Positions 1 to 32,966 of a stretch of DNA of 32,966 nucleotides are shown piece after piece (the first letter of the stretch is position 1; every line of letters begins with the position of its first letter). Under the pieces are notes generated by a model, which was not told the origin of the DNA, did not search any database, and saw nothing but the letters and a program-made list of their open reading frames with translations. The translations under genes were made by a program, and so were the position numbers. Source of the DNA: Candidatus Fermentibacterota bacterium (GTDB taxonomy: Bacteria > JAFGKV01); the NCBI GenBank assembly GCA_030620115.1, contig JAUXFG010000032.1:1-32966 (forward strand), in the 5' to 3' direction.

Positions 1-46
1 ATTCGACGTTCGATGTTGAATGTTGAATGTTCGACGTTCATCCCCT
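1..46. repeat. Short tandem TTCGATGTTGAATG-type repeat, copy 1
   Basis: The first ~45 bases are built from imperfect units of TTCGATGTT / GAATGTTCGACGTT. Nearly the same string recurs at about 14586-14631, downstream of the Kelch gene. From memory, such SNIEH/FDVRCSMF-encoding repeats are common in spacers of several uncultivated bacterial lineages. They are not coding here. The rest of 47-238 shows no convincing gene. It holds a pyrimidine-rich stretch (about 45-105) and a small inverted repeat GGACGAC/GTCGTCC near 126-146. Confidence 0.6.
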
Positions 47-238
47 CATTCCGCCTGTTTCCATCCCCTCCCCCATCCCCCCATTCCCCCATCAACCCAT
101 TCCTAGCCTATCAGCATCTCTGGAGGGACGACCTCTGTGTCGTCCGCAAGATCGGACCCAGGAATCTCACGAGCCTTCGCCTAAATCTATGACTCCGCAA
201 CATGAAGTCCGTGAACGGCATAACCCATCGCTCTCAAA

Positions 239-270
239 CTATTTAAGTTCCTGCGCAGGAACTTAAATAG
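239..270. repeat. Perfect 32-bp palindrome
   Basis: Bases 239-270 form a perfect palindrome with no spacer (centre CCTGCGCAGG, arms CTATTTAAGTTCCTGC and its complement). It overlaps the stop codon of the upstream minus-strand membrane protein. No T-run follows it, so it is not a standard terminator. A second palindrome at 23236-23271 shares the central 24 bases but has different, still self-complementary, outer arms. Confidence 0.8.
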
Positions 271-2251
271 ATGGCTGCGTCGATGTTCTGCTCTCGATCT
301 CTGATGCGATCTTCCTGAACAGAACATCGCTCCGGTGAATACCAACATGCTCACCCAATTCCCCGCAGAGACCGGCAAGGAGAATCAGCTTGTCCAGATG
401 CCAATTCCCCATGTCCTCAACATCCAATCCCTCGAGTTTGATAGGATTGTTTTCGTACCGGGGGGCAATCAATGTGTAGTTATCGCGAATCAGCGATTCA
501 AAATACTCACTACTGAAAAGCCGTACGGGAAATGATATGATTCGCCACTTACCAGAGTGAGGATAATTATCGTCATAATATCGGAACACGTACACGGAAT
601 CATCACGATCAAGCATGATATAATCAATCAGATCGTATCTGTTATTCATTATGGCCGCTGCGAAAACGGATGGATCATCAATTCTACTGATATCACGCAG
701 GAAATCAATGCGCTTGTGGAATGCTCCTGCGGGATGGCTGTAGTAGGCGCTCCATTGAGCAAAACCATACACAGGCAGATAAATCATGATGTCAGTATGA
801 CTTGTGAGGATCACCTTGTCGCGGTAATCACCATCAGTCATCGACTCGAATGACTCTAGCAACCTATCGGGGTACCGAATCTTGAGGGTCTGCGCCAAGA
901 GCTCGTGGTTCGATATGGTATCCACTGCGCCCTCTCCCAAGAATAGCAGAATCACGACGCATAGGACGCCTTGAACCAATCTGTAACGATCGGCCAAATA
1001 GGATTTCAGCTGCCGGATGGAGCAGACCCGTATCAAGCCTGTCATGGCGCCTATACCAAGGATATAGTCCACCAGAGGGTAGGCCCTGGCCGAAAGGAAC
1101 GGTCGATCGAGCAGGGCGGCGATATAGCCCAGCATGAACCACAGATACGTCGCCGCCAGTAGGGTCGCCAATGCCGCAGAAAGCCGGCTGCGACGCAGAG
1201 AGAGAAGGATAGAAAGCAAGCCACCAAGATAGATCATGCCTCTGACACTTGGATCAAGGAAAGGGAGATGAAACGGCACATGGCTCCCCGCGAAGTAACG
1301 AACCTGAAGCATTCTCCATTCCCCGCTCGCAACCATGCTGTGGAGCAACGGCGCCCAATACCATGCGCTACAGAAAGCGGCCAGTCCCAGCATCAGTATT
1401 TTGTGTGATATGCGCATGCGACCAGATGATTGACTGTCCTGGCTTCCATCCCGCCGCATGACGGTGCCGACAAGGAGTGCCAGGATTCCCAGGAAAAACC
1501 AGTAGTGGTAGAGCTGGATGATGATTCCACCCAAGATTGCCCCTACCGCAAACCATTTGATCCGATTTGTTGGGGAAGATTGCGTGCCTGTGCCCTCAAG
1601 AAAGTGGAGCCACCATGGTATGAATATGATCAGACTGAGCCACTCATAGGGCGAGAACCAGAGCTGATTGATCAATAGCACAAACGTGATGGGAGCCGAC
1701 AACCTTCGCCCAACAACTACCGCCCATAGTCTCTCTGATACGAATGGTAGAATGAAGACAACGAACAACAGCCCAAGCTTGAGCATCTTGTAGGGAGCTA
1801 TATTTAGTAACGCTGAGATCTTGCCAAGGACATAGAAATACAATGGCGGATAGAATGACGGGAGATCTCTGTAGGTGAAATCTACATAGCGCCAATTGCT
1901 CGCGAACTTAGTTATATAGGAAGTCCGAAATCCATAGTCCCCAAATACTCCATTGAAGCTATATGGGGTGTTCTTGAGAACAAGATATGCTGATACTGAT
2001 AGGAAATAGCTCAAGATGCATATGGAAAAGATGCGCTTGCGATGGGGCGCAACACGAGAACAGAGCAGAGAAACAATAGCAATGGCCATGCCCAGAACGA
2101 GCAGCCGAAGTGCGACCCCTACCAATGGTTGCTCGCCAATCTCCTCTGGTGCATGATGCAGGGCAACACAGGTGAGGATTGAAAGGCAAGCTGTTATGAC
2201 AACACCGAGAGCGTAGCCAGGATTTATCAGATGCCCCTGTTCGTTGCCCAT
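263..2251 (-). CDS. AftA-like (GT85/GT-C) polytopic glycosyltransferase
   Basis: This is a polytopic membrane protein of about 662 residues with roughly a dozen hydrophobic segments followed by a soluble C-terminal domain of about 180 residues. After the third or fourth membrane span comes VFGDYGFRTSYITKF, then DFTYRDLPSFYPPLYFY. As I remember the family, this matches the conserved first periplasmic loop of AftA arabinofuranosyltransferases (GGDQGFRT..., DLPxFYPP), which hold the catalytic Asp there. The C-terminal part (YDLIDYIMLDRDDSVYVFRY...FPVRLFSSEYFE) also resembles the AftA C-terminal domain, and the length fits the mycobacterial enzyme (about 640 aa). Known AftA enzymes prime arabinan on galactan using decaprenyl-phosphoarabinose; the substrate here is unknown. 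An in-frame start at 2269 lies inside the R1 repeat, so ATG 2251 is preferred. No glycan genes are adjacent. Alternatives are a GT39-like or other GT-C transferase. Confidence 0.6.
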   Translation of the reverse strand: MGNEQGHLINPGYALGVVITACLSILTCVALHHAPEEIGEQPLVGVALRLLVLGMAIAIVSLLCSRVAPHRKRIFSICILSYFLSVSAYLVLKNTPYSFNGVFGDYGFRTSYITKFASNWRYVDFTYRDLPSFYPPLYFYVLGKISALLNIAPYKMLKLGLLFVVFILPFVSERLWAVVVGRRLSAPITFVLLINQLWFSPYEWLSLIIFIPWWLHFLEGTGTQSSPTNRIKWFAVGAILGGIIIQLYHYWFFLGILALLVGTVMRRDGSQDSQSSGRMRISHKILMLGLAAFCSAWYWAPLLHSMVASGEWRMLQVRYFAGSHVPFHLPFLDPSVRGMIYLGGLLSILLSLRRSRLSAALATLLAATYLWFMLGYIAALLDRPFLSARAYPLVDYILGIGAMTGLIRVCSIRQLKSYLADRYRLVQGVLCVVILLFLGEGAVDTISNHELLAQTLKIRYPDRLLESFESMTDGDYRDKVILTSHTDIMIYLPVYGFAQWSAYYSHPAGAFHKRIDFLRDISRIDDPSVFAAAIMNNRYDLIDYIMLDRDDSVYVFRYYDDNYPHSGKWRIISFPVRLFSSEYFESLIRDNYTLIAPRYENNPIKLEGLDVEDMGNWHLDKLILLAGLCGELGEHVGIHRSDVLFRKIASEIESRTSTQPSI

Positions 2252-2256
2252 GCAAG

Positions 2257-2646
2257 GCCTAACCCGCATTTCTCACCGGCTTTCGAAGCGAAACGGCCGA
2301 GATGGTTCTGAATGTCAGCTCGGACTTCTCGCCGGCTTCCGTAGCGAGACAGAAGAGATGGTTGTGGATGCAAGGCTTGCGACCGAGGCTTCCGCAGGCG
2401 TATCCTCTGCGATACGTCGAGGAAGCCGACAGAGCGTAACGCAGCAGACGGAGCCATATCGGGTATCGCAGCCGAAAGCTGATGAGAAGTCCGGGCTCGG
2501 CGTGCGACCGAGGACCCCGCAGGCGTATCCCCAACGATACGCCGAGAAGGCCGACGGAGCGTGACGAAGTCCCGCGTCCGACGCGGGATGCCATATCGGT
2601 GGGTGCAGTCCCGCGTCCGACGTGGGATGAGAAATGCGGGTTAGGC
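2257..2646. repeat. R1 interspersed repeat, composite copy
   Basis: The segment is bounded by a perfect 19-bp inverted repeat, GCCTAACCCGCATTTCTCA at 2257-2275 and its complement at 2628-2646. Inside are further R1-type ends (CGGACTTCTCGCC near 2323 and TGAGAAGTCCGGGC near 2482) and hairpins such as CCCGCGTC-C-GACGCGGG. It therefore looks like two or more R1 units fused or nested. It lies directly upstream of the AftA-like gene and contains no credible ORF. R1 recurs at 11515, 19468, 20041, 20361, 24446, 26982 and 27197. Confidence 0.75.
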
Positions 2647-2673
2647 TTTGGCTTCCCATGATGAGGTTTCACA

Positions 2674-3168
2674 TCAGGCCCTTCCCTGTTCCTTCAATGT
2701 CCGCCGAAGGAGTCCTAATGTTGCCTTGTCCTTCTCTCTTCCCAATTCCTCCTTCAGCGTGATCAGCATGGCCAAATCCAGGACTCTGATCTTGAGGTCA
2801 GAGCTGATCCTCATCTGCACGCTTCGCCCTAGGAGGTCGCCATAGCTTCTGTCTCCCAAGACAATGCCAAGCAAGTCAAGGGGTCCTGCATTGGTCATAA
2901 GCAGGTGATGCTCGGGTCCTGCAAGATCACGAGCCTTTGGTCTTCGCCGTTCTGCGGGATGATATCGGTAGTGGGATTCCAAGGAATGCAGGGCGGAAGC
3001 AAGGCGATCGATATTGTCGGGAACTCTAGAATGGATCACGTCGAGGTCGAAGGTTGCGAGAGGAGCTCCCTGGAGGACTGCACCAACTCCACCAATCACG
3101 ATGAAATCCACATGGTACTCTGCAAGGACTTGCAGGATTGTGAGGAAATCAGGAGGTCGGGTTGGCAT
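2674..3168 (-). CDS. Nucleotidyltransferase-fold protein
   Basis: This 164-residue soluble protein has the N-terminal signature of the MNT/AbiEii-like nucleotidyltransferase fold. The segment FIVIGGVGAVLQGAP is followed by TFDLDVIHSR, giving a GG-x(n)-DxD arrangement (about residues 20-45). GGV replaces the usual GGS, while the two Asp are kept. Later residues include GPLDLLGIVLG and the helical LAMLITLKEELGREKDK, typical of the C-terminal half of small stand-alone members. It overlaps the upstream small gene by 20 bp, has no ribosome-binding site of its own, and is probably translated by coupling. Such pairs often behave as toxin-antitoxin-like modules, but the role is inferred. The substrate is unknown. 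Confidence 0.7.
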   Translation of the reverse strand: MPTRPPDFLTILQVLAEYHVDFIVIGGVGAVLQGAPLATFDLDVIHSRVPDNIDRLASALHSLESHYRYHPAERRRPKARDLAGPEHHLLMTNAGPLDLLGIVLGDRSYGDLLGRSVQMRISSDLKIRVLDLAMLITLKEELGREKDKATLGLLRRTLKEQGRA

Positions 3169-3349
3169 CGCGTATACTATGAACCGACCGGACGTACTGC
3201 TGCAGCACTGCGAGCCGTTCCGCCGGGCTCATGCTGAGCATCCACCGGATGAGGGTCGGATCCTCCTCCTCTTCCTGTTCTTCCTTCGGGAGCATGATAT
3301 CTCGGAGATCCTGCTCATCTGCTGCATTCTGGTTAGCCTTCTGATCCAT
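3149..3349 (-). CDS. Small acidic protein paired with the nucleotidyltransferase
   Basis: This hypothetical protein is 66 residues long from ATG 3349. That start is chosen because GGAGG lies at ideal spacing before it, whereas the in-frame start at 3382 has none. The N-terminal half is acidic (KEEQEEEEDP). The C-terminal half reads WMLSMSPAERLAVLQQYVRSVHSIRDAN, a helical pattern I recognise from short genes lying just upstream of nucleotidyltransferase-fold genes in other bacteria. The 20-bp overlap with the downstream gene supports co-translation. It may be the partner or antidote of the nucleotidyltransferase, but nothing in the sequence proves this. Confidence 0.65.
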   Translation of the reverse strand: MDQKANQNAADEQDLRDIMLPKEEQEEEEDPTLIRWMLSMSPAERLAVLQQYVRSVHSIRDANPTS

Positions 3350-3514
3350 GATTCCTCCGAGACCGTGGCTCCTCTGATACACCGAATTTGTGATCTATGC
3401 CGGAGAGGTCAAGTACATGCTCTTGGAATCTTTTCTGCTGCTGCGAATTCCTCGCCGAGGACTATGGTGAAGGAGCGGGAATGGTTAGGGATATGATCTG
3501 CGAGCTCGAACTGG

Positions 3515-3546
3515 AGGCGCAACGGGCGTCATGGCCCGTTGCGCCT
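3515..3546 (-). terminator. Strong hairpin downstream of the DNRLRE gene
   Basis: A 12-bp perfect stem (AGGCGCAACGGG at 3515-3526 and its complement at 3535-3546) has an 8-base loop. It sits 20 bp past the stop of the DNRLRE gene on the minus strand. A second, weaker hairpin (GACACCC/GGGTGTC, about 3553-3577) overlaps that stop codon. No U-run follows on the minus strand, so it could block exonucleases or be a Rho-assisted end rather than an intrinsic terminator. The remaining 3350-3514 shows no gene. Confidence 0.5.
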
Positions 3547-3565
3547 GCTTATGACACCCGTATCT

Positions 3566-4123
3566 TTATGGGGTGTCCTCGGAGGGGAGGAAGTAGCGGA
3601 TCTTAAGGGATGGCTTCAATGTTTCGGCATTGAAGTGGCGTACAACATCCTGCAGGTCCGCTACTTCCTCTATCATGGCGATGATGCCATAGTTGGGTAT
3701 CTCGCCGCCGACCCAGCTCTCGACAAGGCGTGTCAGATCGAACTTGGCCGGGGTCCTGGCCTTTGAAACAAGAACACGATACGCCGTGAACCTTGGATCC
3801 AAGTCGGCGCCGAGGTCCTCCCATGAGGCGTCGGAAGCATCCCAGTCCCGGGCGAGGGCGCCTACTACAACGGGAACGAAGGCGGCTTCCCATGGTACAC
3901 CCGTCTCGTCATACAGCGTGAGCCCGGCATACTCGATGAGGGCGTCTTTGGGAATCACGTCGAGATCGAAAGCCATGACAACTCTCGCATCCAGCCCGCC
4001 GTCCGTCTCGCCCGTCATATCCGCGGCAAGATCAGGCGTAAGCACAATCGTTTCTGCGAAAGAAGCGGAAGCGACTGCAAGAGCAAGCGGCAATACGGCG
4101 AATAGGAACGGTTTTAGTCTCAT
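3566..4123 (-). CDS. Secreted DNRLRE/CBM96-type beta-sandwich protein
   Basis: This is a 185-residue protein with a clear signal peptide (MRLKPFLFAVLPLALAVASASFAE). The mature part has the pattern of the DNRLRE/CBM96 fold. An early strand segment with LDARVVMAFDLDVIPKDALIEYAGLTLYDE is followed by the WDASDASWEDLG motif, FDLTRLVESWVGGEIPNYGIIAM and a closing LKPSLKIRYF. In this family the domain is a secreted beta-sandwich often attached to carbohydrate- or surface-associated proteins. Here it stands alone, has no C-terminal FlgD-type tail, and starts 11 bp after the stop of the beta-helix gene, so the two form an operon. ATG 4123 has AGAGGTG at good spacing. The ligand is unknown. Confidence 0.7.
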   Translation of the reverse strand: MRLKPFLFAVLPLALAVASASFAETIVLTPDLAADMTGETDGGLDARVVMAFDLDVIPKDALIEYAGLTLYDETGVPWEAAFVPVVVGALARDWDASDASWEDLGADLDPRFTAYRVLVSKARTPAKFDLTRLVESWVGGEIPNYGIIAMIEEVADLQDVVRHFNAETLKPSLKIRYFLPSEDTP

Positions 4124-4134
4124 CGTGCACCTCT

Positions 4135-5955
4135 CTATCGTGTCAGCACGAGTCTGCGGGTTATGGCGCCCTCAGAGGAACTCAGACGGCAGAAATAGAC
4201 GCCGGAAGGAGTCGAATTCCCTGAGTTGTCCAACGTATTCCATTCAACAGTTCTGCGTCCAGCCGGTTGTTTGCCGGCGACGAGCGTCCTGACAAGGCGA
4301 CCCTGGATATCCCAAATGCAAAGTTCCGCTTCGGCTTCCGAGGGAAGGCCATATGCCACAACCGCGTTCCCACGTACCGGGTTGGGGCGGACGGCCTCAA
4401 GTACCAGGTCGGCCGGAATGCCCGGATCGTCCACCAGCGGGGGCGTCGGTTCAGGCGACGGATGCAGCCAGGGATCATAGATTATGTAGTCGGCCCATGG
4501 ACCGCCGAAGCTCTGAGATGCAGGCGGGTCTTCTCCCCAGAAGTTATACTGAGCATACATCGAAACCGGCGTTTGCCCGGGGTACCCCATCATAGGCCCA
4601 TAGAGGAGGTCCGTGGTATTGTCGTAGAACTGGTTATAGCCGCGATCGGTCAGGGTGCCAAGATTAGCGGTCGGCCCTGTCATGAAAAGATCGGTGACGC
4701 TGACCCCTCGTGGAAGCGGGATTATGGCGGAATCATAGTCTTGGATCGTATCGTTTCTGACAGCGGCCATGGTGTTCGTGCCGCTGGTCCTGATCGCCTG
4801 AAAACATCCGCCCGACCCGAAGAACCTGCTGTCTCTGATCGTAGGAGTCGAGCCCGACTGGCAGAGGACCCCGGTACCGTATACATTGGTGAACTTGCCT
4901 TCAATAGTAGGTGATGCTCCATTGACGACCTGGACGCCTGCGCCGTCAACCCTATCGAAATAGTTCCGTTCCTGACCAGAGGGTCCCCCGAGGACCAGCG
5001 TGCCTCCATGGATGTCGGCCGTGATGGCGGTGTCGTAGATATCCCGGAATGTGCAGCCCTTCACGTGTCCATTTGTGCGAGTTAGGTGTGCGCCGTCTGT
5101 GCAGTACCGGAATGTGCAGCTGATGAGGTACACCTCCATGGTGAAAGGGGGCTCGGGCCAGATGCGCACGCCGGTTGTGCACTCCACGAAATCGACTTCC
5201 ATGAAGGTATAGTGATCCCAGTAGTACAGGGGATCTTCGCTGGCCCAGATCCCATACTCGCAGTTCCGGATGTCTCCGCCGTCGATGAACATGTCTGAAT
5301 GCCAGGGCTCAAATCCCTTATTGCAATGCTCAACGGTCGGATGCGAGAAGTAGGATGAGTCGTTGATGAGGTATATGCCGGTACCAATCACGTCGTGCAC
5401 GGCTATATTGTTGAATGTGATGTTGCAGTGTTCCAAGTACAGCCCCTTGCACTCGGTCTGCCCGTGTATTTCGAGGTCCCTAACTCCGAGTTGGTATCCA
5501 CTGTTGTAGAAAAACACCGCGCCGTCGGGTTGGTATGGGTCCCAGACAGGAGGGTTTGAGATCACTTCGATGTCCGCAATATGCATACTGTAGATGCCAT
5601 CGAAGTACATGCCATGGCGCGCGCCGCCGGCAATGATGAAGCCCTCTTCCAGGCGGCCGAAATGCATCCCCCCGCCGTTTCCGCTGAAATAGACGGTGTA
5701 GTTGTCGCTGCCGCCGTCGATGGTGACGTCGTCCTCCTCGGCAACGGACCGCACCGTGACGCCGGACTTCAGGGTAATGGATTCGTGGTAGGTAAATCCC
5801 CTGAAGATCTCCGAATGGACTACGACAACGTCGCCGGAGGCGGCGTTGTCTATGGCGGACTGAATAGATCCCCCGGGGTATACGTGCCACGGTCTTGCCT
5901 GAAGCTGCAACGGCAACAGCAACAGGGTGCACGCGACTGCAATCAGATATCTCAT
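4135..5955 (-). CDS. Secreted right-handed parallel beta-helix protein with FlgD-type C-terminal tail
   Basis: This exported protein is 606 residues from ATG 5955, which has AAAGGAGC at good spacing; a longer in-frame start at 5982 lacks one. The signal peptide is MRYLIAVACTLLLLPLQLQA. It is followed by WHVYPGGSIQSAIDNAASGDVVVVHSEIF, the classic opening of pectate-lyase-like beta-helix proteins. The middle (about residues 60-450) repeats short strand-turn units with asparagines and GxxxxxC segments. The last 90 residues are a FlgD-like Ig domain: RPNPVRGNAVVAYGLPSE, LCIWDIQGRLVRTLVAG, SGVYFCRLSSSEG and a terminal VLTR. Such tails serve sorting or anchoring of secreted proteins in FCB-related bacteria. 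Catalytic lyase residues cannot be assigned, so it may be structural or glycan-binding. Confidence 0.8.
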   Translation of the reverse strand: MRYLIAVACTLLLLPLQLQARPWHVYPGGSIQSAIDNAASGDVVVVHSEIFRGFTYHESITLKSGVTVRSVAEEDDVTIDGGSDNYTVYFSGNGGGMHFGRLEEGFIIAGGARHGMYFDGIYSMHIADIEVISNPPVWDPYQPDGAVFFYNSGYQLGVRDLEIHGQTECKGLYLEHCNITFNNIAVHDVIGTGIYLINDSSYFSHPTVEHCNKGFEPWHSDMFIDGGDIRNCEYGIWASEDPLYYWDHYTFMEVDFVECTTGVRIWPEPPFTMEVYLISCTFRYCTDGAHLTRTNGHVKGCTFRDIYDTAITADIHGGTLVLGGPSGQERNYFDRVDGAGVQVVNGASPTIEGKFTNVYGTGVLCQSGSTPTIRDSRFFGSGGCFQAIRTSGTNTMAAVRNDTIQDYDSAIIPLPRGVSVTDLFMTGPTANLGTLTDRGYNQFYDNTTDLLYGPMMGYPGQTPVSMYAQYNFWGEDPPASQSFGGPWADYIIYDPWLHPSPEPTPPLVDDPGIPADLVLEAVRPNPVRGNAVVAYGLPSEAEAELCIWDIQGRLVRTLVAGKQPAGRRTVEWNTLDNSGNSTPSGVYFCRLSSSEGAITRRLVLTR

Positions 5956-5996
5956 GATGTGCTCCTTTGATCGTTTGCCCAAATCGTTTGCCTAAG

Positions 5997-6066
5997 CTGA
6001 ATGGATTCATTCAGGCGGACATGCTGCATGTCCATCAATAGCTGATGCAAACCGCCTCAAGGCGGT
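5997..6066. repeat. Three consecutive small hairpins in the spacer before the beta-helix gene
   Basis: Three separate perfect inverted repeats stand in a row: CTGAATG-GATT-CATTCAG (5997-6014), GGACATG-CTG-CATGTCC (6017-6033) and ACCGCC-TCAA-GGCGGT (6051-6066). They lie between the end of the 6182-7966 gene and the start of the 4135-5955 gene, both on the minus strand. They could form the transcript end of the former or the 5' leader of the latter. No T-run is present. The rest of 6067-6181 shows no gene. Confidence 0.5.
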
Positions 6067-6181
6067 CGTGATCGAACGATGCGTCTCATCACATCCTCCC
6101 ATGGTTGGCGACCCGCCAGGGTCGACGCCCTTGTGTCATCGAGCGGAATGGAAGAACGGCTTTGCCCGGTGCGCTGGACAC

Positions 6182-7966
6182 TCATCTGACAAGCACCACT
6201 TCCCTGGTGGCCACAAACCGGTCCGTTGTCAGCCTGACCAGATACGTCCCGCTGGGAAGCCTCGTGCCGTTCTTTCGTCGGGGCTTCCACAGAACCGTAT
6301 GCCTACCGGCCTGCGCCGGCCCATCTTCGATGTCAGCCACCTGATGACCGGCGATGTCATAGACTCTGATCCGGACGAGAGTCGGCTCCGGAATGCGGTA
6401 GCGCAGATCAATGCCGTTCCGGCCCCGATTCGGTGCGGAGGCCTCAAACGCATACCCCTCAGGGATACAGCCAATGGCGCTTTCCCCCGAGACGGGAACC
6501 TGGCAGCTGCATCCGAACTCGGAAGTGCTTCCATTCTGATTGGTTGCCGTACACGTCAACAGTGTTCCCGGCGCAAGGGCGGGAGAGATGGTGAATCGGT
6601 AAGTACTCCAAACTGGCCCCTGAACGACTTCTTCGGCGTCTCCCAGATAAGTCTTACCGCTGTATACCTTATCGTATCCCCATTCGGAGCAGTGCGCCCA
6701 CGTAACCGGATAGCCGATGAATACCTCTACCACACAGTTCCGCATACACCTGAAATATGCCGTGGTGCGATCACAGGATGCATCGGTGACCAATGATTCG
6801 CAGAGAGGTGTGTCGATCTCTTCGTTCACGCCGGGGCCATATATTCCGTCGGCCCAGTCAACGCCATTGTTGTTCTCGATGCCGGAGTTCTGAAGATTTA
6901 TCCCAAGCCCTCCATCGTCATAGATGGAATTCCTCGTGATGGTGACGTAGTCCGTGATGTCACCGCGCAGACGTATCCCGGAACTGCTATGAGAATGGGC
7001 GATGATGTTCTCTTTGAAAAGGTGGCCGGGGCTGTAGCCGACGTCGATGCTCCGTGAGGCTCCCATGGGCGTTCCATCAAGGCCCTCGCCTACCCGGTTG
7101 TTGATGAACGTCACCTGCCCGCTGTCGCATTCCGTGTGGGAAATCAACACGAGATTGAAGTATCCATCTCCCACCACATTATCCCGAAACAGAACAGGGC
7201 CGATGGTATTGCTGATGGTAACGCCGGAGTGCGAGCTGTTGGCTAGTCGCACCGTGCCTGTTCGATCGGTACCCATAAGATTATTCACAATCTCAACGTT
7301 GCCGCAGTGGCCCAAGCCAAGGTTGTCACTGCTTGCGCACGCGATGACGTTGCGCTCTTCCGGGGCGTCGCCGCCGATTCGGAGCCCCAAGACCCAACTG
7401 GCCAATATCCCGGAGGAACTCTGGCACCCGCACTCGGTCCCCGTCGGGTCTACGCCCAGATAACATCCCGTCACCCTGATGTTGCTGATGGGGCCTCCGT
7501 ACTCGGGCGGGCGTCCGGAGATGGAGATGATGACCCCGCCGAATCCGTTGGCGCAGAGCCCCCGAATGGTGATGTCGTTAGTGCGGCTGATGGCGATTTC
7601 GCTCATATTGGACTCCGGACCGGTGATCTGGATCTCGGGACCCAAGGGATTGGGATCGCCCCCGACAAAGTCGCGCTGCGACAATCCGTCTATGAACGTG
7701 CCGTCGTCGCCACTGAGACTATAGCTGAACGAACCGGCCCTAATGGTCCAGACACCAAGCTCGGGATCGTAGCGAGGATCGCTGGTGGGTATGGCAAACA
7801 GGATCGTATCCGGACCGATTACGGTGTTTGCCTGCTCAACCGCCCAGCGGAAGCTGCCGCCGATTCCATCCAGAGTATTCGTGACCGTGAATGTTCCTGC
7901 AATTGTGAGATTGGAGAGCGGAAAGGCTAACATCAGCAACCAAATCAAGTAGATGCCATTTCTCAT
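6182..7966 (-). CDS. Secreted beta-helix surface protein with FlgD-type C-terminal tail
   Basis: This protein is 594 residues from ATG 7966, with CAGGAGA upstream. In-frame extension to 8134 adds residues unlike a signal peptide. After the signal peptide (MRNGIYLIWLLMLAFPLSNLTIAG) comes FTVTNTLDGIGGSFRWAVEQAN, the recognisable start of CSLREA-like beta-helix surface proteins. About 350 residues of degenerate helix turns follow (ITIRGLCANGFGG, VEIVNNLMGTDRTG, VTITRNSIYDDGGLGINLQN). A Cys-containing segment (CESLVTDASCDRTTAYFRCMRNCVVEVF, about 400-430) resembles the domain following such helices. The tail is FlgD-like: YRIPEPTLVRIRVYDIAGHQVADIE, HTVLW, PSGTYLVRL and VVLVR at the end. It is predicted to be an outer-surface or released protein; its ligand is unknown. 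Confidence 0.75.
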   Translation of the reverse strand: MRNGIYLIWLLMLAFPLSNLTIAGTFTVTNTLDGIGGSFRWAVEQANTVIGPDTILFAIPTSDPRYDPELGVWTIRAGSFSYSLSGDDGTFIDGLSQRDFVGGDPNPLGPEIQITGPESNMSEIAISRTNDITIRGLCANGFGGVIISISGRPPEYGGPISNIRVTGCYLGVDPTGTECGCQSSSGILASWVLGLRIGGDAPEERNVIACASSDNLGLGHCGNVEIVNNLMGTDRTGTVRLANSSHSGVTISNTIGPVLFRDNVVGDGYFNLVLISHTECDSGQVTFINNRVGEGLDGTPMGASRSIDVGYSPGHLFKENIIAHSHSSSGIRLRGDITDYVTITRNSIYDDGGLGINLQNSGIENNNGVDWADGIYGPGVNEEIDTPLCESLVTDASCDRTTAYFRCMRNCVVEVFIGYPVTWAHCSEWGYDKVYSGKTYLGDAEEVVQGPVWSTYRFTISPALAPGTLLTCTATNQNGSTSEFGCSCQVPVSGESAIGCIPEGYAFEASAPNRGRNGIDLRYRIPEPTLVRIRVYDIAGHQVADIEDGPAQAGRHTVLWKPRRKNGTRLPSGTYLVRLTTDRFVATREVVLVR

Positions 7967-8156
7967 AAGGCATTCTCCTGTGGGAATTGGGAATGAGGGA
8001 TCTTGTGAGGCGATTCGTGCTGGATTGTGAGGATCAAGAGGGACTTGTGTTGAGATCCCCACAACAGAGGATTGCCGCGCGGAGGACATGTTGATCGCAA
8101 GAGAAACTTCGTGAATACCCCAATCATAGTGCACCCGTGGTACTAGCCATAGACCT

Positions 8157-8188
8157 GTGCCTATGTGCCTATGTGCCTATGTGCCTAT
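8157..8188. repeat. Four exact copies of an 8-bp tandem repeat
   Basis: GTGCCTAT is repeated four times without error at 8157-8188. It lies in the spacer between the divergent beta-helix gene (start 7966) and the isochorismatase-like gene (start 8504). The unit is not a multiple of three and lies outside any gene, so if copy number varies it would change promoter spacing rather than a reading frame. No promoter could be assigned with confidence. Confidence 0.75.
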
Positions 8189-8299
8189 ACATGACACGAT
8201 TCATAGCATGATACAAAGGTAGCGCGTTGCTGAGGCTATTGCAAGTACAAAACGATATGATCACAAGCCGACTCCCCGTCCGAATTGGGGAAGACAGAG

Positions 8300-8420
8300 G
8301 ACAGCCCTGGCATCAAGCGTCTTTGGAGTGCGCAAGCCATGCTTGCGCTTTCGAAGGCGGGAGCCACGGGGCCGCACACAAGAGATCGCGTCTACCCCCG
8401 CCACGTCGGGGTTGGTGAGT
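8300..8420. repeat. GAGTGCGCAAGC-type spacer repeat
   Basis: The region includes the inverted repeat GCGCAAGC-CAT-GCTTGCGC (8330-8348) within a context (TTGGAGTGCG...GCTTTCGAAGGCGGGAGCC) that I recognise as a type of dispersed spacer sequence in several bacterial phyla. It shares the TGGAG-plus-inverted-repeat layout with 120-147. The reading frame of the isochorismatase-like gene is open through it, but no ribosome-binding site supports starting there. Confidence 0.4.
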
Positions 8421-8503
8421 TAGCGCTGCGCATCTCCTTTGAGCACGGCTTGCCCCATGCAGACACGACGCATATCATGCGCCCCTTAAAGAGAGGGCGA
8501 CTG

Positions 8504-9184
8504 ATGGTGAAACGTTTTGCCGAATACGTGACAAAATCAACATTATCCAACCGATCAGAGGCGTGGCTTTCCATGGTTCGAAACAGTGTGCCGCCGAGGC
8601 CGGGGCTCACCATAGATCCCAGGCGCTGCGCCTTGCTGGTGATCGATATGCTCCACTACTTCGCCCACCCGTCGGGTCGTTGCTATCTGCCGGCCACAGA
8701 GGCCATCATCCCTCGGATCGTCTCACTCCTCGATGCGTGGCGATCCTTTGGGGGGACTGTGGTATTCACAAGGCACTGTCATGAAGGCGAGCATGATCTC
8801 GGCATGCTTGGACGTTTTTTCTCAGACTACATCAGAGCAGGCAAGGAAGAATCACACATCGTTCATGAGCTCACTCCAAGGCAGGATGAAGACATAATCC
8901 GGAAAACGACCTACGACGCGTTTCTCGGCACTGAGCTGGAGTCGATCCTCAGGCGCAAAGCAACCGAACAGGTATTGATCACTGGTGTCCTAACCCATAT
9001 GTGCTGTGAGACAACCGCACGATCCGCGTTCTGCCGTGGCTTCGAGGTCTACGTTGCCGCGGACGCGATGGCATCAAGCAATGAGGAGCGGCATGTCTGT
9101 TCTCTGCTTGCCATGGCTGACAGTGTTGCCGTGGTGAAGAGCACGTCGGAGATACTCCAGCGGTGTGTATCAACGAGCATATAG
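8504..9184 (+). CDS. Isochorismatase-family cysteine hydrolase
   Basis: This is a 226-residue cytoplasmic protein with all landmarks of the isochorismatase-like fold. Residues 43-50 (ALLVIDML) hold the catalytic Asp48. Lys134 lies in IIRKTTYDAF. The nucleophile Cys167 lies in GVLTHMCCETTARSA, followed by FEVYVAADAMAS. Family members hydrolyse C-N or ether bonds (nicotinamide, N-carbamoyl compounds, isochorismate). Nothing here selects the substrate. ATG 8504 is chosen because GAGAGG precedes it and upstream sequence is repeat-like; the residues before the domain (1-40) are longer than usual. It overlaps the following flavoprotein gene by 22 bp, so the two are translationally linked. Confidence 0.85.
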   Translation: MVKRFAEYVTKSTLSNRSEAWLSMVRNSVPPRPGLTIDPRRCALLVIDMLHYFAHPSGRCYLPATEAIIPRIVSLLDAWRSFGGTVVFTRHCHEGEHDLGMLGRFFSDYIRAGKEESHIVHELTPRQDEDIIRKTTYDAFLGTELESILRRKATEQVLITGVLTHMCCETTARSAFCRGFEVYVAADAMASSNEERHVCSLLAMADSVAVVKSTSEILQRCVSTSI

Positions 9185-10110
9185 TCATTGTGGGCGCCGG
9201 GCCCGCAGGATGCGCCGCGGCAATCCAATGCACACGATTAGGCGTTCCACCACTGGTCCTCGATCGAACCGGGCAGGTTGGCGGCCTCATATCGAACGCC
9301 TTCTTGGTGGAGAACTATCCTGGGCTGGAACCAATGCGAGGCACTGAGTTCGCTGATCGCCTTACGCAGCACTTTGCGCGATTCGGAATTCCAATTACTC
9401 GAGGGGTTGTCACCGCTTTAGCCCGGACTTCTCACCAACTTTCGGCATTATCACAAGAGGGCATCACAGTATGCGGCGATTTTGGCAAGATACACGCAAC
9501 GAGCGTCATCGTTGCCGTAGGTACTGAATCAGTTCGCCTCGATGTTCCCGGTGCGGCCGAATTGGAGGGCAACGGCCTTTTCTACGAAGTTCGTCATTTC
9601 TTGGAATTCCACAGCCGACTCGGCCAAACAGTAGTAATCGGAGGTGGCGAAGCGGCATTCGACTATGCACTTTCTCTGGCAAGAGCAGACGCGAAAGTGA
9701 TTTTACTTGTCCGCGCTCCCTCGCCCAGGGCGCATGGGCGACTGGTGGAAATGGTGAACAGAGAACCCGCGATCAAGGTGGTGCTTCACACGAGACCACG
9801 TGCCATTCGCGCGAATCCCGCGAACTGCGCGGGATTCGTAATCGAGACAAGTGGTCCAAATGGTTCATCTACTCTGCAAGCAGACGGCATCTTGGTGGCC
9901 ATTGGCCGCAGATCCACTGCTCCTTCATTGCTTCCGGGTCTTGAGGCGGATCCCCGCAACCCCATCATGACCCGTGACCCCGGGATCTTCGTGGTAGGAG
10001 ATGCGCGGGCTGGATCTCTTGGACAACTGGCGATTGCAGTAGGGGATGGCCTTCAGGCAGCGGAGGCTGCTGTTCGACACGTACGAGAGAACCCGGCCGT
10101 CAGGAGATGA
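9163..10110 (+). CDS. Thioredoxin-reductase-like FAD/NAD(P) oxidoreductase lacking the CxxC site
   Basis: This 315-residue flavoprotein starts at GTG 9163, inside the end of the hydrolase gene. The FAD motif is IVIVGAGPAG (7-16). GQVGGLISNAFLVENYPGLEP fits the TrxB isoalloxazine region. The NAD(P) motif is VVIGGGEAAFDYAL (157-170), and the second FAD motif is FVVGDARAGSLGQLAIAVGDG. Where TrxB has YCATCDGFF, this protein reads YEVRHFLEF, so the redox disulfide is absent and classical thioredoxin reduction is unlikely. It more likely passes electrons from NAD(P)H to a partner protein or small molecule. Residues 87-95 (ARTSHQLSA) are encoded by a sequence matching the R1 repeat end. Pairing with the hydrolase suggests a shared pathway, but this is inference. 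Confidence 0.8.
   Translation: MCINEHIVIVGAGPAGCAAAIQCTRLGVPPLVLDRTGQVGGLISNAFLVENYPGLEPMRGTEFADRLTQHFARFGIPITRGVVTALARTSHQLSALSQEGITVCGDFGKIHATSVIVAVGTESVRLDVPGAAELEGNGLFYEVRHFLEFHSRLGQTVVIGGGEAAFDYALSLARADAKVILLVRAPSPRAHGRLVEMVNREPAIKVVLHTRPRAIRANPANCAGFVIETSGPNGSSTLQADGILVAIGRRSTAPSLLPGLEADPRNPIMTRDPGIFVVGDARAGSLGQLAIAVGDGLQAAEAAVRHVRENPAVRR
9422..9445 (+). repeat. R1 repeat terminus inside the flavoprotein gene
   Basis: These 24 bases (beginning CCCGGACTTCTCACCAAC and ending TTTCGG) match the outer end of the dispersed R1 element, for example at 20041 and, as complement, at 27490-27513. The segment is read in frame as part of the flavoprotein between the FAD and NAD domains. No matching opposite end is present nearby, so it is only one terminus. 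Confidence 0.7.
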
Positions 10111-10224
10111 AATGCGTTGCCGTTCACGGGTTCAGAGTTCACTGTTCAAGATTGCCAATCGAAGCCTACGAATCAACGATTCGGATTTCCGATGAATCCT
10201 AAACCTCTGAACCCATGAACGGTT

Positions 10225-10345
10225 ACTGAAATGCTCAGGGCTTCCCATGTAGGGGCACGGCATGCCGTGCCCACCGGCCTGCCTCGGCGAAGCCTTCGCG
10301 TAGACGGGCGGCGTAGTCTCGCCGACGGCGCGGGGTGAAGATGGC
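10225..10345. repeat. R3 palindrome repeat copy between flavoprotein and radical SAM genes
   Basis: The sequence CCCATGTAGGGGCACG leads into the perfect palindrome GGGCACGGCATGCCGTGCCC (about 10243-10262), followed by CGTAGACGGGCGGCGTAGTC-type sequence. Related copies occur at 12811-12870, 23369-23420 and 31266-31400. This is a REP-like spacer repeat. It reaches the start codon of the radical SAM gene. The other part of the spacer (10111-10224) has no recognisable feature. Confidence 0.7.
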
Positions 10346-11329
10346 ATGACAGAATGTGAAGTTATTTCTCAGCGAATCCTAAGAGTCGTTTCTACCAGAG
10401 GAGATGACGAGCTGGCAAAAGTCTTCATCGCTGAGCTGCAAGATGGATCGCTGATCGAGTTTGTCGAATCGGTACAACCTCCTGTATCGCGAAACGAAAA
10501 ATGGGTGCTCATCGTATCAACATTGAAGGGTTGTCCGGTGGGGTGTCCCTTCTGTGATGCAGGGGGATCATACAAGGGTAAGCTCGCCGCTGACGAGATA
10601 TTGGCTCAGATCGAATACCTCATCCGAAGGCGCTATCCGGACGGGAAAGTCCCTGTTCCAAAACTAAAAGTGCAATTCGCGAGAATGGGCGATCCGGCAT
10701 TCAACGATGCGGTCTTGGATGCACTCACGGAGCTTCCCACACGTTTTGACCTGCCCGGGCTGCTTCCCAGCATTTCCACTATTGCTCCCAAAGGGCGGGA
10801 TGGTTTCTTCGAGGAGCTGCTCACCATCAAACGAGCGCTCTATGGCGGCGGGCGCTTCCAAATGCAGTTTTCCATCCACAGCACCGACCAGGAAGCCAAG
10901 AGGCGTCTCATCCCATGGGACACATGGAGCCTTCCTCGGATAGCCGAATATGGGGATCGCTTCTTCGAGCCGGGCGACCGAAAGATCACCCTCAACTTCG
11001 CACCGGCCAGAGATCTCCCATTGGATCCGCAAGCTCTCGTCGATCTATTCTCGCCGGAACGCTATCTCATCAAGCTCACCCCAATCAATCCCACATTGAG
11101 GGCGTCACGCTTCCGGCTCCAGGGCCTCATCGATCCTCGTGATCCAGAGGAGTGCGAGAAGACGGCCGACAGATTCCGCACTGCCGGTTACACCACGATT
11201 CTAAGCATCGGTGAGCTAAGGGAAAACGAGATCGGCTCGAACTGCGGCATGTTTGTGACTCGATTCGAGAACGATCATGACGGGAACCAAAACATCAACG
11301 AAACTCGTGCAGAAGTCCGGATCTCGTGA
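10346..11329 (+). CDS. RlmN/Cfr-like radical SAM protein lacking one catalytic Cys
   Basis: This 327-residue protein carries a radical SAM iron-sulfur motif CPVGCPFC (Cys63, Cys67, Cys70) preceded by KWVLIVSTLKG. It continues with GKLAADEILAQIEYLI, MGDPAFN and STIAPKGRDGF, as in the RlmN/Cfr family of rRNA methylases. A C-terminal GSNCGMF (Cys300) aligns with the ACGQL cysteine that RlmN methylates. The second RlmN cysteine, seven residues before the cluster motif, is Ile56 here. The N-terminal RlmN domain is also missing (about 60 residues before the motif). The reaction may therefore differ from tRNA/rRNA C2 methylation. It resembles a shorter, poorly characterised RlmN-like family. The first codons (MTECEVIS) overlap a dispersed repeat (R4), so a later start remains possible. 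Confidence 0.8.
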   Translation: MTECEVISQRILRVVSTRGDDELAKVFIAELQDGSLIEFVESVQPPVSRNEKWVLIVSTLKGCPVGCPFCDAGGSYKGKLAADEILAQIEYLIRRRYPDGKVPVPKLKVQFARMGDPAFNDAVLDALTELPTRFDLPGLLPSISTIAPKGRDGFFEELLTIKRALYGGGRFQMQFSIHSTDQEAKRRLIPWDTWSLPRIAEYGDRFFEPGDRKITLNFAPARDLPLDPQALVDLFSPERYLIKLTPINPTLRASRFRLQGLIDPRDPEECEKTADRFRTAGYTTILSIGELRENEIGSNCGMFVTRFENDHDGNQNINETRAEVRIS

Positions 11330-11337
11330 GTTCGTAG

Positions 11338-11514
11338 CTTCTCAATAAGTCCGTGCATCCAACCTCTTCACCCCTCCTATCCTTTATGATGGAGGGCCGT
11401 CCGACCGCCGGCGGATCGCGTCCGCGGTATCTGGCATAGCCGGCCTCGACTCTCATCCCCAGCATCCTCGGAATTGGGATCGGAATCGCCATCGCTATCG
11501 AAATTAGCCACACC
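11338..11514. repeat. R2 repeat copy 1, left part
   Basis: This stretch begins CTTCTCAATAAGTCC, passes through TATGATGGAGGGCCGTCC and the inverted GGATCGCGTCCGCGG area, and ends in hexamer-like GATCGGAATCGCCATCGC and CCACACC. It matches 19690-19862 and 24289-24445 closely. The copy is interrupted at 11515 by an R1 element and resumes at 11815. Confidence 0.8.
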
Positions 11515-11811
11515 CCAGCCCGCGTTTCTCACCAGCTTTCGTCGCGAAACAGCTGAGATGGTGATGGCTGTGAGGCTTGCGACCGAGGACCCCGGCTCTG
11601 TCAGGGCGTAGCCTGGCTCCGCCGTGGCGACCTGTCCCGGCGAAGCTCGAAGAGCGGAGACGGAAGCCCGAAGGCGTATCCTCTGCGATACGACGAGGAG
11701 TCCGCCTGTCACGGCGTAGGCCTTGCGAAGACGGAACGAAGCGTAACAAAGCAGGCAGCACCATATCAGCCGTTGTAGTCCCGCGGCAGACGCGGGATGA
11801 GAAATGCGGGC
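11515..11811. mobile_element. R1 element inserted into R2 (about 300 bp, non-coding)
   Basis: The ends are inverted: CCCGCGTTTCTCACC on the left and GATGAGAAATGCGGGC on the right. R2 copy 1 reads CCACACC before the element and CTCTCGCC after it. In R2 copy 2 the same flanks are separated by only GTAG (19856-19874). That copy is an empty site, so R1 behaves like an inserted element. Internal sequence includes GCTTGCGACCGAGGACCCC, shared with other R1 copies, and several hairpins. It carries no transposase, so movement would need a factor encoded elsewhere. Confidence 0.7.
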
Positions 11812-11814
11812 TAA

Positions 11815-11930
11815 CTCTCGCCATCATCACTCATCCAGCTTCTCGCCGCTGAGGACCACGTGATCACACCTCAGTTCGATCCCGATTCCGATGGCGATTC
11901 CGATTCCGATCAAGGATGAAGAATGAAGAC
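11815..11930. repeat. R2 repeat copy 1, right part
   Basis: Starting CTCTCGCCATCATC, it continues with GAGGACCACGTGATCACACC and a GATTCC hexamer run (CCGATTCCGATGGCG). It matches 19867-19955. It ends just before the VapC gene on the minus strand and contains no gene. Confidence 0.75.
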
Positions 11931-11951
11931 ATTGGAGCTCATCGTTATTCG

Positions 11952-12371
11952 TCAAAACCTATCGAGATCATGAAAAGCGGCTATCGTGAATCCGTTCTCT
12001 TCAAAGTGCTTGTCAAAGGTGTAAGCAGTGGTGAGGCCTCTGGCTTCCATAATCTCAAAGCTCAGACAATCCACCAGACTGAGAGCCCGATCGGCCCGCG
12101 CCAAGAGACGCTGCATGGCTTTTGCGTGCCACTCTGCGTCAACCCATATGACATCGAGTAGAGGCTGAATCTTCATCTGGAAATCAGAAACCGCGGCAAG
12201 GCTCACTCGCCGTTGTAAGAGCGCCACCGTTTCGAGGATCACATACGAGCTGGTCAGAAGGCGAACGTCATGTGTGCTGAAATAGTCGAGATTCGCCCGG
12301 GCGCGGATATGCATGTAATCATTGTGCACCAAAAGCGCGAAGAGAGCCGAGGTGTCTGCAAAGATAATCAT
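11952..12371 (-). CDS. vapC: VapC-family PIN ribonuclease toxin (module 1)
   Basis: This 139-residue PIN-domain protein opens with MIIFADTSALFALL, carrying the first metal-binding Asp and the adjacent Thr/Ser. A central Glu lies in YVILETVALLQ, followed by SLVDCLSFEIMEARGL (second Asp) and AYTFDKHFEENGF (third Asp). These four acidic positions form the usual catalytic site. VapC toxins cleave specific RNAs when freed from VapB. The start overlaps the end of the antitoxin gene by 4 bp (ATGA), typical of VapBC operons. It resembles the VapC at 23790-24194 throughout (LSLVDC, FDxHFxExGF), so the two modules are paralogous. Confidence 0.9.
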   Translation of the reverse strand: MIIFADTSALFALLVHNDYMHIRARANLDYFSTHDVRLLTSSYVILETVALLQRRVSLAAVSDFQMKIQPLLDVIWVDAEWHAKAMQRLLARADRALSLVDCLSFEIMEARGLTTAYTFDKHFEENGFTIAAFHDLDRF

Positions 12372-12619
12372 GATCCCTCTCCGTAAGCCTCTTCAAGGTA
12401 GCGATCATGCTCCACAGATATGTCGGGAAACTTCGTGTTGTACTTGCCCACTATCATGCTTGCTTGCCGATAGAGAGCCGTGCGGTCAGGTTTCCGGGTA
12501 AGAAGAAGTTGGTCAATCGCCCTTCGGATTATGGCTGCCATTGACTCTTCGCTTGCGCGGGAGATCTCTCTGAGCGCCTCATACTGATCGTTCGTGAGTT
12601 GAACCTGAGTTCGAATCAT
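12368..12619 (-). CDS. vapB: VapB-family ribbon-helix-helix antitoxin (module 1)
   Basis: This 83-residue protein starts with MIRTQVQLTNDQYEALREISRASEESMAAIIRRAID, a ribbon-helix-helix DNA-binding domain. The short strand RTQVQL is followed by two helices. The C-terminal part (DRTALYRQASMIVGKYNTKFPDISVEHDRYLEEAYGE) is probably the VapC-binding tail. ATG 12619 is chosen because GAGAGG precedes it; an in-frame TTG lies two codons upstream. It should neutralise VapC and repress the operon through the operator at 12639-12674. The N-terminal strand is shared with the second VapB at 23545. Confidence 0.88.
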   Translation of the reverse strand: MIRTQVQLTNDQYEALREISRASEESMAAIIRRAIDQLLLTRKPDRTALYRQASMIVGKYNTKFPDISVEHDRYLEEAYGEGS

Positions 12620-12638
12620 TGTCAACCTCTCGAGAAGA

Positions 12639-12694
12639 TGTTATCAGAATGGCTATTGTGCTGTAATGATAACATGCTATCTTCCCGAAGTCAA
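12639..12694 (-). promoter_or_regulatory. vapBC1 promoter with overlapping operator
   Basis: On the minus strand TTGACT (12694-12689) is separated by 17 bp from TATCAT (12671-12666), a good sigma-70-type promoter. An 8-bp inverted repeat, TGTTATCA (12639-12646) and TGATAACA (12667-12674), has one arm covering the -10 box. Binding of VapB to this repeat would block RNA polymerase, the autoregulation usual for such modules. Assignment is by sequence only. Confidence 0.65.
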
Positions 12695-12747
12695 GAACAA
12701 GCGCTCACACCCTTTGCCTCCTTATCTCGCCTGAGAGCCGGACACAC

Positions 12748-12870
12748 TTAGGGTTCACGCAGAAATAAGTTCGCATTCTTGGCGCTCAGATTTACCACAG
12801 ATTTGCTTTCTCCCATGTAGGGGCACGGCATGCCGTGCCCACCGGAGGCGTAGTCTAAGCCACATCGAGT
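12748..12870. repeat. R4 (inverted end) and R3 repeat copies before the Kelch gene
   Basis: CAGAAATAAGTTCGCATTCT (12751-12770) is the inverse of the R4 string AAGAATGTGAAGTTATTTCT with two changes. At 12813-12842 the R3 palindrome GGGCACGGCATGCCGTGCCC follows a CCCATGTAGG leader. The remaining spacer up to 13066 contains no supported gene. Confidence 0.6.
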
Positions 12871-13066
12871 CTCGCGGCAGACACGGGATACGTCCGACTT
12901 CGTATAGCCTGTGGCCACCTTTTGAGTGAAATCATTTCTTGCTGGAGAAGCGTTTGACATCTCCGTGCAAGTCAGGTATATGGATTCCAGTCTCGAATAC
13001 TTTGACGACTACGAGCACCCTGATGTGCGGTTTACCGGCGCGGTTTTCAAGAAGGAGGTTCTGATC

Positions 13067-14191
13067 ATGACAAGGTATTATCTGGTGTTTCTGATGTGTC
13101 TCCTCGTGGCAAGCGCAGCGGACGCCGCGGACGACTGGACTCAGCAGTCCCTCTCCTCCAGCCCGTCGGCGCGACGGAGCCACGCGATGGCTTACCTCGG
13201 GGGGGATCAAGCGGTACTCTTCGGGGGCTTTGATGCTTCTGCTCAGGACGCTGAGACCTGGGTGTATGATCTCAGCGATAACACCTGGACACAGCAGTCT
13301 CCCACCTCCAGCCCGTCGGCGCGATACGCCCATGCGATGGCTCACATCGGTGGGGATCAAGTGCTGCTCTTTGGAGGCTATGATGCTTCTGGGAATGACG
13401 ATGAGACCTGGGTGTATGATCTCAGCGCGAACACCTGGACGCAGCAGTCTCCCACCTCCAGCCCATCGGCGAGAAACGCCCATGCGATGGCTCACATCGG
13501 TGGGGACCAAGTGCTGCTCTTTGGGGGCTATGATGGTGCTTATGACGATGAGACCTGGGTGTATGATCTCAGTGCGAACACCTGGACGCAGCAGTCTCCT
13601 CCCTCCAACCCGTCGGCGAGAGGGAGCCATGCGATGGCGTACATCGGGGGGGATCAAGTGGTGCTCTTTGGGGGCCAGGATGGTTCTGGGTATGACGATG
13701 AGACCTGGGTGTATGATCTCAGCGCAGACGACTGGACGCAGGATACGAATACGACCCAACCTTCGGCAAGGGGTGAGTATGATCTGTCCGAGACCAGCAT
13801 GGATGGCTCCAGCTACCCGGTCCTGTTCGGCGGGTGGGATGGTAATTATGACGATGAGACCTGGACGTTCGGCGGCGGAGATTATCTATTCCCTTTCGAG
13901 GCCATGGTTTTGGACATCGAGCTGATCAGCGCCAACACAGCCAGGGTTTCGTGGTCAGTCATAACTGGCGCCACGGACTATGACTTGTACAGGAGATCGA
14001 CCGCCTTCTTCAGCGGATCAGACCCACCCTGGCAGACAGTGACGGCACCGACAACTCAATTGGACTTCTCTGACGGCATAGGGAACACAAACACGAACTA
14101 CTACTTCCTAGGGAAAGCCCGTAGTGCGACCCAAACCTCACCAGCATCCAATATCGTCGGTGAATTTGATTTCGACGCTGATATACCCTAG
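13067..14191 (+). CDS. Secreted Kelch-repeat beta-propeller protein, C-terminal tail lost
   Basis: This protein is 374 residues from ATG 13067, with a strong AAGGAGG upstream; the in-frame start at 12926 lies earlier without such a site. The signal peptide is MTRYYLVFLMCLLVASAADA. Five Kelch units follow, each with DxWTQQSPTSSPSAR, HAMAxIGGDQVxLFGG and DDETWVYDLS. They are so similar at DNA level that recent duplication or gene conversion is likely. After the propeller comes a fibronectin-like segment (VLDIELISANTARVSWS...YDLYRRS). The frame ends at TAG 14189-14191 after FDFDADIP, exactly before where a FlgD-type tail would begin. That tail is still visible downstream. The protein as encoded would be exported but not processed like its tailed neighbours. 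Confidence 0.8.
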   Translation: MTRYYLVFLMCLLVASAADAADDWTQQSLSSSPSARRSHAMAYLGGDQAVLFGGFDASAQDAETWVYDLSDNTWTQQSPTSSPSARYAHAMAHIGGDQVLLFGGYDASGNDDETWVYDLSANTWTQQSPTSSPSARNAHAMAHIGGDQVLLFGGYDGAYDDETWVYDLSANTWTQQSPPSNPSARGSHAMAYIGGDQVVLFGGQDGSGYDDETWVYDLSADDWTQDTNTTQPSARGEYDLSETSMDGSSYPVLFGGWDGNYDDETWTFGGGDYLFPFEAMVLDIELISANTARVSWSVITGATDYDLYRRSTAFFSGSDPPWQTVTAPTTQLDFSDGIGNTNTNYYFLGKARSATQTSPASNIVGEFDFDADIP

Positions 14192-14400
14192 AGCGGCGTT
14201 CGGCCTGTCCCGAACGTTCCCAATCCGTTCAGTTCCGTAGCGGAGATTCGCCATCAGGTGCCCGAAGCCTCGCATGTTCAGCTTGCGGTGTACGATGTGC
14301 TCGAACGGAAGGCGCAGGTGCTTGGTTGACGGAGTCGTGGAGGACGGCGGAGTGGGATGGGGAAGAGTCCGCTGGCTGGCGGAGACGTCCAACATCGAAC
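14192..14400 (+). pseudogene. Decayed FlgD-type C-terminal tail of the Kelch gene
   Basis: Directly after the TAG and in the same frame, 45 codons read SGVRPVPNVPNPFSS, VAEIRHQVPEASHVQLAVYD and VLERKAQVLG before TGA 14327-14329. This is the first half of a FlgD-like tail (compare NPFSSTTRILYELP in the gene at 29297). The second half is recognisable only after frame changes: VDGVVEDG from 14325, then EWDGEESAG near 14350. So a nonsense mutation and at least two frameshifts separate the propeller from its tail. Confidence 0.7.
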
Positions 14401-14499
14401 GTTGCCGAATCGAAGCAGGCGCTTCGCCTTGTCAAGGAAGTGCCCTTGATAGAGGATCCTGCTGAGGTCGGTCCTCATCCAAACTTCGATGTCCCTCCT

Positions 14500-14631
14500 C
14501 CCCACAAACTTCGTCGGAAGCCTCGTCCCAAACTCCATCCCACAAACTTCGTCTCGAACTTTGTCCCGAACTTTGTCTCTCTCCAATTCGAAGTTCGATG
14601 TTGAATGTTCGATGTTCGATGTTCTGTGTCC
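14500..14631. repeat. Degenerate AACTTCGTC tandem units plus TTCGATGTTGAATG repeat copy 2
   Basis: From 14503 to about 14582 short units of the type CGAACTTTGTCCC / AAACTTCGTC repeat imperfectly. From 14586 to 14631 the TTCGATGTT/GAATGTTCGA string repeats the first 45 bases of the window. Nothing in this stretch or up to 14690 looks coding. Confidence 0.55.
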
Positions 14632-14690
14632 AATAACCACCTCATCCCGCATGTATTGTGAACGCCCGCTTCCCTGAATCCCACAGACGA

Positions 14691-17600
14691 TCAGCCCAAT
14701 AAATGCTCCTTTAGCATCCCCTCACCCATCGCTTCCCTCGCGAGCTCGCAGAGTCTGGAGTGATGCGTGAAGAATAACACCTGGGTCCTCCGGGAAACCT
14801 CACCAAGAAGCTCCAGAGCCGCTTGGGCTCGTTGATCGTCGAAGTTCACCAGCGCGTCATCTATGATCAGGGGTACCGGCTCGTTCCGGGCCGCGTGCTG
14901 CTCGATGCTGGCTAACCTCAGCGACAGGTGTAGCTGGTCCCGGGTTCCATCGCTCAACCCCTGAATCAGTACGTTTCCGCCATTCCTGCGTACGCATACG
15001 AGCACAAGCTCGTCCCCGGCGCCAAAATCAGTGGTGAGGCGTTCGAACTCGCCCAGGGTCACTCGAGAAAACATCTCTCCCGCCCGCTCCAAAATGGGGC
15101 CCTGATTCTCCTCGCGGTACCGGTCAATCTCCCAGGCGAGGAGACGAGCCGCCATCTGATGTATTACGTATTCCTCGACGTTCTCCGTGACCGCAGCTAA
15201 CGCTTGCGCAGCCTCCACCGCAGCTTCCGCGGCGTCTCCCCGGCCATCCATGCTGCACTGCTCGCCCTGGAGTCTCCCGACTTCCTCTCGAAATCCCTTC
15301 AATATGTCTGAAATTTCCTCGCTGCACCTTAGCGCCTCCTCCAATTGGCCAGGAAGAGCATCGGGATCAATGGCTCTTACTTGCTCCAACAACTCGTGCA
15401 GCGAAATGCCTTCACTTCGGAGATGCTCCTCAAGATCCGCGAGCTTGCCTCTTTTGTCTCGTTGATCTTTCCAGCATCGCTCCGTGGCTTCGAGTTCCTC
15501 GAGAGTATCGCACCTCGCCTTAGCCATGAGCTCATCAAGCGTGTCCCCGGCCATCCTTCGACTATTCTGAAGCTCCTCCAACTTGACAGCAATCTCATCA
15601 AGGCGTTCCTCGATACCCTCGCGTTTCTTCAGGGCCTGAGATCCCTTCTGAAATTCCTCGATGAGCCTTTCCGCAGCCTCCGCGGGCTCCAGCCTTTCGA
15701 GGTCAGGAGCACACTCATGTGCAAGAGCCGCCACCTCAGTGGCGAAGCCTTTCGCATCCTCTTCAATCTGACGAATCCGAACCTCGAGGCTCCGCATCTG
15801 CGCTGCCTTCTCGAAAAGCCGCTCAAGAGTGCTCAAGACTGCCTCCGCCTGGTCCGGAGAGGCCAAGGCATCCAAGCCGAGAGGCGAAACCGCTTCTTTC
15901 CATTCCGAACGCCACTGCTCAAAAGCAGCCTGTCGGCTCTCTGCCTCGGCAATAAACTTCTTCCTGGTCTTCACCTCTCGCGCAATCTCACGCACAAGCT
16001 GGCGCCTCTCTTGCTCGGTCTTCTCAGCCGCCTCAACACCGTCCTCCGCTCTGTCGAGCAGATCGCCAAGGCCTTCATCTTCCGAGAGACCTCGTTCCCC
16101 AACTTCCACAAGGCATCTGCCCGTCTTGAGACGCCAGCGCTCTATTTCCGTTGATTGCTGCTCCAAGTCAGATCTGGCTTGTCGGAGCTGGTCCATAACG
16201 TCCGCGAGCCTATGGTGCCGGTCAAGCCATGCTTTCATCTCCAGAGGCGGCAGAGGAGCTATACCGGCGAGCTGCCAAGCCTTCTGCCACTCCTCACCCA
16301 AGTCCTTGACTTGCGCTTCGATACTGGTCAGCCCCTTCTCGACATCGGCCACGTCGTTCTCGTATCGCTCCTGGCGTGAGACAAGCGAAACATGTTCTGC
16401 GACTCTATCCGCCTCAGTGCGAAGCGTGTCGGCATAGTCGTCCGCGCTCTGGACGAGTCCCTCGTACTCCACAGCCAGATCCTCTGCAGCAGCGTGCCCC
16501 AGTGGTTCCAGGTTGGCCAAGGAAGTGCGGATGCTTGCCCACGCGGCGTCGCGTTCGACACGAATGGCCAGGAGAGCCTCCTCCGTTGGAATCTCTCCAC
16601 GGGCCTCCATACCGGCGAGAGCTTCCGAGATCTTTTCGAGCTCTTTGACAATGCGCGATCTCTCAAGCTCCTTCGTCTCTCTGGCCTTCTCAAGCTTCGC
16701 GAAGTTCTCTCTGAACCGATCGCACGTCTCCTCCGACGGCAACGGAAGGCGCTGGACATCGTCCAGAGACCCTTGCCATAGCGTGAGAGCTGAGAGATGC
16801 TTCTGGGCATCATCCTCCATTCTGACTAAAAGTCTCTCGCTTCGTGCCAACTCCTTCTCCAGATCGCCGAGCTTACGGATCTGGGCGAGAAGGCCCTTCA
16901 ATCTCGCTACAGCCTGCGGCTCACATGGCTCCGGGAGGCCATCTATCTTTTTCTGGATGTCTTCCCGCACCCCCTCGGTCTCGCGGAGACCCTTTTTCGC
17001 CTGTTCCAAGGGCACAATCAGGCCTGAGTACTGTTGGCCGAGGTCGCGAACACGAGTACGGGCTGCAATGTGTACGCGGAGGCCGTCCACTTGATCCAGC
17101 GATTCCGACCGGCCGAGCTCACGCAACAAGTCCTCGGCTTCCACTTTCGCTGCCTCGGCCGAAGACCTGAGTCCGGGCAAATCCAGCATCGCCTTCTTGT
17201 GAGCGCCCAATTGATCACCGAGAGGTCTGATCGACGTCTCTCTGGCCAGCAGTTCCTCTGGGACCTCCAGTGCATTCCCGCGTTTCTCCAACTCGGTTCT
17301 TGAGTCGTTGAGCTTTTTCTGATCAGTCTCGGCTTGATGAAGCGCGCGCTGGGCGTTCGATCGCAGCTCCGTGACGTCATCCGGGAGATCCGGCACTTCG
17401 CCGAGCTCCTCCAACTCGGCCACAAGCGCATCGTACCTGATAACCTGCGGGAGGACCCGGCCTATCCTCTCAAGGCGATTCATCTCTGTGAGTGCCGCCC
17501 GATTCTTCTCCTCGAAATCCTCGACCTCCTTCTTCTTCTCTTGCAGTTTGTTCTCGAGTTCCTCCCAGGCTCTCGGCTTCACCGATCTTTCCCTGATCAG

Positions 17601-18182
17601 TTTTTTGGCGTCGGCAAACGCTCTCAGTGCCTGGTTGAGTGTAGGATTGCTCGCCCTGGGCTTAAAAATCTCATCCGAACGGTCGTGAAGGGCCTTGCGA
17701 AGCGTGTGAATACCCCGAATACCGGCTCCCGCACTGAAAAGCGCCTCGCCTATCTCTCCTCCGCCCTTGAGCAGCTCTTCTCCTCCTTGCACAAGCCCGT
17801 CGTGGTTCAACCCGAACAGCATTTCGTACAACGGCCTGGAAAGCCCGCCCATCAAGGAAGAGAGCAGGGCTTCGTCCAATGGCGTCCCATCGGGGTCGAG
17901 AAGGGTGGTCTTCCGGCCCTTGCGTCGAATGATCTCCAACTCTCTGCCGTCTTCCATTCTCAGACCAGCCCCGATCCGGAGCTCTGCCATATCATGAAGG
18001 TGGGCGTCGACCGTTCTCTCCGGGATTCCGAAGAGGAGCCCTAACACCGCGCGCCGGGCTGTGCTCTTGCCGGCCTCGTTGGGGCCGAAGATGAGTTGAA
18101 AGTTTTCCCCGGGAGGGCAGAAATCGAGCTCCTTGTCAGTGAAATGACCGAAGCGTTTAAGCTTCAGACTGAGCAGCCTCAT
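14691..18182 (-). CDS. YhaN/SbcC-like SMC-type ATPase
   Basis: This 1163-residue protein has SbcC/Rad50 architecture. The N-terminal Walker A is FGPNEAGKST (32-41), with RFGHF before it and the YhaN-like GLLFGIPERTVDAHLHD, RRKGRKTTLLDPDG and MLFGLNHDGLVQGGEELL segments. About 800 residues of coiled coil rich in Glu, Arg and Leu follow. The C-terminal half has the ABC-type signature GLSDGTRDQLHLSLRLASIE, Walker B VPLIIDDALVNFDDQRA and the switch FFTHH. It is longer than Bacillus YhaN (about 960 aa). No zinc-hook CxxC is evident mid-coil, as in YhaN. With the nuclease partner it should process DNA ends. Its start overlaps the end of the nuclease gene by 4 bp, so the two are co-translated. Confidence 0.88.
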   Translation of the reverse strand: MRLLSLKLKRFGHFTDKELDFCPPGENFQLIFGPNEAGKSTARRAVLGLLFGIPERTVDAHLHDMAELRIGAGLRMEDGRELEIIRRKGRKTTLLDPDGTPLDEALLSSLMGGLSRPLYEMLFGLNHDGLVQGGEELLKGGGEIGEALFSAGAGIRGIHTLRKALHDRSDEIFKPRASNPTLNQALRAFADAKKLIRERSVKPRAWEELENKLQEKKKEVEDFEEKNRAALTEMNRLERIGRVLPQVIRYDALVAELEELGEVPDLPDDVTELRSNAQRALHQAETDQKKLNDSRTELEKRGNALEVPEELLARETSIRPLGDQLGAHKKAMLDLPGLRSSAEAAKVEAEDLLRELGRSESLDQVDGLRVHIAARTRVRDLGQQYSGLIVPLEQAKKGLRETEGVREDIQKKIDGLPEPCEPQAVARLKGLLAQIRKLGDLEKELARSERLLVRMEDDAQKHLSALTLWQGSLDDVQRLPLPSEETCDRFRENFAKLEKARETKELERSRIVKELEKISEALAGMEARGEIPTEEALLAIRVERDAAWASIRTSLANLEPLGHAAAEDLAVEYEGLVQSADDYADTLRTEADRVAEHVSLVSRQERYENDVADVEKGLTSIEAQVKDLGEEWQKAWQLAGIAPLPPLEMKAWLDRHHRLADVMDQLRQARSDLEQQSTEIERWRLKTGRCLVEVGERGLSEDEGLGDLLDRAEDGVEAAEKTEQERRQLVREIAREVKTRKKFIAEAESRQAAFEQWRSEWKEAVSPLGLDALASPDQAEAVLSTLERLFEKAAQMRSLEVRIRQIEEDAKGFATEVAALAHECAPDLERLEPAEAAERLIEEFQKGSQALKKREGIEERLDEIAVKLEELQNSRRMAGDTLDELMAKARCDTLEELEATERCWKDQRDKRGKLADLEEHLRSEGISLHELLEQVRAIDPDALPGQLEEALRCSEEISDILKGFREEVGRLQGEQCSMDGRGDAAEAAVEAAQALAAVTENVEEYVIHQMAARLLAWEIDRYREENQGPILERAGEMFSRVTLGEFERLTTDFGAGDELVLVCVRRNGGNVLIQGLSDGTRDQLHLSLRLASIEQHAARNEPVPLIIDDALVNFDDQRAQAALELLGEVSRRTQVLFFTHHSRLCELAREAMGEGMLKEHLLG

Positions 18183-19441
18183 CTTGTTTCCTCAACATCA
18201 AGAAAGCGGGCAATAAGGAGCTGCTCCACGCGGTCGGCCAGCCCGGCCAAGGATGCGGCGTCACCGAGATCGATGGCATCCTCGAGTTCACCGTACTCGT
18301 GCGGGAGCTTGTCTTTCATAATGGAGAGATCTTTGACCAAATCATCCAGCAGGCTTGCTCTGCCGCCGCGGATTTCTTCGATGAGCCTGAGTGTGGCGCC
18401 GATTGGGTCGTCACGCTTCCGGGCGGCGTTGAGATCGAGAGGCATTCTCGTATTGATCCTGACCTTCTCAATCCAGAGGTCACCCAAGTCAAGAGATGCG
18501 GCCCTGATCTCCTCCACCCAGCGCTTGTGGCTCTCAGAGAGGGGCTTGTGGGCTATAGTATCACCGGTCAGGATGACTCGAGCCGCCACGGTGCGACCGG
18601 CGTGCTGCCCAACCTCCTTCTCCAGCGCCCGTCTGACCAGATCGACCGCACTGTCGGCGGTAGTCACATCTGAAACATCAACCGTGATCAAAGACCAGCG
18701 AACCACATCAAGATCCCGGTGCTCAACGCGAGAAACCGAGCCGTCCTCCACCGTCACCAGCGAAGCGCCCTTTGGTCCGGCCTCTCTCACATGACGCCCC
18801 TGCATGTTGCCTGGGAAGACTATCCAGGGATCTTCCGAGAGCACTTCCCTTGCATGAACGTGACCCAACGCCCAATAGTCGTAGCCCTTGGAGCGAAGAC
18901 CATCAAGGGTGCAAGGAGCATAAGGTTCGTGCCCGGAACGGCCGTCTGCACTGGTATGGAGGAGGCCGATGTTGAATATACCTGCCATGGCATCAGGGTA
19001 CGCAACGGAGAGATCCTCGGTAACCTCCCTGGCTGGAAAGCCCTGGCCATGGAGAGCAATATCCAGGCGATCGACGAGTATGGTCTCTGGCCGCTCGGTC
19101 GACAGGAAAGTCACGTTGTCAGGCATACGAAGGCTCTTGGTAATGACACTCGCAGCGTCGTGGTTGCCGGCCACGACATATACACCAACCTCAGCCTCCC
19201 TCAGCCTCGCCATCTGTCTTGCCAGAAAGAGGCCGGTGTTATAGTCCTTCCAGTCCCCATCATAGAGATCACCTGCAATAAGGACGAAATCCACATGTTC
19301 TTCCACCGCCAATCCTACGAGATTCTCGAGGGAACGTCGGGTTGCCCCGCGGATCTCGTCCACCGGCGCGCCGTCATAGCGCTCAAGACCAACGAGAGGG
19401 CTGTCGAGGTGAACATCAGCGGCATGGATGAACTTGATCAT
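18179..19441 (-). CDS. YhaO/SbcD-like metallophosphoesterase nuclease
   Basis: This 420-residue protein has the Mre11/SbcD calcineurin-like nuclease motifs in order: FIHAADVHLDSP (Asp9, His11), LIAGDLYDGDW, VVAGNHDAAS, and the later GLLHTS and ALGHVHAREVL. It continues into a C-terminal domain (about 270-420) with LVRRALEKEVG and IGATLRLIEEI, as in YhaO/DNA repair exonucleases (about 410 aa in Bacillus). It requires two metal ions and acts with the YhaN-like ATPase encoded immediately downstream. No promoter was assigned. The upstream spacer begins with an R1 repeat at 19468. Confidence 0.9.
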   Translation of the reverse strand: MIKFIHAADVHLDSPLVGLERYDGAPVDEIRGATRRSLENLVGLAVEEHVDFVLIAGDLYDGDWKDYNTGLFLARQMARLREAEVGVYVVAGNHDAASVITKSLRMPDNVTFLSTERPETILVDRLDIALHGQGFPAREVTEDLSVAYPDAMAGIFNIGLLHTSADGRSGHEPYAPCTLDGLRSKGYDYWALGHVHAREVLSEDPWIVFPGNMQGRHVREAGPKGASLVTVEDGSVSRVEHRDLDVVRWSLITVDVSDVTTADSAVDLVRRALEKEVGQHAGRTVAARVILTGDTIAHKPLSESHKRWVEEIRAASLDLGDLWIEKVRINTRMPLDLNAARKRDDPIGATLRLIEEIRGGRASLLDDLVKDLSIMKDKLPHEYGELEDAIDLGDAASLAGLADRVEQLLIARFLDVEETR

Positions 19442-19467
19442 TCTCTTCCTTCCATCCGAACAACTCT

Positions 19468-19556
19468 TGACCCGAACTTCTCACCAACTGCCGGCTGTAA
19501 TCCCGCGTCGGCCGCGGGACGGTTTCGCTTCGAAACCCGGTGAGAAGTCCGGGTCA
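19468..19556. repeat. R1 repeat, minimal 89-bp copy
   Basis: The inverted ends are TGACCCGAACTTCTCACC (19468-19485) and GGTGAGAAGTCCGGGTCA (19539-19556), 17 of 18 paired. The core contains a GC-rich hairpin CCCGCGTCGGCCGCGGG. It is the shortest complete copy in the window and best shows the element's bounds. Confidence 0.8.
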
Positions 19557-19689
19557 GCCATGAGTTCTGCACGTCCCATTGTAGCACGTCCATGTGGTAC
19601 CTGCAAGCAGTTGCCTAACCCAAACTTCCCCTTCCTCGTCTCATCAACCTCGTCGGGAGCCTCGGCGTTTTTCCCAGATCTCCATAACT

Positions 19690-19960
19690 TCTCAATAATC
19701 CCATGCATCCAACCCCCTCCCCTTTTGTACTGTATGATGGAGGGCCGTCCGACCGCCGGCGGATCGCGTCCGCGGTGTGTGGCATAGCCAGCCACAACTC
19801 TCATCCCCATCATCCTCGGAATCGGGATCGGAATCGCCATCGGAATCGAAATCAGCCACACCGTAGCTCTCGCCTTCATCAAACATCCAGATTCTCGCGA
19901 CTGAGGGCCACGTGATCACACCTCAATTCGATGCCGATTCCGTTGAAGGATGAGGACATT
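19690..19960. repeat. R2 repeat copy 2, uninterrupted
   Basis: From CTTCTCAATAATCCCATGC through TATGATGGAGGGCCGTCC and the GATCGGAATCGCCATCGG hexamer run to CCACACC-GTAG-CTCTCGCC and CGTGATCACACC. It carries the R2 sequence without the R1 insertion found in copy 1. Weaker sequence at 19600-19689 (CAGTTGCCTAACCC) also precedes copy 3. No gene is present. Confidence 0.8.
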
Positions 19961-20040
19961 GGCGGTCATAATCATTCTCTCCGGTATGCCCCCCGAAGGG
20001 GCGTGACATACCAGCCCAGGGCAAGCCCGATAGGGCATAT

Positions 20041-20218
20041 CCCGGACTTCTCACCGACTTTCGCCGCGAAACGGCGAAGATGGTTGTGGCTGCGAGGCTT
20101 GCGACCGAGGACCCCGCAGGCGTATCCCCTGCGATACGCCGAGGAGTCCGACGGAGCATAACGAAGCAGGCGCTTCCAGATGCGGCGTTGCAGCAGATAG
20201 TTGGTGAGAAGTTCGGGG
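20041..20218. repeat. R1 repeat, ~180-bp copy
   Basis: The ends are CCCGGACTTCTCACCGAC on the left and GTTGGTGAGAAGTTCGGGG on the right. Inside is GCTTGCGACCGAGGACCCCG, then the hairpin GGCGTATC-CCCTGC-GATACGCC, then CGACGGAGCATAACGAAGC. This order is shared with the copies at 2257, 11515 and 27197. Confidence 0.8.
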
Positions 20219-20360
20219 TGACCCTGGGGCACGGAGACAAAATGCCCTCAGCCCTGACAGGGCGAGACATGGAAAGGACAATAGGATGGCCCAGTCGTTG
20301 TTGGGGGAGTTCCTTGAGCTCCTTCAGGAACACCGGGTTGAATACGATACTCGTCTTCGC

Positions 20361-20493
20361 TAACCCGAATTTCTCACCGGCTTTCGAAGCCTGTGCTGAG
20401 CGTTAGCGGAATATCTGGAAGCCGACGAAGCGTAACGAAGTCCCATGTCGGACGCGGGACCGCAGCCGAGAGTTGGTGAGAAATCCGGGTCAA
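20361..20493. repeat. R1 repeat, ~130-bp copy upstream of the glycosidase-like gene
   Basis: It begins TAACCCGAATTTCTCACCGG and ends GTTGGTGAGAAATCCGGGTC. The middle (CTGTGCTGAGCG, GAAGCCGACGAAGCGTAACG) is a variant shared with 27410-27440. The spacer from 20494 to the start codon at 20578 is AT-rich and may carry the gene's promoter, but no hexamer pair is convincing. Confidence 0.75.
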
Positions 20494-20577
20494 CTCTGGA
20501 ACAATAGAATAATCTGTCATTGATTAAACCATGCAGTCAAGAAATTGTCTAACTCGTAAATCAATCAAGGAATACTC

Positions 20578-22305
20578 ATGCAAGAATCAAAACGAAATCT
20601 AACCGTCCTGATTTTCGGGATATTCTCATTTGCCGAAGCAATCTTGCCGACAAAGGCTTCTGCACAGAATTATGAAGATTCACCATTTGGATTCCATCCG
20701 GCTAATGTTGCCCTTCAGGGGTATCCAAATAATGGATTTACAGACGCTCAGTATATCGGGGTAAAATGGCACCGCCCCAGTGTATACGCATTTTGGTTTA
20801 TCGTGCAACCCGATTTAGCGGACACTACACTTGATTTCCTCATGTATGATCGAATATACGGCAGCGTACCGGAAGATATACATATCCTTGCCAATATCGC
20901 TCCCCAGGGTCGCAATGATGAAGGTTACTGCCTGCCGGGCACATGGATCCCCATCGACACATTACAATACACCCGGTTCGTGGAAGCGGCTGTGGAGAGA
21001 TACGATGGCGACGGCATTGATGATATGCCAGGCCTGACCAATCCTATCAAATACTGGCAGATGGGAAACGAACCACATGATAATTTGGTATCGGATTTCG
21101 CCACATTACAGCGGATTACATATCGGGCAATCAAAGATGCCGATTCCACCTCAATGGTTCTGATTGGAGGGGTTTCCGGTTTTCCGGATAACTACATATC
21201 AAGATTCGAGAATATTTATGCACCAATTCTCACTGAGCTGGCGGGGGATTATATAGATATATTTGATTTCCACTGGTACGGTACAGCAACCGGTGAGTAC
21301 CGCCTGAGGGACTCAGTCAGTGGTGAAGATGTTCTGGAACACATCCGTGCCACACTCACGGCCAACGGATTTCCGGCAGACCTGCCCCTCTGGATAACTG
21401 AAATGGGCAGCTACAGTGGTGACCCGGTAGGTCCTCAATTTCCATATCAAACCGAAGAGCAACAGGCAGGTGATTACCTTAAACGGTTCGTCTATCCGCT
21501 CTCGCGAGGTATTGAAAAGATATTCCCAGCCTTTGGTCTTGTGGAGGGATTCAAATACGATGGCGGCTATTTTGATTTCACAGGACTTATCTACGATGGC
21601 TGGGGATCTTACGATATGGGGATAGGAGTAAAAAAGCTGGCTTACTTCTCTCATAAAAAAATGACCGAAAAACTGGAAGGCAGCGACTGGGAAAATGTCC
21701 AGACCATCAATACCGGAGTTGAGAATATTTACTGCTACCGTTTTCTGAAAGACGATACCGGTATTCATGTGGCATGGTATGATTACTTCGATAATCCAGG
21801 ATACATACAAGGCGATACAATTGAATTCATTCTGAATGATATCAACAGCGAACGGGTCATTGTTACCGATGCCGTGCCTTACGATATTCTATACTCGGCC
21901 TTTTGCACTGATACACTGTCTGTTACAGGCGGTTCTGTTCAGATCCCCCTGAGCGAAAATCCCGTATTCATTGAGACGCTGTCCGCTACTTCAATAGAAG
22001 ATGAAACAATCGGGACTACACCTGCCGGTGTTCGATTGTATCAGAACTATCCCAGTCCTTTCAATCCCGTGACCACAATTTCATTCTCCACAGAGAGCAC
22101 AGACAACACAGAGCTGGTGATCTACAACATCAGCGGGCAGATAGTGAAAATCCTTGTGGCTTCAGTGCTTTCCGAGGGAGAGCATAGTGTTGTATGGGAC
22201 GGAACCGATGAGAACAACCAGCCTGCAGGTTCAGGTGTGTATTTCTGTCAGCTGAGAGTAGGGAACGGTCCTTCCGCGACCAGCCGAATGGTGCTCTTGA
22301 AGTAG
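20578..22305 (+). CDS. Secreted clan GH-A-like glycosidase with Por/FlgD-type tail
   Basis: This 575-residue exported protein has a signal sequence of about 30 residues ending KASA. The body (35-420) reads as a (beta/alpha)8 barrel. KYWQMGNEPHDN holds Glu165, the expected acid/base after Asn, and LPLWITEMGSYSG holds Glu275 at a strand end, the expected nucleophile. FDFHWYG lies between them. These features suit clan GH-A families such as GH39 or GH5-like, but the family and substrate cannot be fixed. The tail is of the Bacteroidetes/Ignavibacteria style: GVRLYQNYPSPFNPVTTISF, WDGTDENNQPAGSGVYFCQLRVG and MVLLK. The gene is visibly more AT-rich than its neighbours and lies between repeats, which suggests acquisition from another lineage. 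A weak AAGGA precedes ATG 20578. Confidence 0.75.
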   Translation: MQESKRNLTVLIFGIFSFAEAILPTKASAQNYEDSPFGFHPANVALQGYPNNGFTDAQYIGVKWHRPSVYAFWFIVQPDLADTTLDFLMYDRIYGSVPEDIHILANIAPQGRNDEGYCLPGTWIPIDTLQYTRFVEAAVERYDGDGIDDMPGLTNPIKYWQMGNEPHDNLVSDFATLQRITYRAIKDADSTSMVLIGGVSGFPDNYISRFENIYAPILTELAGDYIDIFDFHWYGTATGEYRLRDSVSGEDVLEHIRATLTANGFPADLPLWITEMGSYSGDPVGPQFPYQTEEQQAGDYLKRFVYPLSRGIEKIFPAFGLVEGFKYDGGYFDFTGLIYDGWGSYDMGIGVKKLAYFSHKKMTEKLEGSDWENVQTINTGVENIYCYRFLKDDTGIHVAWYDYFDNPGYIQGDTIEFILNDINSERVIVTDAVPYDILYSAFCTDTLSVTGGSVQIPLSENPVFIETLSATSIEDETIGTTPAGVRLYQNYPSPFNPVTTISFSTESTDNTELVIYNISGQIVKILVASVLSEGEHSVVWDGTDENNQPAGSGVYFCQLRVGNGPSATSRMVLLK

Positions 22306-22385
22306 CATCAGGAGATTCATATGCCCAATCGAATTGGCCCGGACTGCTAACCAATCCCGCGTCCGCCGCGGGACTTCGTCTCGAA

Positions 22386-23117
22386 GTCGCGGTAGGGATG
22401 CCGGTTGCCCGGCACCCCCCGCACAGATCCGTACGTGAGGAACTACCTCATACGGCTCCTGCCTCGGGTCAAACGCGCAACCGCACCGACGAAGATGGAT
22501 ACGTGATATGGACATTCAATCACGCACCCAATCTCTGCCGGGTCGCTTGCCGTATGCACGCCAACGCTTGTTTCAGACTTTCCCGGCCCAGTGTCCGGAG
22601 TCTGCTTTGTTCGCACGCCTTCCCCTTGGCCAGCCTCCTTCTCTCCACCCTCTCCGCCGGTTGAGCCGCAGCTCGTCCTTTGTTCGAGGGCTTCCTCGAT
22701 ACTATGAGGCTGTCCGACTCCCTGCTTCCGTGCATCACAGCCGTACCTCCTTGGAGTTCACTGTGCGGACCCCGGCACAATCTTCCGGGGCCAGTTGCAG
22801 GGTCTCCCGATTCCCGTGTAGGTTGCTTCCGCGCATGCGAGGGGTCTCTGACCCCGCCAGGCCATCGCACTCCTTGCCATCTCGGCGTGCGATGTATTGC
22901 CTTCCCAATACGAAGAGACGGTCGGCACCTGAAACGCGAGTTCTGATTTCGGGGCTCAATACCGTGCCTGCGCGTACCCCTACTAACGCTTCAGCCGCGG
23001 TGTTACCACCGCCGCCGCATAGCTCGGGGCCGTTGTGGTTGGCTAAACCCTCAACGTTGGACTCTTTCATTCCTTGCTACCTACCGGTTTTCATCGGCGC
23101 TTTCCTTCGTCTCGAAC
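22386..23117 (-). mobile_element. Group II intron, ORF-truncated and degenerate
   Basis: Read on the minus strand, the 3' part contains domain V: GAGCCGTATGAGG at 22458-22446, a small loop, then CCTCACGTACGGATC ending at 22426. A domain VI hairpin follows (GGTGCCGGGCAACCGGC), with the end CCCTACCGCGAC at 22386. The 5' part has GAAAGCGCCGATGAAAACCG and AAGGAATGAAAGAGTCCAAC, then GTTTAGCCAACC, typical of domain I of bacterial introns. The likely 5' end is near 23117 (GTTCG, versus consensus GTGYG). The maturase is reduced to its N-terminus (22520-22735). Domain V has GGATC instead of the usual GGTTC, so the pair with the catalytic AGC triad is altered and splicing is doubtful. TTCGAGACGAAG occurs at both boundaries. 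Confidence 0.75.
22520..22735 (-). pseudogene. Truncated N-terminus of group II intron reverse transcriptase/maturase
   Basis: From ATG 22735, preceded by AAGGAGG, 71 codons read MHGSRESDSLIVSRKPSNKG, ERRRLAKGKACEQSR and LRTLGRESLKQALACIRQA. This matches what I recall as the usual first segment of intron-encoded reverse transcriptases (SDSLIVPxKxxNK, ...LARIRQAA). It then stops at 22520, and only about 60 bases lie between it and domain V. The fingers, palm, X and endonuclease domains, about 350 or more residues, are missing. The intron cannot supply its own maturase. Confidence 0.7.
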
Positions 23118-23235
23118 TTTGCTTGCCACGCCGAAGTCATCCGGCGAAGGCGGGTCTCGAACTTCTTCGATTCGAACCAAAATCCCCTCCTCGAACGATC
23201 CCGCCCCAGCCGATGATACACTGCATTGACACTGG

Positions 23236-23271
23236 AACTGATTAAGTTCCTGCGCAGGAACTTAATCAGTT
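23236..23271. repeat. Perfect 36-bp palindrome
   Basis: The sequence reads AACTGATTAAGTTCCTGC followed directly by its exact complement. The central 24 bases are identical to the palindrome at 239-270, whereas the outer 6 bp per arm differ but still pair. The stretch 23118-23235 between the intron and this palindrome shows no gene. Confidence 0.8.
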
Positions 23272-23299
23272 TGAACGCTCGTATCGGAAGGAGCGCAAC

Positions 23300-23427
23300 G
23301 AAGTCCCGCGGCAGACGCGAGAACAAGCTCGCCACTCTGGCGCTCAAATTCGCCGTAGAATTGGTCTCCCCCCCGTAGGGACATCGGCCAGCTAGCGAAC
23401 CGGGCCCTTCGGAGGCGTTTCGCGGCT
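23300..23427. repeat. R3-like spacer repeat, diverged copy
   Basis: CTCTGGCGCTCAAATTCGCC and GGTCTCCCCCCCGTAGGGAC at 23334-23385 resemble the spacer at 12778-12830 and 31240-31285. The palindrome is not conserved (GGACATCGGCC). CGAAGTCCCGCGGCAGACG at 23299-23317 is R1-like. No gene is present. Confidence 0.45.
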
Positions 23428-23482
23428 ATGCCAAATGCAAGGCCTCGCGACGCCCGCGACTCTATGATGACGGCTTTATCAC

Positions 23483-23519
23483 TTGACAGCCAAGATATTG
23501 AATGCCATCATTATGCCAT
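23483..23519 (+). promoter_or_regulatory. vapBC2 promoter region with direct repeats
   Basis: TTGACA at 23483-23488 is a perfect -35 box; a -10 is less clear (CATCAT at 17 bp or CATTAT at 20 bp). Two direct copies of ATGCCAT at 23502-23508 and 23513-23519 are spaced 11 bp, one helical turn. This suits binding by two ribbon-helix-helix dimers such as VapB. Confidence 0.45.
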
Positions 23520-23544
23520 TGACTACATCATGGAGGTCATATCT

Positions 23545-23793
23545 ATGATTCGAACTCAGGTACAGCTCACCGAGGAACAGATTGCCTTGATCAAGCAGGT
23601 TGCCGCGGAGCGGAACATGTCCATGTCGGAAGTCATCCGACACGGCATGGACCGTTTTCTGCGTCAGAGCCTCACCATCGATCGAACTGAACGCGTGCGG
23701 CGCGCGCTCGAAGTGACGGGGAGGTTCCGATCCGGCAGAACAGATGTCTCTCAACGCCATGACGAATACCTCGCCGAGGCTTACGCGCCATGA
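23545..23793 (+). CDS. vapB: VapB-family ribbon-helix-helix antitoxin (module 2)
   Basis: This 82-residue protein starts at ATG 23545, with GGAGGT upstream; an in-frame start at 23428 would add a non-homologous leader. MIRTQVQLTEEQIALIKQVAAERNMSMSEVIRHGMDRFL is a ribbon-helix-helix DNA-binding domain. The tail (RVRRALEVTGRFRSGRTDVSQRHDEYLAEAYAP) should wrap the toxin. It overlaps the VapC start by 4 bp (ATGA). The MIRTQVQLT start and the -YLxEAY end match module 1, so the two antitoxins are related but diverged enough to limit cross-talk (inference). Confidence 0.9.
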   Translation: MIRTQVQLTEEQIALIKQVAAERNMSMSEVIRHGMDRFLRQSLTIDRTERVRRALEVTGRFRSGRTDVSQRHDEYLAEAYAP

Positions 23794-24194
23794 CCATCTT
23801 CGTGGACACCTCCGCGTTCTATGCGTTGCTCGACGGAGATGATTACCACCATGCTGCTGCGACAGGAGAGTGGGAACAGCTGCTCACGAGCAACGCCGTG
23901 CTTGTCACAAACGCCTTCGTGCTGGGGGAAGCCATGGCGCTCCTGCAGCATCGGATCGGACTCGACGCTGTCCAAGCCTTTCTGGAGGACATCTACCCGT
24001 TATTCCGCATCGAGTGGGTGGACGGAACCGACTTCGAAGCCGGCGCGGCCGGTGTGCTCAGCGCGCAACGCAGGGATCTCAGCCTTGTAGATTGCGTGAG
24101 TTTCTTTCTCATGCGCCGCCTCGGCATTCGTCACGCCTTCGCCTTTGATCAACATTTCAATGAGCAGGGATTCCATTGCCTGCCGCCCTCATGA
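23790..24194 (+). CDS. vapC: VapC-family PIN ribonuclease toxin (module 2)
   Basis: This 134-residue PIN domain contains MTIFVDTSAFYALLDGDD (first Asp), NAFVLGEAMALLQHRIG (Glu), LSLVDCVSFFLMRRLGI (second Asp) and AFAFDQHFNEQGFHCL (third Asp). It is a predicted Mg-dependent RNase neutralised by the upstream VapB. It begins 4 bp inside that gene and is followed by repeat-rich spacer. No other gene belongs to the operon. Confidence 0.92.
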   Translation: MTIFVDTSAFYALLDGDDYHHAAATGEWEQLLTSNAVLVTNAFVLGEAMALLQHRIGLDAVQAFLEDIYPLFRIEWVDGTDFEAGAAGVLSAQRRDLSLVDCVSFFLMRRLGIRHAFAFDQHFNEQGFHCLPPS

Positions 24195-24288
24195 TGAGCG
24201 AAGATGAGGCCGAAACCGAACTGTGCCAAGACGGGCTTGCCACGGCGAAGCGCACGCGTAGACGGAAACAGTTGCCTGGCCCGAACTT

Positions 24289-24445
24289 CTCAATAATCCC
24301 GCGCACCCAATCTCCTCCCCCTTTTACTCTGTATGATGGAGGGACGCGTTTCATCGCGTCCGCGGTGTGCAGCATAGCCGGCCACGACTCTCATCCACAA
24401 CATCATCGGGATCGGAATCGGGATCGCTATCGAGATCATCCACCC
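24289..24445. repeat. R2 repeat copy 3, left part
   Basis: It begins CTTCTCAATAATCCCGCGC, contains TATGATGGAGGGACGCG, GCGTCCGCGGTGTGCAGC and the GATCGGAATCGGGATCGC hexamer run, and ends CATCCACCCC. It is then joined to an R1 fragment at nearly the same position as the insertion in copy 1. Confidence 0.75.
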
Positions 24446-24515
24446 CCTAACCCGCACTTCTCACCGGCTTTCGTCACGAAGTGGTGTAGTTGGCTGTGGC
24501 TGTCCCGCACCCAAC
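24446..24515. repeat. R1 fragment attached to R2 copy 3
   Basis: CTAACCCGCACTTCTCACCG starts an R1 left end, followed by GTCACGAAGTGGTGTAGTTG, which matches the copy at 27197. It breaks off near 24510 with no right end. The R2 right half is also absent here, so a deletion may have removed both. Confidence 0.6.
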
Positions 24516-24524
24516 GCTTTGGTC

Positions 24525-25000
24525 GGAGGCCGGGGTCAGATCTTTGATGTTTAATATTGCCTCGTGATGAGCCCTGATTTGTCTACGGATTTCGGCCTGG
24601 AGTTACCACGACTTTCGGGGGAAAGTTGCCGCTGATTGCTGAGTCAGGCCAAACAAACGGCGATCTGACAATCCGAAGCCAACCACGATTGAGCAATTGC
24701 TGGTGAAATCCGGAACCCGCCATAATCTAACAGGGATTTGCGTCGTAATTACACGTGCAGGTATACGTATGAATCCAGTATATTCGAACCCTCTTCAAAC
24801 CCCAAACCACCGCCGTGGATAGGCACTTGTCAAACCCGTAGACAGCATGTATTCTATGGCATGATGGAGACCGTTGCGGCCCGAGGCCCTAGCGTGCGAT
24901 CGAAGCCAGGCTCCCGGCTGTCAGACCGATCCGCAGCGAATCTGGCAACCCAATGGAGATATCCGGAAACTGTAAAATGACTTGTTAGCGGCCCAAGCAC
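24525..25000. other. Gene-free stretch with REP-like and possible recombination debris
   Basis: GGGGTCAGATCTTTGATG and TTTAATATT at 24531-24555 recur in variant form at 26610-26640. I associate this type of string with REP/Y1-transposase-linked repeats, though no transposase is here. Low-complexity, moderately AT-rich sequence follows. GTTAGC at 24984 resembles the end of an attC core, but I found no matching upstream arms. No ORF up to 25121 is credible. Confidence 0.4.
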
Positions 25001-25121
25001 AAAGGGTAGAGCCACACGCTAAAATGAAGAGTGTTGTCCGATTAAATGGACTCGTCGGCGGCTTATTCCTAACTACCTGGAAGGGTTTGTTATTGAAAAG
25101 TCCACTTGAAAGGTAGCGAAA

Positions 25122-25781
25122 ATGTTGACCTCCATACTCGTACTATTGGTCATACTCTCGGCCTCCATCCACATCCGGGCGGAATATCGCGGCCCACGGC
25201 AGCACATCTACATCTTCAAACCCCTGACGATGGTGTTTATCTTGCTGATCGCCATCCTGGGACAAGCCGCTTTGCCGTTCTACAAGTATATGATTGTCAC
25301 CGGTCTCGTCTTTTCCATGGCGGGTGATGTTTTCTTGATGCTGCCCTCGGATCGGTTCGTGGCCGGGCTCGTTGCATTTCTCATTGCGCATCTCTTCTAC
25401 ATTGTGGCTTTTGTGTCAGAGATTAGTGCGCTGATATGGTGGCCATTAATCCCCCTTGTCACCTACGGCATTGTTATCTACATCATTCTCGCCCCATCTC
25501 TCAGTAAACTAAGATCGCCGGTCCTCATCTATGTTGTGGTCATCCTGATTATGGCTTGGTTAGCCTGGAATCGGTGGAGCCAAACGGGTCTAAGCGGGAC
25601 GCTTCTGGCCTCCGTCGGGGCGGTTCTGTTTGTCATTTCGGACACAATTCTAGCGATCAACCGCTTTCGCGGGGCATTCAAACCGGCCCGCGCCTTGAAC
25701 CTGGCCACATATTTCGCTGCGCAGTGGTTGATTGCCAGTTCGGTAGGGACTTTGGCGTTTTGGAAGGGTACAAGTCAATAG
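25122..25781 (+). CDS. YhhN-family membrane protein (lysoplasmalogenase-like)
   Basis: This 219-residue integral membrane protein has about seven or eight hydrophobic helices. It carries the YhhN pattern: an early FKPLTMVFILLIA, then GLVFSMAGDVFLMLPSDRFVAGLVAFLIAHLFYIVAF, and near the end GAVLFVISDTILAINRF followed by LATYFAAQWLIASS. Characterised eukaryotic and bacterial members hydrolyse the vinyl-ether bond of lysoplasmalogens; the acidic residues in AGD and SD are the likely active-site positions. ATG 25122 follows AAAGG. The gene has its own spacer of about 120 bp upstream and is followed after 139 bp by an attC-like site in cassette orientation. It may therefore be a captured gene cassette. 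Confidence 0.82.
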   Translation: MLTSILVLLVILSASIHIRAEYRGPRQHIYIFKPLTMVFILLIAILGQAALPFYKYMIVTGLVFSMAGDVFLMLPSDRFVAGLVAFLIAHLFYIVAFVSEISALIWWPLIPLVTYGIVIYIILAPSLSKLRSPVLIYVVVILIMAWLAWNRWSQTGLSGTLLASVGAVLFVISDTILAINRFRGAFKPARALNLATYFAAQWLIASSVGTLAFWKGTSQ

Positions 25782-25916
25782 CCCGGTAAGATTGGAGCAG
25801 GAAGTGGAGCTTTTGCTACTTGTGGAAAGTTTGATCTCTAAGTAGGTGAACGACCTGAATCGAACGTATGTTCAGAGAGGCAGTAATGCTGGTTCTCTTG
25901 CATGGGAAAGGTAGGG

Positions 25917-26051
25917 CCACTAACCAGCGGGGGTTGCACCCGACCGCGCTACGCGTGCGCAAATCGGCGGCCCCACGCGCTTTCAGTTAGCTTTGTGGTG
26001 AGGGTTGCTCACCACGCACTCGCGCGGCGGGTGAACCGCGGACCGTTATGC
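25917..26051 (+). other. Integron attC-like recombination site
   Basis: The 5' arm, 25921-25949, starts TAACCAGCGG and contains GGTTGCACCCGACCGCGC. The 3' arm, 26022-26048, contains GCGCGGCGGGTGAACC and ends CCGTTA, followed by TGC. The arms pair as TAAC / GTTA, a mismatched spacer, then GGTT-CACCCG-CCGCGC. There are two extra unpaired bases (G and A) on the 5' arm only. That layout of core boxes, internal loop and extrahelical bases is the hallmark of attC sites. The central part forms another hairpin (GTGGTGA/TCACCAC, 25995-26015). About 130 bp is within the usual size range. No integrase gene is in the window. Confidence 0.75.
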
Positions 26052-26076
26052 ACTTCTGAGAAAGGAGCTGATTCAG

Positions 26077-26211
26077 ATGCCGAAGCGAGATGGTAAAGGC
26101 CCCTCAACTGGAGCGAAAGGGCCTCGCGATGGTCGAGGCGAAGGTAAAGGCCGAGCACAGGGCAAGGGTGTCGGTAAGAGCAAGGGTGGTAAGAAAGGCA
26201 CCTGTAAGTAG
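26077..26211 (+). CDS. Tiny Gly/Lys-rich basic protein
   Basis: This 44-residue protein starts at ATG 26077, with AAAGGAG at good spacing. It is almost entirely Gly, Lys, Arg, Asp and Pro (MPKRDGKGPSTGAKGPRDGR and so on), with a GTCK C-terminus. It has no hydrophobic core, so it is likely disordered and could bind nucleic acid or metal. The opening MP-x-R-D-G-x-G-P resembles short proteins of the DUF5320 type, which start MPxxDGTGPxG, but it lacks their Met/Cys-rich remainder. It begins 26 bp after the attC-like site in the same orientation, as expected for the first gene of the next cassette. Confidence 0.65.
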   Translation: MPKRDGKGPSTGAKGPRDGRGEGKGRAQGKGVGKSKGGKKGTCK

Positions 26212-26326
26212 GGCACTAGGCTCATCCACTAGAGGGTGGGTCATCCATTAGCCCCGCCCCCGGCGTGCCGCCGGATTCTTCGTGAATGAGACTCGTGATA
26301 GTACAGGAGTCTCAGACAAGAGGGTA

Positions 26327-26391
26327 AGTCAAGAGAAAAGAAGACCCCTCCGTGCGAAAAACTGACTTCTTTTTTCGCTCGACTCTTTCCA
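26327..26391 (+). terminator. Imperfect hairpin with T-run after the tiny gene
   Basis: AAAAGAAG near 26335 pairs with CTTCTTTT near 26367, and further outward AGTC pairs with GACT. A run of six T follows the inner stem. It could end transcription of the 26077-26211 gene, but the loop is long and the stem AT-rich. Confidence 0.35.
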
Positions 26392-26494
26392 CTACACCGA
26401 TTCGGGGTCGTTCCCATCCCTCTCTTCGCTCCCCTTACATCGCTCAAGTTGGGTTGCAATCAGTTCACACTGATCCGCACCAGTCATCCATCGG

Positions 26495-26720
26495 GAAAAA
26501 TGGGGGACGTTACTGAAATTAGGACTTTCTTGGGGACGAATTGCATGTTAGCTTGGGCCCATGCCTAGATCATCACGGATAGACGCGCCCGGGGTCCGGT
26601 CTTTCTTGGGGGCAGATCTTTAATGTTTAATATTCGGGATCCTCGGTTTAGGCTCACATCTTTAATCGTCTCTATTGTCTCATGATATGCCCTGATATAT
26701 CTTGCTATCGATGGCTTCGT
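26495..26720. repeat. REP-like GGGGACG / GATCTTTAATG debris
   Basis: GGGGGACGTTACTGAAATTA (26503-26522) is followed by two CTTTCTTGGGG strings (26525 and 26602) and CAGATCTTTAATGTTTAAT (26616-26634). The last two resemble the string at 24536. I associate these motifs with the flanks of REP-associated Y1 transposase genes. No transposase ORF remains. The sequence up to 26880 shows no gene. Confidence 0.45.
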
Positions 26721-26882
26721 TGACGGTGTAATGGGACACTACTTCCCAAGAGATATGAGAGGTCATTGCCAAAGATGCAGACATCTAATTGCATGTTGAC
26801 TCGATATCTTCGCCTTCTGCCATCCGTGAAGTCCTATCTGATAGAGATCGGGTATCCCCTGAACATCGAAATCGTTGCCCGC

Positions 26883-26920
26883 TAAATCTCTAGTAAATCC
26901 ATAGATTTACTAGAGATTTA
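26883..26920. repeat. Perfect 17-bp inverted repeat, 4-base loop
   Basis: TAAATCTCTAGTAAATC (26883-26899), loop CATA, then the exact complement (26904-26920). It is AT-rich and not followed by a T-run. Its sequence is unrelated to the palindromes at 239 and 23236, but the style (isolated perfect hairpin in a spacer) is the same. Confidence 0.8.
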
Positions 26921-26981
26921 TTCCAACGCCAGCATATCTATGCTTTTGAGTCGTGAGGAGCGAATGGTGGACGTCCATTAG

Positions 26982-27066
26982 GCCCGGACTTCTCGCCGGC
27001 TTTCGTAGCCCTGTCCTGAGCCTGCCTAAGGGCGAAACGGTCCCGCGCAGTGCTCGGGATTCGCCA
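26982..27066. repeat. R1 fragment
   Basis: TAGGCCCGGACTTCTCGCCG and GCTTTCGTAGCCC begin an R1 left end. CGAAACGGTCCCGCGCAGTG follows. It has no right end before the R4 sequence begins at about 27093. Confidence 0.6.
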
Positions 27067-27094
27067 TCGAGGCAAGACCAATAGAGGTGGCGAA

Positions 27095-27196
27095 GATGGG
27101 ATGCAAGAATGTGAAGTTATTTCTGCGTGGAGCCTTATGTGCAGCGAAAAACGCTTGGACCCACCGCAAGAAATGAGGAATAGCGCTCTCCTCTAC
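27095..27196. repeat. R4 repeat, copy A
   Basis: About 100 bases starting near TGGGATGCAAGAATGTGAAG and running through TTATGTGCAGCGAAAAACGC to CTCTCCTCTACCCTC match 31409-31512 at roughly 85-90 percent by eye. The first 20-30 bases also occur at the start of the radical SAM gene (10340-10373) and inverted at 12751. Confidence 0.7.
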
Positions 27197-27520
27197 CCTC
27201 AACTCGCACTTCTCGCCGGCTTTCGTCACGAAGCGGTGTAGTTGGCTGTGGCTGCAAGGCTTGCGACCGAGGACCCCGGCTCTGTCAGAGCGTAGCCTGG
27301 CTCCCGGCTATATATGACAACGCCGTGACAAGCCGCCGTGGCGACTTGTCACGGCGAAGCTCGAAGAGCGCAGACAGAAGCCCGGAGGCGTGTCCTCTGC
27401 GAGGAGCCTGTGCTGAGCGACAGCGAAGTATCTGGGGGCTGATGAAGTCCGCCAGCTGGCGGAAAGAAGCCAGGCCATAGCGACTGCTGCAGCCGGAAGC
27501 TGGTGAGAAGTCCGGGTTAA
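27197..27520. repeat. R1 repeat, ~320-bp copy with internal long hairpin
   Basis: The left end is CGCACTTCTCGCCGGC and the right end GCTGGTGAGAAGTCCGGG. It contains GCTTGCGACCGAGGACCCC as in other copies. It also holds a 12-bp perfect inverted repeat (CGCCGTGACAAG at 27321-27332, complement at 27345-27356), which the short copies lack, and CTGTGCTGAGCGACAGCG, shared with 20390. Confidence 0.75.
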
Positions 27521-27722
27521 AGGTTCGCATAAGAATAGGCTCGCAGTTATGGCGCGAAACCCTCAGTGCGATCTTGGGATAGTGTCGGCCTTTGCCAGTG
27601 CCCCGCGAAGAACCTATCCTTCTCCCTATGCTCTCTTTCGATCTATGTCTTCCATTCCTTAGTTTTCACAGCGCCTTGCCTTCCTGTCTACCAAGACCCA
27701 GATCCACTCATATGCGCCGAAC

Positions 27723-27750
27723 TTGACTCTTGACTCATAGAATCTATAGG
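27723..27750 (+). promoter_or_regulatory. Possible promoter of the beta-propeller gene
   Basis: TTGACT (27723-27728) and TATAGG (27745-27750) are 16 bp apart, 44 bp before ATG 27795. A second TTGACT overlaps at 27730. The match is moderate and the assignment rests on position only. The sequence from 27521 to 27722 shows nothing recognisable. Confidence 0.4.
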
Positions 27751-27794
27751 CTACTATCCATCGATGCATGGTTGTTCTTGAAGGGAGGTTGTCC

Positions 27795-29216
27795 ATGAGA
27801 ATCATAGTATTGGTCCTTGTCCTGTTTCCATCCGTCGTCCTCTCCTGGGAAACCACATTCGGTGGTGAGGCGTATGATCGTGGGCATTGTATCATCCAGG
27901 TATGCGATGGATGTCTCATAATCGCTGGTGAAACTGAGTCATTCGGCAATGGGAACAACGACGTCTACATCGTCAAGGCTGATCGAGAGGGCGAACTCGT
28001 TTGGTTCAAGACTTTCGGATACCACAATGGCGAGGCAGCGTATGCGGTTTCGGAGTGCGAGGATGCCGGGCTGATAATCACCGGGGTGACCTCCACATTC
28101 GAGCCTTATTACAACGAGCTGTATCTCATCCGAACTGATCCTGATGGAAACCTCATATGGGAGAAGGCCATCGGCGGTGAGGAAGAAGAGATAGGGTATG
28201 CTGTCTTCGAATCAATGGATAGCTGTTTTGTTGCTGCAGGCGTCAGAGGTTTTTCGGATCCGGTCGTATATCTCGTCAAGACCGACCGCAATGGGGAGGT
28301 CTTGTGGGAACAGACTCTGGCCGGGGGCACGGGTCGAGCCGCATTGGAAACGACCGACGGTGGAATCATCATAGCCGGCCACACTGGGAACTGGGGTGGA
28401 GGCGACAGAGATATCTTGATAATCAAGACTGATCGCGATGGAACCCAAGAGTGGTTGCGCACATTCCCGTGTGACGGAGATAATCGAGCCTATGCCATTG
28501 CGGAGACCGCTGACGGTGGATTCATCATTTCCGGATACAATGACGTAGGATCCGGCGTCGGCCGCGATGACATCTATCTTCTGAAAGTGGATGGCAATGG
28601 GAATCAGCTGTGGGACTACGAGCATGGGGAAAGCAATGATGACCGGGGCTACTCCGTCATTCAGACGGATGACGGTGGTTTTGCGGTTTGTGGCGAAACC
28701 TATTCGTTCGATGTTGATCACAGCGATGTATATGTCGTCAAGACGGACCAATATGGTCGCCTGCAGTGGGAGAAGACATTCGGTGGCTATCACTTCGACG
28801 GCGGGACCTGTTTGATCGAAGCGGCGAACGGCGATCTTGTGGCCACCGGTACGACGATGTCCTATGGCGCCGGCCTCATCGATGTCTACCTGATAAACAT
28901 CGAGGCACAGACCGCCGATCCTTTGCTGATCCCGGATGGACGCGAGAAGTATACACTGTCGAACTTCCCCAGCCCCTTTTCAGGGAATACGTCGATTGCT
29001 TTCATGATCCCTCAACCGGGGGTGGTTCATTTGGATATCTATAATGCGCGAGGTGAGATCACGGGCGTCTTGGTCCACGGCTATCTCGATCGAGGATGCC
29101 ACCAGATCTCTTGGCAACCGTCAAAGAATGGGAAATTGGCCTCGGGCGTTTACTGGTGCCGCCTGCAACTGAACGGCTCCGTGCTCTGCACGCGCCCCAT
29201 GACTCGAGTCAGGTAA
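27795..29216 (+). CDS. Secreted beta-propeller-like repeat protein with FlgD-type tail
   Basis: This protein is 473 residues from ATG 27795, with GGGAGG upstream. The signal peptide is MRIIVLVLVLFPSVVLS. Seven repeats of about 50 residues follow. Each has the order WxKTFGG, xxGYAVxETxDGGFIIxG and DVYLVKTDxxGxLxW. This is the pattern of secreted proteins annotated as PQQ-like or T9SS-associated propellers. The last 85 residues form the tail: SNFPSPFSGNTSIAFMIPQ, VHLDIYNARGEI, HQISWQ and ASGVYWCRLQLNG. The end (MTRVR) is basic, as in its neighbours. It is probably displayed on the surface; the ligand is unknown. It converges with the gene at 29297. Confidence 0.75.
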   Translation: MRIIVLVLVLFPSVVLSWETTFGGEAYDRGHCIIQVCDGCLIIAGETESFGNGNNDVYIVKADREGELVWFKTFGYHNGEAAYAVSECEDAGLIITGVTSTFEPYYNELYLIRTDPDGNLIWEKAIGGEEEEIGYAVFESMDSCFVAAGVRGFSDPVVYLVKTDRNGEVLWEQTLAGGTGRAALETTDGGIIIAGHTGNWGGGDRDILIIKTDRDGTQEWLRTFPCDGDNRAYAIAETADGGFIISGYNDVGSGVGRDDIYLLKVDGNGNQLWDYEHGESNDDRGYSVIQTDDGGFAVCGETYSFDVDHSDVYVVKTDQYGRLQWEKTFGGYHFDGGTCLIEAANGDLVATGTTMSYGAGLIDVYLINIEAQTADPLLIPDGREKYTLSNFPSPFSGNTSIAFMIPQPGVVHLDIYNARGEITGVLVHGYLDRGCHQISWQPSKNGKLASGVYWCRLQLNGSVLCTRPMTRVR

Positions 29217-29296
29217 GAGCAGCAACTGTTCACCTGCTGCGAGTTGCTCACGATCCGGATAGCCCGGGTGGCAATCGATCAGTGTTGACTCAGGAA

Positions 29297-30901
29297 CTAC
29301 CTTAGCAACACAGCCTTGGTGGTCTGCACTGATCTTCCGGCTTGGAGGTGGCAGAAATAGACACCTGAGCAAAGCGGTGCTCCAGAGTCGCTTGTCCCAT
29401 CCCAGCGAACCACGTGGCTTCCCTCCGGCAACACTGCATCTACGAGTATCAGCACACGGCGCCCTGCAACATCTCGAATCGATAGTCTGACTCTCGACTC
29501 TTTCGGGAGTTCATACAGGATTCTGGTTGTCGAAGAGAAAGGATTCGGGTCGAGCTCATGAAGGATGACCATGCGGGGTGATGAACGAGGGGAATCCTCG
29601 ACGGATACCCATTCCAGCTCAAACGCACCCATGTCAGGACGCGCTCCGTGGTATTCTTCAGGTGTCATGTTGATCAGTGTATCGCCTTCGTAGACGAGAA
29701 AGTAGGCGCCTTCATCCACACATGGTGAGTTCTGCTGAAGATGAAAATCTCCTGCTTGGGGGTCAACGAACTGTGGATTCTCGTTGATGTTGCCGTCAAG
29801 CCAATTGATTGTACCCGCATCATTCGTGGTGACTCCATCGTATCCCCCGAGCAGATCAGAAAAGCCGATGGTCAGACTATTTCCACCATGTGCCGGATCG
29901 AAATAAATCTCATCAGGCTCATTATCCCAAATGATAGCATTCACCACATCCATCATGGTCCAATCACTACACCAGATTGCTCCTCCATCCTGCAGAGCTG
30001 TGTTCTTGCTGAGCGTGACATTGACCATGCGTGGTTTGGAGACATACCCCCCGGAGAAACCGCCACCATTGAGGGCAGCGGAATTTTCCGTGATACTGAC
30101 CCAGGTAAGAATGGGACTTCCATTGTGGGGGCACGCCAAACCGCCACCACTCATGTCGGACGAGTTGTGATGGATTGAGACATTCTCAAGAACGGCATCC
30201 CCTCCGTAGGTGCAAACCATGCCGCCGCCGTCGCGCGAAGCTTGATTCCAGCAGATCTCGACATTGCTGAGTATTGGGCTGGCTGTCGAGCTGCAATGGA
30301 TCCCCCCACCTTCGCGGAAGGACATGTTATCCATGATTGTGACATCGGATATCGTCGGATTCGACATATGGCAGTAGATGCCTCCGCCATGCCAGTCTGA
30401 GGTATTGGCATCGATACTTGCATTTCTGATCAATGGATGCGAGCCGAGCACACACGCGAGCCCTCCGCCATCATCGGAAGCGTGATTGCCTGTGATCCTG
30501 ACATTTGAGATAGTCGGACTCGATCCGTTGGTGCAAAGGATCCCACCCCCATCCCCGTTGGACGAACCGTGCTCAATGGTGAACCCACAGAGCTTCCCCG
30601 CCGGGGACTCTCCGCCCGCAAAGGTGACCACGGTGCCGTTGTTTCCGCCGTCGATAGAAGTCTGGCTTATGTATGACTCGTCATCTGTAGTGAGGAAAAG
30701 ACTTCCCAAGACAATATCCTTCCCGGAAAAATCGATATTCTCAACATAAACCCCTGGATCTACAAGAACTGTATCGCCGCTGCCAGCGACACCGATCGCC
30801 GACTGAATGAATAGCTGATCCGTTGGTACGTGAATGACCGTCGCATGGAGAGGTGAAGGCCCACTCAGAAGAAATACGAGGAGGAGAAGATCCGTCTTCA
30901 T
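29297..30901 (-). CDS. Secreted Pmp-like beta-helix protein with FlgD-type tail
   Basis: This protein is 534 residues from ATG 30901, with AAGGAGC before it; an extension to 30979 lacks a signal sequence. The signal peptide is MKTDLLLLVFLLSGPSPLHA. VIHVPTDQLFIQSAIGVAGSGDTVLVDPGVY opens a parallel beta-helix. About ten turns then carry GGGIxC or GGGLAC, alternating with SNVxIxxNxAS, which resembles the polymorphic outer membrane protein (Pmp) repeat. Residues around 350-400 (NPQFVDPQAGDFHLQQNSPCVDEG) are the usual cap after such helices. The tail has DPNPFSSTTRILYELPKESRVRLSI, RDVAGRR, CSGVYFCHL and KAVLLR. It is probably a surface adhesin or glycan-binding protein; no catalytic motif is visible. 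Confidence 0.82.
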   Translation of the reverse strand: MKTDLLLLVFLLSGPSPLHATVIHVPTDQLFIQSAIGVAGSGDTVLVDPGVYVENIDFSGKDIVLGSLFLTTDDESYISQTSIDGGNNGTVVTFAGGESPAGKLCGFTIEHGSSNGDGGGILCTNGSSPTISNVRITGNHASDDGGGLACVLGSHPLIRNASIDANTSDWHGGGIYCHMSNPTISDVTIMDNMSFREGGGIHCSSTASPILSNVEICWNQASRDGGGMVCTYGGDAVLENVSIHHNSSDMSGGGLACPHNGSPILTWVSITENSAALNGGGFSGGYVSKPRMVNVTLSKNTALQDGGAIWCSDWTMMDVVNAIIWDNEPDEIYFDPAHGGNSLTIGFSDLLGGYDGVTTNDAGTINWLDGNINENPQFVDPQAGDFHLQQNSPCVDEGAYFLVYEGDTLINMTPEEYHGARPDMGAFELEWVSVEDSPRSSPRMVILHELDPNPFSSTTRILYELPKESRVRLSIRDVAGRRVLILVDAVLPEGSHVVRWDGTSDSGAPLCSGVYFCHLQAGRSVQTTKAVLLR

Positions 30902-31265
30902 GGCTTTGCTCCTTGCCCATAGCTGATTACGGTTGTGCGTGCGTATGTGCCAATCATGCCGTTGACCCATGTCTCTCATTCCACGCTATCTCCGCGAATT
31001 CTTTACCATCGCAGAAGACCAATCCCGGCAAAAAGGTCCAGAGGCTTCACGGGAGAATGGAAGGTAATTGCCCGGTAATCGGATCGCAATCTTCATGGTC
31101 ATAATGGTCAGAGCTCGTCGCGGTCCACGGGGGAAATGTCCAGCTCATGCAGTGATCTTCGGCGGTAACTCGATCATGGGTGAGTACTTCATGGGGACAT
31201 GCCGAATCCCGAGCAGTGGAGCAAAGGGTTCACAATCTTCGCGCACAGCTTTGCCGCATAATTGA

Positions 31266-31400
31266 TCTCCCCCATGTAGGGACATGGCATGCCATGCCCA
31301 TCGGCTTGCCGTGAGCAACGTCGATCGGTCGAAGGGGCGTAGACGGGCTTGTCACGGCGTAGTCAAAGGTAGACGGGAGGCATAGCCCCGCCGACGGCCG
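31266..31400. repeat. R3 repeat copy before R4 copy B
   Basis: CTCCCCCATGTAGGGACATG leads into GGCATGCCATGCCC, a palindrome with changes on both arms that preserve pairing relative to the 10243 copy (GGACATGGCATGCCATGCCC). CGTAGACGGGCTTGTCACGG follows. It runs into R4 copy B at about 31405. The spacer 30902-31265 shows no gene. Confidence 0.65.
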
Positions 31401-31408
31401 GATGAATA

Positions 31409-31512
31409 TAGGATACAAGAATGTGAAGTTATTTCTACGCGGAGCTTTATGTGCAGCAAAAACCGCTCGGATCCATCGCAAGAAATGGGGAATATCGCTC
31501 TCCCCTACCCTC
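31409..31512. repeat. R4 repeat, copy B
   Basis: It starts GGATACAAGAATGTGAAG, contains TTATGTGCAGCAAAAACCGC and ends CTCTCCCCTACCCTC. It is paired with 27095-27196. After it, 31513-31760 has no recognisable gene. A TATAAT at 31752 has no fitting -35 box. Confidence 0.7.
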
Positions 31513-31762
31513 TAATCTAGAACCACTTGGATACAGTACCGCTCGGCCATCTCGGATTCGAATTGAACGGAGCAACAAGTGATCTGGTCATGCTATCTCT
31601 CTGTTTCTTCATTTCAATGCCCATATATCACTCCCCATTGGTTCTTCTCATCGCCTTGAGTCAACCTCAAACCATTGGATTCCGCTGAATACCTGTTGCC
31701 TTCGCTTCTATGAGGAGCTATATATGTATATATTTGTAGGCCGAACTATCCTATAATCCCTG

Positions 31763-31791
31763 TTCGGACGTCGGATGCGCCGCCGTCCGAA
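31763..31791. promoter_or_regulatory. Inverted repeat upstream of the PIN gene
   Basis: TTCGGACG (31763-31770) and CGTCCGAA (31784-31791) form an 8-bp inverted repeat with a 13-base centre, about 110 bp before the PIN gene start. It could be an operator for the toxin-antitoxin pair, or just another spacer hairpin. Confidence 0.3.
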
Positions 31792-31898
31792 TGTGCGCGA
31801 GCTGCTTTGCAGGCGACGCATTGGGCTCGGGAACGATTTGACAGCGTTGCCGATGCGCTTCTTCCTATGGTGGACTGTGGGTGATGATGGAGGTTTTG

Positions 31899-32387
31899 AT
31901 GGTGCTCCCTAGAACATACATAGAAACGACGATTCCGAGCTTCTATCACGAAATTCGGACCGAGCCTGAAATGGTGGCCCGCAGGCAGTGGACCAGGGAA
32001 TGGTGGGACAACCACAGGGTAGGCTACGCCTGCGTGACGAGCATTCCCGTCATCGAGGAACTCGAGACCGGGGAGCATCCAAAGAAGCCGGAAACCCTCA
32101 ATTTGGTCTCCGGCTTACCCCTGCTTGCCATTGAGGTCCCTATCGGGGAAATCGTGGACACATACGTGCGACGCCACGTCATGCCGCGAGATCCGAGAGG
32201 CGACGCGCTGCACCTCGCCCTCGCCTCTTATCATCGATGCCAGTTTCTCCTGACCTGGAACTGCGAGCACTTGGCCAACGCTAACAAGCAAGAACACATT
32301 CGACACGTCAACACATTGCTTGGATTACCCGTGCCTATATTGACCACACCCATGGAACTCATCGGATTGCAGGAGGTCCCGAGATGA
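31899..32387 (+). CDS. PIN-domain toxin of a toxin-first TA pair
   Basis: This protein is 162 residues from ATG 31899, with GGAGGT just upstream; an ATG at 31881 is less well placed. The family signature is clear: RTYIETTIPSFYHEIR, RQWTREWWDNHRVGYACVTSIPVIEELETGEHPKK, DALHLALASYHRCQFLLTWNCEHLANANKQEHI and LLGLPVPILTTPMELI. These match PIN-like nucleases annotated as type II toxin-antitoxin toxins. The first acidic residue is Glu (YIETTIP) rather than Asp, as is common in this subfamily. The downstream small gene overlaps by 4 bp (ATGA), so the order is toxin then antitoxin, opposite to the VapBC modules in this window. Confidence 0.85.
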   Translation: MVLPRTYIETTIPSFYHEIRTEPEMVARRQWTREWWDNHRVGYACVTSIPVIEELETGEHPKKPETLNLVSGLPLLAIEVPIGEIVDTYVRRHVMPRDPRGDALHLALASYHRCQFLLTWNCEHLANANKQEHIRHVNTLLGLPVPILTTPMELIGLQEVPR

Positions 32388-32548
32388 AGAAAGATCCCCC
32401 CATCGACGAGATCCGCAAGATTCGACATGAGATCTCCGAGAAATACGGACATGATACGAAGGCCTTGCTCGATCATTACAAGAAACTCGAATCGAACTAT
32501 TCATCGAGACTCCTACGTGAATCTCGCACTGAATACGCCTCGAAGTAA
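32384..32548 (+). CDS. Small partner (probable antitoxin) of the PIN protein
   Basis: This 54-residue charged protein (MKKDPPIDEIRKIRHEISEK, then YGHDTKALLDHYKKLESNYSS) starts inside the stop of the PIN gene with the ATGA overlap. AGGAGG lies 9 bp upstream of its ATG. Similar short proteins with the D-P-x-(x)-D/E-E-(I/V)-R-x-I-R pattern typically follow this type of PIN gene, and I take it as the antitoxin. It has no recognisable DNA-binding fold and is probably helical. Confidence 0.75.
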   Translation: MKKDPPIDEIRKIRHEISEKYGHDTKALLDHYKKLESNYSSRLLRESRTEYASK

Positions 32549-32642
32549 TCGACTCCGCACGGAGGCCAACCTGTTGCTGCACGCGACGTCGCCTGGCCGC
32601 GCCGCGCGTGATCATGACGTTGCGAATTGATGAGATAGCCAG

Positions 32643-32876
32643 ATGGGCAAAAAGAAACGAAAACTCACTCCCGCAGGAAAGGCGGAAAAGAAACGTCGCC
32701 AGCGTGAATACATGACCGTCTTCATCAACGGAAAACAGAAGCGGGTGAAGCGCCCACCCACTGTGGACGGGCTCCCCGTTGACGAGTTCATCCGCAGGAA
32801 TGCCGATCCCATCTGGCTCCTCCAGAATGAAATGGGGACGCGGCATAGGGGGACGGGCATAGGGGGACGTAGCTAG
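32643..32876 (+). CDS. Small basic conserved protein with repeat-derived C-terminus
   Basis: This 77-residue protein begins MGKKKRKLTPAGKAEKKRRQ and continues REYMTVFINGKQKRVKRPPTVDGLPVDEFIRRNADPIWLLQNEMG. I recognise this Lys-rich start plus FINGKQKRVxRPPxxDG and ADPIWLxQNEM as a recurrent small family of unknown function. In the versions I recall the sequence ends soon after QNEMW. Here the last 12 residues (TRHRGTGIGGRS) come from GGGGACGCGGCATAG-type repeat units (32834-32872), so the C-terminus appears replaced or extended by a repeat. No strong ribosome-binding site is present. Confidence 0.6.
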   Translation: MGKKKRKLTPAGKAEKKRRQREYMTVFINGKQKRVKRPPTVDGLPVDEFIRRNADPIWLLQNEMGTRHRGTGIGGRS

Positions 32877-32886
32877 TATAGCTAGT

Positions 32887-32966
32887 TTATTGAAGTGAAT
32901 CGAGCAGATCTTCCACATCCCAGTCCGCCTCCTCAACAAGATCCCGGCCCTTCTCTATCGCCTGAA
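32887..32966 (-). CDS. 3' end of a gene running out of the window
   Basis: On the minus strand the last 26 sense codons read QAIEKGRDLVEEADWDVEDLLDSLQ (25 complete residues visible) and end at TAA 32889-32887. The composition is soluble and helical. The gene continues past the right edge, so neither family nor length can be judged. The 3' overlap with the repeat near 32860 is only a few bases. Confidence 0.5.
   Translation of the reverse strand, partial: QAIEKGRDLVEEADWDVEDLLDSLQ

Follow-up and report, generated by a model that had tools for sequence, protein, structure and literature searches.

The window analysed here is a stretch of 32,966 nucleotides from a Candidatus Fermentibacterota bacterium, in which one copy of the repeat R2 is split by about 300 bp of the repeat R1. 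The questions raised by this locus are whether R1 is an inserted element and, if so, what moves it. A preliminary description had read R1 as a non-coding element, MITE- or REP-like, that is moved or copied into defined sites by a transposase acting in trans. The reading preferred here, with a probability of roughly 0.87, is that the R1 family is a MITE which an IS1380-family DDE transposase would insert in trans, through IS1380-type ends, at YTAR-like sites.

Occupied and empty sites of R1

The arrangement of the three R2 copies of the window, namely the split copy 1, the continuous copy 2 and copy 3 with its R1 left end, was confirmed when the coordinates were re-read (Table 1). In copy 1, CCACACC (11508-11514) is followed by the left 4-mer, R1, the right 4-mer and CTCTCGCC. 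Copy 2 reads CCACACC-GTAG-CTCTCGCC (19856-19874). Copy 3 reads CCACCCC, CTAA (24447-24450) and an R1-type left end at 24451, with the R1 right end and the R2 right half missing. The insertion described previously holds, better founded than first stated and with corrected limits, as the 4-mers flanking the element proper belong to the target.

Table 1. Positions of R1, R2 and related elements in the window
Feature	Position	Strand	Remark
R1, complete IS1380-type MITE	11519..11810	+	292 bp, TIR CCCGCGTTTCTCACC / CCCGCATTTCTCATC
Left 4-bp flank of R1, CCAG	11515..11518	.	Decayed YTAR target duplication; empty sites with one GTAG or variant
Right 4-bp flank of R1, CTAA	11811..11814	.	
R2 copy 1, left half	11336..11514	+	
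R2 copy 1, right half	11815..11925	+	Right boundary approximate
R2 copy 2, uninterrupted	19686..19960	+	Empty site is a single GTAG, 19863-19866
R2 copy 3, left half only	24284..24446	+	
CTAA and left end of a different R1 subtype	24447..24502	+	Same R2 position as R1 in copy 1; right end lost
177-bp family element inside another repeat	20041..20217	+	Five empty copies elsewhere, single GTAA-like 4-mer
Element interrupted by a nested 177-bp element (2319-2495)	2263..2640	+	
314-bp family member	27203..27516	+	
126-bp family member	20364..20489	+	
83-bp family member	19471..19553	+	
Single end (TTAG and TIR), truncated copy	9418..9455	+	
Single end, truncated copy	26983..27020	+	

In BLAST searches of the source genome, R1 had 67 matches and the left half of R2 had 42, which makes each of them a repeat family. 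Empty sites were sought by fusing the left and right flanks of complete elements and running the fused sequences against 1.23 Mb of the genome. Eleven R2 copies, window copy 2 included, run uninterrupted across the R1 site with a single GTAG, GTTG, GTGG or similar 4-mer, and in two of these, L188 and L194, small indels adjoin the insertion site. An R1-type element occupies one and the same position in two R2 copies of the window, as would suit the idea that R1 is an internal part of R2, with R1-less copies as deletion products. This idea is almost certainly wrong: the eleven copies are continuous at one point instead of being broken at random points, most of the hundreds of R1-type ends in the genome lie away from R2, and copies 1 and 3 carry different subtypes. 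Given these different subtypes, two insertions at this one R2 position are likely, although copy 3 is without its right half. Reuse of this position and of R1 interiors is favoured since R2 and R1 are themselves repeated sequences. Short repeats of the GGGATCGGAATCGCC type occur on one side of R2, with their reverse complement on the opposite side (window 11450-11500 and 11870-11925), and R2 could in turn be a hairpin or a mobile element; the left part of one copy comes after CCCGAACTTCTCA (24280), a sequence similar to an R1 end.

Two further sets pair occupied with empty sites. The host repeat of the 177-bp element at 20041-20217 has five uninterrupted copies with GTAA, GTAC and GCAA; it is a second repeat adjoining R2 copy 2 (window 19985-20320; GGGGCGTGACATACCAGCCCAGGGCAAGCCC... 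CCCTGGGGCACGGAGACAAAATGCCCTCAG), of which five or more other copies exist. In the second set, a 177-bp element (L129, 15900-16076) lies inside another R1 copy with the exact flanks GTAG and GTAG, and six of the eight undivided R1 copies displayed for this site have one GTAG (ATAG in L057 and GTGG in L053). This is a textbook 4-bp target duplication. The left and right 4-mers were identical in 22 of 95 complete copies, compared with 10.5 expected by shuffling, and none of 5000 shuffles was as high. The signal comes from positions 1 and 4, which the YTAR consensus constrains least. Most of the duplications in the source genome have decayed. The "defined sites" of the preliminary description hold only in the sense of a 4-bp YTAR-like target.

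Extent of the repeat family

The layout of the family ends is YTAR-CCCGNRYTTCTCACC...GGTGAGAARYNCGGG-YTAR. With one mismatch allowed, the end-plus-flank pattern YTARCCCGNRYTTCTCRYCNNC had 431 matches in the 4.1-Mb genome (210 forward and 221 reverse) and the reversed pattern had 0, an excess beyond chance. For alignment, 309 ends were chosen by pattern with one mismatch allowed and with the flanks free to vary. The TIR columns were nearly invariant and the element boundary was sharp, the outer four bases being Y-T-A-R and the composition further out nearly flat. When end pairing was limited to 450 bp, 95 complete copies of 45-434 bp were obtained, most commonly of 177 bp and none with a transposase. 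Concordant with the earlier view of R1 as non-coding, no IS1380 transposase gene was present inside it. At gathering scores, Rfam gave no match on the elements of the window and six other loci. Between other end pairs, 450-2600 bp apart and read by eye, lay either unremarkable genes or older copies. A candidate element of 1378 bp in L132 was rejected: no transposase was recognised in it, and it seems to pair a truncated left end with the right end of a different copy. At window 2263-2640, L199 (13780-13956) and L140 (3397-3573), an element carries another inside it, each time at the same inner point, which suggests that the nested composite was itself copied.

The distribution of the family is patchy across several bacterial phyla. 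A stricter end pattern was absent from 97 other genomes taken as relatives, including both of the same family. The source genome is an isolated lineage, with these two same-family genomes in the comparison set and all others related at domain level only. The end pattern was present in 39 contig stretches, comprising MAGs of Gemmatimonadota (ARS67), Acidobacteriota (Thermoanaerobaculales, Holophagae and others) and Planctomycetota, bins labelled Gamma- and Deltaproteobacteria, and one isolate; the MAG labels may be wrong and the bins mixed. The cultured isolate Acanthopleuribacter pedis had 50 ends, and in its phylum a match was found in 17 of the 396 genomes drawn, A. pedis included. The eleven carrier genomes behind these stretches, A. 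pedis among them, had 3 to 122 ends each, and 0 with the reversed pattern. Outside the source genome, 21 of 29 complete copies had an exact 4-bp duplication and 19 of 29 were 173-177 bp long. In the MAG Ust_6 (L085, L094, L099 and L113), minimal elements were observed: near-perfect palindromes of 53 bp in which two R1-type ends meet back to back, with CTAG or CTAA duplicated at each. Viral contigs had no end match; of two IS1380 relatives there, the one scanned (L261) had no paired ends.

The R1-type family looks undescribed in the open literature, which is a part of all literature and excludes ISfinder: no paper searched there had these end sequences in a relevant context, and IS1380 is not mentioned in the MITE review PMC10969869. 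Among bacterial MITEs moved by IS transposases, MITEPye1 (IS1182) of Paracoccus yeei (PMC11578231) and MITEAba12 (PMC10969869) are, like R1, short and gene-free, with the TIRs of an IS family and direct repeats, and MITEPye1 also shares a long RNA-level hairpin with the R1 family. In contrast to MITEs of this type, the R1 family crosses phyla at near-fixed length and has a far higher copy number (431 ends, against 1-3 or 1-22 copies). A repeat of several little-studied phyla, abundant and seemingly without a name, is here tied to a known transposase family. Since its ends and target are defined, its activity is directly testable. MITEs and IS1380 are both well known, so the surprise to a specialist should be moderate. 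ERIC of the Enterobacteriaceae and Vibrionaceae is, like the R1 family, a high-copy imperfect palindrome of fixed core length with a conserved fold, and its target is TA. R1 differs from it in sequence, target and phyla; the IS family of R1 can be identified, and its duplication is of 4 bp. The 431 ends in 4.1 Mb are high relative to most copy numbers in the MITE review, though ERIC, with 30 to 711 copies, reaches more (PMC10969869).

IS1380-type ends and candidate transposases

A blind plasmid search with a 35-bp MITE end gave 18-bp exact matches, four of which were termini of IS1380 elements, and a separate plasmid search, with the Ust_6 defective IS1380 protein as query, arrived at these same locations. 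The plasmid IS1380 elements with matching ends are 1654-1657 bp long and read CTAG-CCCGCATTTCTCAC, with CTAG on both sides. The P. putida element (pKF715A, 1655 bp) reads CTAG-CCCGCATTTCTCACAGG...CTGTGAGAAATGCGGG-CTAG, and the Bradyrhizobium elements (1654 and 1657 bp) have the same layout. Of the terminal bases of the outside-genome R1 consensus CCCGCATTTCTCACC, 14 of 15 are those of the P. putida and Bradyrhizobium ends. CTAG on both sides was observed for IS1380 elements of P. putida, Bradyrhizobium, Rhizobium, Marinobacter and Sphingobium. The layout is conserved in more distant IS1380 elements: that of Marinobacter reads CTAG-CCCGGATTTCTCATGAG, those of Sphingobium and Acidiphilium are built alike, and IS1380A has TCGA. 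In the carrier bin Ust_6, the defective IS1380 has the ends CTAG-CCCGCATATCTCACC with CTAG flanks. An end scan of the B. japonicum, S. fredii, ISAzs25 and ISPa33 members gave no clear answer.

The IS1380 family (IS1380A and the P. putida pKF715A, Bradyrhizobium and Marinobacter plasmid elements) therefore shares with R1 the ends CCCGCATTTCTCAC, the CTAG flanks and a 4-bp duplication (TCGA for IS1380A). Its members differ from R1 in being about 1.55-1.67 kb long with a transposase, and the subterminal sequence of R1 is unrelated. The match is confined to the ends, and the next ~15 conserved R1 bases (CAGCTTTCGTCGCGA) were not seen in any IS1380. A MITE sharing only its ends with an IS is classed as type II (PMC10969869), so R1 is a type II MITE in these terms. 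It is a derived element and not an IS1380 member, because no IS1380 transposase gene lies inside it, and it is an IS1380-type MITE and not a REP, because the end-sequence search matched IS1380 termini.

From the ends and the target, we infer that an IS1380 transposase moved the R1-type copies, and mobilisation of R1 in trans, as a MITE, is probable. A DDE transposase of the IS1380 family, supplied in trans either today or at an earlier time, would recognise the ~15-bp ends CCCGNRYTTCTCACC and insert the element at a 4-bp YTAR-like site, the 4 bp being duplicated. The hairpin might then aid the persistence of the element, for instance by holding its two ends close to each other or through an effect on the shape of read-through transcripts.

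A transposase with matching ends, as the preliminary description anticipated, was found elsewhere, in the IS1380 family, but not in the source assembly. The best NF033539 match in this assembly scored 37 bits against a cut-off of 180, and the protein belongs to a multi-copy IS with different ends. A PF13701 search of the genome gave a weak match only, and the P. putida IS1380 protein had no match in a search run without a positive control. Among the eleven other carriers, only one had an IS1380 profile match above the cut-off, and five, including A. pedis, had no IS1380 at E<=1e-3. With no full IS1380 in the source assembly or in most carriers, the driving enzyme has been deduced and not located. 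The source assembly consists of 296 contigs, several of which begin or end within or close to R1-type elements, and an IS present in many copies could therefore lie in an assembly gap; the repeat probably contributes to the assembly breaks. IS1380 fragments in G002, G099 and G107 were discarded, as no matching ends were near them, and so was the complete IS1380 of SMBSF41 (L158), which had no clear matching ends. No other transposase was recognised between paired ends at the loci examined by eye.

The elements are palindromic, abundant and present in Acidobacteriota, with GTAG at some sites, as might be expected of repeats of the REP/REPIN or TIR kind whose driver is a RAYT/TIRYT tyrosine (Y1, HUH) transposase. 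A 4-bp target duplication with exact empty sites is, however, a DDE feature not expected of Y1 transposases, and the R1 ends equal those of IS1380. RAYT-like genes flanked by TIRs, with GTAG tags also involved, are described in Acidobacteria, which favours the tyrosine transposase, but R1-type ends lack GGGGWSAS, the TIR motif that one TIRYT group is reported to have (PMC3733652). The GTAG-tagged REP/REPIN and TIRtron repeats (PMC3733652) resemble R1 in being abundant palindromes outside genes, some of them edged by GTAG; R1 is several times their length and has TIRs as well as a 4-bp duplication on both sides. By its size and its two-sided 4-bp flanks, R1 does not fit the 20-40-bp palindrome tagged at one end that characterises REP/REPIN, and no link to a tyrosine transposase was found at the loci read by eye between paired ends. 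Such a driver is very unlikely, and the "REP-like" part of the preliminary description was abandoned in view of the two-sided duplication and the IS1380-type terminal repeats.

Other DDE elements of the source genome were also considered as drivers. The IS701-family element of L076 (977-2524 or 981-2520, about 1540 bp) has CTAG on both sides and starts with CCC, and 4-bp duplications are known for IS701 (PMC2266710). A multi-copy IS at L009/L260 (source-genome C122), L257, L258 and L259 encodes a 579-aa transposase that is weakly related to the IS1380/IS4 profiles, and its copy number and distant likeness to IS1380 would suit a driver. But the IS701 ends are CCC(T/C)ACAACGAC and not CCCGNRYTTCTCACC, the shared right end of the multi-copy IS is GAAAATCTGTG (...CCATGAAAATCTGTG), and the 579-aa transposase is absent from other carriers, with no homologue in the 13 other genomes tested. 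Both elements were rejected for their different ends, and a driver of this local kind is highly improbable. The L076 element belongs to a different family with the same kind of target as R1.

Hairpin of the 173-178-bp class

Copies of 174-178 bp fold end to end, at -67 to -136 kcal/mol over both strands. In an alignment of 30 copies, from which the structure was itself derived (which favours it) and in which related copies inflate the counts, 37 stem pairs were formed in 92.6% of cells and 22 pairs had changed on both sides, with 144 such cells compared with 53 in shuffles. This covariation signal was destroyed by sliding the partner columns. One strand always folded better, in 22 of 22 oriented copies outside the source genome and in 58 of 58 within it. 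Inner G-U exceeded A-C outside the source genome (145 to 58; 67 to 34 with one copy per genome, p=0.001), and no excess was observed within it (319 to 301). The orientation of the elements had no significant bias relative to the strand of neighbouring genes.

The 173-178-bp element might be kept as a structured RNA or ssDNA with a role of its own, mobility being secondary, which is compatible with the MITE reading. Its near-fixed length in several phyla with a diverged interior, the covariation, the constant better-folding strand and the G-U excess with one copy per genome all point in this direction. But G-U and A-C are equal in the source genome, the 58 copies are related and so not independent, arm-to-arm conversion (suggested by L080) would yield covariation without selection, and a significant bias relative to neighbouring genes is lacking; a role of this kind is unlikely. 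Selection on RNA is possible. We offer only tentatively, as a rather unlikely proposal, that this is a cross-phylum mobile element whose folded strand (RNA or ssDNA) is itself selected, length and fold being kept while the interior turns over. Such a strand might, for example, be recognised by a transposase or by a host factor. The near-fixed length and covarying hairpin make it a testable question whether MITE folds are selected.

Two further features were observed in the window. A Kelch-repeat ORF lies at 12926-14191, with a DNA periodicity of ~150 bp at 13083-13864, and an Rfam match to group II intron D1-D4-6 (RF02005, 180.6 bits) lies at 22842-23065 on the minus strand.
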